Source of the DNA: Helicobacteraceae bacterium
GTDB taxonomy: Bacteria; Campylobacterota; Campylobacteria; Campylobacterales; Sulfurimonadaceae
Direction of reading: 5' to 3'
Assembly (NCBI GenBank): GCA_027038835.1
Contig: JALWGC010000008.1
Coordinates: forward strand, 62,001 to 126,000
Length of the DNA: 64,000 nucleotides
Shown here: positions 1-64,000 of the stretch, piece by piece
How the letters are laid out: every line of letters starts with the position of its first letter
How positions within the stretch are numbered: position 1 is the first letter of the stretch
The notes under the pieces: generated by a model
Told to the model about the DNA's origin: nothing
Databases searched by the model: none
What the model saw: only the letters and a program-made list of their open reading frames with translations
Translations under genes and position numbers: made by a program

Positions 1-536
1 GACATACGGTTGACTTTGATCTTTACAGTTTTTTTCTCTCTATGAGGTTGTGGTGCTTTCCATTTTTTTTGCTCCGCTTTTTTTGTCGAGGTTGGAACTT
101 TTTCTTGTTTTTGCGCTTTATAGGTACGAGTAGGCTCGCGCGAGGCTATTACTCTTTTAGGCGTTTGCGGTACTACGGAGACCTCTTTCATCTTGCGCAA
201 AAACTCCATAGACGGTTCCAAAGCGTTTTTGTTTTCCGTCGATGCACGCTGTGTCGGTTTTGCCATTTGCGGCTCTTTGCTTAAAAGAACACGTTCATCT
301 TGAAGAGAGTCGGACTTTTGAGCTTTTTTGGCAACAGTTTCTTGCGACTTTTCTTGCGTCGTTTCTTTGGCAGCCCCATTTTGGTCGATACTTTTTTGCA
401 ACTCTTCTTTCGAAAAATCGATTTGCACCAAAAGAACGGCTATGAACAAAAGTGCGACACCCAACAAAGCGAACGGAAGTGTCTTTTTTATTTTGTATCG
501 AACCCATCTTCGTTCCAAATCTCTTACATCAATCAT
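1..536 (-). CDS. Membrane protein of the DNA-uptake/pilus operon, 3'-truncated by window
   Basis: Partial gene: 178 codons are visible and the frame runs off the left edge without a stop. The ATG at 536 sits inside the end of the upstream ATPase gene in an ATGATTGA overlap, typical of translational coupling. The protein has a short basic cytoplasmic start (MIDVRDLERRW), one membrane segment at about residues 19-37, then a long Lys/Gln/Glu/Thr-rich stretch without recognisable folds. By position it matches the single-pass protein that follows the ATPase in MSHA/Cts operons (MshN-like, or the membrane protein between ctsP and ctsE in Campylobacter). The low-complexity part probably spans the periplasm; any TPR domain would lie outside the window. 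Assignment is by context only. Confidence 0.7.
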   Translation of the reverse strand, partial: MIDVRDLERRWVRYKIKKTLPFALLGVALLFIAVLLVQIDFSKEELQKSIDQNGAAKETTQEKSQETVAKKAQKSDSLQDERVLLSKEPQMAKPTQRASTENKNALEPSMEFLRKMKEVSVVPQTPKRVIASREPTRTYKAQKQEKVPTSTKKAEQKKWKAPQPHREKKTVKIKVNRM

Positions 537-1356
537 GGATCAACCCCGTATGGAGCGCAGCCATTTCGACGATTTTGTTCGAAAGCTGCGTGGAGGATAT
601 TTTCGATGGGTCGTTGGTCGCATACCAATCGTAAATATCAAACAGCGTATAAAGCAGTTTGTTGGTATCTCTGTAGTTTCCGGACGTGATTTTGTATATC
701 AAGTCGATATTTTTCCCTTGGAACATGTTGGCGGTATCGAAAAGATTGTTCTTTATCAGCTTCTTTTGGATATATATCTTGATTTCGCTTTTGCTGGCGT
801 TGACAAGCTCGATACTCTCCCAAATCCTTGTTTGGAAGTGCTCCTTGGCGATAATATCCTCTTTTTCGGTTTTATGAAGTGTGATGACGAATTTGAGTTT
901 TCTTGAATCTGCAAGCAATCTAATCTTCTCCATCTGCTCTTTTGAATACAGTTGCGCTTCGTCGAGAAGAACGATAGGTATATTGTTCTGCTCTTCACTC
1001 ACTTTATGGGAGTGCAATTCGACAACCTTCATAAACTGGGTAAAGTTGAGTTTACCGTCATAGTTGACACCGTAGATGTCTTTTACAAGCACTTTGTAAA
1101 ACTCTCCATCGTCAAGGATGGGAGTTTGGTAGAGATACACGGGATGTTGACTCGATATATCTTCGTATAGTTTTGCTAAGAACATACTTTTTCCCGTTCC
1201 GGGTTTGCCGTAAAGAAGTATCATCTTTAGCGGCTTCTTTACCGACTTTTTCAGCGATGTGTAGATAGTGGAAACTCTATCGAGTTGTACGTATTCCTTC
1301 ACATCTACCGTGTCGATAAAAACGTCCCTGGAACTTTTAAAGATATTATTGTGCAT
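529..1356 (-). CDS. ExeA/MshM-like AAA ATPase of the transformation/pilus system
   Basis: A cytoplasmic AAA-type ATPase that in this setting (CtsP of Campylobacter, MshM, ExeA) energises or helps assemble the secretin apparatus. The Walker A motif GKPGTGKS is at about residues 50-57 and the Walker B is IVLLDEAQ; after these come sensor-like sequence and an all-helical C-terminus. No peptidoglycan-binding domain is present, unlike full-length ExeA. I chose the ATG at 1356 because GAGGG lies just upstream; a GTG at 1365 is the alternative. The start overlaps the end of the secretin gene and the stop overlaps the next start. Confidence 0.85.
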   Translation of the reverse strand: MHNNIFKSSRDVFIDTVDVKEYVQLDRVSTIYTSLKKSVKKPLKMILLYGKPGTGKSMFLAKLYEDISSQHPVYLYQTPILDDGEFYKVLVKDIYGVNYDGKLNFTQFMKVVELHSHKVSEEQNNIPIVLLDEAQLYSKEQMEKIRLLADSRKLKFVITLHKTEKEDIIAKEHFQTRIWESIELVNASKSEIKIYIQKKLIKNNLFDTANMFQGKNIDLIYKITSGNYRDTNKLLYTLFDIYDWYATNDPSKISSTQLSNKIVEMAALHTGLIHD

Positions 1357-3049
1357 CACCCTCACTTTTATTTTCCGTTTTTTCGACTTCTTGTTCTTGC
1401 GCTTCTTGAGCTGCTGCTTCTTGCGCCTCTTTTAGCTCTTGCGCTTTTTTCGCCTCTTCTTCTTGAAGACGTTTCTCTTCCTCTACGGTTATAACGGATG
1501 TGTTCTCTTTAAGAACGGTATCGCTAAAACCTTGGTAGCCCAAATCTTTCAAAGAGAGTTTTTTCTCGTCTTTTTTGATAATATGCGGCTGAATGATGAT
1601 AACGAGCTCTTGCACCTGTTTCGTTTTGCTTTCATATTTGAAAAGCGGACTGATTACAGGGATATCTCCAAGAAGCGGAATTTTGTTCATATCGACAGTC
1701 GTTTTCGTATTGATAAGACCACCGAGAATGATTCTGCTTCCGTCTTTGACCGTTACGACAGATGAAAGTTGTCTTCTGTCCAAATCCGGCGGCATAGTTC
1801 TCTCTTCAGCCGTTTTGGATGCGATATTGTCTCTCGTTTCGGAGAGGGAAGGATTGATTTTAAGCGTAATTGCACCATCTTCGGAAATTTCCGGTGTAAT
1901 GTCTAGAAGTACACCTGCAAATACCGACTGAACCGCGTCGTTTTGTGTTGTCGCCACGACACCACCGGTACTACCTTGTTGGTTGGTAGATTGTTTGATT
2001 TTGTAAAAGTACTCCGTCCCGACGGTGATGAGAGCCGGTTGGTTGTTAAGAGTGAGTACTTTCGGGTTGGAAATCGCACTCAAGTCCCCTTGTGTTTGGA
2101 GAAACTTCACAACTTCGTTCAAGCTACCGCCACCTTTGATACTTACGAGGTTGGAGATGGTTTTTCCAGCACCGTTAGCTACGGAAGTGATAGAACCGCC
2201 ATCGAATGTACCGACGTCGCGATTTTGTAGATGGTGAATACTCACTTCAAGGTTTTGGAGTTTGTAAAGTTGTGACCAGTCGATACCCGTCGTTTTTCCT
2301 TTGTTGAGCGTAACAGCCATGATTTGTACGTCTATGAGTACTTGCATGTGCATTTTCTTTTGGAGTTTGTCTAGGTACTCCGACACTCTTTTTAGCTGTT
2401 GTTGCGTAGCCGTTACAGTGACAAGACCCGCATTTTTGTTGATGATAGGTGGTTGTGCTTTGTACACATCTTCAGGTCGGTTGATGATACGTTGAAGTTC
2501 ATGGTCGAGTTTGTCCCAAAACACGACTTCATCCGTAGATTCGATCTTTACGCCCGATTGAGTGTTGATGCCGCTGCCGCCACCGACACTGCCTCCGTCA
2601 CCGCCTGCACTTGCGCCGCTTCCTGAAGTGAAGTCGTTGGAAGTCTGCGAACTCAATGTGATATCGGTCGTTCCGGTTCCTTTTCTTACAGAAAGGGTGT
2701 AATCGACCGTGAACGTTTTTGTCTCGAGGTAAGATATTTTCAATATATTGTTCTCGAGTTTGTATGATAGATTGTTCTGCGTCAAAATGACGTTGAGCAC
2801 TTCATCGAGCGTCAAGTTCTTGATGTGCGTTTTGTTGAGCCTTTTATTGAGGAACTTCTGTGCGTTTGGATCGGTTATGATGATGCTGAACTCACATTGG
2901 TCGCTCAATTGCTCGACAAAGTCGATAATTTTCGTATCGCGTGTAGAACTTATACTGAAAAGCTCGTAAGAACAATCCGCCTGTACCTGTGAAAAGGCTG
3001 CCGAAGCAACGAAAAGCATACTTAAGAGTCTAGATCTCATTTTTTTCAT
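1346..3049 (-). CDS. mshL: Type II/MSHA-type secretin (MshL/CtsD family)
   Basis: Outer-membrane secretin that forms the pore for pilus or DNA passage. It has a signal peptide of about 24 residues, an STN/secretin N domain, a Gly/Ser-rich linker around residues 145-165 (typical of the MshL group), an N1-like domain, and the conserved secretin core with ISNPKVLTLNNQPA, VGTEYFY, LDITPEI and SSVVTVKDGSRIILGGLI. The C-terminus is a Glu/Ala/Gln-rich tail of about 60 residues, probably coiled coil. ATGA overlap with the upstream gene; AGGA lies seven bases before the ATG. In Campylobacter the homologue (CtsD) is needed for natural transformation. Here it could serve DNA uptake, a type IV pilus, or both. 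Confidence 0.93.
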   Translation of the reverse strand: MKKMRSRLLSMLFVASAAFSQVQADCSYELFSISSTRDTKIIDFVEQLSDQCEFSIIITDPNAQKFLNKRLNKTHIKNLTLDEVLNVILTQNNLSYKLENNILKISYLETKTFTVDYTLSVRKGTGTTDITLSSQTSNDFTSGSGASAGGDGGSVGGGSGINTQSGVKIESTDEVVFWDKLDHELQRIINRPEDVYKAQPPIINKNAGLVTVTATQQQLKRVSEYLDKLQKKMHMQVLIDVQIMAVTLNKGKTTGIDWSQLYKLQNLEVSIHHLQNRDVGTFDGGSITSVANGAGKTISNLVSIKGGGSLNEVVKFLQTQGDLSAISNPKVLTLNNQPALITVGTEYFYKIKQSTNQQGSTGGVVATTQNDAVQSVFAGVLLDITPEISEDGAITLKINPSLSETRDNIASKTAEERTMPPDLDRRQLSSVVTVKDGSRIILGGLINTKTTVDMNKIPLLGDIPVISPLFKYESKTKQVQELVIIIQPHIIKKDEKKLSLKDLGYQGFSDTVLKENTSVITVEEEKRLQEEEAKKAQELKEAQEAAAQEAQEQEVEKTENKSEGDAQ

Positions 3050-3534
3050 TTTTTCATCCTGCTATTTAGTTTATTGGTTTTGGTCGATAGAGTGACAGTT
3101 TTGGTAGAACTTTTCAAAACAACATCTTGAAGTGTTATTTTGGCTACTTTGTATCTACCGAGTCTATCGCCTACTTTATACCATTTACCGTTTATCAAAG
3201 CGGTATTGTTAATGATCGCGCTTACGCTAAGCCCTTTACGCTTTATATGTTTAACCGCCACACGTTTTTGTGCGTTCGTAGTCGATGTACATCTTTGTTG
3301 AGGTACGATCGACGGTGGAGTGACGGCTCTTCTTGCCGCTTTTGTTTTCTCTTTCGTTTTGTTCTTTTCCAAGAAAACGAAAGGACTTTTAAGTAGAGAT
3401 ATCGCATGCACCGAAGCGCCTTGCCTAGGAGGTTTTATCTCCTCTATCTCTTTATCGACCCATTTGAGCTCTTCGAAACTCGTCTGGGCGAATGCTACCG
3501 ATGCCAGAATGAGAGTCAATGTTAACTTTTTCAA
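3046..3534 (-). CDS. PilP/MshK-like periplasmic protein of the secretin operon
   Basis: Small exported protein. I prefer the TTG at 3534: it gives a clean signal peptide (MKKLTLTLILASVAFA), follows a strong GGGGGAT ribosome site by six bases, and overlaps the previous stop as TTGA. An ATG at 3549 would add five residues. The mature part has a short basic linker and a C-terminal domain of about 60 residues with the INGKWYKVGDRLGRYKVAKI pattern. This is the PilP/GspC-like fold that docks to secretin N0 domains. Equivalent position to ctsR in Campylobacter. Function inferred from fold pattern and context. Confidence 0.75.
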   Translation of the reverse strand: MKKLTLTLILASVAFAQTSFEELKWVDKEIEEIKPPRQGASVHAISLLKSPFVFLEKNKTKEKTKAARRAVTPPSIVPQQRCTSTTNAQKRVAVKHIKRKGLSVSAIINNTALINGKWYKVGDRLGRYKVAKITLQDVVLKSSTKTVTLSTKTNKLNSRMKK

Positions 3535-4166
3535 TATTTTATCCCCCATACAGAGATGTTGATATCGTTATGAAGCGTATTGTTGGCTTCAATACTCATA
3601 TCATGTATATCGACGACCAAGTCGCTTTTTTCGAGTTCGTTTATGAACTTGAGCATGTTTTTGTAGTTTCCTTCTGATTTCAAGGAGATGTCGAGTACAT
3701 GCCCGAACGACTCGCCCGTATCGTTGATTTGGTTGTAGAGCTCCATCAACTTGATTTTGTTGCGTAAAGCTTTTTTATCGATAGAGTGGAGATACTCACC
3801 CCAAATCTGCTCATCGTACAACAAGAAAGAGATTTGCTCGATTTTCGTCTTGATGTACTGGTTGTAGTCTTTGTATTTAACGATCTCTTGTTTTACAAGT
3901 TTTATTTTGTTGTCTATCATCGTGATCATGCTCTCTGGATGTGTCTTGAGGTAAGTTTCATCGAGCATGATTTTTTGTTTGAGACTGTCTCTCTCCCGTA
4001 GCTTTTGTTCGAACATCTGCAAAGAGGTCTCCCAAAAGAACATATAGGAGAAAGCGAAAAGCCCCGCAAAGATCATGACGTAGAGCATGTATATCTCTTT
4101 TTTCTCTTTGCGTTGCAACGCTTGGTCAATGTTATGTAGGTAATCTTCCATGCTTAAACTTTTCAT
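3531..4166 (-). CDS. PilO/MshJ-like inner-membrane assembly protein
   Basis: A short cytoplasmic start, one transmembrane helix at about residues 25-44, a coiled-coil stretch at about 50-110, and a C-terminal alpha/beta domain. This is the arrangement of PilO/GspM proteins, which pair with PilN in the inner-membrane platform of type IV pili and type II secretion. It overlaps the upstream PilM-PilN-like gene by ATGA and the downstream PilP-like gene by TTGA, so the chain is translationally coupled. Sequence identity to known PilO cannot be judged by eye. Confidence 0.75.
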   Translation of the reverse strand: MKSLSMEDYLHNIDQALQRKEKKEIYMLYVMIFAGLFAFSYMFFWETSLQMFEQKLRERDSLKQKIMLDETYLKTHPESMITMIDNKIKLVKQEIVKYKDYNQYIKTKIEQISFLLYDEQIWGEYLHSIDKKALRNKIKLMELYNQINDTGESFGHVLDISLKSEGNYKNMLKFINELEKSDLVVDIHDMSIEANNTLHNDINISVWGIKY

Positions 4167-5698
4167 AACTTAATCGCCTTTAAAGTACTGAAATAGACTT
4201 TGGAGTCTTTATCGTACGTTATCTTTTCAAGTTCGAATCTGTAGTCCTCTTCATGGACTTTGGTGACGTGCTCGAGAAGTTTTGTAATCCATTCACTTTT
4301 TGGTGAAACCAAGTTGAAAGTGAAAGTTCTCGTGTTGTTGTTTTCGTCATATTTCAAAGATTCGACTTTGACGTTGAACTTGTTGAGGTCTTTTGTGAAC
4401 ATAGTCAACGTTTTGGCTTTCATAAGATAGCCGTTTTTGACCCGTTTGATTTTTTTGAGTGTCGCTTTTTTCGAAGCGAACTCGTCTTTTTCCTCTTTGA
4501 GAAGCGTCAGCTCTCTGTTGAGTTCGGCTTGTTTATTCTTGATCGTCGCTTCTCTGGTTACCCGGATATTGTGGATTTCGCTGTATTTGTCCTCAAGGAC
4601 GTTGATCTCTATTTGTTGTATGTAAGCGAGTGTCCAGTAAGTAAGTGGATACAAAAACGCGAGGAACAAAGAAGCTGCCGTAACCATTATCAGCTTACCG
4701 CTTTCTCTTTGAGTGAATTTAGGCGGTCGAGGATACTTCGTAAAGTTTGCGAGGTATTTTTCCTCATCCGGAATAGTCGTGTACAGATGCATCAGCATAT
4801 GCATCTGATCGACATAATCCTCGTTGCTTTCGAGTCCGTAGTCGAAATCGAAAACTTTGCTTTTTATCGAAAGTTCACTCTCGAGCATCTCGTCGAGCTT
4901 CGATTCGAAGTAGATAGAAGCACCGATGTAGATGACGTCTATCTTGTCAAGTTCGAAGGCTCTCTTCGCGTATGTCAAGACATCGTTGACGGTTGTGAAG
5001 AGTTCCTTGTAAAGTTTCAATAAACTTTCTCTGTAATCCGATTCGGTATATTTGAGATTTGCCGTAGAGAGGAATGTCGTGAATTCATCGTACGGAATGC
5101 GCTCCCCGTATATCTCGCAAAATCTCTCATGCATCTCTTCAAGCGAAAATTTGAGTGATTTCGTATAGAGAAACTCTTTTTCGTTATAGATAGTGATAGA
5201 AGCGTCATTCTCTTGAATGTACACGAAACAATCGCATCCGCTTGTCTCGACTATCTCTTTTGTATAGAGTGTTTTGTAAAAAAGAGGTGCGGGGAGAATC
5301 TGGTCGATATATTTGACTTTTTCGACACTTGCTTTGAAAGTCTCGTCCAATTCCGTCGGATCGACTATAAACAGATGAAAATAGCGATTTTCATCATCGA
5401 CGTTACTGAAGTGCTCTACGATTTGAATGTTGTACTCGATCGCTTGATCGAGGGCAAGTTCATCGTAGGCTTTACTATATACAGCATCGTAAACATCCTC
5501 TTTCGGTATGTTTTTGCTTATACCGATTTGTGAATGGATAAACCCTTTTGTGTTAAGAAAAGAGATAGCGTATTGCTCTTTTTTGTAGCTGACGTCACGC
5601 GCCTTCGTTAAAAAGCTCGATACGCTAGTGTAGTACTCCTGTGTATAGGGGTTTATCGAAACGACGCTGGAGAAAGAGTGTTCACTTTTTTTACTCAT
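4163..5698 (-). CDS. PilM-PilN-type fusion of the DNA-uptake/pilus platform
   Basis: A 511-residue protein whose first ~330 residues look like a soluble actin-fold PilM/MshI module, followed by one membrane helix at about 343-365, a coiled coil at about 370-420, and a PilN-like periplasmic domain. PilM and PilN are usually separate, with PilM gripping the cytoplasmic tail of PilN; here they are one chain. First gene of the operon, with no strong ribosome site ahead of ATG 5698. Campylobacter CtsX-like proteins are a possible comparison. The domain reading is inferred from membrane topology and context. Confidence 0.7.
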   Translation of the reverse strand: MSKKSEHSFSSVVSINPYTQEYYTSVSSFLTKARDVSYKKEQYAISFLNTKGFIHSQIGISKNIPKEDVYDAVYSKAYDELALDQAIEYNIQIVEHFSNVDDENRYFHLFIVDPTELDETFKASVEKVKYIDQILPAPLFYKTLYTKEIVETSGCDCFVYIQENDASITIYNEKEFLYTKSLKFSLEEMHERFCEIYGERIPYDEFTTFLSTANLKYTESDYRESLLKLYKELFTTVNDVLTYAKRAFELDKIDVIYIGASIYFESKLDEMLESELSIKSKVFDFDYGLESNEDYVDQMHMLMHLYTTIPDEEKYLANFTKYPRPPKFTQRESGKLIMVTAASLFLAFLYPLTYWTLAYIQQIEINVLEDKYSEIHNIRVTREATIKNKQAELNRELTLLKEEKDEFASKKATLKKIKRVKNGYLMKAKTLTMFTKDLNKFNVKVESLKYDENNNTRTFTFNLVSPKSEWITKLLEHVTKVHEEDYRFELEKITYDKDSKVYFSTLKAIKL

Positions 5699-5712
5699 AG
5701 CGATCTTTACCT

Positions 5713-7002
5713 TTATTTTCTAAAATGGATCAAACTCATTCCGCAGAATTCGTTTGCCTTGTAAAATTCAACTCTATATATAAGATTGTTCCTATCTATA
5801 GAGTAGCTTTTGTTCAAACGCCCATAAGGTATGCGAATCTCACTTTCATCGATACCTTGCTTTGAACTAAAACCTATCACGTTTACCCTTATATTGTCCA
5901 TCCTTTTTACAACGAAACTGCCTTTGACAAAGAATTCCGAAGGTATCTTTACCTTATGTTTCTTTTTGTTTAAAAGAACAGTCGTTGTTACCGGACAATC
6001 TTTGGCGATTTCGAAATACTGTGGAAATAGCGCGGTTAAACGCTTGTTTCCTATATATATATTATAGAAACCGCTCTTGTCTCGTTTAACACTTCCCAAC
6101 GGATGAGTAAAACGGAAAGTGTTATGAATAGATTTTAGCGGAATAAACCTTAAAGTTTTTTTTATGTCTGATAAGTTTAGGACTATTTTGTCGTTTATAT
6201 ACAAAAAACCGTAATTTTGTACCAATTTTTTGATATTTTCGATGTTCATATTGAAGTCTCTTTGGTATTTTACTCCTGTTATTTTCATAAACTCTTCTAT
6301 GGCGAGGAGTTGGTAGAACACTTTTTGGGTGAGCGATGTTAGATTTTTACTTGTCTCTATGGCGAAAGCGGGTTTGTTGTGTGTTACGGCGAAAAATGTC
6401 AACGATTTTCGCATCGCTTCGTCGTCGAACTTCGTGTTGGTGTTTTTGACATCGAACGCATGGTGTTTTTTTATAAGTTTCTTGTTTATACTGTTTTTGA
6501 CGCTGTTTGCTATTTTGTCGAGCTTGGCGAATCTTTTCGTGGTGTTTATCTCGCACTGGTCTATGACGCAGGTTTGCCCCCATGCGTTGGGATTGAAAAT
6601 GCTTCCTTGGTATTTTTTTCTGTAAAATCCATGCCCATCATGGAGATTGAGAACAAGGGAGACTTTTGGAGAGAGTATTATTTTTTTGATTTGTTTTACG
6701 CGATTTGTGTCGGGGTCGTTTGGAGCGATTTTATGAAATTTTCGGTTCATATCGCCGTTTATCCCCCGTTTGTTTGCTTGAATACTTGGGGCATTGAGAT
6801 TGGGAACTACCCATAAAGCGTTCTTTTCTATTTTGTAATGGGTTGCGAGGATGGAGGCTGCGAAGTAGCCTCCAGGTTCGTTGCCATGAATACCACCGAT
6901 GACCAGCAAGGTGGAAGAGGCGTTTTCGTCCCCTTTTTTGATGAGATTGAAAGGGAGCGCGTAAAGTGAAGCGGAGAATAAAAGGAACAAGATGAGCTTC
7001 AT
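5713..7002 (-). CDS. csd4: Csd4/Pgp1 family D,L-carboxypeptidase (M14)
   Basis: Periplasmic zinc peptidase that trims peptidoglycan tripeptides to dipeptides and is required for helical shape in Helicobacter and Campylobacter. From ATG 7002 it has a signal peptide ending near residue 16. Zinc ligands are readable as H39 and E42 (GGIHGNEPGG) and H121 (LNLHDGHGF), and the catalytic Glu is E215 (AFAIETS). The C-terminal ~200 residues are the beta domains of this family. A TTG at 7032 gives a ten-residue extension inside the previous gene and spoils the signal peptide, so I prefer the ATG. It lies directly behind its functional partner csd6. Confidence 0.92.
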   Translation of the reverse strand: MKLILFLLFSASLYALPFNLIKKGDENASSTLLVIGGIHGNEPGGYFAASILATHYKIEKNALWVVPNLNAPSIQANKRGINGDMNRKFHKIAPNDPDTNRVKQIKKIILSPKVSLVLNLHDGHGFYRKKYQGSIFNPNAWGQTCVIDQCEINTTKRFAKLDKIANSVKNSINKKLIKKHHAFDVKNTNTKFDDEAMRKSLTFFAVTHNKPAFAIETSKNLTSLTQKVFYQLLAIEEFMKITGVKYQRDFNMNIENIKKLVQNYGFLYINDKIVLNLSDIKKTLRFIPLKSIHNTFRFTHPLGSVKRDKSGFYNIYIGNKRLTALFPQYFEIAKDCPVTTTVLLNKKKHKVKIPSEFFVKGSFVVKRMDNIRVNVIGFSSKQGIDESEIRIPYGRLNKSYSIDRNNLIYRVEFYKANEFCGMSLIHFRK

Positions 7003-7009
7003 ACTGCGA

Positions 7010-7969
7010 CTACTTTTCGCTGAAAATTTCAAAACGGGAGTTGTTTTCTCTGACTAACAGTTCTTTTGGGCCTTCGAAACGGTAATGCTCGCTTTGGTAT
7101 CGTTCGAAAAAAGTTATTTGGTATATGCCCGGATTGTTAGGGTAGGGGAATATACTGATATCGTCGAAAATGATTTTTTTCTTTTCGTTACGTGAGAATA
7201 TAGCTTTTTTAAAGCGTGCGAATTCTTTTTTGTTCTTGCCGTCGAAACGTTTGAAGTCATCGGCGTAGAAGTCGAGGTATCCATCGATATCGTTGTATTT
7301 CCACGCATACCGCCATCTGTATAGCCAAGCGGCGAGTCGAGATAGCTTTTGTTTGGAAATTGTGTCGATGTTTTTCGTTTCGTATATCAAAAGGAGTGTT
7401 TTTGGTAGTTCGATTTCTTCACTGAGACACTCGAGTCCGTCGTTGTCGATGGCGATGCAGCCTTTGGTGAAACTGTCTCTTTTTTGGTCGTTAGGTAAGC
7501 CGTGTATCCATATGCCGTGTCCTTTTTTGTTTCTGTAACGGTCGAAGAGATTGGGATAGGAAGTGACAAATGCGAACGGTCCGTAGAACGAATCGACTTT
7601 GGAGAGTTTTTTGACGAGGGTGTAGATACCGACGGGTGTTTTTAGATCCCCTTCGTTTTGTTTGTCCCCTTTGTTCTTGCCGGTAAACGCTTTGTATTCG
7701 TTTTTCAAAACAAACGTCGCGTTGGCGTCTTTTTGGTAGAGTTGGAGTGTCGAACTGTTCTTGTCGCAAATCAAGATGGAAGTGTAGTTTTGTGTATAGC
7801 CGAATTTCGTATCGACCTTTTCTATCATATCTTGCCAATATTTTTGCTTTGCAAGTTCTCTGTCGAGACGGCGTTCGATTTTTTCGATCCCTTCTTTGCG
7901 GTACTCGTCCAAAAGTGAATTTGCAAACGCCATGGAAGTAAGTAGTGCTAAAAAAAGAACTCTTTTCAT
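7010..7969 (-). CDS. csd6: Csd6/Pgp2 family L,D-carboxypeptidase (YkuD fold)
   Basis: Periplasmic enzyme that removes the terminal D-Ala from peptidoglycan tetrapeptides, making the tripeptide that Csd4/Pgp1 then cuts. Signal peptide (MKRVLFLALLTSMAFA), then a YkuD catalytic domain with H156 in GIWIHG and nucleophile C171 in FTKGCIAI, followed by an NTF2-like C-terminal domain of about 110 residues, the layout of Helicobacter Csd6. The ATGA overlap with era couples it to the rplI-hslVU-era transcript. With csd4 it suggests a curved or helical cell, although straight species can also keep these genes. Confidence 0.93.
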   Translation of the reverse strand: MKRVLFLALLTSMAFANSLLDEYRKEGIEKIERRLDRELAKQKYWQDMIEKVDTKFGYTQNYTSILICDKNSSTLQLYQKDANATFVLKNEYKAFTGKNKGDKQNEGDLKTPVGIYTLVKKLSKVDSFYGPFAFVTSYPNLFDRYRNKKGHGIWIHGLPNDQKRDSFTKGCIAIDNDGLECLSEEIELPKTLLLIYETKNIDTISKQKLSRLAAWLYRWRYAWKYNDIDGYLDFYADDFKRFDGKNKKEFARFKKAIFSRNEKKKIIFDDISIFPYPNNPGIYQITFFERYQSEHYRFEGPKELLVRENNSRFEIFSEK

Positions 7970-8880
7970 CCTTTATATCCTAACTCCTCGAGATATCCTT
8001 TGTCTTTGCTCCACCCTTTTTTAACGCTGACTTGCAAATTGAGATAGCACTGTTTTTGGCTAAGCTCTTCTATTTTCTCTCTGGCACTTCTGCCGATGCG
8101 TTTGATAGCTTCCCCTTTTTTACCGATGATAATCCCTTTTTGGGATTGCTTTTCGACGATAATGGTCGCATAGATTTTATCAATATGCGGTTCTTCGTAG
8201 ATTTTGTCGATGATGACGTCCGATTCGTAAGGTACTTCGTCGCTGATATTTTCGAAAATCGCTTCTCTGATGAACTCTTTGTAGATGTTTCTTAAAAGTT
8301 CGTCGGTCAAGTCTTCCGGGTCGTAGAGGTATGGGGAGTAGGGGAGGTGTTTGACGATTTGATCTAGCAAGTCTTTGTGCCCCACTTTTCTTGGAACCGC
8401 TACGGGGATGAGCGCTTTGAAGTAGTCGGAATATTTGTTGTACTGACCGATTTTTTTCAAAAGCTTTTCTTGGGAAACTTGGTCGATTTTCGATAGCGCT
8501 ATGATATGGGGAATCTCCCCTTTGGTTATTTCCAAAAATCGCTCGTAGTTTTCGATATTGTCGGTAACGGGAGCGAGATAGACGATAAGGTCGGCATCTC
8601 CCATCGCTTTGAGCGCTTCTTCGAGCATGAATTGGTTGAGTAGTTTTTCCCTTTCGTGTATTCCGGGTGTGTCGATGAAGATAATTTGCGCATTGTCATG
8701 CATAACGATAGCGTTGGAGCGTTTGCGAGTGGCGTTGGCTTTATGGCTGACCATCGCAATTTTTTCACCCAGCAGTGAATTAAGCAGTGTCGATTTTCCG
8801 GCGTTGGGTCGCCCGATAAGGGCTACGTAGCCACATTTCGTCGTGGCGTTTTGGAGTTGTTCTTCTAGTGTGTTATCCAA
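7966..8880 (-). CDS. era: GTPase Era
   Basis: Ribosome-associated GTPase that helps mature the 16S rRNA 3' end and 30S subunit. G1 GRPNAGKST at about 23-31, G3 DTPG, and a C-terminal KH domain with GIIIGKKGEAIKRIG. G4 reads SKID instead of the usual NKxD; from memory this substitution also occurs in other Campylobacterota. The start is TTG 8880: there is no in-frame ATG before the G domain, and AGGATAGAG, which overlaps the hslU stop, lies just upstream. 304 residues is normal length. Confidence 0.95.
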   Translation of the reverse strand: MDNTLEEQLQNATTKCGYVALIGRPNAGKSTLLNSLLGEKIAMVSHKANATRKRSNAIVMHDNAQIIFIDTPGIHEREKLLNQFMLEEALKAMGDADLIVYLAPVTDNIENYERFLEITKGEIPHIIALSKIDQVSQEKLLKKIGQYNKYSDYFKALIPVAVPRKVGHKDLLDQIVKHLPYSPYLYDPEDLTDELLRNIYKEFIREAIFENISDEVPYESDVIIDKIYEEPHIDKIYATIIVEKQSQKGIIIGKKGEAIKRIGRSAREKIEELSQKQCYLNLQVSVKKGWSKDKGYLEELGYKG

Positions 8881-8892
8881 TTTTTCTCTATC

Positions 8893-10224
8893 CTATAATA
8901 TATATCGTGAAAGGTCGTCGTTTTCGACTACGATGTCGAGTTTTTCATGGACGATTTGGGCTGTGATACGGTACTCTTTTCCGGCATACTCGTCCGCTTC
9001 GAAGCTAATGTCCTCAAGCACTTTTTCAAGCACGGTGTGGAGTCTTCTCGCACCGATGTCTTCTGTTTGTTCATTGGCTTTGTGGGAAAGCTTCGCGATG
9101 GCACGGATGGCTTCGTCTTCGAAGACGAGTTTGAGGCCTTCGACTTCGAGCAAAGCGGTGTATTGCTTCAAAAGGGAATTTTTCGTTTGTGTCAAGATGG
9201 CGTACAAACTCTCTTCACTAAGTGGTTCGAGCTCTACACGCAGAGGAAAGCGCCCTTGAAGCTCAGGGATAAGATCGCTTGGCTTGCTTACATGAAACGC
9301 ACCCGCAGCGATAAAGAGAATGTGGTCGGTCTTGATACTGCCGTATTTGGTATTGACGGTGCTTCCTTCGACAATTGGAAGCAAGTCGCGCTGTACTCCC
9401 TCTTTGCTCGGGTCGTTTCTGCCGCTGCTTTTTTCACTGATCGCTATTTTGTCGATTTCGTCAAGAAAGATGATACCGCCGTTTTCGGCACGTCTAATCG
9501 CTTCGGCATTGATGCTTGTAGCATCGAAAAGCTTGTTGGTCGCTTCGTTTTTGAGATGCACTTTGGCATCTTTGATGCTCATCTCTTTTTTAGAGGCGTC
9601 TTTGTTGAAAACGGTGAAGATTTTCGCTATGGACTCTTGTGCTTTTGCCATTTCGGGCGGGAGATTGGTATCGACACTCTCTACCTGTACGCTTGGGTCG
9701 ATGTCGATTTCTATCATTTTGTCATCGAGTTCACCGCTTTGGACACGCTTTTCCATACTCTCAAGAAGTTTTTGGTAGTCCGCTTTTTTCGCTTCGCTCG
9801 CACCTTCTGGGAGTGGGGGAACGAGTTTTTCGACGATGCGATTGAGTACGTAATTTTCGATCTTTTCTCTGCTTTGCTCCTCTTTCTCCTCTTTGACAAG
9901 AGCTATGGAGTTAAGTACCAAGTCCCGTATCATCGACTCCACGTCGCGACCCACAAAACCGACTTCGGTGTATTTGCTCGCTTCGACTTTGACAAAGGGA
10001 ACTTTCATCATCTTCGCCAAGCGTCTTGAAATCTCGGTTTTTCCAACTCCGGTAGAGCCTATCATCAAGATATTTTTCGGAGTTATCTCCTCTTGAATCT
10101 CTTCTGGAAGCTGCATACGTCTATAACGGGTTCTAAGGGCTATGGCTATCGTTTTTTTCGCTTCTTTTTGACCTATGATGTAACGATCGAGGTAGGAAAC
10201 TATCTCTTTTGGAGTAAGGTTCAC
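8893..10224 (-). CDS. hslU: ATP-dependent protease ATPase subunit HslU
   Basis: AAA+ unfoldase that feeds proteins to the HslV peptidase. Walker A GSTGVGKT at about 56-63, Walker [11 protein letters not shown], an I-domain rich in Glu/Lys between them, and sensor 2 [11 protein letters not shown] near the end. I start it at GTG 10224 (MNLTPKEIV), which gives 443 residues, the Escherichia coli length. This start forms a GTGA overlap with the hslV stop and has GGAGAG six bases upstream. An upstream in-frame extension to 10275 would run inside hslV and is unlikely. Confidence 0.96.
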
Positions 10225-10766
10225 GATTTTCTCTCCAATACTAAAGTTTTGATGTTGTGGTTGGTGTAGATGCACAAATCGGCGGCAATCGCCAAAGACT
10301 CTTTGACAAGCTCCTCTTCATCCATTTCGCTTTTGTGTTTTTTGAGCGCTTTTGCGGCACTTATGGCGAAGTTCCCGCCGCTTCCTATTGAAGCCAATGC
10401 ACCGTCTTCGGGCTCGACGACGTCGCCGTTTCCGGTAAGTATGAAGATTTTTTCTTCATTGAGGACGATCATCATCGCTTCGAGTCTGCGAAGTACTTTG
10501 TCTTTTCTCCATGCTTTGGAAAATTCGATGACCGATTTGACGATATCTCCTTTCTTGTTTTCCAAAATATCTTCGAACATATCGAACAGGTTGAAAGCAT
10601 CTGCCGTACTTCCGGCAAATCCCGCCAAGATTTTGCCGTTGTGAAGCGGGCGGATTTTCGTCGCGTTGGCTTTTAGTACCGCGTTACCGAAAGTGACTTG
10701 ACCGTCACCGCCAATAACGGCTTTGTTTTTTCCTTTGTAGGCTAAAATCGTTGTCGCTTCGAACAT
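10221..10766 (-). CDS. hslV: ATP-dependent protease peptidase subunit HslV
   Basis: Threonine peptidase of the HslVU complex. The start reads [12 protein letters not shown], so the catalytic Thr is at residue 5 instead of directly after Met; Helicobacter and Campylobacter HslV share this leader, which must be removed or tolerated. Other family marks: [19 protein letters not shown], and [10 protein letters not shown] near the sodium-binding end. It lies four bases behind rplI and overlaps hslU by four bases. Confidence 0.96.
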
Positions 10767-10769
10767 ACG

Positions 10770-11216
10770 CTATATACCCTCGACATCGACATGAAGCGTG
10801 GCGTGAATACCGTGACCGAGTTTGAGATCCACTTCATGCTCACCGACGGTTTTGATGGTTTTTTTGTCGGTTATGTGTTTTTTGTCGATTTCGATGCCGT
10901 GTTCCTCTTTGAGCGCTTCGGCTATGTCCTCTTTGGTGACAGCACCGAAAAGATGACCGTTTTCACCCACTTTTTTCTTAACGACGATTTCGAGCTTGTC
11001 GAGTTTTTTCGCCAACTCTTTGAGACGTTCGAGCTCCGCTTTTTCTTGCGCTTCTTTTTCCGCCATCATCTTTTTATGCTCCTCGATGATTTCAGGAGTA
11101 GCATGTTTTGCGAAACCTTTGGCGATGAGAAAGTTTTTCCCGTAACCGTCTTTTACCTCTTTTACTTCACCCGCTTTTCCTAAACTTTTTACATCTTTTA
11201 CAAGTAGAACTTTCAT
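10770..11216 (-). CDS. rplI: 50S ribosomal protein L9
   Basis: L9 of the large ribosomal subunit. N-terminal rRNA-binding domain with VKSLGKAGEVKEVKDGYGKN, the long connecting helix rich in Lys/Glu at about 45-80, and the C-terminal domain ending in a short beta strand. 148 residues is standard. First gene of the rplI-hslV-hslU-era-csd6-csd4 run; AGAGGA is six bases before the ATG and a good -10 box lies at 11241-11246. Confidence 0.97.
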   Translation of the reverse strand: MKVLLVKDVKSLGKAGEVKEVKDGYGKNFLIAKGFAKHATPEIIEEHKKMMAEKEAQEKAELERLKELAKKLDKLEIVVKKKVGENGHLFGAVTKEDIAEALKEEHGIEIDKKHITDKKTIKTVGEHEVDLKLGHGIHATLHVDVEGI

Positions 11217-11240
11217 TGTGTATCCTCTATTTTTTGTGTG

Positions 11241-11246
11241 ATTATA
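11241..11246 (-). promoter_or_regulatory. -10 box for the rplI operon
   Basis: Minus-strand TATAAT, 24 bases before the rplI ATG, behind a T-rich tract. No clear -35 hexamer, which is normal for housekeeping promoters in Campylobacterota, where periodic AT-rich sequence stands in for it. Confidence 0.6.
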
Positions 11247-11295
11247 GCGAAAAAAGTTGTATTTAGGATTAATGAAGCAGAAGGGAAAGAGGGGA

Positions 11296-12051
11296 CTACG
11301 GCTCTATGTAGTAGCCGATCCCCGAAGCGTTTTTGATAACGTCGGTTTTGAGTTTGTTTCGAAGTCGCCAAACGAGTGTTCTGACGTTGTTTTCGGTGGC
11401 TCCGCTTTCTGGCCAGACATGCTCTGTGGCTTTGGCGAAAGTGATCACCTTTCCAAGATGTGCGACAAGAAGCTTGAGAAACAGATTCTCTTTTTTCGTG
11501 AGCTTTATCTTTTCGTTGTCGAAAAAGGTTTCGTTGAGTGTGATGTCGAAATGGTAACGCCCATCGCCGAATTTGACGATAGGTGCGTCATCTTCACGGT
11601 TTTCGTACAAAAGCCTTGTCAAAGAATCGTTGGCGTTGAAGTATGATTGTGTCAGTTTGTCGTTGATTTCACTTTTGTACTTGAAAAGAGCTATCTGAAT
11701 GGTTGCGTGGAGCGATTCTGGATTGAAAGGTTTGACGATATAGCCGTAAGGCTCCGTATGTTTGGCGTTTTCTATGATGTTGTCGTCGCTATAAGATGTC
11801 AAAAAGATAAACGGCATATCGAAATTTTGCTTGATGTAGTGGGCAAGCTCTATACCGTCCTCACTCTCTTGGAGGGAGATATCTACGATAACGAGATTTT
11901 TTTTGGATTTTGTAAGATGCTCTTTAGCCGTTTGGATGTCGCTGCAAGTGTCTATGTTTACATAGCCGAACTTTTTTAGAGACAAACTAAGGTTGAGTGC
12001 CGTAACTTCATCGTCTTCGACTATGAGTACACTGATGTCGCCGTCATTCAT
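11296..12051 (-). CDS. Response regulator, REC plus OmpR-type winged helix
   Basis: DNA-binding response regulator. The receiver domain (residues 1-120) has the acidic pair D13/D14, phosphoacceptor D57 in LVIVDISL, T85 and K107 in IVKPF. A linker leads to an OmpR/PhoB-like effector domain at about 160-250 with the recognition-helix region NNVRTLVWRLRNKL. The ATG at 12051 has AAGG eight bases upstream; a TTG at 12057 would add two residues. No histidine kinase is adjacent, so the partner is unknown. Campylobacterota have many orphan regulators of this type. Confidence 0.9.
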   Translation of the reverse strand: MNDGDISVLIVEDDEVTALNLSLSLKKFGYVNIDTCSDIQTAKEHLTKSKKNLVIVDISLQESEDGIELAHYIKQNFDMPFIFLTSYSDDNIIENAKHTEPYGYIVKPFNPESLHATIQIALFKYKSEINDKLTQSYFNANDSLTRLLYENREDDAPIVKFGDGRYHFDITLNETFFDNEKIKLTKKENLFLKLLVAHLGKVITFAKATEHVWPESGATENNVRTLVWRLRNKLKTDVIKNASGIGYYIEP

Positions 12052-12077
12052 CGTCAAACCTTGTTGGATAACTTTGT

Positions 12078-12083
12078 ATTATA
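12078..12083 (-). promoter_or_regulatory. -10 box for the response regulator gene
   Basis: Minus-strand TATAAT 26 bases before the ATG at 12051, in a strongly AT-rich gap (12052-12164) with no further gene. Confidence 0.5.
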
Positions 12084-12164
12084 CTTTGTGACGATTATTA
12101 TATAAAAAAAATAGTTATTTCACAAGGTTTTGAACGATTTTATCAAAAAAACATCAAAGAAGTG

Positions 12165-12374
12165 TCAAATGAGTCCAAGCTCCGCAAGGATAGGTTCGAT
12201 TTTTGCGGTGATGTTTGTAAGCTCTTCGTAAAGTGCGCCGCTTGCTTTATCTTCGGCTATCCACTCTTCGATATGTTTGAGAGTATTGCTTTTTTCCTCG
12301 TCGCTCAACTCTTTTGAGTTTTTGACTGCGTCTTTGATTTTTTCAAGATGTTCGTGGTGTTTGTGTGATGCCAT
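12165..12374 (-). CDS. Small helical protein, DUF4404-like
   Basis: 69 residues, all predicted helix, starting with a His-rich MASHKHHEHLEKI. The spacing of Lys/Glu and the IEPILAELGLI ending recall the DUF4404 family of unknown function. AGGAG lies eight bases before the ATG. Followed at a distance by the response regulator and preceded by another small helical protein. Role unknown. Confidence 0.7.
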   Translation of the reverse strand: MASHKHHEHLEKIKDAVKNSKELSDEEKSNTLKHIEEWIAEDKASGALYEELTNITAKIEPILAELGLI

Positions 12375-12385
12375 TTTTTTCGCTC

Positions 12386-12595
12386 CTAATAGTTGGTATA
12401 TTTGCCGTTTTCGATATCTTTTTTGATTTTGGCAAGTCCCTCTTCCAAGATGGAAACAAGTACGTTCGCCGCTTCGTTGTCATCCGCTTCTGGAACGTCC
12501 CAGTCGGTTATTTTCATATTCGCTTTGAAAAGCATTTCGAGCTCTTTGATTATCTCTTCTTTTCGAGAAAGGAGTTCTTTTTCGATTGTATCCAT
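12386..12595 (-). CDS. Small conserved-looking protein of unknown function
   Basis: 69 residues, acidic and mostly helical (MDTIEKELLSRKEEII), with a Trp-Asp-Val-Pro turn in the middle. AAGGA ribosome site nine bases upstream and only eleven bases to the next gene, so probably co-transcribed with it. I do not recognise a family. Confidence 0.65.
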   Translation of the reverse strand: MDTIEKELLSRKEEIIKELEMLFKANMKITDWDVPEADDNEAANVLVSILEEGLAKIKKDIENGKYTNY

Positions 12596-12647
12596 ACAGG
12601 CAATCCTTTTTAGTTTTTATAATTTTACTCTATTTACGGTTAAGAAT

Positions 12648-12944
12648 CTATTTGCCGTTGAAATGTTCGTTCCACCATTCTTGAGGGGTTTGTGTCCTTT
12701 TTTTGATGCTTTCTTCGTCAAAAGCGTACTCGTAATCGTTTATGTACGCCATAACGACTTCGTAGGCATGGTTTATCTCAGCACTCATTCGTGTCGCTTG
12801 GTCGGGGTTGTCTGGATGTTTGTCGGGATGCCATTTTCGCATAAGCGATTTGTAGTTGTGTTTTATCTCTTCGAGGGTCGCTTTGTCTCTAAGGCCAAGG
12901 AGGGTTTTGGCCTTTACGAGTTCTTCGAAGGTGTAGCTTTTCAG
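12648..12944 (-). CDS. J-domain protein, probable CTG start overlapping ftsZ stop
   Basis: A 98-residue DnaJ-like co-chaperone domain. Helix II and the HPD motif are clear (YKSLMRKWHPDKHPD), helix III follows, then a short tail ending EWWNEHFNGK. The only in-frame ATG (12842) falls inside helix II and would destroy the fold. Upstream there is no in-frame ATG, GTG or TTG, but CTG at 12944-12942 gives LKSYTFEELVKAKTLLGL, a proper helix I. It has AGAAGG eight bases ahead and overlaps the ftsZ TGA, so I infer a coupled CTG start. A sequencing error or frameshift is the alternative. Confidence 0.65.
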   Translation of the reverse strand: MKSYTFEELVKAKTLLGLRDKATLEEIKHNYKSLMRKWHPDKHPDNPDQATRMSAEINHAYEVVMAYINDYEYAFDEESIKKRTQTPQEWWNEHFNGK

Positions 12945-14065
12945 TCTTGTTGCCTTCTGATATATGCAGGGGTATCGAGGTCGTTTTCATCGACGATGTC
13001 GCTTCCTACAACGAGTCTTGGGCGGATTTTCACTTTTGGAGCGGTGTTTTTCTCGTTCCCCTCGAAATCTTCGTTGTTGGCTTTGTTTTCCTCTTTATGT
13101 TCGAAACCGGTAGCTACGATGGTGATTTTTACGTAGTTTTCAGGAAGTTCCGGATCGGTAGAGGTACCGAAAATGATTTCCGCTTCTTCATCGGCGGTTT
13201 CATGCACAACGTCCATAGCTTCTTCAAGCTCCAAAATAGGGAATTCCGGATGGATTTTGAAATGAACGAGCACACCCATCGCACCGTTGATCGACATATT
13301 GTCAAGTAGCGGCGATTCGATAGCGGACTTGATAGCTTCGTAAGCGGCATTTTCCCCTTCGAATTCTCCAACACCCATAAGCGCCATCCCTTTATGGCTC
13401 ATTACGGTTTTCAAGTCGGCGAAGTCGAGGTTGATGTCGTTGTCGCCACTTGAGAGGATAACCCCGGAAGTTCCGCTGACGGCTTGCGCCAAGACACTAT
13501 CGACGATTTTGAAGCTTTCTTTGATGCCAAGCTTTCTATCGATGATGGAGAGAAGCTTCTGGTTGGGGATGACGACTATGGAGTCGCTTTCTTTTTTCAG
13601 CTCTTCTAGCCCCATTTCAGCCAGTTTCGCACGTTTTTTCCCTTCGAAATTGAAAGGCTTGGTTACAACGGAAACGGTCAGTGCGCCTATCTCCTTGGCG
13701 ATTTGCGCAACGACGGGTGCCGCTCCCGTACCGGTTCCCCCTCCAAGACCTGCAGAGATAAAGACTATGTCCGCACCTTCGATCGCTTTTTTGATGTCGT
13801 CGTAGTTTTCAAGTGCGCTGTCACGACCCACTTCGGGTTTCATACCTGCACCCAAACCTCCCGTGAGCTTCGCTCCAATTTGTACTTTTTTGACCGCATC
13901 TTGTTGGTCGAGCGCTTGAGAGTCGGTGTTTACAAGCACCATCTCTATCCCTTTGACCCCCTCTTTGACCATATGACCTATCATGTTGCCGCCGCCGCCG
14001 CCGACTCCAACGGCTACTATTCTCGCTCCGCTTGGATTTTTTATCTCTTCAACTGTAAATTCCAT
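12941..14065 (-). CDS. ftsZ: Cell division protein FtsZ
   Basis: Tubulin-like GTPase that forms the division ring. The tubulin signature GGGTGTG is at residues 108-114, the T7 synergy loop NDINLDFADLK follows, then a charged linker of about 40 residues and the C-terminal peptide DLDTPAYIRRQ that binds FtsA and other partners. 374 residues is typical. Directly downstream of ftsA. Confidence 0.97.
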   Translation of the reverse strand: MEFTVEEIKNPSGARIVAVGVGGGGGNMIGHMVKEGVKGIEMVLVNTDSQALDQQDAVKKVQIGAKLTGGLGAGMKPEVGRDSALENYDDIKKAIEGADIVFISAGLGGGTGTGAAPVVAQIAKEIGALTVSVVTKPFNFEGKKRAKLAEMGLEELKKESDSIVVIPNQKLLSIIDRKLGIKESFKIVDSVLAQAVSGTSGVILSSGDNDINLDFADLKTVMSHKGMALMGVGEFEGENAAYEAIKSAIESPLLDNMSINGAMGVLVHFKIHPEFPILELEEAMDVVHETADEEAEIIFGTSTDPELPENYVKITIVATGFEHKEENKANNEDFEGNEKNTAPKVKIRPRLVVGSDIVDENDLDTPAYIRRQQD

Positions 14066-14077
14066 TTTCTCCCCTCC

Positions 14078-15454
14078 TTAAAATAACTGACGCATCCAGT
14101 TCCAAAATTTCCCTAAACCGCCGTTTTCGTTCTCTTCTCTCATACCACCTTTGGTGATATCGACGATACCGCTTTGTTCCTCTTCTTGTGGTTGTTTCTT
14201 CGAAGCGGGTTCACTCGGTTTTTCGAGCTTTATATCCTCTTTGAGATTGACGCTTTTTGGCTCGAGCTGCACTTCGTTCGCATGGCGTACACGCTTGTTG
14301 ATGTCTATTTCATACGGTGTGTAACCGCCGGCACTGTGCATGATAAGCCCGATAGCACATGAAAACTCCGGTGAAAGGAGGTTGTCAAAAAGCCCTTCGA
14401 GATGTTTTGGCTTGGCTATGCGAACAGGTTTGGAGTCGAAGAAAACGCTTGCGTACTCTTTGATCCCTTCCATTTTCGAAAAACCGCCAGTTAGCACAAT
14501 CCCTGCGCCTATTTGATCTTTTAGACCGCTGTTTTCGATGATTTTTGCCAATATCATCAACGTTTCTTCGACCCGAGCGAGGATAACGTCATGGACGACG
14601 CTTAACGAAACTTCATGTTTGGAGTTTTCATCGCCGATTTTGGGAATCTCTATGAGTTCGACACTTTCGCTACCAAGTGAACCGTAGGTTAATTTGATGT
14701 TCTCGGCAACGTTTAGCGGTGTGTGGAGTGCCATCGAGAGGTCGTTGGTGATGTGGTTGCTTCCAACACCCAAAAAGTCGTTGTAGCGGATCGAGTTTCC
14801 TACATGAATGACGATGTTACAGCTCGTACCCCCCATGTCTATGACGGCGACGCCAAGCTCTTTTTCACTCTCGTCAAGCACCGCTATGGCCGAAGCGTAA
14901 CCGTTTAGGATGATATTCTCAACCTCTATACCTGCACCTTTGACCGCTTTTTTAAGGTTGTTGAGACTCGATTTTTGGGTCGTGATGATATGGGTTTCGA
15001 CTTCGAGCCTCGATGCGTTCATTCCTAGAGGGTCGTCTATGTAGTCTTGCTCGTCCACTTTGAAGTTGTATGGAAGTGCGTGTAGGACTTCGTATTCGTT
15101 TGGAATCTTCGCGTTGTAGAGTGAAGTTTGCATCACGCGTTCGATATCTTTGATGCCGACCTCTTTGCTTGTAAGGTTGACGATACCGCTGGAATCGAGA
15201 CTTTTGGTATATGTCCCGGACATCGAGACGATAGCGGAGTCGATGGCGCTTCCAGAAACCCGCTTGGCGTCGTTAACCGCTTGTTCGATCGATCTGGAAG
15301 CGAGTTCGATATTGGTGATGGTTCCTTTTCTCAGCCCTTGCGCTTTTGCGGTCCCCGCACCCGTTACGGTTATTTTGTTGTCGTTGCTTATTTGCGCGAT
15401 TATGGCGCAAATTTTCGTTGATCCGACATCGATCGCTAAAACGGTTCTGCTCAA
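14078..15454 (-). CDS. ftsA: Cell division protein FtsA
   Basis: Actin-fold membrane anchor for FtsZ. Phosphate loop AIDVGSTKI at the start, the SHS2 1C domain, AVIDMGGTSCNI and VLTGGFSKMEG adenine-pocket motifs. A Pro/Glu/Lys-rich linker leads to the amphipathic helix LGKFWNWMRQLF at the extreme C-terminus, which targets the membrane. 458 residues. Twelve bases separate it from ftsZ and one base from the preceding gene. Confidence 0.96.
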   Translation of the reverse strand: MSRTVLAIDVGSTKICAIIAQISNDNKITVTGAGTAKAQGLRKGTITNIELASRSIEQAVNDAKRVSGSAIDSAIVSMSGTYTKSLDSSGIVNLTSKEVGIKDIERVMQTSLYNAKIPNEYEVLHALPYNFKVDEQDYIDDPLGMNASRLEVETHIITTQKSSLNNLKKAVKGAGIEVENIILNGYASAIAVLDESEKELGVAVIDMGGTSCNIVIHVGNSIRYNDFLGVGSNHITNDLSMALHTPLNVAENIKLTYGSLGSESVELIEIPKIGDENSKHEVSLSVVHDVILARVEETLMILAKIIENSGLKDQIGAGIVLTGGFSKMEGIKEYASVFFDSKPVRIAKPKHLEGLFDNLLSPEFSCAIGLIMHSAGGYTPYEIDINKRVRHANEVQLEPKSVNLKEDIKLEKPSEPASKKQPQEEEQSGIVDITKGGMREENENGGLGKFWNWMRQLF

Positions 15455-15455
15455 G

Positions 15456-16910
15456 TTAGAGTCCTTTGTAATATATCTCTATATCGTACATTCCACGCAA
15501 TGTTTTAATGATATTTTGGTCAAACAGGTTCTGTTTGATTTTTCTCACTATCAGCGCAGATTCTTTATGAGTTTCCGGTAGCAATTTTTGTTCCAAAATG
15601 TCGTAAAGAACGATATTTTCATCGTTAACGACAATAAAACCTTGTTTGGTTTGTTGCGTGAAAAGCTCGGAGAGAAATTTTTTGGCTATCGTTTCGTCGA
15701 GTTTCGTCAATTTTTTCGCATCTTTGATGGTTACGAACTCACTTACATCACCTTGGAACGTTTTAAGAGAGTTTTTGGCGAGTTCAAGTAGTTTTTGCTT
15801 CTTTTTCTCTGCTACGAACAAAGGAAGGACGTCGGCTTTGGCGGATTCGAACGTTTTGTTTTTCGCCGGAGTTACCGAGATGAGTTTTACTATGACATAT
15901 CCCTCTTTGTATGGAAGGGGTTTGAGGTAGCTTCCGGGTGCGTTTTTTGCGAGTTTCGATAAAAGAGCATCGCCGTATGTGTTGTTCGAAGCACTGATTG
16001 TCAGCTCTTTTTGTGATTTTACAACCCCTTTTTTGAACGCTATGTAGCTTTTAAGAGCCGCTTTTTTCGTCTCTTTGGCATTGAGCTCGGATAGGACTTT
16101 TTCTTTCGCTTTTTCAAGGGGGAGAATTTTTCCGTCTTCGCCTCTAAAATGGGTTTTGTTGTCGTTGTAGTAGTTTCGAATCGTTTTTTCATCGAAACTT
16201 TTTTGAAGCGGTGCTTGTTCCAAAACCGCCACATGGTAGAGTACTTCGGTTTTGAAGCGCTCTTTTACTCCTTCCCAGTAACTTTTGAGCTCTTTTTCAT
16301 CTACTTTGACTTCGATATCTTTTGCCGAAAGTAGCTTGTATTTTATCTTGTCGGCAATATTGAAAACGGTATCGCCGATTTTGTTTTCGTTTTGAGACGT
16401 TACGGTTGGAAGGAGGTTGAGGATTTTTTCGATGGTAAGTTCTTTTCTCATCCCTTCTTCGAAATCTTTGATTTTAAGGTTGTTGCGTGAGAGCACTTCT
16501 TTGTAGAGATTTTTGTCGAATTTACCGTTTGTTTGGAAGTAGGGGAGTTTCGATATCGCCTGTGCGAGTTCTTCGTCGCTAACGTAAACATCGTAATCTT
16601 TTGCGAAATTGAGAATAAGTGCTTGATCGACAAGTCTCGATAGCGCTTGTTTTTCCAGTCCGAACGCTTTTGCTTTCTCTTTGTCGAAATTCCCTTGGAA
16701 CATCTGAGCGTACTGGTTGTAGAGGTCGCTGTAGGTTTTTTGAAATTCCGCTATGGTTATCTCTACGTTCCCCACTTTGGCTATCGCCGAAGCTTTGTCA
16801 CCGTATTTGTACGCTCCCCAGCCGACGAAACCGGCTCCGATAAAAGCGATAGTAGATACCCATATAGTGATAATGAGCCATTTTTTGTGTCTTTGCATCC
16901 AAGTGATCAT
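15456..16910 (-). CDS. PpiD/SurA-like membrane-anchored periplasmic folding factor
   Basis: Peptidyl-prolyl isomerase-type chaperone. A short cytoplasmic start, one transmembrane helix at about residues 13-33, a SurA_N-like helical domain (VGNVEITIAEFQKTYSDLYNQ), a parvulin-like segment that looks degenerate, and a C-terminal helical part. PpiD proteins of E. coli are longer (623 residues). In Campylobacterota this gene commonly heads ftsA-ftsZ, as here. Isomerase activity is uncertain; a holdase role for outer-membrane or divisome clients is inferred. Confidence 0.85.
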   Translation of the reverse strand: MITWMQRHKKWLIITIWVSTIAFIGAGFVGWGAYKYGDKASAIAKVGNVEITIAEFQKTYSDLYNQYAQMFQGNFDKEKAKAFGLEKQALSRLVDQALILNFAKDYDVYVSDEELAQAISKLPYFQTNGKFDKNLYKEVLSRNNLKIKDFEEGMRKELTIEKILNLLPTVTSQNENKIGDTVFNIADKIKYKLLSAKDIEVKVDEKELKSYWEGVKERFKTEVLYHVAVLEQAPLQKSFDEKTIRNYYNDNKTHFRGEDGKILPLEKAKEKVLSELNAKETKKAALKSYIAFKKGVVKSQKELTISASNNTYGDALLSKLAKNAPGSYLKPLPYKEGYVIVKLISVTPAKNKTFESAKADVLPLFVAEKKKQKLLELAKNSLKTFQGDVSEFVTIKDAKKLTKLDETIAKKFLSELFTQQTKQGFIVVNDENIVLYDILEQKLLPETHKESALIVRKIKQNLFDQNIIKTLRGMYDIEIYYKGL

Positions 16911-16982
16911 TGTAGTGTAAACCTTTAAGATAATTTTGCGTTATTCTATGAAAATTCCGATTAAATCTTTATAAAGAAAGGA

Positions 16983-17576
16983 TTATTCTGTAAAATAGCT
17001 CTCGTGTGTGGTGTCTTCGAGCATGAGGAGTTTGCAGCTTTTTTCCAATATGGCAAGCTCTTTTGCCATCTCCGCTATGTCCCGGTTGAAAGCGAATACG
17101 CCGTATCCGCGTATAACCATGATATGGGTTTTGTGTGCAGCGAAATATTTGGCTATTTCGCTGTCGGCTCGTTCATACCAGTTGTCGAAATTTTTCGGAT
17201 CGTAAATCTCTATATTACCGAGTTCTTTGTAGCCGAAATAATCCTTTGGCGTTATGATGTTGTGGCGCAAAGCGTAGCTTGAAACGAACGGCGGCATCGT
17301 GAATGTTATGAATTTCGCATCCGACATCGTAGCGTAGATGCGGTGGTGGATTTTCGCATCGATACTCGCTTGGTTCCAGCGGTAGTCTTTTTGAAAGTAG
17401 AGCTCGATAAGGGCATTTTCGTCTATGGCATCGAACACCGCGTCCGCTTTGTTTATCATAAAGCGGCTGTTTTCGGTTTTGGCGGAGATCGAACCGTGGT
17501 AGATTCCAAAGAAGTCCTTTCTAAAAAACGAGAGAGAAAGGCTTTGGAGTTGTTTTTGGATAAGTTTTTTGTTCAT
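16983..17576 (-). CDS. Class II aldolase/adducin-fold protein without zinc ligands
   Basis: 197 residues matching the class II aldolase/adducin N domain in length and pattern, with a Gly/Ser-Ile-Ser-Ala motif near residue 28. The zinc signature normally reads HTHPP; here it is FTMPP. The distal NHG reads RGYG. All three usual metal-binding His are therefore absent, so aldolase or dehydratase chemistry is unlikely. The frame is intact, which argues against a pseudogene. It follows dnaJ with no gap. Function unknown. Confidence 0.8.
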   Translation of the reverse strand: MNKKLIQKQLQSLSLSFFRKDFFGIYHGSISAKTENSRFMINKADAVFDAIDENALIELYFQKDYRWNQASIDAKIHHRIYATMSDAKFITFTMPPFVSSYALRHNIITPKDYFGYKELGNIEIYDPKNFDNWYERADSEIAKYFAAHKTHIMVIRGYGVFAFNRDIAEMAKELAILEKSCKLLMLEDTTHESYFTE

Positions 17577-18698
17577 CTACTTGAACCAGCTTTTGACTTT
17601 GTCTATAGCGCTTTCAAGGAAGCTTTCATGTGGTTTGGACTCTTCTACGCCAAAAGAGTCTTGCAGTTTTTGCAAAAGCTCTTTTTGTTCCGAATTGAGC
17701 GATTTCGGATAGGTTATCTTGATTTGCGCTATGAGATCGCCTTTACCGTGACCGTGGACATCTTCGACCCCTTCCCCTTTGAAGACGAACTGCTGTTTGT
17801 CGCGCGTTCCTATGTCGAGTTTGAGTTCGAGTTCCCCTCTTAAAGAAGGGATGGTAAGGGTGTCGCCCATAACCGCTTGGGTGAAGAAAACAGGAATTTC
17901 GATGTAAACGTCGTTACCGTTTCGAACGAAATGTTTGTCCTCTTGAACTCTAAAGGTAACGTACAAATCTCCTCTTCTTCCGTGTTTGCTTATATTTCCC
18001 GCTCCCGCAACGCGCAATCTGTTCCCGGTATCGATCCCTTTTGGAATATCGATGGTGATGGAGCTTTTTTCTTCGATATAGCCTTTACCCTTACATTCGC
18101 TACATTTTTGCGCTATTTTCATCCCCTCACCATGGCAATCGGGACAGGTTTGAGAAAAGGTCATAAACCCTTGTCTTAGATACACCTGACCTTGTCCGTC
18201 ACAAGTTCTACAAGGTTCCAACTTACCGTCTTTAGCACCTGTTCCTTTACAGCTTTTACATGAAGTTTTGAAGGTGTAGTCGATAGTTTTCTCACACCCA
18301 AAAACAGCTTCTTCGAAGGTGATTTCCATCTCTATACCAAGATCGAGCGGGTATTTGTCGCGCTCTTTGGCTCTTTTTGCTCTAGAACCGCCGCTAAAGC
18401 CGAACATCTCTTCGAAGATGGAGCTCAAATCATCAAAACCTCCAAAACCGCCGGCAGAACCCATTTGCCCCTCAAGGCCGGCTTTTCCGTAGCGGTCGTA
18501 GATGGCGCGTTTTTCATCGTCGCTCAAAACTTGATACGCTTCGTTGCAAAGTTTGAACATGTGCTCGGCTTCTTTGTCGCCGTCGTTTTTGTCCGGATGG
18601 TATTTTTTCGCCATTTTTCGATAAGCGCGTTTTATTTCGCTTTTGTCGGCGTCTCTTGAGATTTCGAGTATTTCGTAGTAATCTACCTCTTCAGTCAT
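17577..18698 (-). CDS. dnaJ: Chaperone protein DnaJ
   Basis: Hsp40 co-chaperone of DnaK. J domain with KYHPDKN, a Gly/Phe-rich stretch at about 75-110, four CxxCxGxG zinc repeats ([32 protein letters not shown]), and the C-terminal substrate-binding domains. 373 residues. Its promoter region ends against the palindromic element that separates it from divergent recR. Neither grpE nor dnaK lies nearby. Confidence 0.97.
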
Positions 18699-18743
18699 AG
18701 TTGTTCGTTTCCTTATAGTGATTTGTTCATTTTTCGAAATCGA

Positions 18744-18749
18744 ATTATA
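18744..18749 (-). promoter_or_regulatory. -10 box for dnaJ
   Basis: Minus-strand TATAAT about 45 bases before the dnaJ ATG. A plus-strand TATAAT at 18751-18756 lies next to it, pointing into the palindromic element. Confidence 0.5.
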
Positions 18750-18770
18750 CTATAATTTCAAATATAAGTT

Positions 18771-19034
18771 ATACCAAACCCAACTAAAGAGTGGGAATTT
18801 AAACGAACATATTGTAGTATAGTACAAGGCGAAAATCCGCAGGAGCTACTAGTAGCTTCAAGGGTTTTCAACGCGGTAATATGCTGCTATATGTTCGCCC
18901 TTCGGGTAAAAGATAAGCTACCATCTGCTGCGTTAGACTATCTTGAGGCTACCAGTAGCATCTGCGATAGTCTGCCTTGCATCTGATAGCTTCTCTTTTA
19001 TTTAAATTTCCCACTCTTTAATTGGGTTTGGTAT
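18771..19034. repeat. MITE-like palindromic element between dnaJ and recR
   Basis: About 264 bp bounded by near-perfect 33/34-bp terminal inverted repeats (18771-18803 and 19001-19034; one mismatch and one indel) starting ATACCAAACCCAA. Inside are two independent nested hairpins. One has arms 18804-18825 and 18875-18896 around AGCTACTAGTAGCT. The other has arms at about 18912-18942 and 18964-18993 around GCTACCAGTAGC. No coding capacity. TTA flanks both sides of the TACC...GGTA core, a possible 3-bp target duplication. This fills most of the 341-base gap between dnaJ and recR. Confidence 0.85.
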
Positions 19035-19059
19035 TAAAAAGCGATTAAAAAGAAAAGTT

Positions 19060-19635
19060 ATGAAATATCATTCGTTAGAAAAGTTCAACAAGCTTGTCGA
19101 AGCGCTCGAGGAGTTGCCGACGATAGGGAAAAAATCGGCGACGAGACTCGCATACCACATGGTGAGCAAAGACAGTTTTAATGCACTTCGCCTTGCACAT
19201 GCCATCGAAGATGCCATCGGGACGATAAAACGATGTCGAAAATGTGGCGGTATGAGCGAAGATGAGCTGTGTTTCATCTGTTGCGATGAAAGCCGAGACC
19301 GTCATGTATTGTGTATAGTGGAGAGTGCGAAAGATATTTTACTGTTTGAAGAGAACGCTCTTTTTGACGGTTTGTACTTCGTTTTGGAATCGTTTCAAGA
19401 TGTCGATATCGCTTCTTTGCGCTCACGTATCGAGGAAGATGATGTCAAAGAGGTAGTTTTCGCTTTGACTCCTTCGATTCAGAATGATGCTATAATTTTG
19501 TTTATCGAAGACAAACTCAAGGAGTTCGATATCACTTTTACCAAAATCGCACAAGGGGTACCGACGGGGGTGAGTTTGGAAAATATCGATATTTTGTCAT
19601 TGAGTAAAGCGATAGAAAGTAGGGTGAAGATTTGA
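19060..19635 (+). CDS. recR: Recombination protein RecR
   Basis: Component of the RecFOR/RecOR pathway that loads RecA at gaps. Helix-hairpin-helix LEELPTIGKKSATRLAYH, a Cys4 zinc finger (CRKCGG then CFIC), and a Toprim domain with VLCIVESAKD, ending in the Walker B-like region. 191 residues, slightly short but normal for Campylobacterota. Weak A-rich ribosome site; the upstream sequence is the palindromic element, so its promoter may lie in or just after that element. Confidence 0.95.
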   Translation: MKYHSLEKFNKLVEALEELPTIGKKSATRLAYHMVSKDSFNALRLAHAIEDAIGTIKRCRKCGGMSEDELCFICCDESRDRHVLCIVESAKDILLFEENALFDGLYFVLESFQDVDIASLRSRIEEDDVKEVVFALTPSIQNDAIILFIEDKLKEFDITFTKIAQGVPTGVSLENIDILSLSKAIESRVKI

Positions 19636-20522
19636 AAAAAATAGCGGCTTTTTTAGTTTTTGTTGCAAACTTGGCTGCAAACGAAGCGGTAACGCCTCTT
19701 GAAAAAGTTATAAGTGTCGAGACCCTCAAAGACGAGAAAGTGAAAGAATCGATAGGGGACTGGATGAATGAAAAATTCGGTCTTACACCGTATCGACCGA
19801 ACTACCTTCTGCCCTTTAGCTACACGACACACAACTACAAAGAGTGGACACCGACAGACGGTGAATACAAAAATATAGAAGCGGAATTTCAAGTCAGCTT
19901 GAAGATGGCTTTTAAGAGAAATCTCCTTGGAATGGGAGAGATATACTACGGAGCTTATTCTCAGCGCTCTTTTTGGCAACTCTACATAGAATCTTCCCCT
20001 TTTAGGGAGTCGAATTACAATCCTGAGCTTTTTGTCACTTTCCCGGTCGGTTCGAAAGAGTACTACGGCTTGAAATCGCTTACGTTTGGATACTCGCACC
20101 TCTCAAACGGTCAAGGCAACATCACACTTACCGATAACGCCAAGAAGTATCCGGAGATGCAAAATCGCTCAAGAAGTATCAACAAGCTTTACGCACAAAC
20201 GATTTTTCAGCACAAATCGCTGATTTTCGATTTGAAAGTATGGACGAGGATTGCGAATCTAGACGACAATCCAGATATCATGGACTACATCGGATACGGA
20301 AGATTGAAGATGATGTACTTTTACAAAAAACATCTTTTTACCGCTATGGGACGTTTCAATCCTTTCAAACGAAAAGGGGCTTTCGAGGCGACCTATTCGT
20401 ACCCGGGGCATCTTGACGGGGTCTATTTTTTCGCTAAAATCTTTACGGGTTATGGAGAAAGTCTTATAGATTACAACACGAAACTGACGAAGTACTCTGT
20501 CGGTTTCGCTTTTTCAAGATAG
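19632..20522 (+). CDS. pldA: Outer-membrane phospholipase A (PldA)
   Basis: Outer-membrane phospholipase A1 that hydrolyses misplaced phospholipids. Signal peptide of about 16 residues, then a 12-stranded barrel pattern of alternating aromatic strands ending in FAFSR. Active-site motif GYSHLSNGQG gives H156 and S158, with the distal Asn in RSRSIN. The start is TTG 19632, overlapping the recR TGA, with AGGGTGA six bases upstream. Helicobacter and Campylobacter PldA enzymes affect membrane lipid balance and haemolysis. Confidence 0.93.
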   Translation: MKKIAAFLVFVANLAANEAVTPLEKVISVETLKDEKVKESIGDWMNEKFGLTPYRPNYLLPFSYTTHNYKEWTPTDGEYKNIEAEFQVSLKMAFKRNLLGMGEIYYGAYSQRSFWQLYIESSPFRESNYNPELFVTFPVGSKEYYGLKSLTFGYSHLSNGQGNITLTDNAKKYPEMQNRSRSINKLYAQTIFQHKSLIFDLKVWTRIANLDDNPDIMDYIGYGRLKMMYFYKKHLFTAMGRFNPFKRKGAFEATYSYPGHLDGVYFFAKIFTGYGESLIDYNTKLTKYSVGFAFSR

Positions 20523-20541
20523 AGAGGATTATCTCTCTATC
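20518..20541. terminator. Hairpin shared by convergent pldA and FTR-rhodanese ends
   Basis: Nine-base-pair stem GATAGAGAG/CTCTCTATC with a six-base loop that overlaps both stop codons. No clear U tract on either strand, so it may act as a weak bidirectional terminator or mRNA end protector. Confidence 0.4.
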
Positions 20542-21263
20542 TCTCCCGGGTAAGAGACGATACCGTGGGTGAGGTTGCCGATTTTGCTAAATCCCATATC
20601 ATGCATAATGCGCGCGACATGTGCACTTCGACTACCCACATGACAATAAAGAATGATATTTTCGTTTTTATCGAGCTTGGCTTCTTCGAGGGCTGCGAAA
20701 AAGCTCGATGTCGGAACGAGTTTGTCCGCACCTTTTATGTGCCCCATTTGCCACTCCATGTACTCGCGTACATCGACTAGTTTGAAGTTCACCATACCCA
20801 ACTCGCGAGCTTCCATAAGAGAAACGAGTTCATCGCCGTCAAGTTCGTCTTTGTTGACCAGGATTTCCGCTTCTTCTTGCGTCAAGCCGCGTGAATGTTG
20901 GTGAACTGCTTCTTCCATCCCCATCTCTACACGTTGTTTTTGCGCATATTCCGGTGTACAGAAAATACCGCAATGACATTTTCCTTCCTCGGGAATCTCT
21001 TTTTCAATCGCCGGTTTACAAGGGCAAACACGGTCATCTACGCTTCTTGGCTTTCCGTCAACCTCTTCGACCATAAAACAAGGGCAAAAGCGCTTGCCGT
21101 ACATCATCTTGTTTCTGGCAAGCCCCATTTGGACACCTTCGTTCACTTCCTCTTGCGGGTTGTACACCCAGCCGAACTGGTTACAAACTTTGTCGGTGAA
21201 TTTGATCGTTTTTTCCATCTCCGCTTGAAATTCCGGAGAGTTCATGTCGATTCTTTGTATCAT
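20529..21263 (-). CDS. Ferredoxin:thioredoxin reductase catalytic domain fused to rhodanese
   Basis: Residues 1-105 carry the FTR beta-chain cysteine set: C60-P-C62, C80-P-C82, C96-H-C98 and C102, expected to hold a 4Fe-4S cluster next to a redox disulfide. Gaps are 17 and 13 residues instead of the plant 16 and 8. Residues ~145-244 form a rhodanese domain with active-site Cys in LYCHVGSRS and VDVREYMEWQMGHIKGA. The fusion suggests electron transfer from ferredoxin to thioredoxin or to a persulfide. Only the catalytic chain is present, without the variable alpha chain. It lies behind argG. Confidence 0.9.
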   Translation of the reverse strand: MIQRIDMNSPEFQAEMEKTIKFTDKVCNQFGWVYNPQEEVNEGVQMGLARNKMMYGKRFCPCFMVEEVDGKPRSVDDRVCPCKPAIEKEIPEEGKCHCGIFCTPEYAQKQRVEMGMEEAVHQHSRGLTQEEAEILVNKDELDGDELVSLMEARELGMVNFKLVDVREYMEWQMGHIKGADKLVPTSSFFAALEEAKLDKNENIILYCHVGSRSAHVARIMHDMGFSKIGNLTHGIVSYPGEIER

Positions 21264-21274
21264 CGTTTTTTCCT

Positions 21275-22486
21275 TTATTTTCTTGCTTTTCCTTCGATTA
21301 TGAATCGAAGTGCGTTGAGTTTTATAAACCCTGCCGCGTCGGTTTGGTCATATACTTCATCCTCTTCGAATGTACAGTATTCGGGATTGAAAAGTGATTT
21401 TTCACTCTCTCTACCAACTACGACGACGTTGCCTTTGTAGAGTTTGAGGCGCACCTTCCCTTCGACGTTGACTTGTGTCTTGTCGATAGCGGCTTGGAGC
21501 ATCTCTCTCTCAGGTGAGAACCAAAAACCGTTGTAAACGAGTTTTGCATAGCGTGGCATCATTTCGTCTTTGAGATGAGCTTCTTCTCTATCGAGTGTGA
21601 TAGACTCTATGGCGCGGTGCGCTTTGAGCATGATGGTTCCGCCCGGTGTTTCGTAACATCCGCGAGATTTCATTCCAACATAGCGGTTTTCGACTATATC
21701 GATACGACCGATACCGTGTTTTTTACCATATTCGTTGAGTGTTTCGAGAATCTTCGCCGGTGTCATCGCTTCACCATTGATGGCGATAGGGTCTCCGTTT
21801 TTGTACTCTATCTCGATGTATTCTGGAGTGTCGGGAGCGTTTTCGGGGCTTACGCTCCATAGCCACATATCCTCTTCCGGTTCCGCTGCAGGGTCTTCGA
21901 GGATCCCCCCTTCATAAGAGATGTGCAATAGGTTCGCATCCATCGAGTATGGAGATTTTTTCCCTTTTTTCTCGATTTTTATCCCATGCTCTTCGGCAAA
22001 TTTGAGGAGTTTTTCACGCGAGTTGAGGTCCCATTCTCTCCATGGAGCTATAACGGTCAAGTCGGAGTTGAGGCTAAGATAGCCTATCTCGAAACGTACT
22101 TGGTCGTTCCCTTTTCCCGTCGCTCCATGCGCGACCGCGTCGGCACCGGTGATTTTGGCGATTTCGACTTGGCGTTTTGCTATAAGGGGTCTTGCAATCG
22201 AAGTTCCAAGAAGGTATTCCCCCTCGTAGATGGCATTGGCGCGAAACATTGGAAAGACGTAATCGCGAACGAATTCTTCTCTTAAGTCGTCGATGAAGAT
22301 GTTCTCGGGCTTGATACCCAAATCGAGCGCTTTTTGGCGTGCCGGCTCTACCTCTTCCCCTTGACCGATATCGGCTGTGAAAGTGACAACTTCGCAGTCG
22401 TATTCATCTTGAAGCCATTTGAGTATGACACTCGTATCGAGTCCTCCGGAGTAAGCAAGTACCACTTTTTTGACGTTTTTTTTCAT
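21275..22486 (-). CDS. argG: Argininosuccinate synthase
   Basis: Joins citrulline and aspartate with ATP to form argininosuccinate in arginine biosynthesis. PP-loop SGGLDTS at residues 13-19 and the conserved [13 protein letters not shown] and [13 protein letters not shown] segments. ATG 22486 has AGGA six bases upstream and gives 403 residues; an in-frame TTG two codons earlier is less likely. Another arginine gene, argD, starts at the right edge of the window but is not linked. Confidence 0.97.
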
Positions 22487-22600
22487 ATACAATCCTATAT
22501 AGACATAAATAGTTGGGTGATTATACTAAAAAAGAGATTAAAATAGAGTAAGAGCGTAAATCAATTTTTATTTTAAGAGTAGCAAAAGAATAACTTTTGC

Positions 22601-22975
22601 TTATCCTCTTGTGTCAAAGAGCATACCGGTGAATTCTTTGACCTTCTCAAGCAGAGAGTGCGCTTTTTCCGCCGGCCATCTTCTTAGCACCTTGTCGGTC
22701 TTTTTGTCGATGATAGAAACATAGAACGTATCTTCTTTATCGACTCCAAATCGCAAAGAGGTGTTGAGTAGAGATATTTCGCTATTGAGGCTATCGACGA
22801 GTTTATCGACCTCTTTTTCGCTGTTGAGCAGTTTTTTGTTTCTATCTTCTATAGCTTGGTTCGAACTCTCTTGCGTTTTGGAAACTTGCGTATGCGTGTC
22901 CGCTTGTTGCGTTTCTTGGCGCAGATTGAGATTTGCCTGTACCTGCTGTTTCGCTACGTTTGCTATGCCATCCAT
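22601..22975 (-). CDS. flaG: FlaG family flagellar protein
   Basis: 124 residues: a polar, Gln/Lys-rich N-terminus, then a FlaG domain (LRFGVDKEDTFYVSIIDKKT, VLRRWPAEKA, MLFDTRG). FlaG proteins influence flagellar filament length and are encoded near fliD or flaB in many species, though no filament gene is adjacent here. I start at ATG 22975 because AAGGAG lies six bases upstream; an upstream ATG at 23035 has no such site. Confidence 0.88.
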   Translation of the reverse strand: MDGIANVAKQQVQANLNLRQETQQADTHTQVSKTQESSNQAIEDRNKKLLNSEKEVDKLVDSLNSEISLLNTSLRFGVDKEDTFYVSIIDKKTDKVLRRWPAEKAHSLLEKVKEFTGMLFDTRG

Positions 22976-23096
22976 GACGAACTCCTTATGTGTAGCTAGA
23001 GTATTTCTAAACACCATATCGGCTATTTTTTTCATCTCTTTAGTTTTTTTACGAAAAAAAAGATATATTACGTTTTTGAAATTATTTTATGGACAG

Positions 23097-23384
23097 ATGG
23101 TTATGATTTATAAAACGGATATAGGTGAAATCGATTTGGGGAAATTGACGCGGCTTTATCCCGCAGCTTTGATAGAAGTCGGAGGAGAACAAGCGGAGAT
23201 GAGCTTGGAATGGATGGAGAGTAACGCGGAGAAAGTGCAACTCGTTTCGTATGTACTGGTGTTTGATTTCACTCCCATAGGCAGCGAAGAAAGGAGTAAA
23301 AAGGTGCTTTCGTTCGCGAGTAAAGAGGAGTTGTTGGAAGAGATGCAAAAGGTAGCAGAGTTCGTAGATGCCTATCGTAAATAG
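23097..23384 (+). CDS. Conserved-looking small protein, unknown function
   Basis: About 95 residues, acidic C-terminal helices, pattern MIYKTDIGEIDLGKLTRLYPAAL near the start. Two ATGs (23097, 23103) are possible. Its end overlaps the MATE gene start by 17 bases, so the two are probably translated together. No family recognised. Confidence 0.7.
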   Translation: MVMIYKTDIGEIDLGKLTRLYPAALIEVGGEQAEMSLEWMESNAEKVQLVSYVLVFDFTPIGSEERSKKVLSFASKEELLEEMQKVAEFVDAYRK

Positions 23385-24693
23385 CGATACGAAAAAAGTT
23401 TTTTCCCTTGCTTTGCCGGCGGCATTGAAACATCTTGCCGATATTTTGCAGATACTTGTCGATATGTTGATGGTCGGCTCGGTGAGTGTATATGCGTTGG
23501 CGGTTGTCGGGCTTTCGATGCAGTTTATGATGTTTTTAAATGTCCTTATGACGCTTTATGTCGTCGGAGGGAACGCACTGATTTCCCGTTTTATTGGCAG
23601 TGGGAGAAAAAAACGGGCTTCTTCACTACTTTTTTCCCTTGGGGTGTTCGCTTTTGCCATCTCTTTGGCGGTAGTTTTTCTGCTTTATCCAAATGCTCGA
23701 AGTTTGTACGAGTTGATGGGAGCTTCTGTTGGGGTATCGCAAGTTGGGGGCGTGTACTTTCAAACGCTTTTGCTTGGAATGCCGCTTATATTTATGGACA
23801 ACTTGCTTTATAATGCACTCTCTGCCGCAGGCGATACCAAAAGTTCCCTTTTTATCAAACTCGCTTCAAGTGCAATAAACGCTTTTTTCAACTACGTTTT
23901 GATTTTCGGTCATTTCGGTTTTGAGCCTATGGGGGTTGAAGGCGCTGCGATAGCGACGATAATCTCTTATTTTTTCAACGTTTCGGTCTATTTGATTTTG
24001 TTTTTCGTCAACTCCAAAACCAAGTTGTTGTTCATCCCGCTATGGCGAAAAAACGATTTGCTTCGGGCTTTGAAAGTGGGGTATCATGCAGCTATCGACA
24101 GAGGGATTTCCGCTTTGTCGTTTTTGTTCTTCGTCTCTATTATCGCCTATTACGGCACGAGTGAGTTGGCGGGGTATCAAGTAGGACTGAGAATAGAAGG
24201 GATAGCGTTTATGCCGGGATTTGGTTTCGCTATCGCTTCTATGGCGCTTGTCGGGCAGGCTTTGGGTGCCAAAGAGATTGAGAGAGCGTACAATATGGGG
24301 ATAATATCGGGGCGTATCGCGTATATTTTCATGGGATTTGTCGGAATTTTCATGATATCGTATCCGGAGTGTTTTGTTGGTTTTTTTACCAAAGACGAAG
24401 CCACGATAGATGTCGCTTCGAAATATCTCGTTTTAGTTGGTTTAGCGCAAATTCCGCTTGCTTTGACGTTTGTCTATTCGGCAAGTCTAAGAGGTGCCGG
24501 AGATACGAAAACGGTGATGCGTGTAAATATATTTTCACTTTGGGTGTTTCGTGTTATCCCCTCTTATTTGGCATATAAAGCAGGTTTTAGCGTGATGAGC
24601 GTTTTTGTCGTGATGAATGTCGAAACATTGCTAAAAGGGGTGATTTTTACCTATCTGTACAAAAGGAGAAAGTGGCTCTACACGAAAGTGTAG
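23368..24693 (+). CDS. MATE family efflux transporter
   Basis: Multidrug and toxin extrusion-type exporter with about twelve hydrophobic helices in two homologous halves (a GNALISRFIGSGRKK loop in the first half, ALVGQALGAKEIERA in the second, and the AGDTK loop in both). 441 residues, usual for MATE. Likely driven by sodium or protons; the substrate cannot be told. Overlaps the preceding small gene. Confidence 0.92.
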   Translation: MPIVNSDTKKVFSLALPAALKHLADILQILVDMLMVGSVSVYALAVVGLSMQFMMFLNVLMTLYVVGGNALISRFIGSGRKKRASSLLFSLGVFAFAISLAVVFLLYPNARSLYELMGASVGVSQVGGVYFQTLLLGMPLIFMDNLLYNALSAAGDTKSSLFIKLASSAINAFFNYVLIFGHFGFEPMGVEGAAIATIISYFFNVSVYLILFFVNSKTKLLFIPLWRKNDLLRALKVGYHAAIDRGISALSFLFFVSIIAYYGTSELAGYQVGLRIEGIAFMPGFGFAIASMALVGQALGAKEIERAYNMGIISGRIAYIFMGFVGIFMISYPECFVGFFTKDEATIDVASKYLVLVGLAQIPLALTFVYSASLRGAGDTKTVMRVNIFSLWVFRVIPSYLAYKAGFSVMSVFVVMNVETLLKGVIFTYLYKRRKWLYTKV

Positions 24694-24695
24694 AG
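24676..24695 (+). terminator. Hairpin at MATE stop codon
   Basis: Eight-base-pair stem CTCTACAC/GTGTAGAG closed by a GAAA tetraloop, covering the MATE stop. Convergent fliL ends seven bases later. It lacks a strong U tract. Confidence 0.4.
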
Positions 24696-24701
24696 TGAAA
24701 G

Positions 24702-25271
24702 TTACTGAATGACGAATTCGGTAAAATAGACCCCGAGAATCTGCCCGTCATCGAGCATGGAGTTCAAAGCGTCTTTTATTTGCTGGGTGAGTTTGTCTTT
24801 CCCTTTTCTCGAGCTTACCTCTTCGAGTGTTTTGGAAGTGAGTATGCGTATGATTCTGTCGCGTATGACGGCGGTTTTGTTATCGAGTTCCGCAGTGAGC
24901 TCTTGGCCGCTGAGTTCCAAGTCCATCGTTACTTTAAGATACCTTCTGCCGTTGTCGCTTTTGAGGTTTACCGTAAAGGTATCGAGCGGATACAGCACGC
25001 CGATCTGGCTGAGTTTTCTGCTTTGCTCCATCGCTGCGGAAGAGTAACTTCTCGGTTTTGTCTGAGCCGGCGCGCTTTGTACTTTGGCTGCGGGTTGAGT
25101 CGTTGTAGCCGCTTCTTCCTCGTCGTCACCCATCAGAAGAATTGCCGCTATCGCACCTAACACAATAATAAGCACAAGCACGACAATGATGATGATAAGC
25201 AACATCTTGTTCGATTTGCCGCCGCTTTTTTCCTCTTCTTGGGTCTCTTCGTTCTCTTTTTCTTCAGCCAT
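24702..25271 (-). CDS. fliL: Flagellar basal body-associated protein FliL
   Basis: Inner-membrane protein around the stator that tunes flagellar torque. Acidic cytoplasmic start, one very hydrophobic helix at about 23-46, an Ala/Thr/Gln-rich linker, and the FliL domain (LDTFTVNLKSDNGRRYLKVTMDLEL, ending GVYFTEFVIQ). 189 residues. AAGGA site upstream. Separated by three bases from the carbonic anhydrase gene. Confidence 0.95.
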   Translation of the reverse strand: MAEEKENEETQEEEKSGGKSNKMLLIIIIVVLVLIIVLGAIAAILLMGDDEEEAATTTQPAAKVQSAPAQTKPRSYSSAAMEQSRKLSQIGVLYPLDTFTVNLKSDNGRRYLKVTMDLELSGQELTAELDNKTAVIRDRIIRILTSKTLEEVSSRKGKDKLTQQIKDALNSMLDDGQILGVYFTEFVIQ

Positions 25272-25274
25272 ATA

Positions 25275-25922
25275 CTATCCTTCTATAAGTGTATCGAGCG
25301 GAAAAAAGTCGTATTTTTCCGCATCGTAGTAGTCTATTTTTCCGTTTTCGATGTGGTAGTACCATCCGTGTATATGTAAATCGCCATTTTCGAATCTTTC
25401 TTTAACATGTGGATATGTAAGAAGATTCTCTATTTGATTTATAATGGAGAGTTTTTCGGTAAGTCTTAAAAGTTCCTCTTTGTTCGCATCTACCCCAAGA
25501 CTCAAGATAGCGCTTTTTTTCGCATTTTCACCAAGAGAAAGCCATCTTTTCGTATGTGCCATTTCGGGCGTGTCTTCGATATCTTGGTATAGTGCAGCAC
25601 ATGCGCCGCAATAGGAGTGCCCACAGACGATAATCTCTTTGACTTTTAGAACGCTTGTGGCGTACTCGATGCCGGTTGCGGTTGCATGGTAGTCGTCATC
25701 TGGGCTAAAAGGGGGGACGAAATTACCGACATTTCGTAGCACGAAAAGATCGCCCGGTTTGGTTTGCAGCATCATGTCCGGAATAACGCGCGAATCGGAA
25801 CAGCCTATAAAAAGAGCTTTGGGCTTTTGTCCTTCTTTGACAAGCTTCGCAAGTTCATCTTTGTTTTTTTTGAAATACTTGACAAAAAGCTCGTTCCCTT
25901 TCGCGTATTTTTCCATGCTCAT
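25275..25922 (-). CDS. Beta-class carbonic anhydrase
   Basis: Interconverts CO2 and bicarbonate. Zinc site C41-x-D43-x-R45 (GCSDSRV), H102 and C105 (CGHSYCGAC). 215 residues, no signal peptide, so cytoplasmic. It probably supplies bicarbonate for carboxylases or CO2 fixation by the reductive TCA cycle common in chemolithotrophic relatives. AGGA seven bases before ATG 25922. Confidence 0.95.
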   Translation of the reverse strand: MSMEKYAKGNELFVKYFKKNKDELAKLVKEGQKPKALFIGCSDSRVIPDMMLQTKPGDLFVLRNVGNFVPPFSPDDDYHATATGIEYATSVLKVKEIIVCGHSYCGACAALYQDIEDTPEMAHTKRWLSLGENAKKSAILSLGVDANKEELLRLTEKLSIINQIENLLTYPHVKERFENGDLHIHGWYYHIENGKIDYYDAEKYDFFPLDTLIEG

Positions 25923-25930
25923 CTTTTTTC

Positions 25931-26191
25931 CTAATCGCAGTGGTCGATGCCAAGAGTTTTCATTATCTCTTCGAAAATCTCTCCGGCTTCTCTGTTGATG
26001 TCGTCATGGTACTCGATAACTACTACCGACCTGTCATTAGCGATATCGCTAAAATGGATATCCGCTTTTAGTGGATATTTGTTCACTATTTTCTCAACCG
26101 TCGTTACTACTTTTTCTTTTTCTTTTTTGTTATGAAATGCAAGTGAAAGTCTGGAAAATCGCTCTTCACTTCTAAATTCCGCATCTATCAT
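25931..26191 (-). CDS. Small protein of unknown function
   Basis: 86 residues, charged, alpha/beta mix with KADIHFSDIANDRSVVVIEYHDDI in the middle and DHCD at the end. Possibly a small ferredoxin-like fold. Nine bases before the carbonic anhydrase gene, in the same direction. No family recognised. Confidence 0.6.
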   Translation of the reverse strand: MIDAEFRSEERFSRLSLAFHNKKEKEKVVTTVEKIVNKYPLKADIHFSDIANDRSVVVIEYHDDINREAGEIFEEIMKTLGIDHCD

Positions 26192-26266
26192 GTAAATAGC
26201 CTTTGATAATCTTATTTCCTTTATTATATATAAAAATAAGAAAAAAAGAGATAAAAATCGTAAAAA

Positions 26267-27613
26267 TCAGTACCACTCCAACAGTTTTGTAACTTCATCG
26301 ACGACATAGATTTTGATTTTCGTTTTTTCAAGCGGTTTTTTTGCGACAATCGCCTTTTTGATTTTTTGCATGGAAGCTTCTTTTAAACGGGTATCGAGAC
26401 TGTAAACCTCTCTGACATCACCTACGAGAGAAACTTCTCCTATAAAAACCGTTTCTTTGGAGATTGCACGGTCGCGAAAACTGCTTATAATAGCCGCTAA
26501 AACCGCTAAATCCGCCGATGTTTCGGTAATTTTGATTCCACCGGTGATGTTGATGAATACATCGTATCCCGAGAGGGGAATCTGGAGTTTTCGCTCCAAA
26601 AGTGCCAAAAGCATCCCAAGGCGGTTGTTGTCAAATCCGGTAGCTTGCCTTTTGGCGTTTGGCGTATGCGATTCGCTGACTAAAGCTTGCACTTCGAGGA
26701 TGATAGGGCGGCTTCCTTCCATCACCACCGTAAGTGCCGAGCCTGCTTGGTTGGAATCACGATTGAAAAAACGTGAAGCTATGTTTGTTGCACTAAAGAG
26801 TCCTTCGCTTTTCATTTCGAAAACGCCTATTTCGCTCGTTGGACCGAAGCGGTTTTTGAAGCCACGCAAGATTCGAAGTTCTTGAGAGGAATCCCCTTCG
26901 AAATATAGCACAGTATCGACCATGTGCTCCAGTACTCTTGGTCCTGCGATGCTTCCTTCTTTGGTGATATGCCCGATGATGAAGGTGGCTAGTTCTTTTT
27001 CTTTGGCTATTCGCATAAGTTCGAAGGTTATTTGTCTAACTTGCGTGACGCTCCCCGGAGCGGAGGTTATCTCCTCGGAATAGATGGTTTGGATGGAGTC
27101 GATTATCAAAAAGTCGTATTCTCTGTGTTCGAGTTCGAGAAGTATCTGCTCAAGACGGATTTCACTTAGAAGATAGAGGTTTTCTTGGTTCGCACCAAGA
27201 CGGTTTGCCCGCATTTTTATCTGCCCAGCCGATTCTTCGCCCGAAACATACAAAACGTTTTTTCCGTGTTCGGAGAGGTTGGATGCGACTTTGAGCAAAA
27301 GGGTCGATTTCCCAACACCCGGACTCCCCCCTATAAGCGTCAACGACCCCGGAACGATTCCGCCCCCTAAAACATTGTCCAGCTCGATGTCGTAAGAGGA
27401 GAAACGGCTTACTTCTTCCTCTTTGATTTCGGCTATGCTTTTCGCTTTTGGAGTTGTCGAGGAGTTCTTTTTTGAGTTTTTGACGAACTTTTGTTGCTCT
27501 TGTGTCAGCTCGACAAAACTGTCCCAAGCACCGCAGTTGGTACATTTACCCATCCATTTCGGTGTCGTCATGCCGCAATGTTGACATTCATAAAGTGTTT
27601 TAGTTTTAGCCAT
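26267..27613 (-). CDS. radA: DNA repair protein RadA
   Basis: RecA-related branch-migration ATPase involved in recombination and natural transformation. Cys4 zinc finger C10/C13/C24/C27, Walker A GGSPGVGKST, Walker B FLIIDSIQT, the RadA-specific KNRFG, and a C-terminal Lon-like domain. 448 residues. Preceded by ftsY on the same strand. No Shine-Dalgarno is obvious before the ATG. Confidence 0.96.
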   Translation of the reverse strand: MAKTKTLYECQHCGMTTPKWMGKCTNCGAWDSFVELTQEQQKFVKNSKKNSSTTPKAKSIAEIKEEEVSRFSSYDIELDNVLGGGIVPGSLTLIGGSPGVGKSTLLLKVASNLSEHGKNVLYVSGEESAGQIKMRANRLGANQENLYLLSEIRLEQILLELEHREYDFLIIDSIQTIYSEEITSAPGSVTQVRQITFELMRIAKEKELATFIIGHITKEGSIAGPRVLEHMVDTVLYFEGDSSQELRILRGFKNRFGPTSEIGVFEMKSEGLFSATNIASRFFNRDSNQAGSALTVVMEGSRPIILEVQALVSESHTPNAKRQATGFDNNRLGMLLALLERKLQIPLSGYDVFINITGGIKITETSADLAVLAAIISSFRDRAISKETVFIGEVSLVGDVREVYSLDTRLKEASMQKIKKAIVAKKPLEKTKIKIYVVDEVTKLLEWY

Positions 27614-27664
27614 TACAATACTTTTGAATTTTTGTGTAGTTTATAAAAAAAATGGAGATGGTAA

Positions 27665-27693
27665 TAGAAAGTTGACATTTTGTCAACTTTCTA
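27665..27693. promoter_or_regulatory. 13-bp perfect palindrome overlapping the ftsY stop
   Basis: Arms TAGAAAGTTGACA and its exact complement around a three-base loop. The last codons of ftsY lie inside it. On the minus strand a T8 run follows about twelve bases later, so it may be a terminator, an mRNA 3' end structure, or a repressor site ahead of radA. Confidence 0.5.
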
Positions 27694-28597
27694 CTTTTTC
27701 TTTTTTTTCTTTCTCTGTCGTCGGGGTTTCCTCGAAAATCGCATCTAAAATACCATCGACAAATTCATATTTGTCAAACGGTGTCAAGTTTTCCGGTTGT
27801 TCCCCCGTTCCTATAAACAAAATAGGCAACTCCAAAGCAAAAGCGATACTAAAGACGCTTCCCCCTTTGGCTGTTCCATCGAGCTTGGTGATGATGATAC
27901 CGTCGATCCCTATCATCTCGTTGAAAGCTTTGGCTTGGGCGATGGCGGAATTTCCCTGTGTGCCGTCAAGCACGAGCAGAGTTCTATGGGGTGCGCCGCT
28001 ATGGGCTTTGTCGCAGATGCGCACTATTTTCTTGAGCTCGTTGGCGAGGTTTGTTTGGGTATGAAGTCTTCCTGCGGTGTCGATGATGACTCGGTCGATA
28101 TTTTTCGCTTTTGCCGAAGAGATGGTGTCGTAAGCGACCGCACTTGGGTCATGCCCTTGTTTGGAAGAAACAATTGGAACATCGAGTTTTTGTGCCCAGA
28201 GTGTGAGTTGCTCTATGGCTGCCGCTCTGAAAGTGTCCGCCGCACCTAAAATGACGCTGTTTCCTTGGGCTTTGTAATATGAGGTAAGCTTGGCGATGGT
28301 GGTGGTTTTACCAGCCCCGTTGACCCCGACGATAAGTTCGACAAACGGTGGGGTGAACTCCGGCTCTTTATACGATGCGTACGCGAACGTGGCAAGAAGT
28401 TTGGAGCGCAGAATTTCGCGCGTCACTTTTTCTTGAGGTATCTCACCGATAATGAGCTCGACAAGCTCGTACTCCACATCCGCTTCGAGCAAGATATCTT
28501 CCAATTCCTCTTTGGTTATGAACGGCTTTTTTTTCGGTACTATCGTTTTGATGGCATCTGTTGTCTTTTTGAGAGATTTTTTTATAAATCCAAACAT
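27683..28597 (-). CDS. ftsY: Signal recognition particle receptor FtsY
   Basis: GTPase that receives SRP-ribosome complexes at the membrane. Short basic N-terminus (MFGFIKKSLKKTTDAI) without the long acidic A domain of E. coli. G1 GVNGAGKTTT, G3 DTAGR, G4 TKLDGTAKGG. The C-terminal tail is Lys/Glu-rich. 304 residues. Ten bases behind the TlpA-like gene. Confidence 0.96.
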   Translation of the reverse strand: MFGFIKKSLKKTTDAIKTIVPKKKPFITKEELEDILLEADVEYELVELIIGEIPQEKVTREILRSKLLATFAYASYKEPEFTPPFVELIVGVNGAGKTTTIAKLTSYYKAQGNSVILGAADTFRAAAIEQLTLWAQKLDVPIVSSKQGHDPSAVAYDTISSAKAKNIDRVIIDTAGRLHTQTNLANELKKIVRICDKAHSGAPHRTLLVLDGTQGNSAIAQAKAFNEMIGIDGIIITKLDGTAKGGSVFSIAFALELPILFIGTGEQPENLTPFDKYEFVDGILDAIFEETPTTEKEKKEKVES

Positions 28598-28606
28598 ATT
28601 CGTTCC

Positions 28607-29191
28607 TTATTTCGTTGTGTTGTTTTTCAAGGCTTCTTTGATGTCGCTAAGTATGAACTCCTCTTCCGTCGCGCCTAAATAGTTTTGAAAAACTTTTCCA
28701 TCTTTGTAGATGACGACAAGGGGGATTGGGAATCTTTCACCGATTTGGAGATTTTTACTTACCGTTTCGATAACGTCGTCGTTTTTTGGCGAGTTGACCA
28801 AAGTGTAGGTGAGTTCGTTTTCTTGTTCGAACTTTTCGAGTGCTTCATCCTTGATGTTACGCTCTATCGTTACGCCTACGATTTTCACTTTTTTTGGAAA
28901 TTTTTTCGCGATATCGCTTAGGATTTTCGCTTCGGCTTTACAAGGTGGACACCATGTGGCGAAAATGTCTATTATAAGGAGTTTTTGCGGTGCGTCTTGC
29001 AGAACAAGCCCGTTTTTCGTTTTTTTGAGAGTGAGTGTGGAATTGTTGTCGATAGAGCGAAGTTGGATGAGAGAGGTATCGACTTTTTTGACCGTTTGGT
29101 CGGTGTTTTTTTCGTGAGTTTCGTTTTTGTCGCATCCGCCAAAAGTCAAAAGTAGTGCCGCCAAGGGGAAGAGGAGTTTTACATTGAACAT
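28607..29191 (-). CDS. TlpA-like thioredoxin-fold lipoprotein
   Basis: Periplasmic, membrane-tethered thiol-disulfide protein. The lipobox ends in C20 (LLTFGGC), then a polar linker, then a thioredoxin fold with C81-P-P-C84 (ATWCPPCK) and the cis-Pro region RFPIPLVVIYKDG. CPPC proteins usually act as reductants for cytochrome c maturation or repair. Divergent from the 5-FCL gene. Confidence 0.9.
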   Translation of the reverse strand: MFNVKLLFPLAALLLTFGGCDKNETHEKNTDQTVKKVDTSLIQLRSIDNNSTLTLKKTKNGLVLQDAPQKLLIIDIFATWCPPCKAEAKILSDIAKKFPKKVKIVGVTIERNIKDEALEKFEQENELTYTLVNSPKNDDVIETVSKNLQIGERFPIPLVVIYKDGKVFQNYLGATEEEFILSDIKEALKNNTTK

Positions 29192-29205
29192 CGAGAACCT
29201 TTTTT

Positions 29206-29252
29206 TGTATAATATCGCTTCGAATGAAGTTCGAAAAATTTGCGAAATTATA
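29206..29252. promoter_or_regulatory. Divergent promoter pair, TlpA-like gene and 5-FCL gene
   Basis: Plus-strand TATAAT at 29208-29213 and minus-strand TATAAT at 29247-29252 lie in the 77-base gap, with TTCGAA repeats between them. The two transcripts would overlap at their 5' ends. Confidence 0.45.
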
Positions 29253-29268
29253 GCTTTAAAGAGATTAG

Positions 29269-29826
29269 ATGTCCATTACAAAAGAATCGGTTCGGAAAAA
29301 ATGTTTGCACTCCCATAGAAAAAATATCTCACGGAGGTTTTATTTCGATTCTGTCGTGAACACCCGATTGGAAAAACTTTTCAAGTCGCTCAAACCCGCA
29401 AGAAAGATTCTCCTTTATATACCGCTTGGTATGGAAGCCGACATAACCAAAACTTTACGAAAATTGAGAAAAAAACATACCGTTTTGGTACCGTTTATGG
29501 AAGGGGAAAGTTTTAAAATGGTACAATATAGGCTACCGCTAAAGAGAAAAAAATTTGGAATATACGAAGCGGGGAACAGTAACAAAAAATTTAAAAAAAT
29601 AGATATAGCCGTCGTTCCGGCAGTAGGGATTGATAAAGATTTAAAAAGAGTAGGGTTTGGAAAAGGGATGTACGATCGCTTTTTCGCAAAACTGAAACAA
29701 AGACCCTATACGATTTTCGTCCAAAGAAAACTTTGTTATGTAAATGAAAAAATATGTGACGAGTACGATATCTTTGCCGATATGGTGATTGCCGGAGACG
29801 GGCGGCTAGAAAAGAGGAAACGATGA
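29269..29826 (+). CDS. 5-formyltetrahydrofolate cyclo-ligase family
   Basis: Converts 5-formyl-THF to 5,10-methenyl-THF with ATP. Characteristic C-terminal motif PAVGIDKDLKRVGFGKGMYDRFF, with basic N-terminal ATP-binding residues (KESVRKKC). 185 residues; the N-terminus is shorter and more basic than E. coli YgfA. Its last codons overlap the rny start by four bases. Confidence 0.88.
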   Translation: MSITKESVRKKCLHSHRKNISRRFYFDSVVNTRLEKLFKSLKPARKILLYIPLGMEADITKTLRKLRKKHTVLVPFMEGESFKMVQYRLPLKRKKFGIYEAGNSNKKFKKIDIAVVPAVGIDKDLKRVGFGKGMYDRFFAKLKQRPYTIFVQRKLCYVNEKICDEYDIFADMVIAGDGRLEKRKR

Positions 29827-31391
29827 TATACGAGATAGTCCAAGGCGGTGTTATCGCCGCCGTCAGTGGCGCTATCGGTTTTTTCGTCTCCAAGAAGGTT
29901 ACAAACGCGAACTTCGACATCTACGTCGAAAAAGCCAAAGCGAAAGCCGCCGCCATAGAGAACGAAGCGCAGCTTTTGTTGCACAAAACCAACCTCAAGG
30001 TTCAAGAGCTCGAACTCGAAGCGCAAAAAGCGTATGAAGAAGCGAAGCTTAAAGCCAAAGAGGAACTTGCCCAAAAAGAGCTCGAATTGGCAAGTAAAGA
30101 GCAAACGTTCAAACGCTACAAAGAGAGCGAAGAACGACGCCTTGCAGAAGAGGGGATAGTCCTAAGTGCGAAAAGAACCGACTTGGAGAGACTGGAAAAA
30201 TCGCTTGAAGCGCTGAAAAAAAAGTACGAAGAAAAAATAGAAGACGCTTTACACTCGCTTGAACATTGTGCGGGTATGACCGAAGCGGAAGCGAGAAAAC
30301 TGCTTCTTGAAAAGGTTGAAGAGCGCTCCCGCGCCGAGATTGCGCATATAGTGCGTAAGTTCGAAAACGAAGCGAAAAACGAAGCGAAAAAACGTGCCAA
30401 CTATATTTTGGCGCAAGCGACAAGCCGTTATGCCGGCGAGTTCGCTGCGGAAAGGCTCACTTCGGTCGTAACGTTGAGTGATGATGAACTCAAAGGGCGT
30501 GTTATCGGAAAAGAGGGGCGAAATATCAAAACGCTCGAAACCCTTCTTGGGGTCGATATCATCATCGACGACACGCCAAACGCGATAGTGGTGAGCAGTT
30601 TTAATCTGTATCGTCGGGCTATCGCGACGAAAACGCTCGAGCTGCTCATAGAGGATGGGCGCATACAGCCGGCTCGAATAGAGGAGATTTACGAAAAAGT
30701 ATGTGAAGAGTTCGAAGAGTCGATTCTCCATGAAGGAGAAGAGATCGTCAGTGAACTGGGGGTGGGAGTTATGCACCCGGAACTTATGAAGCTCATAGGA
30801 AAACTTCGATACCGTGCAAGTTATGGGCAAAACGCTTTGGCGCACACGCTCGAAGTGGCGCACCTTGCGGGCGTGATGACCGCGGAGATGGGTGGAGATA
30901 TCGCGCTTGCAAAACGTGCTGGTTTGCTTCATGACATAGGAAAAGCGCTTACCCATGATTTAGAAGGAAGTCATGTCGATTTGGGAGCGGATATTTGCCG
31001 TAGATACAACGAAAACGAAGTGGTTATCAACGCCATCTACGCGCACCATGGGCATGAAGATATCAAGTCGATAGAGTGTGGTGCGGTTTGTGCCGCCGAT
31101 GCGCTCTCAGCCGCTCGTCCGGGTGCAAGACGCGAAGTGCTCGAGAGCTTTTTGAAGCGTGTAACCGAGATAGAAGAGATAGCGTCTTCATACAACGGTG
31201 TGCGTCAGGCATATGCCATCAACGCCGGTCGAGAAGTGCGTGTCATCGTCAATGCGACGCTTGTCAACGACGACGAAAGCGTCCTTTTGGCAAAAGAGAT
31301 AGCCAAGGAGATAGAAGAACGTGTTCAGTATCCCGGTGAGATAAAAGTCAACGTCATTAGAGAAACAAGGGCGATAGAGTTCGCGAAGTAA
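29823..31391 (+). CDS. rny: Ribonuclease Y
   Basis: Membrane-anchored endoribonuclease that starts mRNA decay. N-terminal hydrophobic helix (residues 5-25), a coiled coil of about 150 residues rich in Lys/Glu/Ala, a KH domain with GRVIGKEGRNIKTLE, and an HD domain with AHTLEVAHLAG and LLHDIGKAL. 522 residues is normal. Overlaps the 5-FCL gene; hisG follows eight bases later. Confidence 0.96.
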   Translation: MIYEIVQGGVIAAVSGAIGFFVSKKVTNANFDIYVEKAKAKAAAIENEAQLLLHKTNLKVQELELEAQKAYEEAKLKAKEELAQKELELASKEQTFKRYKESEERRLAEEGIVLSAKRTDLERLEKSLEALKKKYEEKIEDALHSLEHCAGMTEAEARKLLLEKVEERSRAEIAHIVRKFENEAKNEAKKRANYILAQATSRYAGEFAAERLTSVVTLSDDELKGRVIGKEGRNIKTLETLLGVDIIIDDTPNAIVVSSFNLYRRAIATKTLELLIEDGRIQPARIEEIYEKVCEEFEESILHEGEEIVSELGVGVMHPELMKLIGKLRYRASYGQNALAHTLEVAHLAGVMTAEMGGDIALAKRAGLLHDIGKALTHDLEGSHVDLGADICRRYNENEVVINAIYAHHGHEDIKSIECGAVCAADALSAARPGARREVLESFLKRVTEIEEIASSYNGVRQAYAINAGREVRVIVNATLVNDDESVLLAKEIAKEIEERVQYPGEIKVNVIRETRAIEFAK

Positions 31392-31399
31392 GGGGAGAT

Positions 31400-32017
31400 A
31401 TGTTAACAGTAGCATTGCCAAAAGGGCGTATAGCAAAAGAGACTTTGGAGATTTTCGAGCAGATTTTCGGCTCGCAGTTTGCGTTTGACGATAGGAAGCT
31501 CATTTTGGAAACGGAAAATTTCCGTTTTTTACTTGTCAGAAACCAAGATGTCGCTACTTACGTGCACAGACAAGCGGCCGACATCGGAGTCGTCGGGCTC
31601 GATACGCTCGAGGAACAAGGGCTGGACGTGGTTCGGTTGCTCGATTTGAGAAAAGGGGTATGTAAAGTCGCTATCGGGATGAAAAAAGGGGAGAAACTCG
31701 ATTTGACAAAACCGGAGCTCAAAGTCGCGACGAAAATGGTCAACATTACCAAACGCTACTTCGAACAGCGCGCGGTTTCTGTGGATATTATCAAACTCTA
31801 CGGTTCTATCGAACTTGCACCGTTGGTCGGTTTGGCGGACATGATAGTCGATATCGTCGAAACCGGAACGACGATGAAGCAAAACGGTTTGGAAGTGGTA
31901 GAAGATATTATGGAAAGCTCCACATACCTCATAGCCAACAAAAACAGTTACATCGCTAAAAAAGATGAAATCCTCTCTATCTACGAAAAGATACGTGATG
32001 TCGTCAAAAACGGCTAA
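31400..32017 (+). CDS. hisG: ATP phosphoribosyltransferase, short form HisG
   Basis: First step of histidine synthesis. 205 residues with the PKGRI start and VETGTTMKQNGLEVVEDI near the end. It lacks the C-terminal regulatory domain of long HisG; short enzymes work in a hetero-octamer with HisZ, so a hisZ gene is expected elsewhere. Campylobacter jejuni has the long form. Overlaps the methyltransferase start by 20 bases. Confidence 0.95.
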   Translation: MLTVALPKGRIAKETLEIFEQIFGSQFAFDDRKLILETENFRFLLVRNQDVATYVHRQAADIGVVGLDTLEEQGLDVVRLLDLRKGVCKVAIGMKKGEKLDLTKPELKVATKMVNITKRYFEQRAVSVDIIKLYGSIELAPLVGLADMIVDIVETGTTMKQNGLEVVEDIMESSTYLIANKNSYIAKKDEILSIYEKIRDVVKNG

Positions 32018-32693
32018 TCTTGACCTCTATGCGAAGGTGGAGCACCTTCTTGGCATAGAAGAAGCGACCGATGCGCTACACTCTTTGTACATGAGTGAGC
32101 TTGCAGATTTGGAAATAGAAAGTTTGCTCGATGTAGGGTGTGGAAGGGGCGGTTTTATAAAACGCGCCTTGGCAAAGGGGATGGAAGCAAAAGGGTGCGA
32201 TCCTAGTGAAGTGATGGCTAAAGCTTGCCAAAACGACGGGCTCGATGTGGTTTGCGGCGGTATCGAAACGATAGAAGGAAAGTTCGATGCGATTGTCGCC
32301 ATTTTCGATGTGCTCAATTTTATGGACAAAGAGAAGCTGAATCTTTTTTTGGACGAAGTTGCCAAGAGGTTGAGCGATGAGGGTGTTTTCATAGCCGATG
32401 TCAATACGAAGTTCGGTTTTAGCGAAGTTGCCGAAGGGGTGATGAGCGCGGAAGATGAAAGCGGTTTTCTCAATATCGACGCCACTTTTGTCAACGACGA
32501 ATTGACGACCGTTTTTACTTTTTTCGAAAAAGAACGAAACGGCAAGTACGAAAAACACCAAGAAAGTATCGTGCAGTATTTTCATCCGATTCGCTTTTTT
32601 CAAAACCACAAAACACTCAAACTTGTCGATAAGCAAACCTTTTCTTTATACGAAACCAACGATAAAACTTTGTTGATTTTCAAAAAACGATGA
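31998..32693 (+). CDS. Class I SAM-dependent methyltransferase
   Basis: About 231 residues with the SAM motif LLDVGCGRGGF, the acidic loop GCDPSE and a post-motif Asp-Ala-Ile-Val strand. The substrate is unknown. The ATG at 31998 (MSSKTANLDLY) is preferred over one at 31965 deeper in hisG. Overlaps the next gene by four bases. Confidence 0.85.
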   Translation: MSSKTANLDLYAKVEHLLGIEEATDALHSLYMSELADLEIESLLDVGCGRGGFIKRALAKGMEAKGCDPSEVMAKACQNDGLDVVCGGIETIEGKFDAIVAIFDVLNFMDKEKLNLFLDEVAKRLSDEGVFIADVNTKFGFSEVAEGVMSAEDESGFLNIDATFVNDELTTVFTFFEKERNGKYEKHQESIVQYFHPIRFFQNHKTLKLVDKQTFSLYETNDKTLLIFKKR

Positions 32694-33001
32694 ATCTTTT
32701 CTCTTTCACTCCGCCACCACCCGATAAAGAGTCTTTTACAACGTTGTTGGAAAAAGAAGGGGTGAAAATCAAACAGATTGTAAGCAATACGCTAACAACT
32801 CCCCAAACATTCCATCAAGAGTGCGACGAATGGGTCTGTGTGTTAAAAGGGTGTGCGAAGATAGAGATGCAAGGGATAGTTCATAAACTAAAAAGCGGCG
32901 ATACGCTTTTTATTCCTGCACATACACCGCATACTCTTTTAAAAACGAGAAAAATGGTTGTATGGCTTGCCGTGTACATCGATTCTGTGCCATCGAAGTA
33001 G
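32690..33001 (+). CDS. Cupin-domain protein
   Basis: Single small beta-barrel of 103 residues. Metal-ligand pattern ends in IPAHTPHTLL, with EWVCVLKGCAKIEM in the first motif. Such stand-alone cupins bind metals or small ligands; function unknown. The ATG overlaps the methyltransferase stop (ATGA). Confidence 0.8.
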   Translation: MNLFSFTPPPPDKESFTTLLEKEGVKIKQIVSNTLTTPQTFHQECDEWVCVLKGCAKIEMQGIVHKLKSGDTLFIPAHTPHTLLKTRKMVVWLAVYIDSVPSK

Positions 33002-33062
33002 CGTACTTTTAAGTATTTTTTCGTTATACTTTTTTAAACAAAAACATAAAGGATGGTTACCT

Positions 33063-33323
33063 ATGAGTAAACATAAAGAAAAGATTCAAAAAGTCTTCGA
33101 ACACCCGACAAGCGGGAATATCGACTTTAAAAAACTCGTTCATGCACTTGAGCATTACGGTGCGGAAGTCGATATTTCCAAACATAACAAAGCGAAGATT
33201 TTTTTAAACAACGAAGAATTGGTTCTTCCGGTTCCTCACGATCATGTACTCTCCAAAGATATGGTTATCGAAGTGAGACACTTTTTGGAAAAAGTGGGAC
33301 TCACTCCAGATAAACTCGACTGA
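33063..33323 (+). CDS. HicA-like double-stranded-RNA-binding-fold small protein
   Basis: 86 residues. Pattern MSKHKEKIQKVFEHP...IDFKKLVHALEHYGAEVD...VIEVRHFLEKVGLTPDK resembles a chromosomal subgroup annotated as HicA-family toxins. The key toxin His of classical HicA (GSHHIF) is not evident (HNKAKIF here) and no hicB antitoxin is adjacent. It may therefore be a housekeeping relative and not a toxin. AAGGATGG lies about eight bases upstream; a terminator follows immediately. Confidence 0.75.
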   Translation: MSKHKEKIQKVFEHPTSGNIDFKKLVHALEHYGAEVDISKHNKAKIFLNNEELVLPVPHDHVLSKDMVIEVRHFLEKVGLTPDKLD

Positions 33324-33325
33324 TT

Positions 33326-33350
33326 CGCTACCGGTTTTGCGCCGGTAGCG
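33326..33350 (+). terminator. Rho-independent terminator after the HicA-like gene
   Basis: Nine-base-pair GC-rich stem CGCTACCGG/CCGGTAGCG, seven-base loop, then TTCTTTGCTTTTC. It closes the 5-FCL-to-HicA-like run. The rest of the gap to 33522 holds AT-rich promoter-like sequence. Confidence 0.8.
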
Positions 33351-33522
33351 TTCTTTGCTTTTCATCTTCTACCAACCTCTTTTTTACACGCTGTTTTTTC
33401 TTTTTTGCTGACGGAGAAATTTGTCAAAAAATTGTCGAATATTTTGATATTTTCTAATGTTTCTTCTTGATTTGCCGATGGTATTATGAGGTATCAATAA
33501 TTTTATAACCAATCGAGAAACG

Positions 33523-35124
33523 ATGATAAAAAGTGTAGTATTGACAGTTTTGATTGTATTTTCTTTTTACCTGCAAGGGTGCGGAGATGCCAATGCGCAA
33601 AAAGGGATACGAAGCGATGGCCGAGCACTACTTGGCAACCTCGCCAATGCCGAAGTGAAGATATTTCTTGTACATAAAGACGGTACGAAGTCGCTGCTAT
33701 GGAGTGAAACTACATCCCATGGCGACACGCTTGAAGATATAGGTAAATTCTATTTACATGACAAAGAGTTGGACCCTGATTGTTTTTATGTGTACGAAGT
33801 AAGCGGCGGAGAAGATTGGGATGTGGACGATGACGGTGTGATGGATGCCGTCGCTACACCTAACAACGGTGTCGTTCGAGCCATAGCGAAAGGTTCTGAA
33901 ATTCAAGAAGCGTGGGTAGATTTCAAAGTCACTTTTTTAAGTGAAATAGTTTACGAAAAAGTGTTTGCGATGTTACAGTACAGGTTCAACAAAAAGACTT
34001 TCAGCGCGGTTTTGCAAGAACAAGCCGCTTTGGTTGTAGAAGATATAGACGGAAACGGGGAAGTGGACAATGGTGACGTTATCCGTTTCGATCCGGTTGA
34101 AAACAAAAGTCGTCTCAAAGAACCTTTAGCTTCGAAGATGAAAGAGTATATAGCTAAAATTCGTGAAGGAAAAATGCTTTTTCCGATAATCGGCAATCTC
34201 AATACAGACGGCTATGTCCGCGAGGTGGTACTTTCCAAAGACGGTAACACCGCTTTTGTGGCAGATGGTAAAAACGGGGTGGTCGTAGCGGATGTAAGTC
34301 GTGTTGAAAACATAGTGCCGCTTGCCGTTTTTGACAATGGAATCGAAAGGATGTTTCGGATTGCTTTGTCGGATGACGAAACGAAAGTGTATGCAGTGGA
34401 TAGCCATAAAGGGATGGTCGTATTAGATGTTTCGAACCGCTCCAAGCCGAAATTTCTTGGAAGTTGCGATCTCAACCTCTCTCAAGGATGTGCACATGGC
34501 ATCGCGCTGACCAAAGACGGGAGAGGGGCATTCGTTGCCGATGGAAAAGACGGTGTTGTGGTGGTGGATGTTACAAGTGCCGCTACGCCGACGGTTCTTA
34601 CTCATTGTGGAACAAACGGCGATGCATGGAAAGTTCTTTTAAGTGGTGATGAAAAAACCGCTTTTGTTGCTAACGGTATGGGTGGCGTAGCCATTATGGA
34701 TGTAAGCGACCCGCTTGGAATGAAAATAGTCGGTAGTTGCAATGCCAAAGGTAGTGTTCGTGATATCCTCCTTTCCGCAGATGAAAAGACACTTTATGTT
34801 GCTGCCGGAACGAAAGGGGTGGCGATCCTTGACGTGTCCAATCCAAAATCACCCCAAAAACTTGCACTGTGCGATACCGGAAACGCTTTTGGCATAGCGC
34901 TTACAAATGATGAAAAAAAACTCTTCGTTGCAGATAAAGAAAACGGTTTGGTCGAAGTGGACGTCAACGACACTTTGCATCCGAAGGTGGTTCGTAACTA
35001 CGACTTGAGTATAACAAAAAACTCCAAAAGTTTCCCTTTTTCCATAACCCTTTCCAAAGACGGAAGTAAAGCGTATGTGGCAAAAACGAACGAGGGTTTT
35101 GTGGTAGTGAATGTTAAGTACTAA
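33523..35124 (+). CDS. LVIVD-repeat beta-propeller lipoprotein with EF-hand-like loops
   Basis: 533 residues. Lipobox LQGC (C20), then a domain of about 190 residues carrying two calcium-type loops, DVDDDG (100-105) and DIDGNG (174-179). About seven propeller repeats of the LVIVD type follow (ALSKDGNTAFVAD, VVVADVS and variants). Such propellers are usually surface or periplasmic binding scaffolds. The stop lies inside the start region of the next gene, a TonB-dependent receptor, so the two probably act together. Ligand unknown. Confidence 0.85.
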   Translation: MIKSVVLTVLIVFSFYLQGCGDANAQKGIRSDGRALLGNLANAEVKIFLVHKDGTKSLLWSETTSHGDTLEDIGKFYLHDKELDPDCFYVYEVSGGEDWDVDDDGVMDAVATPNNGVVRAIAKGSEIQEAWVDFKVTFLSEIVYEKVFAMLQYRFNKKTFSAVLQEQAALVVEDIDGNGEVDNGDVIRFDPVENKSRLKEPLASKMKEYIAKIREGKMLFPIIGNLNTDGYVREVVLSKDGNTAFVADGKNGVVVADVSRVENIVPLAVFDNGIERMFRIALSDDETKVYAVDSHKGMVVLDVSNRSKPKFLGSCDLNLSQGCAHGIALTKDGRGAFVADGKDGVVVVDVTSAATPTVLTHCGTNGDAWKVLLSGDEKTAFVANGMGGVAIMDVSDPLGMKIVGSCNAKGSVRDILLSADEKTLYVAAGTKGVAILDVSNPKSPQKLALCDTGNAFGIALTNDEKKLFVADKENGLVEVDVNDTLHPKVVRNYDLSITKNSKSFPFSITLSKDGSKAYVAKTNEGFVVVNVKY

Positions 35125-37252
35125 AGGGAGTGGGTTGAAAAAGTTTGTTTGGACGGCACTAGTTTGTGTACAATCTGTGAATCTGCTTGCGCAGGAAGAT
35201 TTGTTGCACTTGGACTTGGAAGACCTCTCTCAAATCACGACCAAATCGACTTCTTCTACGCTTATCGAGACGAAAAAAGAGTACTCACCCTCCACGCTCA
35301 CCCTTATAACGCACCGACAAATAGAGGAATCCGGAGCGCGTTCGCTCGATGAGTTGCTAGAAATCTATGTTCCCCAACTCGCATATATGTACAAAGTCGA
35401 TGGAAATCAAGTCGGTATCGGTGGTATTATCAGCGACAGAAACAACAAAGTCCTTTTGTTGATAAACGGCAGGGTGATGAATATTCGGGGAAAAGACGGC
35501 GGAGCTGTCGCGGAACGTTTTATTTCCATGTTGGACGATATAAAGCAAATAGAAGTGCTCGGCGGTCCGGGTTCGACCATTTACGGTGCGGGTGCTATAG
35601 CCGGGGTTATCAGCATCACGACGTTCGATTCGGATAGTTTCGATGGACTGGCAGTACATGCGAGTGCCGGGTATGTCGAAGATTTCGGCTCGATTGCGAT
35701 GAAATACGCAACGAAGAGCGATGATGATTTTGGGATATTCGTATATGCCGGTATCGATGTGAACGACGGTGTCGATAGTGCGAAATTGAAAAACAAGTTC
35801 GCCTTCGATTTTGAAACCAAAGATATCAAAGCGTATGAGCGATATCCACATGAAACGGTCAATCTCAATGCCTCTTTCAACCAAGAAACAAGAAAAAAAC
35901 TCCATTTGCAGTTGAAAAAAGGTGGATTGGAGTTTTGGAGCAGATACACCCAAAGTTCTCTTTCTTTGCCGACGTATCAGCATTTTTACATTCTGTATGG
36001 GGACAATTACCCATGGCTTCGAAATACGGGTAGTGAAAACGACCAATGGTGTAGTGTTTTGAAATACACACAAAAAGTGGGGAATTTTCGAACGACTTAC
36101 GAGCTTAGCTATTTACAAAGCGAATATGAAAAGATCAACCTTTCCAAACCGGGTAAAGAGCGTGAAAAGATCAACGAAGACAATATCGATGCGAAGATAG
36201 TCGCTACATACAAATATAGCGAAAATGGAGATTTCGCACTTGGTGTGGAGTACCTAAGAAGCCGTTTTAAAGATTATAAAAAATCCTCTATCGCGTTTTA
36301 TCAAAACCCTACGTCTTGGACGACGAACAGATATTCCGTTTTTGCCGAAGCGAAAAACGAATGGTTGGCTAAAGTGATGACTTTCGTGGACTTTCGAATA
36401 GACAAGCATACCTATACCGACCCTCTTTACTCGGCACGTGCGGCGGTCGTGTACCCTTATAGTCGAAACGATGTTTTGAAACTGAACTATTCCCACTCGC
36501 TTAGATATATCGATGAAGTCGATCTTTATAGGCAATACCATGAAAACAATGAGAAACCGGATGTGGAATCGATAGATAGGGTAGAGTTGAGTTACGATAA
36601 AACGGTTTTTCATTTCAGCGCAACGTTCAAGACTACGTTCAACAACCATCGTATCGTGGCATATAACAATATTTTCAAAGGTACCGACTACATCGGTACG
36701 GCAAAGTTCTATACCTTAGAGGGGATTTTGCGTTACCATGCTGCAAAATACGACTTCGTACTCTCCCATGTGTTTACATCGTTGAACGATTTCACTTTGG
36801 CAGATGAGAGGATAGTACGCCAAAACGTTTCCGCATCCCCTTACGGATACGGAAACGATTTTGCCAACTGGAACAAAAATATCACCAAAGTTAGATTCGA
36901 TTACAATTATAATGAAAAATTGAAGTTTATCGGTTCGTTGCGGGTGTTTTGGGGGCTTAAGGGATCTGTCGATATGGCCAACTACAATAAAAACACTTTT
37001 CCACCGGCACTTCCTAGTTACTATAAGCTACCGGCATACGAAGACGATACGAGTGCGTTTGGAGTGAGTGCATATTTGAACCTTTCGCTACGGTACAGAT
37101 ACAACGACAAAGCGACATTCGCCCTCCATGGGTACAACCTGCTTGGAGTTGTAGATGAAGATATCAGTAAACGAAACTATTTTCAAACTTCGAGCAACTA
37201 TTTTGTCGAAGAACCGGCAGTCGCCGTCTCGATAGATTATAAATTGTACTGA
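35111..37252 (+). CDS. TonB-dependent outer-membrane receptor
   Basis: About 713 residues. A signal-like segment (KKFVWTALVCVQSVNLLAQ), a plug domain with TLITHRQIEESGARSLDELLE, the VLLLINGR and IEVLGGPGSTIYGAGAIAGVI motifs, then a 22-strand barrel pattern ending in an aromatic residue (VSIDYKLY). ATG 35111 overlaps the lipoprotein gene; TTG 35135 behind GGGAG is an alternative. No exbB/exbD/tonB nearby and no substrate clue except the partner lipoprotein. Confidence 0.9.
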   Translation: MLSTKGSGLKKFVWTALVCVQSVNLLAQEDLLHLDLEDLSQITTKSTSSTLIETKKEYSPSTLTLITHRQIEESGARSLDELLEIYVPQLAYMYKVDGNQVGIGGIISDRNNKVLLLINGRVMNIRGKDGGAVAERFISMLDDIKQIEVLGGPGSTIYGAGAIAGVISITTFDSDSFDGLAVHASAGYVEDFGSIAMKYATKSDDDFGIFVYAGIDVNDGVDSAKLKNKFAFDFETKDIKAYERYPHETVNLNASFNQETRKKLHLQLKKGGLEFWSRYTQSSLSLPTYQHFYILYGDNYPWLRNTGSENDQWCSVLKYTQKVGNFRTTYELSYLQSEYEKINLSKPGKEREKINEDNIDAKIVATYKYSENGDFALGVEYLRSRFKDYKKSSIAFYQNPTSWTTNRYSVFAEAKNEWLAKVMTFVDFRIDKHTYTDPLYSARAAVVYPYSRNDVLKLNYSHSLRYIDEVDLYRQYHENNEKPDVESIDRVELSYDKTVFHFSATFKTTFNNHRIVAYNNIFKGTDYIGTAKFYTLEGILRYHAAKYDFVLSHVFTSLNDFTLADERIVRQNVSASPYGYGNDFANWNKNITKVRFDYNYNEKLKFIGSLRVFWGLKGSVDMANYNKNTFPPALPSYYKLPAYEDDTSAFGVSAYLNLSLRYRYNDKATFALHGYNLLGVVDEDISKRNYFQTSSNYFVEEPAVAVSIDYKLY

Positions 37253-39196
37253 TTATTGGGCTTGAATCTCTTCGAGTTTTTCTTCGATTATAAGAAGCTT
37301 TTCTACTTTTTCTTCATATTCGGCTTCGAGCTGTTTTAGCTCCTCTGCGAGTTTGGTTATGCCTATCTCTTCATAACATGTCGGGTCTGCAAGACACCCG
37401 TTTTTCTCTTCTATGAGCAGTTCGAGTTCTTCGATTTCGAGTGGAAGTTGTTCGAGTGCCATTTTTTCTTTGTAGGTGAGTTTGAGCGGTTTTTTACGCT
37501 CTTTTTTCTCCTCTTTGGGTTTTATCTCTTTGGCCTCTTTTTCAATAGAATCGATCTCTCTTAGTTCTTTTTCGAGCTCAAGATACTCTGTGTATTGCTG
37601 GTAGGACTCTTCGATGGTACCGTCCCCTTTGAAGATGAAAAGTTTTTTGGCTATTTTATCGACGAAGTAGCGGTCGTGGCTGACAAGGATGACGGCACCC
37701 GGAAAATGGATGAGCTGCTCTTCGAGGATGTTGATAGTCGGGATGTCAAGATCGTTAGTCGGTTCATCCAAGATGAGAACATCTACCTTTTTCGTAAACA
37801 AAAGTGCAAGTGCGACACGGTTCTTTTCTCCGCCGCTAAGAACACCTATCTTTTTGTCCAAAAACTCTTTTGGGAAAAGAAACTGTTTGAGGTAACCGTA
37901 AACGTGCATGTTCTTTCCGCGTACATCGACACGGTCGCCCCCTTGCGGACAAAACGTTTCGATGAGGTTCTTTTCATCATCGAGCATCTCTCTGTGCTGG
38001 TCAAAATACCCTATGCTGAAGTCTCCTTTTTTTATCTTTCCCGCTGTTGGCTTTATGCGTCCAAGCAGGACTTTAAGCAGAGTCGATTTGCCGCTGCCGT
38101 TTGGTCCGACGATGGCGATGGAATCTTTTTGCAGTATGCGGGTAGAGAAATCTTTGATAAGCTCTTTTTCTCCAAGTTTGACGTATAAATGCTCTATCTC
38201 AAAAAGCATCTTCTGTTTGTTCACGCTTTTGTCACGGTTGAAATGCTTCGTTTCACGTTGGAGTTCGAGACTCATTTTGCGGATTTTGGCGGGGTTGGTT
38301 TTTGCCGCTTCACGTAGCTGCATAAGGCGTTCTTTTCGCCCTTCGTTTCGCTTCAGCCTCGCTCTTACGCCGCGTGCGTACCATTCGTTTTCGCTTCGAA
38401 GCAATCTAAGGAGGTTTTCGTGCTGCTTTTGCATAGTTCTTAGCAGTTCCTCTTTTTGTTTGAGATAGCTGGAGTATCCGCCGTTGAAATTTCGTAAGCG
38501 GCACTCCTCGACCTCGACGCTACGTGTTGCGATATTGTCGATGAAGTAGCGATCATGGGAGATGAAAAGAAGTGTAAAACGCTCTTTTTTTATCAGTTCT
38601 TCCAAGAACTCTACCATGTAAACATCGAGATGGTTGGTCGGTTCGTCAAGCAGAAGAATGTCGGGTTTTTGCAAAAGCAATGATGCCAAAGCAACACGAC
38701 GCTGCTCCCCTCCGCTTAAAAGATCGACCGATTTGTGCTCATACTGTTTGAGTTGAAAGTTTTGCAATACCCGCTCGATTTTGTCATCAAGATTCCAAGC
38801 GTTATGGTGGTCGATGTAGTTGGAGAGTTTTTCTATTTCTGCGTGAAGCTGTTTGTTTTCGAAATCTTCCGCAAGCTTGAGACTGAGCTCTTCGTAACGT
38901 TTTTTCGCTTCGTTGAGTTCGACAAGCGCTTCTTCGATAGCCTCACGCACCGTCGCACCCTCGCGAAACTTCGGCTTTTGGTCAAGCATCTTTATCTGGA
39001 TGTCGTTTTGCACGATGCGCCGTCCCTCATCCGCTTCAAGCACTCCGGCGATTATTTTCATAAGCGTACTTTTTCCGCTACCGTTTTTGCCGATAATGAC
39101 GACGCGTTCCCCCTCATCCATGTGGAAATCGACTTCACATAAAATCTTTTGCGCTTCGTAATTTTTGCTAATACCGATAAGATCGATAAGTGCCAT
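37253..39196 (-). CDS. ABC-F family ATPase (Uup-like)
   Basis: Soluble protein with two ABC cassettes, no membrane domain: GKNGSGKST and GPNGSGKST Walker A motifs, LLSGGEQRRVALA and VLSGGEKNRVALA signatures, DEPTNHLD and DEPTNDLD Walker B. A linker helix pair lies between them and a coiled-coil C-terminal domain of about 80 residues follows, as in Uup. ABC-F proteins act on ribosomes or branched DNA. ATG 39196 has AAGG nine bases upstream and gives 647 residues; an in-frame 40-residue extension lacks support. Confidence 0.92.
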   Translation of the reverse strand: MALIDLIGISKNYEAQKILCEVDFHMDEGERVVIIGKNGSGKSTLMKIIAGVLEADEGRRIVQNDIQIKMLDQKPKFREGATVREAIEEALVELNEAKKRYEELSLKLAEDFENKQLHAEIEKLSNYIDHHNAWNLDDKIERVLQNFQLKQYEHKSVDLLSGGEQRRVALASLLLQKPDILLLDEPTNHLDVYMVEFLEELIKKERFTLLFISHDRYFIDNIATRSVEVEECRLRNFNGGYSSYLKQKEELLRTMQKQHENLLRLLRSENEWYARGVRARLKRNEGRKERLMQLREAAKTNPAKIRKMSLELQRETKHFNRDKSVNKQKMLFEIEHLYVKLGEKELIKDFSTRILQKDSIAIVGPNGSGKSTLLKVLLGRIKPTAGKIKKGDFSIGYFDQHREMLDDEKNLIETFCPQGGDRVDVRGKNMHVYGYLKQFLFPKEFLDKKIGVLSGGEKNRVALALLFTKKVDVLILDEPTNDLDIPTINILEEQLIHFPGAVILVSHDRYFVDKIAKKLFIFKGDGTIEESYQQYTEYLELEKELREIDSIEKEAKEIKPKEEKKERKKPLKLTYKEKMALEQLPLEIEELELLIEEKNGCLADPTCYEEIGITKLAEELKQLEAEYEEKVEKLLIIEEKLEEIQAQ

Positions 39197-39457
39197 ATAA
39201 CATACCTTATAGTCGATAAAATTTTGTGAAATCATACCACAAGCTACCACAAAGAGGGCTGTAGGGTTAAGGAACATTTTGTATGTTACTACCAAAATCT
39301 TCCAGTTAACAAACAAAAGTGCGTGTTAAAACGCTATATTCCCAGTAACACACATAAATTCTTTAAGAATTATGAGTGATTTTAAGCAAAATCATCAGAA
39401 ATATTGCAAAATGTCATATTTTTTATAATTAACATATAAAAATTTGTATTGTTAATA

Positions 39458-39486
39458 TTGACTTTTGGAGCTCTTTTATATAAAAT
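39458..39486 (+). promoter_or_regulatory. Strong promoter reading into the cassette array
   Basis: TTGACT, exactly 17 bases, TAAAAT, ending 34 bases before the first cassette ATG. It is the best -35/-10 pair in the region and could drive the first cassettes, as Pc does in integrons. The rest of the 324-base gap 39197-39520 holds two small inverted repeats (39357-39371 and 39377-39394) and no gene; I found no convincing attI. Confidence 0.6.
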
Positions 39487-39520
39487 GTGTGTTAATAAAT
39501 AGTTATCTATAAGGGATTAT

Positions 39521-40168
39521 ATGCAAAATTTAACATCAAATGATTTTAAAATTAGATTACGAAAGTCTATAAGTGTTGCTTGGGCTTTTTTTATTAGAAA
39601 AGTTGCTAACGGAACATTACCTATCAACAAAGAAGCCTCAATGCAATTACAATATGCTTATATACTTCAGCAGCTACTACCATTAATTTGTTTTAAAGAT
39701 GATGAAAAGGCAATTATTGAATTAGAAACAGGGGTTCGAATTAATTCAAATACAAAAGAAATTGATTTATTTTTAAAAGGTAAAGATAATAGTGGTGAGC
39801 ATAAAATTGCTATAGAAATGAAATATTATAGAACTTTAGCATCATCAGGCGGAAATAGAGGAGCAACTGATATTTTTATGAAAGATGTATATGTAGATTT
39901 AGAATTATTAGAAAATTATCTTTCCCATAATATAGCTGATAAAGCAATAGCTTTAGTTATGACCGATAAACAAAATTTAGTATTTCCAAAAAATAAAAAT
40001 GCAAAATGTTGGGATTATGATATATCTCACGGTAAAACTATTACAAATGGTATTCATTTAACCACACCAATAGGTGGTAAAAATATAAATTTGACTTTAT
40101 TAAAATCCTATAATTTTCAATGGGAACAGCATAATGATTTTTATTTTTTAGAGCTTGAAGGACATTAG
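39521..40168 (+). CDS. Cassette 1: PD-(D/E)XK nuclease-like protein
   Basis: 215 residues, basic and aromatic. Residues 68-101 show the restriction-endonuclease-like pattern: an acidic strand with D82 (EIDLFLKG), then E99-x-K101 in IAIEMKYY, followed by a helix with IFMKDVYVDLELLE. Such cassettes may encode defence nucleases or DNA-repair-like functions; catalytic activity is inferred from the pattern only. It has its own promoter (39458-39486) and is followed by attC-like site 1. Low GC and codon use unlike the flanking core genes. Confidence 0.75.
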   Translation: MQNLTSNDFKIRLRKSISVAWAFFIRKVANGTLPINKEASMQLQYAYILQQLLPLICFKDDEKAIIELETGVRINSNTKEIDLFLKGKDNSGEHKIAIEMKYYRTLASSGGNRGATDIFMKDVYVDLELLENYLSHNIADKAIALVMTDKQNLVFPKNKNAKCWDYDISHGKTITNGIHLTTPIGGKNINLTLLKSYNFQWEQHNDFYFLELEGH

Positions 40169-40173
40169 AAATA

Positions 40174-40241
40174 GATAACAAATCATTGGAGAGAAATATT
40201 TGACCCTGCGGCTCAAATATTTCTCAACTCAGTCGTTATAT
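40174..40241 (+). repeat. attC-like site 1
   Basis: 68 bp. Left end GATAAC, right end GTTATAT; perfect 13-bp stem 40191-40203/40213-40225 around a nine-base loop. An unpaired spacer and a three-base asymmetric bulge lie between stem and ends. It differs from site 2 at two positions only. Confidence 0.8.
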
Positions 40242-40316
40242 GCAAAAAAGTACACAATCAAATAACCTATCTCAAGATTATGCTAAAATATGTTTACATA
40301 AAATCTAGGACAATGT

Positions 40317-40553
40317 ATGCCAACAGTTTTAAAAATAAATGGATACAGATTTTTCTTTTTCTCAAGAGAAGAATTGAGAAAACACATTCATATCCAATGT
40401 CAGCACGGTGAAGCAAAATTTTGGCTTGAGCCTCAAATTGAATTGGCAAAAAACTATAAACTTTCTCGAAAAGAATTGGGTGAAGTTGAAAAAATCATCG
40501 AAGAATATTATGATGATTTTATTAAAGCTTGGGAGGTACATTTTGGAAGCTGA
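40317..40553 (+). CDS. Cassette 2a: DUF4160 protein
   Basis: 78 residues with the DUF4160 signature: MPTVLKINGYRFFFFSRE, EELRKHIHIQCQHGEAKFWLEP, then a C-terminal helix (ELGEVEKIIEEYYDDFIKAW). DUF4160 genes are typically paired with DUF2442 genes and found in mobile and cassette contexts; a toxin-antitoxin-like relation has been suggested for such pairs but is not shown by this sequence. The end overlaps the DUF2442 gene. Confidence 0.88.
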   Translation: MPTVLKINGYRFFFFSREELRKHIHIQCQHGEAKFWLEPQIELAKNYKLSRKELGEVEKIIEEYYDDFIKAWEVHFGS

Positions 40554-40776
40554 AGTAACGAATATTTCAAAGCACGGATTGTGGGTATTGGTTGGAGATA
40601 AAGAATACTTTTTGCCTTTTGAACAATTTCCTTGGTTTAAAGATAAAACAATCAGCGATATAACAAAAGTTGAAAGTTTTGGAGAGGGTCATCTTTATTG
40701 GGAAAATTTAGATGTTGATTTGAGTGTAGAGATGATAGAACATCCTGAAAGATTTCCGCTACAAGCACGCATATAA
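40543..40776 (+). CDS. Cassette 2b: DUF2442 protein
   Basis: 77 residues with the DUF2442 pattern: VTNISKHGLWVLVGDKEYFLPFEQFPWFKD and a C-terminal LYWENLDVDLSVEMIEHPERFPL. I start it at TTG 40543 because GGGAGG lies six bases upstream and no suitable ATG exists; the start overlaps the DUF4160 stop. The stop codon TAA is part of the attC left end, a common economy in cassettes. Confidence 0.85.
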   Translation: MEAEVTNISKHGLWVLVGDKEYFLPFEQFPWFKDKTISDITKVESFGEGHLYWENLDVDLSVEMIEHPERFPLQARI

Positions 40777-40839
40777 CAAGTCATTGGAGAGAAATATTTG
40801 ACCCTGCGGCTCAAATATTTCTCAACTCAGTCGTTATAT
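40772..40839 (+). repeat. attC-like site 2
   Basis: 68 bp, ends TATAAC and GTTATAT, stem 40789-40801/40811-40823. 66 of 68 bases match site 1, so the DUF4160/DUF2442 cassette is flanked by near-identical sites. Confidence 0.8.
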
Positions 40840-40850
40840 GAAAGATAAAT

Positions 40851-41276
40851 ATGTCAGGATTAAAAAAATTCTTAAATAAACAAGTTGAAATTTTAAAACT
40901 TAATCATATATGGGAGAGTGATACTAAGATCATTTTCTTAAAAGAGGAAGAAAATGGATTTAATATTATTATTAATGAATATGAAGATGAAATTTTTTTA
41001 GAATTAGATAATGGTTTCCATTATCATTATGAGATACAATTGTATGAATCTTATGATGAAATATACCAAGACATATTTGGATTAGTAAGAGATTTGTTAT
41101 CAAATAATATGAGAATTAGAGTTATTTACAAAAAAGAAAATCCAATAAAATGGATATTAGAATATTATGAAAATAATAAATGGAAGGAAGAAACAGTTAT
41201 TGGTTCTTTTTCATTTAATTTTTTTAGTAAAAAAATAGAAAAAATATATACTAATAATATATTGCCACCAAGATAA
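40851..41276 (+). CDS. Cassette 3: hypothetical acidic protein
   Basis: 141 residues, rich in Glu, Asn, Ile and Tyr, with no signal peptide. Central strands FNIIINEYEDEIFLELDNGF suggest an alpha/beta immunity-like or SUKH-like fold, but I cannot assign a family. Starts eleven bases after attC-like site 2, the usual tight cassette spacing. Very AT-rich. Confidence 0.65.
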   Translation: MSGLKKFLNKQVEILKLNHIWESDTKIIFLKEEENGFNIIINEYEDEIFLELDNGFHYHYEIQLYESYDEIYQDIFGLVRDLLSNNMRIRVIYKKENPIKWILEYYENNKWKEETVIGSFSFNFFSKKIEKIYTNNILPPR

Positions 41277-41295
41277 TTTGATTAACAAAACATAT

Positions 41296-41415
41296 AATAA
41301 CAGGGCGTTGTAAAGAAATGAAGTACCCACGGCTTTTAAGGTAAGTTAAATTGTAATATTTAGCTTGATTTAGAGTTACAAGAGTGTATTTCATTTATCG
41401 AATATGGCATTGTAC
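41296..41415 (+). repeat. attC-like site 3 (degenerate)
   Basis: Left end AATAAC; the best right end is ATTGTAC, which has lost the G of GTT. Arms around GAAATGAAGTAC and GTATTTCATTT still pair. About 120 bp. It may no longer recombine. Confidence 0.5.
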
Positions 41416-41435
41416 GAAGGAGAGTTAGTTACATA

Positions 41436-41831
41436 ATGCATTATTCTATATCCTTTAAGACTTCTAAATTTAATGTTTCAACTGAAAAGGAAAACCCGAT
41501 AAATCCTATTTGTGGAGTTTCTTTATTGGATTGGTTAAGAGAAATATTGAAAAATCAAGTCAATATATCAAAACCAGAGCCTGAAGATTGGGGATGGTAT
41601 AGTTATTTAAAATACAAAGATAGAATATACCTCATAGGGGCATCTGTTGATTGCAATAAATATCAAAGTAATAAATCAGAATTAGAATGGATCTTCCAAA
41701 TAGATAAGCAACGTTCGTTTATAGAAAAATTATTAGGCAAGGCAAAAATGAATAAGAATGATCCATGTCTATTGTTTTTTAAATCTTTTTTTGAGTCAAA
41801 CCCAGAATTTAAAGATATATACATTGAATGA
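41436..41831 (+). CDS. Cassette 4: hypothetical protein
   Basis: 131 residues, MHYSISFKTSKFNVSTEKEN at the start, a PEDWGWYSYLKYKDR core and a C-terminal DPCLLFFKSFFESNPEF helix. This Glu-Asp-Trp-Gly-Trp type is reminiscent of other cassette-borne hypotheticals, but no function is known to me. Ribosome site weak (AGGAGAG about ten bases upstream). Confidence 0.65.
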   Translation: MHYSISFKTSKFNVSTEKENPINPICGVSLLDWLREILKNQVNISKPEPEDWGWYSYLKYKDRIYLIGASVDCNKYQSNKSELEWIFQIDKQRSFIEKLLGKAKMNKNDPCLLFFKSFFESNPEFKDIYIE

Positions 41832-41836
41832 ATTCA

Positions 41837-41965
41837 TATAACAAATCCTTGGATGATGAATAAGCTACCCTGCCGAGTTTTCTAACTTTATTTTGCTAAA
41901 ATACTTTTAAAATTTAAAAGACTTGATTGAGTAAAACCGCTTATTCGTCAAGTCAGTCGTTAACT
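41837..41965 (+). repeat. attC-like site 4
   Basis: 129 bp, ends TATAAC and GTTAACT. Stem 41855-41865/41939-41949 with one G-T pair, a four-base bulge beside CTTG/CAAG, and a long variable terminal loop. Closely related to site 5. Confidence 0.78.
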
Positions 41966-41976
41966 CAAGGAGCCAT

Positions 41977-42447
41977 ATGTTCAAAAAATTAAAAAAAATT
42001 ATATTTGGAGCGCCACCAATAGTAATGGAGCATGGTTATTTTGGAACAATAGTATTTGAAGGTGGAACGGAAGCACGAGATGATGATTATTGGGAGTCAG
42101 AAATATTTATAGATGGGCTCGACAAACCTTTATTGGTTTTAATTACTGCTGGCAAAGAAGGACCTAACAATAAGCATGAATCATTATGTAAAGAACTTAC
42201 ATCTGATTTAGATGCTTTATTTGAAAAGTGTTGGCCTATTTTTAAACCTGATTTTAAAATATGGACTAAAAAAGAATTTTCAGGGAATTGGAGAGATGAT
42301 TTTGAATTAGAGGTTATTGTTTTGCCTAAAGATGCTAATTTACTCAATGAGTGGGAAGTTGGGTATTATGTTGAAGCTGCATCTGGACATAATTTTACAG
42401 CATGTTTTGTAAATGGGTTACCAAAATACAATAGAATTGATGGGTAA
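41977..42447 (+). CDS. Cassette 5: hypothetical protein
   Basis: 156 residues. A basic start (MFKKLKKIIFGAPP) and an alternating beta pattern (YFGTIVFEGG, ESEIFIDGLDKPLLVLITAG), with GNWRDDFELEVIVLP and WEVGYYVEAASGHNFTACFVNG near the end. Looks like a soluble alpha/beta protein of the kind often found in cassettes and immunity loci. AAGGAG seven bases before the ATG. Function unknown. Confidence 0.7.
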   Translation: MFKKLKKIIFGAPPIVMEHGYFGTIVFEGGTEARDDDYWESEIFIDGLDKPLLVLITAGKEGPNNKHESLCKELTSDLDALFEKCWPIFKPDFKIWTKKEFSGNWRDDFELEVIVLPKDANLLNEWEVGYYVEAASGHNFTACFVNGLPKYNRIDG

Positions 42448-42451
42448 AATA

Positions 42452-42582
42452 GTTAACAACACCTTGGATGATGAATAAGCTACCCCTGCCGAGTTTTTCT
42501 AACTTTATTTTGCTAAGTTACTTTCAAAAGTCAAAAAACTTGATTGAGTAAAATCGCTTATTCATCAAGTCAAACGTTAGGC
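42452..42582 (+). repeat. attC-like site 5
   Basis: 131 bp, ends GTTAAC and GTTAGGC; the right end is the classical GTTRRRY core. Perfect stem 42470-42480/42556-42566, extended by CTT/AAG across a four-base bulge. Confidence 0.85.
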
Positions 42583-42652
42583 TCCATTTTTAATTTTAGT
42601 TTATAATTCAAATTATGTTATAATAAGCAAAATGTAAAAAAGGTTAAATTTA

Positions 42653-42880
42653 ATGCCAAAACTTGATAAAGTCAAGGAAGAATTAGGGTGGTTAAAAGTT
42701 TTGTTTGCTATTGCAGTAGCAACAAATTTATCATTAATGGGTTATTTAGCACAACACTATGATACTCAGAAAATATCATTTTCAATTCTTAATGGAGTAG
42801 CTATAATTTTAACAACAGTTATTATAATTATCATTAATAAAAAAGCTTATAAAAAAATTGATGAAATAGGAGAATTATAA
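42653..42880 (+). CDS. Cassette 6a: small two-helix membrane protein
   Basis: 75 residues. A charged start (MPKLDKVKEELGWLK), two hydrophobic helices at about 15-33 and 44-62, and a Lys-rich tail. It resembles small membrane proteins seen in cassette arrays with a second tiny ORF behind. Possible roles include membrane-acting effectors or abortive-infection components; nothing here proves it. Confidence 0.7.
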   Translation: MPKLDKVKEELGWLKVLFAIAVATNLSLMGYLAQHYDTQKISFSILNGVAIILTTVIIIIINKKAYKKIDEIGEL

Positions 42881-42882
42881 AA

Positions 42883-42978
42883 ATGGAATTATTCGTAATA
42901 GGAGTTTTTATTATAATGATTATTGGTTTTGGAATAGTAATGAAAGACTCTATAGAGCATAGTAACTTAAAAGCATAA
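42883..42978 (+). CDS. Cassette 6b: 31-residue membrane peptide
   Basis: Very short ORF with one hydrophobic helix (LFVIGVFIIMIIGFGIVM) and a polar tail. AGGAG about ten bases upstream, inside the end of 6a, and only two bases between the genes. The stop forms the left end of attC-like site 6. Its tight packing between a real gene and an attC supports it being coding. Confidence 0.6.
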   Translation: MELFVIGVFIIMIIGFGIVMKDSIEHSNLKA

Positions 42979-43103
42979 CAAATCATAGGAGTTAACAAGG
43001 CTATACTTGCGGTAATTTAGGCTTTTATCTTAAAAATTTACTTTCAAGTAATTCAAGCTTTAATATAAAAATATCGCCTTGTAGTTCAATTCAGCCGTTA
43101 TAC
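42974..43103 (+). repeat. attC-like site 6
   Basis: 130 bp, ends CATAAC and GTTATAC, stem ACAAGGC 42995-43001 with GCCTTGT 43076-43082, long central loop. Confidence 0.75.
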
Positions 43104-43121
43104 TTATAAAATAAGATGTGC

Positions 43122-43127
43122 TATAAT
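43122..43127 (+). promoter_or_regulatory. Extended -10 box of the first TA cassette
   Basis: TATAAT preceded by TGTGC, 21 bases before the antitoxin GTG. It lies inside a longer upstream reading frame (from 43116), which supports the GTG as the true start. Confidence 0.6.
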
Positions 43128-43148
43128 ACAAATAAAAAAGGAAAGATT

Positions 43149-43337
43149 GTGGTTGCTGTAAAACAAGAGGTACAAAAGGTTATTCAAAATCTTCCTGATG
43201 ATTGCACTTACGAAGATATACAATATCATCTTTATGTTGTTGAAAAAATCAAAAATGGTATGAGCCGTGCCGAAAACGGTGAAGTTTCTTCACATGAAAA
43301 AGCAAAACAAAGAATGGCTAAATGGCTTTCACTCTAA
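43149..43337 (+). CDS. Cassette 7a: antitoxin of RelB/StbD-like type
   Basis: 62 residues from GTG 43149 with AAAGGAAAG upstream. Pattern VQKVIQNLPDDCTYEDIQYHLYVVEKIKNGMSRAENGE, ending in AKQRMAKWLSL, typical of small addiction-module antitoxins paired with ParE toxins. It overlaps the toxin start by 16 bases. Confidence 0.82.
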   Translation: MVAVKQEVQKVIQNLPDDCTYEDIQYHLYVVEKIKNGMSRAENGEVSSHEKAKQRMAKWLSL

Positions 43338-43642
43338 AGTGGTCAGAGGAGGCTATTGAAGATATCGAATCAATCGCAACTTATATAGAAAAGGATTCTC
43401 TAATCTATGCAAAATCGGTTGTTTTAAAATTTTTTGAAAAAGCAGAGATGTTGCAGGAGTTTCCCGAATTAGGCAGAAAAGTCCCTGAGTTCAACGACCC
43501 AATGATTCGAGAAATATTTGTTTATAGCTACAGACTAATCTATAAAGTAAACGAAGAAGAAATTTTATTTGTAGCTGTAGTGCATGGTAAAAGACTTCTT
43601 GAAAATCATCAAAAGAGTATAACAAAACAGAGTAGCCAATAA
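43322..43642 (+). CDS. Cassette 7b: RelE/ParE family toxin
   Basis: 106 residues. Conserved features: LKWSEEAIEDIESIATYI, PELGRKVPEF, REIFVYSYRLIYKV and ILFVAVVHGKRLL, the ParE pattern. ParE toxins poison gyrase; RelE-type ones cleave ribosomal mRNA. The Tyr-Arg-Leu-Ile-Tyr segment fits ParE better. TA modules are common stabilisers of cassette arrays. The stop lies inside attC-like site 7. Confidence 0.88.
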   Translation: MAFTLKWSEEAIEDIESIATYIEKDSLIYAKSVVLKFFEKAEMLQEFPELGRKVPEFNDPMIREIFVYSYRLIYKVNEEEILFVAVVHGKRLLENHQKSITKQSSQ

Positions 43643-43684
43643 ATTACCTAGTGGCAATTTATTGGCTATCTTCAGTCGTAATAA
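43618..43684 (+). repeat. attC-like site 7
   Basis: 67 bp, left end TATAAC, perfect 13-bp stem 43633-43645/43656-43668. The right end GTAATAA deviates from GTTATAA by one base, so activity may be reduced. Confidence 0.7.
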
Positions 43685-43689
43685 AACAC

Positions 43690-43719
43690 TTGACAAAACT
43701 ATTTATATTACACTACAAT
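43690..43719 (+). promoter_or_regulatory. Promoter of the second TA cassette
   Basis: TTGACA (43690-43695), 18 bases, TACAAT (43714-43719). It starts six bases after the attC-like site and lies about 40 bases before the antitoxin ATG. Confidence 0.65.
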
Positions 43720-43760
43720 TGTATCTACAAAAAATAATCAAACAAAAACAAAGGTATATT

Positions 43761-43991
43761 ATGAAACAAGCAATCAACATTAGATTGGAAAAAGATATTT
43801 TAGAAACACTTGATGAATATGCAGCAGAATTAGATAAAACAAGAACAAGTCTGATCGAAAAAGCGATAGAACTTTATTTTGATAAACTTGATGAAATGGT
43901 TGCAGATAAGCGAATTGACAATATAAAATCGGGAAAAACAACCTTAGTTCCATTAGAAGAAGTATTCAAAAAAGCCGGCATAGATGTATAA
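43761..43991 (+). CDS. Cassette 8a: ribbon-helix-helix antitoxin
   Basis: 76 residues. The ribbon strand QAINIRLEKDILETLDEYA and following helices (DKTRTSLIEKAIELYFDKL) are the RHH/CopG DNA-binding pattern. The C-terminal tail VPLEEVFKKAGIDV probably wraps the toxin. The end overlaps the toxin start by eight bases. Confidence 0.88.
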   Translation: MKQAINIRLEKDILETLDEYAAELDKTRTSLIEKAIELYFDKLDEMVADKRIDNIKSGKTTLVPLEEVFKKAGIDV

Positions 43992-44235
43992 AATAGCATT
44001 TGATAAAGAGGCTGAAAAAGAGTTTTTAAAATTAGACTCTCAAGCACAAAAAATTGTATTTGCAAAAATTTTAGATTTACAAGAGGGTAAATTTTCAAAC
44101 GACAAGCCACTCAAAGGAAAACACAAAGGCAAATTTAGAAAAAGAGCTGGGAATTATCGGATAATTTATCTAAAAGAAAATGATTATTTGGTTGTCTCTA
44201 TCATTAGAATAGCGCACAAAAAGGAAGTATATTAG
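43984..44235 (+). CDS. Cassette 8b: RelE family toxin
   Basis: 83 residues. MYKIAFDKEAEKEFLKLD, DKPLKGKHKGKFRKRAGNYRIIYLKEN and VVSIIRIAHKKEVY match the RelE/StbE fold, including the Arg-Ala-Gly-Asn-Tyr-Arg-Ile-Ile-Tyr core and His-Lys-Lys-Glu-Val-Tyr end. Predicted ribosome-dependent mRNA endonuclease. Confidence 0.92.
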   Translation: MYKIAFDKEAEKEFLKLDSQAQKIVFAKILDLQEGKFSNDKPLKGKHKGKFRKRAGNYRIIYLKENDYLVVSIIRIAHKKEVY

Positions 44236-44239
44236 GTTT

Positions 44240-44437
44240 TATAACAGAAGCGTAGCGGACTTTAGAAAACAAGCGAAGCGCTCACGAAGTGATGTTTCCT
44301 TGAAAACAAGCGAAGCGCTCACGAAGTGATGTTTCTTTGAAAACAAGCGAAGCGCTCACGAAGTGATGTTTCCTTGAAAACAAGCGAAGCGCTCACGAAG
44401 TGATGTTTCCTTGAAACCATTGAAGAGAAATATTTGA
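44240..44437 (+). repeat. Disrupted attC-like site 8 with 4 x 37-bp tandem repeat
   Basis: TATAAC at 44240-44245 looks like an attC left end, but it is followed by four head-to-tail 37-bp units (44265-44301, 44302-44338, 44339-44375, 44376-44412) and then, at 44418-44437, 19 of the 20 bases found in the left arm of attC-like site 1. No right end or stem partner follows. Each unit contains TCACGAAGTGA, a small hairpin. Unit 2 differs by one base. Confidence 0.85.
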
Positions 44438-44487
44438 TTGTTTTAAACATGTAAAAAAGGTTATTCAATTATAAAAAGGGCAATGAT

Positions 44488-45228
44488 ATGAATCGGCATT
44501 ATTTAGTGCATTTACCACACTGCGGTACGGAGATTCCAAAGCGATTTTTGGATGATTATATAGTGCCTTTGGATGAATTAAAAGCAAATATCTACCAGTA
44601 CGCCGATTTGTACACAGATGAGTTGTTTGAAGATTTTTTCAGCTGCTTCGGTGGTGTGAAGAGTGGATATTCAAGGTTGTTTTTCGACCCTGAAAGATTT
44701 GGCGATGATGCTTTGGAAGCGATGCATCAAAATTTCAAACTTGGTTGGTTTTACGAAAATGCGATTTTGGAAAAAAAGCCTTTACGCAAGACACATAACA
44801 AAGCCGAAATACGATCCTATTTCGATGCTCACCACAACGAACTCAATGAAAAAACGGCGCAAAAGCTCTCTTTGCACGGTAAATGCACCATTATCGACTG
44901 CCATAGTTTTTCCAATGAAAGGTACTGGTTTCATGACCAAAATCTGGTCTTACCCGATATTTGCATAGGTTTTGAGGACAATCATGTAGATGAAGCACTT
45001 GTCGAAACGATAGAAGAAGAGTTCAAAGGGTACGACATCGGTATCAATGTGCCGTATGCAGGTTCATTGGTTCCGACGAATTATTGGGGAAAAAACTTCG
45101 ATGTAAAATCGGTGATGATAGAGATAAACAAAAAATTGTATCTCGAGCCTGACAATATGACAAAAAGTGAAAATTTCATTCATATAAAAAACAAACTGAA
45201 CAAAATTCTAAAAAAGATAATCAAATAG
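44488..45228 (+). CDS. N-formylglutamate amidohydrolase family protein
   Basis: 246 residues with the FGase fold signature: VHLPHCGTEIPKRF near the start, SRLFFDPERFGDD, IIDCHSFSN and VMIEINKKLYL. N-formylglutamate amidohydrolases release formate in histidine breakdown, but many relatives have other N-formyl or amide substrates. Base composition is nearer to the core genes, so it is probably outside the cassette array although it reads in the same direction. AAGGG upstream. Confidence 0.85.
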   Translation: MNRHYLVHLPHCGTEIPKRFLDDYIVPLDELKANIYQYADLYTDELFEDFFSCFGGVKSGYSRLFFDPERFGDDALEAMHQNFKLGWFYENAILEKKPLRKTHNKAEIRSYFDAHHNELNEKTAQKLSLHGKCTIIDCHSFSNERYWFHDQNLVLPDICIGFEDNHVDEALVETIEEEFKGYDIGINVPYAGSLVPTNYWGKNFDVKSVMIEINKKLYLEPDNMTKSENFIHIKNKLNKILKKIIK

Positions 45229-45244
45229 CGAAGCTTTTGGGCGA

Positions 45245-46510
45245 TCAAAATTGCGTGTGATATATGGCGTAACAAAACACGCTAAAAGCGACGCCTCCAA
45301 GAGTGTAGAGCAGTTTTTCACTTTTGAGTGCCGCGATGGAGAGGAGAGTGTATAGTGCGACAAACCAAGCTGGAAGCGAGACTTTTGCAACTGTTAGTGG
45401 AGTGTGGACGATCCACCAAAGAAGCGGCTCAAGAGCGTCGCCAAGCCCAATGATGTGAAGTGCGAGTGAGAGAGGGTAGAAGAGGCTAAAAAGGACGCTT
45501 AGCACTACCGAAAAAGGGTGCCAGAAAGAGAAGTTGTTGAAAATATAAAGTGTTACGGGTAGCATGGTGAGATATACCCAAATGGGAATCAGTAAAAACT
45601 GCTTCCACAGTGCCAAGTTTTTAAAATGGACTAAAAAGAGCAAAATGTAGTAAACACCGCTGACGGAGAGCCAAAAACCAAGAGAAAAAGCAAGTCGCGG
45701 AAAAAGTGCGAGGATGAGAACGACGGCTATAAGCAAAGTTTGCAAAGATATCACCTCTACCCCTCTGTCGTAAAGAAAAAAACCAACAGCGAGCATTCCG
45801 AAAGAGCGCACGAGCGATGGAGGAAAATCGAGAAAATCGAGATAGAAAAACAAAACGAATATCGTCGCTATGAAGGTGTCGCGTTTGATGTTTCGGTAGG
45901 GGAAGTAGCGGTTGTGAAACGGCTTGTAGAGCCAAAAAAGAAAAAAATACACGACAAAGCTCAAAATCCCCAAGTGCAGCCCGCTTATGGCGAAAAGATG
46001 GCTGATTCCAAGTGCCGAAAAGCGGTTGTAAAGCTCGTATGTAAGAGGCTTTGCAAGATAGAGCGCGGCATAAATGCGATAGATGTCGTTGTCTTTGTGA
46101 AGGGAGTGTAGGTATCTATCGAGTTCGTTTTTGAGCGAATGGGACTGCAAAGTTTTTACAAACCACCCTTTTGCATAAAACCCCTTGAGATAGGAAAAAA
46201 ACGTAAGACGGGAGGTGTGGATTTTTATAAGTACTTCTTTGTCTTTGACGCTGTGAAAGCGAGTCGATGCGGTTGTATAGAAAGTTGCACCGTGATTTGA
46301 GCGAAGTTTGATCACTTTGTAGCTTTTTTGCGAAGTGGTTTTGATGTATTCGTTAAGAACATGCGCTTGGATTACGGCGGTTTTACGGTTTTTTAGTTGT
46401 GTGTAGTGGTAAAATTCTATACTAAGCGAAACGGCAAGAAGCGCAAGAGCAAAAAGAAAAAAGTAAAGATAATCTTCCTTTTCGTCAAATAACTCTACAC
46501 GCTCTAACAT
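45245..46510 (-). CDS. comEC: ComEC/Rec2 family DNA-uptake channel
   Basis: 421 residues: two N-terminal helices, an OB-like periplasmic region, then the Competence domain of 8-9 helices with SHLFAISGLHLGIL and PPSLVRSFGMLAVG. There is no C-terminal metallo-beta-lactamase domain, as in other Campylobacterota. ComEC passes single-stranded DNA across the inner membrane. With the secretin operon (1-5.7 kb) and radA it completes much of a transformation pathway in one window. The start immediately follows the dnaB stop. Confidence 0.9.
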   Translation of the reverse strand: MLERVELFDEKEDYLYFFLFALALLAVSLSIEFYHYTQLKNRKTAVIQAHVLNEYIKTTSQKSYKVIKLRSNHGATFYTTASTRFHSVKDKEVLIKIHTSRLTFFSYLKGFYAKGWFVKTLQSHSLKNELDRYLHSLHKDNDIYRIYAALYLAKPLTYELYNRFSALGISHLFAISGLHLGILSFVVYFFLFWLYKPFHNRYFPYRNIKRDTFIATIFVLFFYLDFLDFPPSLVRSFGMLAVGFFLYDRGVEVISLQTLLIAVVLILALFPRLAFSLGFWLSVSGVYYILLFLVHFKNLALWKQFLLIPIWVYLTMLPVTLYIFNNFSFWHPFSVVLSVLFSLFYPLSLALHIIGLGDALEPLLWWIVHTPLTVAKVSLPAWFVALYTLLSIAALKSEKLLYTLGGVAFSVFCYAIYHTQF

Positions 46511-47962
46511 CTACAAGGTGGGCATGGAAATGTTGTTTTCACCTAAGTCTATATGTGCCGATTTTTGATCGACGTTTTCATACACCACTTCGATAGGCGG
46601 TGCACCTTTTGAGGCATCGACAAAGCGAGTGAGTTTCTTTTGGAAGATAAGCTTGACATGCCCCGTAGGTCCGTTTCGCTGTTTTCCTATGATGATTTCG
46701 GCTTCCTCTTCATCTTTTTCGACATAGGTCGGGATGAATTCCTTACCTTCGGCTTTAGCTTGTTTTTCGCGCTCTTTTTCCTCTTTGTAGAGGTACACGT
46801 CGTCACGGTACACAAACAGGATGATGTCGGCATCTTGTTCGATAGAACCCGATTCGCGGATATCGCTAAGCATAGGGCGTTTGTCGGCGCGCGATTCGAG
46901 TCCACGGTTGAGCTGCGAGAGTGCGACGACGGGGATGTTGAGCTCACGTGCCAAAATTTTCAATCCCCGTGAAATTTCGCTCACTTCCAAGTGTCTGTCT
47001 TTGGTGCCGCTTCCTTGCATGATTTGGAGGTAGTCGATAACGGCGAGTTCTATTTCGGGATGCTGGTTTTTGAGCTTACGAAGTTTACTACGTAGTTGGT
47101 TGATGTTGATGTTGGAGTTGTCGTCTATGAAAAGCTTCGCTTCGTTCATTTTCGCCATCGCGTCGTTTAGGCGGTTCCACTCCTCATCGCTCATATCACC
47201 TACACGCAGTTTTTGCAAAGGGATTGACGTTTGGATAGAAAGCAAACGCAGCATCAGTTGTTCCGCCGGCATTTCGAGCGAGAAAAACGCGACCCCTTTG
47301 CCTTGCTGGACAAGATTGCTGACGGTGTTGAGGACGAAGGAAGTTTTCCCCATCGCCGGACGTGCGGCGATGATGACCAAATCTCCCTTGCCGTAACCGG
47401 TAGTCATTTTGTTCAAATCGTAAAACCCGGTATCGACACCGACAAGTATAGAGTTGCCTCTGGCTTTCATCTCTTTGATATACTCGAGGGTGTCATGGGT
47501 AACGGTCGGAGAGTCCTTGAAATCGCTCGAGAGGTTTTGTTGCGTGATATCGTAGAGCTTTTTTTCCACGATTTCGATCACTTCGTCACTTGGGAGTTCC
47601 TCTTCGATAGTAACTTTTTTGATCTCGGTCGTAAGCGTAAGCAAATGGCGTTTCAGCGCTTTGTCTTTGAGCTCTTCGACGTATGCTTTGGTATTGGAAA
47701 TAGGGTTGGTCGCAAGTATCTCCAACAGTGCCTGCTCGTCGAACTTTTTTTTCTTCAAAAGCTCTTTTTTTATGAACTCTTCGTCTATCGGCTCGTCGTT
47801 TGCGTAGAGTCGGTTCATCGCTTCGAAGATATCTTGGTGAGCCGGAAGATAAAAGTCCTCTTTTTTGATGATGTTTCCAAGCTCGTCGAACTGCTGCGGG
47901 TCGAAAATGATGGAGCTTAAAATACTTCGTTCGATGGCGAGGTTGTAGAGGTTCTCAGTCAT
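46511..47962 (-). CDS. dnaB: Replicative DNA helicase DnaB
   Basis: Hexameric fork helicase. N-terminal DnaG-interacting domain, linker helix, RecA-like domain with Walker [11 protein letters not shown] and Walker [11 protein letters not shown], and the arginine finger region. ATG 47962 ([13 protein letters not shown]) has GAGG seven bases upstream and gives 483 residues; longer in-frame starts lie inside ispG. No intein. Overlaps ispG by eight bases. Confidence 0.96.
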
Positions 47963-49022
47963 TTTGCACCTCATTTGCCATTTTTTCCACTTCGCTGACG
48001 AATCTATCGACGAGTTTGTCTTCATCGAGGTTGGCGACCACTTCCCCTTTGACCATCACAAGCCCTTTCCCTTTGCCGTACGCTATGGCGACATCGGCAT
48101 GTTTGGCTTCCCCTATGGCGTTGACCACACACCCCATGACACTGACATCAAGCGGGGCTTTTATGTGTTTGGTTCGTCGCTCTATTTCAGCTACCGCACT
48201 GACCAAGTCCGCTTCTATACGTCCACATGTCGGACATGAAATGATGTTAAGACCATCGTTTGCTACACCGCTGTCTTTAAGGATGGCTCTTGCTACTTTG
48301 ATCTCCTCTTCGAGTTCTCCGGTGATGCTAACGCGCATGGTGTCCCCTATGCCATCGAGCAAAAGCGCTCCAAGCCCTATGGCGCTTTTTATAGTCGCAT
48401 GATAAAGCGTCCCGGCTTCGGTAACACCAAGGTGAAACGGATAGTCGTTTTTTGGGCGTAACATTCTATAAGCATCGACGGTGCGTTTGACATCACTGGC
48501 TTTGAGAGAGATTTTTATATCTTCAAAGCCGAGGTCTTCTAAAAACTTGATGTTGTATTCGGCACTGGCAACCATCGCTTCTGCCGTTGCGCCGTATTTT
48601 TGGTCGAACTCTTTTTCCAAGCTACCGGCATTGACACCGATGCGTATGGGAAGGTTACGCTCTTTACATGCTTTGACCACCTCTTTGACTTTCCATTTTT
48701 CCCCGATATTTCCGGGGTTTATACGGATACAGTCCACACTTTGGGCGGCGATGAGGGCAAGCTTGTAGTTGAAGTGGATATCGGCTACAAGCGGGAGCGA
48801 TATACGGCTTTTTATCTCTTTCAATGCGTGTGCATCTTCCATGTCCGGTACGGCGACACGAACGATGTCGCATCCTGCAAAATGGAGTCTGTTTATCTGC
48901 TCTACCGTCGCTTCGACGTTTCTGGTATCGGAGTAGGTCATAGACTGTACGGAGATGGGTGCGTCCCCTCCCACAGCGACATCACCGACATAAATTTTTT
49001 TCGTTGGGTATCTTTTAATCAT
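47955..49022 (-). CDS. ispG: 4-hydroxy-3-methylbut-2-enyl diphosphate synthase IspG
   Basis: 4Fe-4S enzyme of the MEP isoprenoid pathway. TIM barrel with [15 protein letters not shown] and RINPGNIG; cluster Cys in SCPTCGR and [17 protein letters not shown]. 355 residues from ATG 49022. No Shine-Dalgarno precedes this ATG, and a -10 box ends six bases before it, suggesting a leaderless mRNA. Confidence 0.96.
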
Positions 49023-49028
49023 GGCGAT

Positions 49029-49034
49029 ATTGTA
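49029..49034 (-). promoter_or_regulatory. -10 box with leaderless geometry, ispG
   Basis: Minus-strand TACAAT followed by six bases and then ATG. The expected transcription start would be the A of the start codon. Confidence 0.5.
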
Positions 49035-49084
49035 CTCTATGGAATATAAATTGCTGATAAATGAAAAAATCAAGAGGCAGTATT

Positions 49085-49342
49085 ATGGCGATTTACCAAA
49101 CAGACGGAAAGAAGATTCTCTATGCCGAGTACGATACGGTTGTCGAAGCGGGGGACGAGATAGACGGTATGCGAGTGCTTTCGGTCGATCGACGTGCGGC
49201 GGATGAGTGTGGAGTGTTTTTGCTCGAGCCAAACGGAATGGTTACGTGTTATGTGCTTGATGAAATATACATCGTAGGTAAGTCGGATAGTTTCGATACA
49301 CTCTTAGATGCCATCAATGCTTGGAACGATGGAGAGATTTAG
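49085..49342 (+). CDS. Conserved-looking small protein, unknown function
   Basis: 85 residues, acidic, beta-rich: MAIYQTDGKKILYAEYDTVVEAGDEIDG and a C-terminal helix. AGAGG seven bases before ATG 49085. Divergent from ispG and convergent with the DUF167 gene. No family recognised. Confidence 0.7.
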   Translation: MAIYQTDGKKILYAEYDTVVEAGDEIDGMRVLSVDRRAADECGVFLLEPNGMVTCYVLDEIYIVGKSDSFDTLLDAINAWNDGEI

Positions 49343-49635
49343 TTTTTAAATAGCTCCGGTAGTTTTTTAGGGTTATGGATGCGAAACTGTTTGCTTGTGG
49401 TCGTGAGTCCGAAAATAAGCTCTACATCGTTTTGGCGAACACCGAATTCTTTGGCAAGGAATTTGATGAGGTGTTTGGTCGCTTTACCTTTTTCAGCGGC
49501 TGCCGCGACGGAGATTTTAAGCTGATTGCCGTAGGGTTTTAGAAACTGTGTTTTTTTCGATGAAGGCGTGCCAAGGACATTGAACACGAGTGTGTTTTCA
49601 TCTTCCCACCAAAACCATTTGTTATCTTGGGACAA
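49339..49635 (-). CDS. DUF167/UPF0235 protein (YggU family)
   Basis: 98 residues. Family core NQLKISVAAAAEKGKATKHLIKFLAKEFGV and VELIFGLTTTSKQFRI. Widely conserved, function unknown. Its start overlaps the end of the lipoprotein gene behind it. Confidence 0.88.
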   Translation of the reverse strand: MSQDNKWFWWEDENTLVFNVLGTPSSKKTQFLKPYGNQLKISVAAAAEKGKATKHLIKFLAKEFGVRQNDVELIFGLTTTSKQFRIHNPKKLPELFKN

Positions 49636-50227
49636 CTCTTCCCCCTTTTTTCTTCACTATCGTATCTATGACGATACTAGCAGCAGACCAGTTCGAAAGC
49701 GGTAAAGTATCTGCGTTTTTGACAAGCAGCGGATGTTTTAGCGGTGGAATTGTTTTTGTTTTGTCGGGGTCAATGCGTCTTACAAGATTGTCGATTTGAT
49801 TTTTCGTTAGCGGATAGAGAAGTTCAAGTGTGCTTTTTACGTTGCGTATAGCTACGAGATAGTAGCTTTTGCCGTTTGTTTGCATGATGAAGAAGTAAAG
49901 GTTGCCAAGGCGTAGAACTTGTTTAGAGTATGATTTTTTGAAGATTTTATGAACAAGCATACTAACGGAGTAGTCGAACTCGTATCCGCTCCTTGCATAC
50001 GCATTTTCATAAATATAGAAATTTCCTCTTTTGTCTTGTTTTATCTCTATATCTATAGAAACGGGAGGGTAGAGTAGTTGTTTTCGTAAGACGGTTTCGA
50101 GCTCTTTGGTGATGACGATGTCGTTGTGCAAAAGTGTTATATGGGTCGGTGTCGAGGTTATTTTGGAGTTGAAACAACCTTGTAGAAACAGTGCAAAAAA
50201 TGTAAATGTAAATAAGAAGTTTTTCAT
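49622..50227 (-). CDS. Lipoprotein of unknown function
   Basis: 201 residues. Signal peptide with lipobox LFLQGC, then a periplasmic alpha/beta domain (ITLLHNDIVITKELETVLRKQLLYPPVSIDIEI). The C-terminal part ends in polar Lys/Arg-rich sequence. The ATG at 50227 has no ribosome site; TACAAT ends six bases upstream. Confidence 0.8.
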   Translation of the reverse strand: MKNFLFTFTFFALFLQGCFNSKITSTPTHITLLHNDIVITKELETVLRKQLLYPPVSIDIEIKQDKRGNFYIYENAYARSGYEFDYSVSMLVHKIFKKSYSKQVLRLGNLYFFIMQTNGKSYYLVAIRNVKSTLELLYPLTKNQIDNLVRRIDPDKTKTIPPLKHPLLVKNADTLPLSNWSAASIVIDTIVKKKGGRVVPR

Positions 50228-50233
50228 AAGGGG

Positions 50234-50239
50234 ATTGTA
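50234..50239 (-). promoter_or_regulatory. -10 box with leaderless geometry, lipoprotein gene
   Basis: Minus-strand TACAAT, then CCCCTT, then ATG. Same spacing as ispG. Confidence 0.5.
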
Positions 50240-50262
50240 ATAAAAAAAAGGAAACAAAGAAA

Positions 50263-50347
50263 TGGTGCGACCGGCGAGATTTGAACTCGCACACCTTGCG
50301 GCACTACCCCCTCAAGATAGCGTGTCTACCGATTCCACCACGGTCGC
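50263..50347 (-). tRNA. tRNA-Leu(GAG)
   Basis: Class II tRNA with acceptor stem GCGACCG/CGGTCGC, D arm, anticodon stem CTATC/GGTAG with loop TTGAGGG (anticodon GAG), a long variable arm, TPsiC loop GTTCAAATC, and an encoded CCA. Read on the minus strand, behind atpE and its terminator. Confidence 0.96.
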
Positions 50348-50363
50348 ATGATTAAAGAAAAAG

Positions 50364-50383
50364 TTTCGGGCAAAAGCCCGAAA
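50364..50383 (-). terminator. Rho-independent terminator after atpE
   Basis: Stem TTTCGGGC/GCCCGAAA with a four-base loop, followed on the minus strand by CTTTTTC. It separates atpE from tRNA-Leu. Confidence 0.75.
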
Positions 50384-50399
50384 GAGGGTTTGCTTGGGA

Positions 50400-50732
50400 T
50401 TAACCAAGGAATGGGTTCGCATAAAGCGCGATAAGTGCGATAACGAGTGCATAGATAACTTGTGCTTCGATCATCGCAAGAGCGATAAACATCGTAGTCA
50501 TAAGTTTTGCACCAAGACCCGGATTTCTTGCAGTACCGGCGATTGTCGCAGCAGCTGTACTACCCATACCGATAGCACCACCAAGAGCGGCAAGACCGAT
50601 TGCAAGACCGGCTGCTAGAACTGAAAAACCTGCGATTGACGCACCGTTGTCGCTAGCAAGAACAACAAGACCGCCGTCGCTTGCGAAAGCTGAAGCTACA
50701 AGTGCAGCCATAAGAAACAAAATCTTTTTCAT
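50400..50732 (-). CDS. atpE: ATP synthase F0 subunit c
   Basis: 110 residues with an N-terminal signal-like segment and two helices around a polar loop (GTARNPGL). The ion site is the Glu in MFIALAMIEAQVIYAL. The N-terminal helix is GLAIGLAALGGAIGMGS; the Gln/Ser/Thr ligand set of classical sodium rings is not obvious, so protons are likely. Monocistronic, away from the other atp genes, as in Campylobacter. GGAG seven bases upstream. Confidence 0.96.
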   Translation of the reverse strand: MKKILFLMAALVASAFASDGGLVVLASDNGASIAGFSVLAAGLAIGLAALGGAIGMGSTAAATIAGTARNPGLGAKLMTTMFIALAMIEAQVIYALVIALIALYANPFLG

Positions 50733-50834
50733 AGATATCTCCAAAGTTATAGAACTTCAAAATAGTTTCGGCTTGCGTATCCCTACTCCATATTTTGATG
50801 ACGGAAGTATATGCTAATAGAGCTAAAAAAAACT

Positions 50835-51167
50835 TTAAACTAGAGGAGAATTTTCAAATTTTTCAAAACAAAGCCGTTTGGCACTGTACCAAGTCGCTAT
50901 CTCTTCATCGCTATAGTTGTATTCGAGTTGCGCAAAGGGGATGGAGAGTGTACGCATCTTTGAGCGGACTATACCGGTTAAAAGATAAGATAAAGCAAGA
51001 GCGACAAGAGCGAAAAAAAAGTCGAACTCTATCCATACTACAAAAGCTATCAAAAAAGAAGCGTAACGTAACGCTAACGTCAAGAGTTTTGCCAAAAGCC
51101 GACAACGCTTTGTTCGTAACTTCGGTGTAGGGTGAATCTGTTCGAGATATGCTTCATTGTTGTTCAT
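50835..51167 (-). CDS. Small membrane protein, unknown function
   Basis: 110 residues, two adjacent hydrophobic helices at about 30-65 and a soluble C-terminus (LEYNYSDEEIATWYSAKRLC). No Shine-Dalgarno; an extended -10 ends six bases before the ATG. No family recognised. Confidence 0.65.
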   Translation of the reverse strand: MNNNEAYLEQIHPTPKLRTKRCRLLAKLLTLALRYASFLIAFVVWIEFDFFFALVALALSYLLTGIVRSKMRTLSIPFAQLEYNYSDEEIATWYSAKRLCFEKFENSPLV

Positions 51168-51173
51168 ACAATA

Positions 51174-51182
51174 ATAATAGCA
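51174..51182 (-). promoter_or_regulatory. Extended -10 with leaderless geometry, membrane protein gene
   Basis: Minus-strand TGC-TATTAT, then six bases, then ATG 51167. Third case of this spacing in the window. Confidence 0.45.
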
Positions 51183-51256
51183 TAGAAAAAGAAACCAAAT
51201 GTTTAGTCTATATAGCTAAACTTTATTGATTTTACTTTGTAATATTAAGTTTTTTT

Positions 51257-51264
51257 GGTATAAT
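51257..51264 (+). promoter_or_regulatory. Extended -10 box for htpG
   Basis: TGGTATAAT about 40 bases before the htpG ATG, preceded by a T-rich tract. A GTTTAG-N9-CTAAAC inverted repeat lies upstream at 51201-51221. Confidence 0.6.
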
Positions 51265-51305
51265 ACCTCTTCGAAAAAATAAATAACATTATTAAAGGAA
51301 GGCAC

Positions 51306-53198
51306 ATGGCAAAACATAAGTTTCAAACAGAAGCGAATCAAATTCTAAACTTGATGATCCACTCACTCTATTCAAACAAAGAGATTTTTCTAAGAGAGCT
51401 TGTCTCCAACGCTTCGGATGCGCTCGATAAACTCAACATGTTGGTTTTGACCGACGATGCGTACAAAAACGTCAAGTTCGATCCCCGCATAGAGATATAT
51501 ATAGATAAAGAAGAAAAAACGCTCACCATTCGCGATACCGGTATAGGTATGAACGAAGAAGATTTGATAAACAATTTAGGAACTATCGCAAACAGCGGGA
51601 CAAAAGCGTTTTTGGAACAACTTTCGGGTGATCAGAAAAAAGATGCCAATCTCATAGGTCAGTTCGGTGTCGGTTTCTACTCGGCGTTTATGGTTGCGAA
51701 AAAAGTGGAAGTAACGACGAAAAAAGCCAACGAAGAGCAGGCGTATAGATGGATAAGCGAAGGGGACGGCGAATTCGAAATCGAAACAGCCGAGCTCGAA
51801 GGGCATGGAACCCAGATCAAACTCTTTATAAGAGAAGAAGATGAAGAGTTTTTGGATGAATGGAGAATCGAAAATATCATCAAAAAATACTCTAACCATA
51901 TTCCATTCCCGATATTTTTGGAAAAAGAGAAATACACCCCGGCGAAAAAAGATGACGACGGTAACGAGATAGAGCCTGAGAAAACCGAAAAAGTGCTCGA
52001 GCAGGTCAACAAAGCGAGTGCGTTGTGGACTTTACCAAAGGGTGAACTCAAAGATGAGGATTATATAGAGTTTTATCAAACCATCGCCCATTCCAACGAA
52101 GAACCGCTTCATTGGATGCACCATCATGCAGAAGGGGCTATCGAGTACACCACACTTTTTTACATCCCAAGCAAAGCGCCTATCGACCTTTATAGGGTCG
52201 ATTATCAGCCGGGTGTGAAGCTCTACATCAACCGAGTGTTCATCACTGATGACGAAAAAGAGTTGATGCCGACATATTTGCGTTTCTTGCGAGGTATCAT
52301 AGACTCAAAAGACCTCCCGCTCAATGTTAGCCGCGAGATACTGCAGTCCAATCCGGTTATGGCGAAAATAAGAAACGCTTCGGTCAAAAAAGTGCTTGGT
52401 GAACTTGCCAAAATCTCCAAAAACGACAAAGAGAAGTACGAGAAGTTCTACAAAGAGTTTGGAAACGTCCTTAAAGAAGGGCTTTATAGCGACTTTGCAA
52501 ACAGAGAGAAAATCCTCGAATTGCTACGTTTTCATACGCTAAATAGCGATGAACAAGTAACGCTTGAAGAGTTCATCAAAAATGTCGATAGCGAGAAAAA
52601 AGAGATTTACTATATAACCGGAAAAATGAGTGTCGATATGCTCAAAAACTCGCCGGCACTCGAGCGCTTCAAAGCAAAAGGGATCGATGTGCTCATATTG
52701 AACGAAGAGATCGACACGATCGTCTTCCCGATGGTAACGGAATATAAAGAATACAAGTTCGTAAACGTAAGCGATGCGAAATTCGACGATGACGAAAGTC
52801 AAAAAGAGGAGCTTGAAAAACTCCAAAAAGAGTATGAAAGTTTTGTCAAGGAGCTTAAAGACACGTTGGGTGAAGATGTCAAAGATGTCGAAATCACGCT
52901 TGATTTGACCGACTCGCCGGTGGCCATCAAAGAGGACAAGGAAGACCCTGCGTATATGATGTATCAGATGATGAAACAGATGGGACAAAATCCGGAAGGT
53001 CCGGCTCCTAAACCGATCCTGCAAATCAACCCAAAACATGAACTTATAGAAAAACTGAAAAATTCGTCCGATCAAAACCTCATAGCCGATGCGGCGAAAG
53101 TGCTTTTGGAGCAGGCGAAACTTTTTGCCGGAATGGAGATAGACGATACGCTCGATTTCGTAACCCGCCTAAACAGACTTATAGCTAAAGCGGTATAA
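51306..53198 (+). CDS. htpG: Chaperone protein HtpG (Hsp90)
   Basis: 630 residues. N-terminal GHKL ATPase with ELVSNASDALDKL, RDTGIGMNEEDL, GTIANSGTKAF and IGQFGVGFYSAF; middle domain with catalytic Arg in LPLNVSREILQ; C-terminal dimerisation domain. Good AAGGAAGG ribosome site. Followed by a strong terminator. Confidence 0.98.
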   Translation: MAKHKFQTEANQILNLMIHSLYSNKEIFLRELVSNASDALDKLNMLVLTDDAYKNVKFDPRIEIYIDKEEKTLTIRDTGIGMNEEDLINNLGTIANSGTKAFLEQLSGDQKKDANLIGQFGVGFYSAFMVAKKVEVTTKKANEEQAYRWISEGDGEFEIETAELEGHGTQIKLFIREEDEEFLDEWRIENIIKKYSNHIPFPIFLEKEKYTPAKKDDDGNEIEPEKTEKVLEQVNKASALWTLPKGELKDEDYIEFYQTIAHSNEEPLHWMHHHAEGAIEYTTLFYIPSKAPIDLYRVDYQPGVKLYINRVFITDDEKELMPTYLRFLRGIIDSKDLPLNVSREILQSNPVMAKIRNASVKKVLGELAKISKNDKEKYEKFYKEFGNVLKEGLYSDFANREKILELLRFHTLNSDEQVTLEEFIKNVDSEKKEIYYITGKMSVDMLKNSPALERFKAKGIDVLILNEEIDTIVFPMVTEYKEYKFVNVSDAKFDDDESQKEELEKLQKEYESFVKELKDTLGEDVKDVEITLDLTDSPVAIKEDKEDPAYMMYQMMKQMGQNPEGPAPKPILQINPKHELIEKLKNSSDQNLIADAAKVLLEQAKLFAGMEIDDTLDFVTRLNRLIAKAV

Positions 53199-53202
53199 AC
53201 CC

Positions 53203-53230
53203 AAAAGACTGCGAATTTTTGCAGTCTTTT
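53203..53230 (+). terminator. Rho-independent terminator after htpG
   Basis: Stem AAAAGACTGC/GCAGTCTTTT, eight-base loop, the descending arm ending in T4 with A/T-rich sequence after it. Confidence 0.8.
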
Positions 53231-53296
53231 CGAAAAAAATTTCTATTTTCCCCTTTTTTTAACCTACTTTTAGTAATCTTTTGATAAAGTCTTATT

Positions 53297-53800
53297 ATGA
53301 TTAAATTTGCGCAAAGTTTTTCCAAAAAGATGTTTGGAGCTGAACCTGAAACGTACATCGAATATGTCAAAAAAGCCAAAGAGCGATGTGAAAAGTTAAA
53401 AGAGAGCGAAGACGGCTTCGAGTTACGAGAGAACCGCTATCGAACTTACATGGCGACTGCTAAAGAGGAACTTGGGCTCGATGATGAACTCATAGACTCT
53501 TTGTTGGAAGATTTTGTAAAGCAAATTATAGATACACTCCCGCAATTTCGCAAATATGTAAAAAAAATAGAGCGAGAACAAAAGAAGAGAAAAACACCCG
53601 ACTACCAGCCTCTTCGTGATTTGGTTCATAAAAATTTAGGTGTAGCGAGGAATCTACGCATCGATGATGCAGAAAACATTTTAGCCGGTATGATGAAGTG
53701 TGATGACACACAAAAACTCTTCAATTATATTGATTATATAGAAGCATGTGCCATTTTACTCAAACCCGAAGTTGCTTACAGCGTATATACGGGAGAGTGA
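53297..53800 (+). CDS. Hypothetical helical protein
   Basis: 167 residues, highly charged and mainly helical (YVKKAKERCEKLKESEDGFELRENRYRTYM), no membrane segment or signal. Ribosome site absent before ATG 53297. No family recognised. Confidence 0.7.
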   Translation: MIKFAQSFSKKMFGAEPETYIEYVKKAKERCEKLKESEDGFELRENRYRTYMATAKEELGLDDELIDSLLEDFVKQIIDTLPQFRKYVKKIEREQKKRKTPDYQPLRDLVHKNLGVARNLRIDDAENILAGMMKCDDTQKLFNYIDYIEACAILLKPEVAYSVYTGE

Positions 53801-53801
53801 A

Positions 53802-53972
53802 TCATTTTTCGTTTTTAAGAGCGTGAGATATCTGTTCGAGTTTGTTTGCTCTTTTCTTTATAAACACTTTTTCTTTCTCCGGCGGCAATGCGAAAGCGAG
53901 CAATATAAACACCATAGCGAACAAAATACCGCCTAATGCACTAAGTAGAATTTTGAGTTTGAAATTGTCCAT
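53802..53972 (-). CDS. 56-residue single-helix membrane protein
   Basis: Short gene starting MDNFKLKILL, one hydrophobic helix at about residues 7-29, then a Lys-rich cytoplasmic tail (PPEKEKVFIKKRANKLEQ). No Shine-Dalgarno, but TATAAT ends exactly six bases before the ATG. A signal so well placed supports it as a real gene. Confidence 0.65.
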   Translation of the reverse strand: MDNFKLKILLSALGGILFAMVFILLAFALPPEKEKVFIKKRANKLEQISHALKNEK

Positions 53973-53978
53973 AAGCGG

Positions 53979-53984
53979 ATTATA
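53979..53984 (-). promoter_or_regulatory. -10 box with leaderless geometry, 56-residue protein
   Basis: Minus-strand consensus TATAAT, then CCGCTT, then ATG 53972. Confidence 0.55.
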
Positions 53985-54004
53985 CCGAACTTAAGGTAAA
54001 AGAT

Positions 54005-54508
54005 ATGCTAAAAAAGATTGTTTTTTCCATCGTTTTTTTTACCTTTGGATTGCAAGGTGATTTTTTGCCGATGCAACTTGTAGGTAGGGAGCCTGTAGCT
54101 CTTTTGCGTCTGGAGTACAAACAAAATAGCTTCGAATGTTTACCTTACGGTGTCGTAACACTCGATGAAGTGTATATGAAAAAAGCTACGACAAACCTTT
54201 GCAAACGGAAAATAGAGCGTTTTTTCAAAGCGCATCCGAAACTTTTTCATATTTCGTCTTACTATCTTAAAACGATGCAATACTACATGACGCAGATAAA
54301 ACAAGGAGGGTGTATCGTGCATATTCAAGGGGAGAGAAGTTTTTCGCAGCTGCTTTTGGCAAAAGGAGTCGGAGTGATTCGGCGTGGATTCAAAGATGAA
54401 GAGTACGGATACCTTTTTGACATAGCGCAAAAAAGCGCTAAAAGAAACAAGCGGGGGATTTGGGGCGAGCCGGCACTTTACGAGTGCATAGTCGATGTCT
54501 CGCAATGA
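54005..54508 (+). CDS. SNase-like exported protein
   Basis: 167 residues with a signal peptide of about 18. The C-terminal part has the staphylococcal-nuclease-like SFSQLLLAKGVGVIRRGF, AQKSAKRNKRGIWGEP pattern. The active-site region near the start of the domain (Asp...Arg) is not clear, so nuclease activity is uncertain. AAGG upstream. Convergent with the next gene; stops nearly touch. Confidence 0.75.
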   Translation: MLKKIVFSIVFFTFGLQGDFLPMQLVGREPVALLRLEYKQNSFECLPYGVVTLDEVYMKKATTNLCKRKIERFFKAHPKLFHISSYYLKTMQYYMTQIKQGGCIVHIQGERSFSQLLLAKGVGVIRRGFKDEEYGYLFDIAQKSAKRNKRGIWGEPALYECIVDVSQ

Positions 54509-54814
54509 TTACTGTTTAATTTTATCGTCATGGGTGAGATAAATCCAAAACTCTTTGTGAGTGTAGCCTTTGTTGAGAAAAAAGAACTGTAAAATGGCGA
54601 CTCTATAAAGGATAATAAGCATCTTGAGGTAGGGGATGAAAATGGCAAGTTTGACAAAAAGAGGCTGCTCTTTTTGTCCCATACTTTTTGCCATCTCTTC
54701 GATGCCGATATTTTTGCTTAGATACATAGCGAACAAAATCGAAAACAAGAAGTTTAGAAATATGCCGAAAATGACATAGGCGACAACCTCTTGTTCGTAC
54801 ATCCCACCGATCAC
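54509..54814 (-). CDS. Small membrane protein downstream of ppa
   Basis: About 101 residues: a first helix at ~10-30, an amphipathic loop (NIGIEEMAKSMGQKEQP), a second hydrophobic helix at ~52-78, and a polar C-terminus. GTG 54814 follows AAGGG of the ppa end; ATG 54802 is an alternative. No family recognised. Confidence 0.65.
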   Translation of the reverse strand: MIGGMYEQEVVAYVIFGIFLNFLFSILFAMYLSKNIGIEEMAKSMGQKEQPLFVKLAIFIPYLKMLIILYRVAILQFFFLNKGYTHKEFWIYLTHDDKIKQ

Positions 54815-54820
54815 TTCTGT

Positions 54821-55342
54821 TTACCCTTTGTAGTTTTCGATAGCGTCTTGAAGAATTTTCGTCGCTACTTCTTTGTTTTCGTACCCTTTGACTTTCACCC
54901 ATTTACCCGGTTCGAGCATTTTATAGGTTTCGAAGAAGTTTTTGATTTTATCGAGGGTGTGTTTTGGAAGATCGTCTATATCTTGGATTTCATTGTATGT
55001 CGGGTCGATCTTGCTTGTTGGAACGGCAAGGAGTTTTTCATCGATTCCGCTTTCATCTTCCATGATAAGTACACCGACCAATCGACAATTTACGACACAT
55101 CCCGCTTGCATGGCATAATCGGTCAAAACCAAAATATCCGCCGGGTCACCGTCTTGTGAGAGTGTTTTGTTGACAAAACCGTAGTTCGCAGGGTAGTACA
55201 TAGCCGAGTGCATAACGCGGTCAAGCACCAACGCACCACTTTCTTTTTCCACTTCGTATTTGATGTTCGATCCGTTTGGGATTTCGATGATAGCTTTTAC
55301 TTTGTCGGGGTTTTCACCGTAACCGATTTTATCGAGATTCAT
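54821..55342 (-). CDS. ppa: Inorganic pyrophosphatase, family I
   Basis: Hydrolyses pyrophosphate to drive biosynthesis. Signature DGDPADILVL with metal-binding Asp residues, IPNGSNIKYEVEKESGAL at the start. ATG 55342 (MNLDKIGYG) has AAGGA six bases upstream and gives 173 residues, the normal hexameric-enzyme size; the longer in-frame version would begin within the promoter. Confidence 0.96.
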   Translation of the reverse strand: MNLDKIGYGENPDKVKAIIEIPNGSNIKYEVEKESGALVLDRVMHSAMYYPANYGFVNKTLSQDGDPADILVLTDYAMQAGCVVNCRLVGVLIMEDESGIDEKLLAVPTSKIDPTYNEIQDIDDLPKHTLDKIKNFFETYKMLEPGKWVKVKGYENKEVATKILQDAIENYKG

Positions 55343-55366
55343 TGTATTCCTTTTTCGTTTTTGCGA

Positions 55367-55372
55367 ATTATA
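55367..55372 (-). promoter_or_regulatory. -10 box for ppa
   Basis: Minus-strand TATAAT 24 bases before the ppa ATG, divergent from the malic-enzyme promoter. Confidence 0.6.
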
Positions 55373-55445
55373 GCGGAAGATTTTTAACATAACTCGTGCG
55401 ATAAATAAAAATATTTTATTTAATTATGATTTCAATAAGAAGGTG

Positions 55446-55451
55446 TATAAT
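55446..55451 (+). promoter_or_regulatory. -10 box for the malic enzyme gene
   Basis: GTG-TATAAT 27 bases before the ATG, preceded by AT-rich periodic sequence. Confidence 0.6.
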
Positions 55452-55478
55452 TTCAGCCAGATATAAAGGAGTAACACC

Positions 55479-56771
55479 ATGGAACAATTCCAAAAAGATT
55501 CTCTTGAGTACCATAAAGCAAAAGGGGAGTTTGATACAAACGGTAAAATAGGCACACTTTTGACAAAATCGTGTAAAACGCAAAAAGAGTTGGCGATGGC
55601 GTACAGTCCGGGGGTGGCGTATCCTTGTCTCGAAATAGAGAAAAACCCAGATGACGCATACGAATACACCAACAAAGCAAACCTCGTAGCGGTTATTAGC
55701 GACGGTACGGCGGTGCTTGGGCTTGGTGACATCGGTCACTTGGCGAGCAAGCCGGTTATGGAGGGTAAAGCGGTACTTTTTAAAACGTTTGCAAACGTCG
55801 ATGCCATCGACATCGAACTTGCAACCAAAGATGCGGACGAGATAGTCGATATCGTTTCGAAGATGGCGGATAGTTTCGGCGGTATCAACTTGGAAGATAT
55901 AGCAGCTCCAAAATGTTTCGAGATAGAAGAACGCCTAAAAGAGATATGCGACGTTCCCGTTTTTCACGACGACCAACACGGAACGGCGGTTATCACGACT
56001 GCTGGGTTGATGAACGTGCTGGAGATAAGCGGTAAAAAAGCCGAGGATTTGAAAGTTGTGGTTATTGGTGCTGGAGCTGCCGGGATAGCGTGTGGAAAAA
56101 TGTACAAGAACTTGGGGGTCAAGCATATCGTGATGCTCGATTCAAAGGGAGTTATCCATAGCGGCAGAGAGGATTTGAACGAATATAAAAAAGAATTCGC
56201 CATCGATACAAAGGACAGAACGCTCGAAGATGCCATAAAAGATGCCGATATGGTACTTGGGCTAAGCAAAGGAGATATCATCACCCAAGATATGGTTAAA
56301 TCGATGTCTTCGAACATGCCGATAATTTTTGCCTGCGCGAACCCGAATCCGGAGATAAAACCGGAAATCGCCAAAGCGGCTAGAGCCGATGTGGTCATAG
56401 GAACGGGAAGAAGCGATTATCCAAACCAAGTCAACAATGTTTTGGGATTTCCGCAAATCTTCCGCGGTGCGCTCGATGTCAGAGCGACAAAGATAACGGA
56501 AGGGATGAAACTCGCAGCCGCAAAAGCGTTGGCAAACGTAGCGAAACTGGAAGTTCCTCAAAAAGTCAAAGATGCACATGCACGCGAAAATATGGAGTTT
56601 GGAGCCGATTACATCATCCCTTCGCCGTTTGATAGACGTGTTTTGGTGCATGTGGCAAGTGCTGTTGCCAAAGCGGCGGTAGAAGAGGGTGTCGCAAGAG
56701 TGAAAGAGTTCGATTTTGAGCGATACGAAGAGAAACTGCAAAAGCTTGCAGAGTATCTCGATGCCAAGTAA
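55479..56771 (+). CDS. NAD(P)-dependent malic enzyme, short type
   Basis: Oxidative decarboxylation of malate to pyruvate. 430 residues: YSPGVAYPC, DGTAVLGLGDIG, the metal-binding FHDDQHGTA and the Rossmann motif VVIGAGAAGIACGK. There is no phosphotransacetylase-like tail. Lies just before oadGAB, so malate, oxaloacetate and pyruvate are handled side by side. AAAGGAG upstream. Confidence 0.95.
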   Translation: MEQFQKDSLEYHKAKGEFDTNGKIGTLLTKSCKTQKELAMAYSPGVAYPCLEIEKNPDDAYEYTNKANLVAVISDGTAVLGLGDIGHLASKPVMEGKAVLFKTFANVDAIDIELATKDADEIVDIVSKMADSFGGINLEDIAAPKCFEIEERLKEICDVPVFHDDQHGTAVITTAGLMNVLEISGKKAEDLKVVVIGAGAAGIACGKMYKNLGVKHIVMLDSKGVIHSGREDLNEYKKEFAIDTKDRTLEDAIKDADMVLGLSKGDIITQDMVKSMSSNMPIIFACANPNPEIKPEIAKAARADVVIGTGRSDYPNQVNNVLGFPQIFRGALDVRATKITEGMKLAAAKALANVAKLEVPQKVKDAHARENMEFGADYIIPSPFDRRVLVHVASAVAKAAVEEGVARVKEFDFERYEEKLQKLAEYLDAK

Positions 56772-56848
56772 AGATGTAGAATATTAACACTACGAACGAA
56801 AATAGAGTCAATGGGTGTAATTTTATAGAATTGGTAAGGTTTTTGTGT

Positions 56849-56854
56849 TACAAT
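56849..56854 (+). promoter_or_regulatory. -10 box for oadGAB
   Basis: TGTGT-TACAAT in the 133-base gap after the malic-enzyme gene, about 50 bases before oadG, followed by a GCGAT/ATCGC hairpin in the leader. Confidence 0.5.
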
Positions 56855-56904
56855 CACGCAAACTCAAAGCGATGATTGTATATCGCTAACAGAGGTGGAA
56901 AAGA

Positions 56905-57144
56905 ATGGAAACGAATTTAGTGGTTGAAGGCTTGAAGTTTATGGTTCTTGGAATGGGGATCGTATTTGCGTTTTTGGGCGTTTTGATTTTGGTTATGAAC
57001 GTCATGTCGAAACTGATACACAAATACTTCCCCGAACCGGATCCGACACAAGCACCGGTGGTCGTCAAGGGCGGCGAAGATAAGAAAAAAGTCGTTGCAG
57101 CGATTTTCGCAGCGATTATGGAAGATAAAAAATCACAACTTTAA
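56905..57144 (+). CDS. oadG: Oxaloacetate decarboxylase gamma chain
   Basis: 79 residues: one membrane helix (LKFMVLGMGIVFAFLGVLILVM) and a polar tail with Pro-rich linker, the OadG pattern. It joins alpha and beta chains and helps bind zinc in the sodium pump. AGAGGTGG before the ATG. Confidence 0.9.
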   Translation: METNLVVEGLKFMVLGMGIVFAFLGVLILVMNVMSKLIHKYFPEPDPTQAPVVVKGGEDKKKVVAAIFAAIMEDKKSQL

Positions 57145-57153
57145 GGGACTGAT

Positions 57154-58953
57154 ATGGCGAAAAAGAAGTTTATAGATGTAATGGATACGACCTTTAGAGA
57201 CGGTTTTCAGTCCGTCTTCGGCGGTCGTGTATTGATGGAAGACTTTTTTCCGGCTGTCGAAGCCGCGAAAGAAGCGGGGATAACCCATTTCGAATTTGGC
57301 GGGGGAGCGAGATTTCAGTCTTTGTTTTTCTATCTGAACGAAAATGCGTTCGACATGATGGATAGATTCCGAGAGATCGTAGGACCTGAAGCGAACCTCC
57401 AGACACTCGCTCGCGGTGTCAACACCGTGATGCTCGATACCGGTTCGAGCGAGTTGATAGATTTGCATGCGAAAATGTTTGCAAAACACGGAACGACGAC
57501 TATCCGTAACTTCGATGCTCTCAACGATGTCGAAAACCTCAAATATTCTGCCGAGTGTATCAAAAAACATGGTTTGAAACACGAAGTGGTCGTTACTATC
57601 ATGGACTTACCGCCGGGATGTAGCGGTGCGCATGATGTGGCGTTTTACGAAAAAACGCTTCGCGATATTCTCGATAGCGGTATTGTGTTTGACAGCGTAT
57701 GTTTCAAAGACGCAAGCGGTACGAGTTCTCCGAAGAAAGTGTACGACACCATCAAAATGGCACGTAAACTGCTTCCAAAAGGGACGCATCTTAGACTTCA
57801 TACCCATGAAACCGCAGGCGTGTCGGTAGCGAGTTATCTTGCGGCACTCGATGCCGGAGTTGACGGTATCGATATGGCTGCAAGTCCGGTTAGCGGTGGA
57901 ACGAGTCAGCCCGATATCTTGACGATGCTTCATGCGACGAAGAACATGAACTACGACCTTGGCGGATTGGAGCTTGAGAAGATTCTCAAATACGAAGAAG
58001 TACTTCAAGATTGCTTGAGCGATTATTTCATTCCGCCTGAAGCGACACAGGTAAGTCCGCTCATTCCATTCTCACCTATGCCGGGGGGTGCATTGACGGC
58101 AAATACGCAGATGATGCGCGACAACAACATACTCGATCGCTACCCAGAAGTGATAAAAGCGATGAGAGAAGTGGTTGAAAAAGGGGGATACGGTACTTCT
58201 GTAACGCCTGTTTCTCAGTTCTATTTCCAACAAGCGCTCAACAACGTTATGCAAGGACCTTGGAAAGCGATAGCACCGGGATATGGAAAAATGGTGCTTG
58301 GGTATTTCGGTAAAACACCGGTAGAGCCGGACCCGGAAGTGGTCAAGATAGCTTCTGAAAAACTCGGTCTCGAACCGACGACGAAAACCGCTCTCGAACT
58401 TGCGAACGAAGACCCTGAAAAATCACTCGATTTTTGGAAGAAAAAGCTTGAAGATGAAGGTATCGAAACGACTGAAGAAAATATCTTCATAGCAGCGGCT
58501 TGCGGTGAAAAAGGGATCACTTTCCTAAAAGGGGAAGCGGAAGTAAATGTGAGAAAATTATCAACAATGGAAGAAGACTGTAAAGGAGAAGTTTCAATGG
58601 CAGGAACATACACGGTAGTAGTAGATGGACAAAAGTACAGCGTACAAGTAGCTGAAGGTGATGCGAACATTCAAGTGACGGAAGCAAACGGTGAAACGAC
58701 TGCGGATTCCCAAAGTGCTCCGGCAGCCGCAAGCGGTAGCGAAACGGAAATAAAAGCGCTTCTTCCGGGGAACGTTTGGAAAATCGTCGCGAATCCGGGT
58801 CAAAGCGTGAACGAGGGTGATGTCATTCTCATTTTGGAATCTATGAAAATGGAAATAGATGTCGTAGCACCTCGCGGCGGTGTTGTCAAGTCGATAAACG
58901 TAGCTACAAACGACAAAGTCGTAGAGGGTCAAACCGTAGCGATTCTTGGATAA
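57154..58953 (+). CDS. oadA: Oxaloacetate decarboxylase alpha chain (biotin carrier)
   Basis: 599 residues. Carboxyltransferase TIM barrel with DTTFRDGFQSVFG and the metal-site motif RLHTHETAGV, then a PYC_OADA domain, an Ala/Ser/Thr linker, and a C-terminal biotinyl domain with K565 in ESMKMEI. The start reads MAKKKFIDVMDTTFRDG. Pyruvate or oxaloacetate carboxyl transfer; with OadB/G it exports sodium. It could also run as a pyruvate carboxylase subunit B if a biotin carboxylase gene exists elsewhere. Confidence 0.93.
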   Translation: MAKKKFIDVMDTTFRDGFQSVFGGRVLMEDFFPAVEAAKEAGITHFEFGGGARFQSLFFYLNENAFDMMDRFREIVGPEANLQTLARGVNTVMLDTGSSELIDLHAKMFAKHGTTTIRNFDALNDVENLKYSAECIKKHGLKHEVVVTIMDLPPGCSGAHDVAFYEKTLRDILDSGIVFDSVCFKDASGTSSPKKVYDTIKMARKLLPKGTHLRLHTHETAGVSVASYLAALDAGVDGIDMAASPVSGGTSQPDILTMLHATKNMNYDLGGLELEKILKYEEVLQDCLSDYFIPPEATQVSPLIPFSPMPGGALTANTQMMRDNNILDRYPEVIKAMREVVEKGGYGTSVTPVSQFYFQQALNNVMQGPWKAIAPGYGKMVLGYFGKTPVEPDPEVVKIASEKLGLEPTTKTALELANEDPEKSLDFWKKKLEDEGIETTEENIFIAAACGEKGITFLKGEAEVNVRKLSTMEEDCKGEVSMAGTYTVVVDGQKYSVQVAEGDANIQVTEANGETTADSQSAPAAASGSETEIKALLPGNVWKIVANPGQSVNEGDVILILESMKMEIDVVAPRGGVVKSINVATNDKVVEGQTVAILG

Positions 58954-58965
58954 CGAGGGCGGAAA

Positions 58966-60300
58966 ATGAAAAGTTTCATTATAAAACTCTTTATGGCTCT
59001 TGCTTTGACGCTAACGGCGACTTCCGCGATGGCTTCGTCCCATGAAGCACCGCTTACGCAACAGCAACAAGCAAGCGATAAAAATTACGAATCCAAATCG
59101 ATTTTGACGATGGTGAGTGATTTTTTGAAAACTACGGGAGTCGTAGCGTTGGCAAACCCAGATGTGCCCAAAAACATCTCAAAAGATAAAGTGGCGATGT
59201 ACAAGTTTCACCAAAGTTGGGGACGTATTATCATGTTCGGTATCGTCTTCTTGCTTTTTTGGTTGGCCATCGCCAAAGGGTTCGAGCCGCTTTTGCTTTT
59301 ACCTATCGCGTTTGGCGGATTACTTGCCAACATCCCTGTAGCCGATATCGCAGGGCCGCATGGATTTTTGGGCGTTATTTACCAAGCGGGGCTTTCTAAC
59401 GAGTTGTTCCCGATTATCATTTTCATGGGGGTTGGAGCGATGACCGATTTCGGTCCGCTTCTTTCCAATCCCAAAACGGCACTACTTGGAGGAGCGGCAC
59501 AATTTGGAATCTTCGGTACGCTTGTCGGTGCGGTAGCGCTAAGCCAATATACCGATATCTTCAACTTTACGTTGCAGCAATCAAGTGCCATTTCGATTAT
59601 CGGGGGTGCGGACGGTCCTACTTCCATCTTTATCGCTACCAAGCTAGCTCCGGAGCTTTTGGGCGCTATTGCGGTCGCGTCGTACAGCTACATGGCGATG
59701 GTGCCTATCATCCAACCGCCGATTATGAAAGCACTGACGACCGACAAGGAAAGACGTATCAAAATGTCCACTTTGAGACATGTATCTCGAATGGAAAAAC
59801 TTGTTTTCCCTGTAGTGGTCTTGATGCTGGCTATTTTGTTCTTGCCTGATTCTACGCCGCTTATCGGTGCGTTTATGTTCGGGAACTTCTTGAAAGAAAG
59901 TGGCGTGGTAGAGCGCCTTAACGACACGCTTCAAAACGCGCTTATCAACATTACGACCATTTTCCTCGGTCTTGGTGTTGGAAGTAAACTCGAAGCGGAC
60001 AAGTTCCTCGTGCCAGATACGCTTGGTATCTTGGTTCTTGGTATCGTAGCGTTTAGCGTAGGTACTGCCGCGGGTGTCTTGATGGCGAAAGTCATGAACC
60101 TCTTCCCGGGAACGAAAGTCAATCCGCTTATCGGTTCTGCAGGCGTATCTGCCGTTCCGATGGCGGCACGTGTTTCGAACAAAGTGGGAATGGAGTACGA
60201 TAGAACCAACATGCTTTTGATGCATGCTATGGGTCCAAACGTTGCAGGGGTTATCGGTTCGGCCGTTGCGGCGGGTGTACTTATTTCTATCTTTAAATAG
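58966..60300 (+). CDS. oadB: Oxaloacetate decarboxylase beta chain, sodium pump
   Basis: 444 residues, about ten membrane helices preceded by a signal-like N-terminus ([16 protein letters not shown]). The sodium-site loop [17 protein letters not shown], the re-entrant [18 protein letters not shown] and the [14 protein letters not shown] helix are conserved. Decarboxylates carboxybiotin and exports sodium. Followed by a terminator. Confidence 0.95.
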
Positions 60301-60312
60301 TTCCACCTCTTT

Positions 60313-60334
60313 ACGGCGGTATCTTCACCGCCGT
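60313..60334 (+). terminator. Terminator hairpin after oadB
   Basis: Eight-base-pair GC-rich stem ACGGCGGT/ACCGCCGT with a six-base loop; only a short T run follows. Convergent with cheV. Confidence 0.6.
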
Positions 60335-60379
60335 TTACAAATCACAATAACTGGATTGGAAATCGTTTAAAAGAAAGTT

Positions 60380-61330
60380 TTAGTGAATACCCCGTGCATT
60401 CATCGCTTCGACGATAAGCGGCAAGACGTTGTGGCTTTTGGTTTTGTCGATAAAGCCGTCCGCTCCGAGTCCACCGGCTTCTCTTTTGTTGTTATCACCC
60501 GTCATGGAGCTGTTGACGATTATCGGTATATCTTTTGTCATGGGGTTTTCTCGAATTTTTTTCAAAACCGTAAATCCACTCATTTCCGGCATTTCGATAT
60601 CGGTGATGATAGCGGGAATTTCGGAAGGATTTTCAAGCGACCATATGTAATCTATAAGCTTTTTCCCGTTATCGAAGATTTTATATTTGAAACCCGCATT
60701 TTGGAAGAGCTGTATGAGGTGGCGTTGTGCCGTTTTTGAATCTTCCGCTATGAGTGTCGTTCCAAATTTCAGCTTTTCGGGGATTTTGAGGTCTTTGAGG
60801 TTTGCAGGAGATTCGTTCACGTCCACCAGCGCTTGGGGCATCACTTCTGCGAGAAATTTTTCGTAATCGAGTATAAGACACATACTGCCGTCTTCGAGTC
60901 TCGTGTCGTTCATCACTACGCCGTCTTCTTTGAGGCGGTAGCTATCGGGTGCGTGCATATCTTCCCAGTTTTTTTTGATAACCCTGTATGCCGAAACGAT
61001 ACGAAGCCCCAAAATGACACCGTTGAAGTCGCATACGAGAAACTTCGAATCACTCAATTCCTCTTGGGTCAAAGTAACGCCAAGCCACTCTGGAAGGTTC
61101 AAGATAGGGATTTGCATATCTCTAAGGACAATCGTTCCTTCAAGTAAGGGATGAACACCCGGTAACTGGGTCAAATAGTGGTCTTTCGCGTTGACCACTT
61201 CCCGTGTTTTGAAAACGTTGATAGCGTAATAGGAGGAGCTTTCATCTTTACTGACGCGAAAAACGAGTAGTTGCAACTCGTTGTTTTTAGCAAGGTTCGT
61301 TGCTGCATCGACATTATCTAAAACGGACAT
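60380..61330 (-). CDS. cheV: Chemotaxis protein CheV
   Basis: 316 residues: an N-terminal CheW-like domain (FRVSKDESSSYYAINVFKTREVV, LEGTIVLRDMQIPILNL) and a C-terminal receiver with phosphoacceptor Asp in ITDIEMPEMSG and the conserved Lys in FIDKTKS. CheV links chemoreceptors to CheA and can be phosphorylated. AAGGG seven bases upstream. Alone on its strand here. Confidence 0.93.
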   Translation of the reverse strand: MSVLDNVDAATNLAKNNELQLLVFRVSKDESSSYYAINVFKTREVVNAKDHYLTQLPGVHPLLEGTIVLRDMQIPILNLPEWLGVTLTQEELSDSKFLVCDFNGVILGLRIVSAYRVIKKNWEDMHAPDSYRLKEDGVVMNDTRLEDGSMCLILDYEKFLAEVMPQALVDVNESPANLKDLKIPEKLKFGTTLIAEDSKTAQRHLIQLFQNAGFKYKIFDNGKKLIDYIWSLENPSEIPAIITDIEMPEMSGFTVLKKIRENPMTKDIPIIVNSSMTGDNNKREAGGLGADGFIDKTKSHNVLPLIVEAMNARGIH

Positions 61331-61414
61331 CGAAGAACCCTTTTTGTTAAGATGCTCTATGATACCGAAATATTAATTATGTAATGGTAAAATGTGAAGA
61401 AAAAAAGGGTAGGT

Positions 61415-62206
61415 GTGAAATATATCGCAATCTGTTTTTTCCTTCTAACCCCGCTGTTTGGAGCAAAGTATTACTCCAAAGTCGAACCTGTGGATATTTT
61501 CACGATAGCTTCGAGCGTGCAAGGGGAAGTCGTTTTCGCCGATGAATCGAAACTTGGCAAGAAGCTGGATAAAACTCCCTTTATCCTCATAGATGCCAAA
61601 GTCGATGTCGCCGAGCTTAAAGCCGTTACCAAAAAGATAGCTACGCTTGAAGAGATGATACAAGCCGACAAGGAGATAGTGAAAAACCTTCAAGAGAGTT
61701 TGGTACGTAAAAAGCAAAATTATGAAAATATCAAAGCCCTTTCGGTAAAATCGAAAATCCAAAAAGACACTATCTATTTCGACTTGATCGCGACGAAAAA
61801 TCAGCTGTTAAATACCAAAAAAGAACTTGCCAACTACATTTCTCAAGTGGCCGATTTGAAAGCGAAAAAAATCAGACTCGAAAAATCGATACATGATAAA
61901 ACGATTAGTAAAGAAGGGTATGTTCTATATGAACTCTATGTCAAAAAAGGGGATGTCGCAACTCCTGCAAAACCGCTTGCCAAAGTGGCCGATACTTCAA
62001 AAGCGATACTGACTCTCTATGTCGATAGAGATGTTTTGGAAGGGATAGAGAAAAAAACGGTTTTCATCGATGGGAAAAAAACTGCATACAAAGTTTCACG
62101 AGTCATCCCTATAGCAGATAGCGTGAATCTTTCGAAATACAAAGTGCAAATCGTCATCGATGCGCCGAAAATATTTTCAAAACTGGTAAAGGTGGAGATA
62201 CAATGA
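61415..62206 (+). CDS. HlyD/MFP-like periplasmic adaptor
   Basis: About 263 residues. Signal peptide, a first lipoyl-like half (VQGEVVFADESKLGKKLD), a long coiled coil at about 75-165, and a second lipoyl/beta half (GYVLYELYVKKGDVATPAKPLAKVAD). This is the membrane-fusion-protein layout, but no transporter or outer-membrane channel gene is adjacent. I prefer GTG 61415 (AAGGGTAGGT upstream) over GTG 61394. Its stop overlaps the oxidoreductase start. Confidence 0.8.
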   Translation: MKYIAICFFLLTPLFGAKYYSKVEPVDIFTIASSVQGEVVFADESKLGKKLDKTPFILIDAKVDVAELKAVTKKIATLEEMIQADKEIVKNLQESLVRKKQNYENIKALSVKSKIQKDTIYFDLIATKNQLLNTKKELANYISQVADLKAKKIRLEKSIHDKTISKEGYVLYELYVKKGDVATPAKPLAKVADTSKAILTLYVDRDVLEGIEKKTVFIDGKKTAYKVSRVIPIADSVNLSKYKVQIVIDAPKIFSKLVKVEIQ

Positions 62207-63936
62207 ATAAACTCACGGCTTGTCCGCTTGATTGTTACGATGCATGCGAGATTGTGTACGATGGGAAGATATACCCGAAAAAAGAGGGGCATACGCAAGG
62301 TTTTTTGTGTCCCCACATGAATCACTACGAACAGCAAAGTTTTTTGACCAAACCTCGATACAAAGATGAAGAGATCGAGCTTGAAGAAGCGCTGGAGATT
62401 CTAAAAAAGATGCTCCAAAGCACTCCTAAAGAGAAGATTTTGCACTACAAAAACAGCGGTAATTTCGGTCTTATGCAAGATGTGACGGAACATTTTTTCG
62501 CTTCGTTCGGTGCTACGCTGACAGATGGAACGTTGTGTGACGGTGCCGGAGAAGCGGGGATCGTGCTAGGCAGAGGAAGCAACAAGAACATGCCTCTTAG
62601 CGAAATAGCCAAAAGCGAGACGGTGATAGTTTGGGGGAGAAACCCCCATGCGACCTCAAGCCATCTTCTGCCGCTTTTGAAAGACAAAACGCTTATCGTC
62701 ATCGATCCGGTCAAAACCGACATAGCGAAAATGGCGGATTTGCACATACAGCTAAAACCCCATGGCGATATCTATCTAGCACTTTTGCTGACCCGTTTTT
62801 TACATATCGAGGGGAGTTGCGACGAAGAGTGTTTGGAGCGTTTTGGAAGCGAGTTCGAAGAGTTCTACGAGTTGACCCAAACGGTACGCATAAAAGCGAT
62901 ACTTGAGAGTATTGATGTTTCTTTGGAAAATATAGGAGATATCCTTCACTATATCAAAGATAGAAAAACCGCTATCGTCGTTGGGCTTGGAGTGCAGAAG
63001 TACCGTAACGGTGCGGATATCATGCGTGCTATCGACGCGTTCGCATTTAGTGCGGGGCTTTTTGGCAAAGAGGGGTGTGGCGTTGCATATCTTGGCAATT
63101 CGCGCGAAGGGATTCAAAGCCCTTTTGAGACCAAAAACGCCAAACGTGTCAGCAAAGTCGATACGAAATTCGAAGATTTCGAGACGGTATTCGTTCAAGG
63201 TGCCAATCCGCTTGCACAGATGCCAAATACCAAGCGTGTCGAAACCTCTTATGCGAAGGTTGCAAATAAAATCTACTTCGGATTGTTCGAAAACGAAACG
63301 AGCCGAGCAAGCGATTTGGTTATACCGGCTATGAGCTTTTTAGGAAAAAACGACGTGCGCACCTCCTATGCCCATCACGCTTTTATGGAGATGCCCAAGC
63401 TCAAAAACGATCTTGCAGGCATTAGCGAATACGACCTTGCCAAAGCGTTGTGCGAGGAGTTCGATATAGAGCTAAAAGAGGAGGAGGAATACCTTCGCCA
63501 TTTTAGAAAATATGCCGTTATGAACATAGAGGGAACGAAAGAGATAGAAAGTAGAGAAAGTATCCCTTACACGCAAGGGTTCGATACCGACGACGGAGAG
63601 TTTTGTTTCTTGGAGGAGATCGATGTAGATATGGACTTCGAGGAGGATTTTTTTCTTATCACTCCAAAAAGCAAAACATCGCTCAATTCGCAGTTCAAGC
63701 GCCAAAAACATGTCTATTTGCACCCATCTCTTGGATATGTCGATAACCAAACGGTAAAAATCGTCTCCGAAGTGGGGGAAGTGGAACTACCTGTTAAAAC
63801 AGACGAGAGTGTTAGAAGCGATTGTGTGCTGATATACAGCGGTACTCCCGGAGTGAACAATCTTACAAGTGACAAACGCTCATACGAGGGCAACGCCGCG
63901 GCGTATCAAGAACTCAAAGTAAAAATAGAAGGATGA
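62203..63936 (+). CDS. Molybdopterin-dependent oxidoreductase
   Basis: 577 residues of the DMSO-reductase superfamily. N-terminal 4Fe-4S motif C-x3-C-x3-C with a fourth Cys in FLCPHM, MoCo-binding IVWGRNPHATSSH and a C-terminal molydopterin-binding domain (SGTPGVNNLTSD). No Tat signal peptide, so cytoplasmic. Shorter than formate dehydrogenases or nitrate reductases; substrate unknown. Overlaps the adaptor gene by four bases and argD by ATGA-like spacing. Confidence 0.88.
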   Translation: MNKLTACPLDCYDACEIVYDGKIYPKKEGHTQGFLCPHMNHYEQQSFLTKPRYKDEEIELEEALEILKKMLQSTPKEKILHYKNSGNFGLMQDVTEHFFASFGATLTDGTLCDGAGEAGIVLGRGSNKNMPLSEIAKSETVIVWGRNPHATSSHLLPLLKDKTLIVIDPVKTDIAKMADLHIQLKPHGDIYLALLLTRFLHIEGSCDEECLERFGSEFEEFYELTQTVRIKAILESIDVSLENIGDILHYIKDRKTAIVVGLGVQKYRNGADIMRAIDAFAFSAGLFGKEGCGVAYLGNSREGIQSPFETKNAKRVSKVDTKFEDFETVFVQGANPLAQMPNTKRVETSYAKVANKIYFGLFENETSRASDLVIPAMSFLGKNDVRTSYAHHAFMEMPKLKNDLAGISEYDLAKALCEEFDIELKEEEEYLRHFRKYAVMNIEGTKEIESRESIPYTQGFDTDDGEFCFLEEIDVDMDFEEDFFLITPKSKTSLNSQFKRQKHVYLHPSLGYVDNQTVKIVSEVGEVELPVKTDESVRSDCVLIYSGTPGVNNLTSDKRSYEGNAAAYQELKVKIEG

Positions 63937-63938
63937 AA

Positions 63939-64000
63939 ATGGACACGAAACAACTCGATAACCGATACGTACTACCGACATATGCAAGAAACGATGTGGA
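63939..64000 (+). CDS. argD: Acetylornithine aminotransferase, 5' end only
   Basis: Twenty codons are visible before the window ends: MDTKQLDNRYVLPTYARNDV, the typical ArgD start. AAGGA six bases before ATG 63939; an ATG at 63933 overlaps the previous stop. Arginine and lysine biosynthesis. Identity rests on the N-terminal pattern alone. Confidence 0.75.
   Translation, partial: MDTKQLDNRYVLPTYARNDV

Follow-up and report, generated by a model that had tools for sequence, protein, structure and literature searches.

Does the long, gene-free palindrome between the divergent genes dnaJ and recR of a Helicobacteraceae bacterium move, or does it serve as a structured RNA? The initial annotation had set these two possibilities against each other and had favored a MITE or structured mobile repeat. 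The locus lies in a stretch of 64,000 nucleotides, which is the whole DNA that was analyzed and is referred to here as the window. Its features are compiled in Table 1. The element proper comprises 262 bp and is bounded by a 3-bp target duplication, which had been annotated as possible and is indeed present as a direct TTA repeat. The originally delimited 264 bp correspond to the element plus one palindromic base per side. The architecture of a nested palindrome with 33-bp inverted repeats enclosing two hairpins was described accurately, and as single-stranded DNA the 264 nucleotides fold far more stably than shuffled sequences (-64.4 kcal/mol versus -25.1 kcal/mol with a standard deviation of 3.5; z = -11.2; 0 of 200 shuffles equal). 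The two hairpins share unpaired boxes, are mutually inverted, and for each of them the inward-reading strand gives the best fold, with -40.3 kcal/mol in sense versus -22.4 kcal/mol in antisense direction for hairpin A, and -39.1 versus -32.0 kcal/mol for hairpin B.

Table 1. Positions of the element, its parts, and the flanking genes in the window
Feature	Position	Strand	Remarks
dnaJ	17577-18698	-	divergent from recR; element 73 bp before the gene
Left target-site duplication copy	18769-18771	.	TTA; direct repeat TTA/TTA
Palindrome as initially annotated	18771-19034		264 bp
Outer arms within these palindrome limits	18771-18803 and 19002-19034		about 33 bp each
Element proper	18772-19033		262 bp
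Left terminal inverted repeat	18772-18803	+	TACCAAACCCAACTAAAGAGTGGGAATTTAAA
Hairpin A	18804-18897	+ (functional sense)	covariance model match 18814-18886 (+); CAAGGC, 8-bp stem, GCAGG, stem/loop, TTCAAG, stem, AACGCG
Linker mini-hairpin	18898-18906	.	CCCTTCGGG
Hairpin B	18907-19000	- (functional sense)	same kind as hairpin A, inverted; covariance model match 18918-18990 (-)
Right terminal inverted repeat	19001-19033	-	
Right target-site duplication copy	19034-19036	.	TTA
recR	19060-19635	+	divergent from dnaJ; element 24 bp before the gene

The gene positions agree with the annotated location between divergent dnaJ and recR, and no open reading frame of at least 80 amino acids was present within the element, in line with the view that it contains no gene. 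At the gathering score, Rfam gave no match on the element, its sole match being a tRNA at 50266-50347, and the best matches of a permissive Rfam search were far under the cut-offs and not relevant. There was no convincing site for an intrinsic terminator or promoter in the element, and no inward promoter was evident. The outer tip TTGGTA could be an outward -35 box toward dnaJ, with TATAGT in the flank (together 18749-18777, minus strand), a combination that is not above chance.

A DNA search of the same 1.97-Mb genome identified a full-length copy at 90% (C19), two further copies whose core is related but whose ends, TACCATCGGTAACTAATTCCCAG, differ (C12, C6), three truncated copies (C3, C14, C4), and a 57-bp version consisting of the ends alone (C5). 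Within the window, a 24-base end motif occurred twice, with 0 occurrences expected. The covariance model R1, which was derived from eight half-elements found in this genome, added pairs whose ends are unrelated, for example ACTGACCTTACGCACC and TAAGTAATGAGGC. In the subfamily of the window (TACC), identical 3-bp TWA flanks were found in 13 of the 16 copies for which both ends could be read. TA was present on both sides of all 11 copies of the ATTACCG subfamily of genome G261, alphaproteobacterial copies mostly had a TA duplication within CTAG or TTAA-like sites, and the GGGCACCTCT subfamily showed 4-bp duplications (TTCA, TTAA, ATTA, TTCA) in some copies and imperfect ones in others.

For a comparison of the dnaJ-recR region, recR was located in 15 relatives. 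Four of them, including one of the same genus (G001; the others are G007, G009, and G037), have divergent dnaJ and recR genes without the element and a gap of 117-208 bp, compared with 361 bp in the window, or 97 bp when the element is subtracted; other relatives had an intervening gene or a different gene order. In the empty-site comparison proposed in the initial annotation, these sites show the absence of the element rather than the exact pre-insertion sequence, since they have diverged too far to be aligned base by base. The terminal inverted repeats, the TWA duplication, several copies per genome, the element-free sites, and the ends-only and one-hairpin derivatives together show that the element is a MITE. 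Copies are present in the genome and are patchy and multi-copy in relatives, which is the opposite of the single-copy sequence conserved in all relatives that had been named as an indication of a regulatory RNA. In another genome (L105, G017:C69:25368-25842), an element at about positions 158-429 interrupts an otherwise complete tRNA-Thr(TGT) in the anticodon loop, and the joined flanks result in a perfect tRNA-Thr(TGT) with CCA.

The search for a transposase with matching ends was successful for a sister subfamily and not for the subfamily of the window. Genome G044 contains an intact IS5-family element, TTAA|GGGCACCTCTAAAAAC...GTTTTTAGAGGTTCCC|TTAA, with a 343-amino-acid transposase that matches NF033581 (IS5 family) with 264 bits at a cut-off of 140 and also matches DDE_Tnp_1. 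This element is bounded by the ends GGGCACCTCTAAAAACC that are also those of the GGGCACCTCT subfamily. A MITE in genome G167 (L238) has the same ends as the G044 insertion sequence together with a TTAA/TTAA duplication, and these ends likewise bound decayed relatives in G300 and G275. DDE transposases of the IS5 superfamily would thus act in trans on the ends, as suggested by the ends and duplications of the sister subfamily. The TNA and TA duplications presumably fit IS5 subgroups. In the window's own genome, no transposase bearing the ends TACCAAACCC and no DUF772 transposase were found, and a search for end pairs of insertion-sequence length in this genome, G261, and Roseibium gave only MITE-length (about 250-270 bp) and ends-only forms. 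An intact DUF772 transposase copy of G257, detected in a search of 16 genomes, was rejected as a partner due to its other ends TTAATTAGTCAACCCTGAAAAACC. A decayed 924-bp IS5-type element with an ATAT duplication (L144, G300:C1:1292240-1294240) holds a Y1 (IS200-like) transposase fragment at 1387-1584.

R1 matches were present in 22 of 60 close relatives, with up to 41 per genome. With the wider covariance model R2, which was based on 74 half-elements, matches were found in 44 of 298 genomes of the phylum in a patchy distribution. When the four-box pattern alone was scanned across 84,980 species genomes, matches came from Roseibium, Novosphingobium, a Tepidamorphaceae MAG, Microbulbifer, a deltaproteobacterial MAG, Desulfuromonas, Gemmatimonadota, and Sulfurimonas; R2 counted 66 matches in Microbulbifer litoralis and 21 in the deltaproteobacterial MAG. 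Most of these taxa have the same design of terminal inverted repeats and hairpins, either with two hairpins in 264-274 bp or with one hairpin in 162-168 bp; for the matches of Gemmatimonadota and Desulfuromonas, no terminal inverted repeats were found. In the 33 measured Campylobacterota elements, the median span was 269 bp, with 27 elements within 263-273 bp, and the median pairwise identity of the first 33 end bases was 42% even when shifts were allowed. Nearly all Roseibium copies were exactly 268 bp long. Length (about 268 bp) and architecture are therefore fixed, whereas end sequences and duplication size (2, 3, or 4 bp) vary. The exact end motif of the window had no match in public genomes, phages and plasmids contained no DNA similar to the element of the window, and the hairpin pattern was not found in viral contigs.

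Each hairpin of about 94 nucleotides has the same order of parts, namely CAAGGC, an 8-bp stem, GCAG(GA), a short stem-loop, (TT)CAAG, an 8-bp stem, AACGCAG, and a long outer stem, so that the boxes AAGGC, GCAGGA, TTCAAG, and AACGC are kept between covarying stems. The linker between the hairpins consists of CCC/GGG with differing 3-base loops in relatives. In a model-fitted alignment of 74 sequences, two-sided changes occurred at 25 of the 26 pairs, and 598 compensatory cells were counted, compared with 175 in shuffled alignments and 88-123 in slid registers. A first, model-free alignment (MAFFT) gave the same picture, with two-sided changes at 15 of 26 pairs. In the outer stem of the hairpin and stem 1, the strand that runs from AAGGC to AACGC had 205 G-T wobbles versus 7 A-C, as counted over Campylobacterota, Alpha-, Delta-, and Gammaproteobacteria, and Gemmatimonadota.

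The strand sense was also evident from folding energies. To avoid a bias by the covariance model, elements were located by their end sequences; members of the window subfamily in the set of 31 elements had first been reached via DNA similarity or the model and were then delimited by their ends. All 62 hairpins of these 31 elements folded better in the inward direction, by a mean of -11.4 kcal/mol relative to the reverse complement, and the 22 alphaproteobacterial elements located via their ends gave the same result for all 44 hairpins (mean -10.8 kcal/mol), although these counts overstate independence, as copies within a genome are related. The stem formed by the outer terminal inverted repeats served as a negative control and had 26 G-T versus 25 A-C mismatches, in keeping with a part that lacks strand sense. 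On the basis of the strand sense and the wobble pattern, we infer that selection acts on the hairpin in its single-stranded form, more likely as RNA than as DNA. As the two hairpins are on opposite strands, the selected unit is each hairpin and not one full-length RNA. The first part of the initial annotation's choice thus holds, as the element is mobile; the either/or itself was too narrow, because the hairpins are also conserved as a strand-specific, RNA-like structure.

The reading that we favor, and regard as probable, is that a non-autonomous mobile element (MITE) is moved in trans and that its core hairpin acts as a single-stranded nucleic acid, likeliest as RNA. Host transcription entering from either side would generate hairpin RNA in the inward direction, and with the inverted pair, transcripts from both directions would meet a correctly folded hairpin first. 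The role that we very tentatively prefer is that of a co-transcriptional structure by which the element would deal with impinging transcription for its own benefit, possibly by protecting the ends or by lessening polarity, rather than by regulating a particular neighbor. With slightly less than even confidence, we further suggest that the AAGGC/GCAGGA/TTCAAG/AACGC hairpin represents a functional RNA (or single-stranded DNA) motif not described so far, that it acts through a factor conserved across bacterial phyla, and that it spreads as the core of a MITE superfamily that has switched ends and transposases while keeping a constant two-hairpin design of about 268 bp.

The effect on the host was addressed by simple open reading frame calls around 41 elements, 21 of which lie between co-directional genes, 13 between divergent, and 7 between convergent genes. 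At the 40 Microbulbifer loci, which nearly all have a single hairpin, the ratio of sense to antisense relative to co-directional genes was 11/11, and the pooled hairpin orientation versus host genes was 25/18 (p = 0.36). This lack of an orientation bias means that there is no visible effect on host transcription and no sign of host selection on orientation. Regulation of neighboring genes by the hairpin is not claimed, as the orientation is unbiased.

Alternatively, the hairpin might act as single-stranded DNA. The inward strand would then fold once it is displaced in the course of transposition, or while it is in the lagging-strand template, and a host or transposition protein would read the boxes. 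REP/RAYT and integron attC are precedents for the strand-specific recognition of hairpins. In agreement with such a function, DNA energy parameters also favored the inward strand, in 60 of 62 hairpins, and the unbiased orientation toward host genes would be expected if transcription were irrelevant. However, the G-T share in the outer stem of the hairpins (132 of 658 Campylobacterota cells) is more RNA-like, as G-T destabilizes DNA, and the two hairpins are optimized on opposite strands, whereas IS200/IS605 or REP ends use one. We therefore consider this explanation rather unlikely.

Clearly less probable still is an ordinary MITE with functionless inner palindromes whose stems stay paired because the arms are corrected against each other by template switching. 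Such correction is well established for quasi-palindromes and would keep the arms perfect while the sequence drifts, and the existence of ends-only and one-hairpin copies implies that at least part of the mobility does not require the hairpins. However, arm correction gives no reason for G-T on one strand without A-C (205 versus 7, with the inward strand preferred in 106 of 106 hairpins), the same unpaired boxes and the 8-bp spacing are kept from Campylobacterota to Gemmatimonadota, and the stem of the outer repeats, which would be subject to the same process, is unbiased. A single-copy cis-regulatory RNA between dnaJ and recR, which the high degree of structure and the closeness to both genes could have suggested, is refuted by the multiple genomic copies and by the absence from the divergent dnaJ-recR regions of the four relatives; the target duplication also speaks against it.

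The usual view of MITEs is that they are remnants of insertion sequences with filler insides. In the family analyzed here, it is the inside that is conserved, as the ends change beyond recognition and the hairpin, with its fixed boxes and strand-specific wobble, persists across Campylobacterota, Alphaproteobacteria, and Gemmatimonadota. Provided that the hairpin has a role, it becomes testable why structured cores are retained in non-autonomous elements, and the covariance models provide a handle to find and classify repeats that are missed by sequence similarity. No description of the hairpin-element family was found in a search of open-access literature.

Bacterial MITEs such as RUP, NEMIS/Correia, ERIC, bcr, and QMITE have been reviewed (PMC2229807, PMC10969869), and they have in common that they are short, non-coding, and intergenic, with terminal inverted repeats, AT-rich duplications of 2-4 bp, and stable stem-loop transcripts (PMC2229807, PMC10969869). 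Known families share their sequence within a genus or so and mostly form one long stem-loop, whereas the present family keeps its architecture and length across phyla but not its ends and stems, and its inner hairpins covary and have strand-specific wobbles. One subfamily resembles IS5-family insertion sequences in the outer approximately 16 bp and the 4-bp duplication, but only the tips are shared; the insertion sequence contains neither the hairpins nor the inner portion of the 33-bp repeat. Inverted hairpin pairs, irregular palindromes, and strand sense are reminiscent of REP/BIME and RAYT systems (PMC3733652). However, REP units have 20-40 bp with a GTAG/CGTC tag and neither terminal inverted repeats nor target duplications, and we did not assign the element to REP/BIME, as its hairpins of about 94 nucleotides lie inside an element bounded by terminal inverted repeats.

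Some copies showed further rearrangements. In Microbulbifer litoralis (G337), single-hairpin elements were arranged head-to-tail in two or three units with a spacing of 160 bp (C10:31343-31734, C1:37726-37958, C13:56044-56275). A 374-bp element (L343, G336:C19:499700-500250) has a hairpin that carries a further nested inverted repeat and looks as if one palindrome had inserted into another.

The Caulobacter CcrM-associated intergenic repeats (CIR) are similar in having two arms and a linker and in being alphaproteobacterial and intergenic (PMC2229807). They comprise about 110 bp, with GANTC in the terminal loop and no reported stem of terminal inverted repeats (PMC2229807), and in length and architecture they differ from the present family with its 262-274 bp and outer stem. 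The ends of many alphaproteobacterial copies, such as those of Roseibium (G334, L327-L341), contain GGACTCAT, with a CcrM-type GANTC in some. Transposition of the alphaproteobacterial copies might be tied to methylation. Among 33 alphaproteobacterial end pairs, some of which are spurious, 13 had GANTC within 25 bp.
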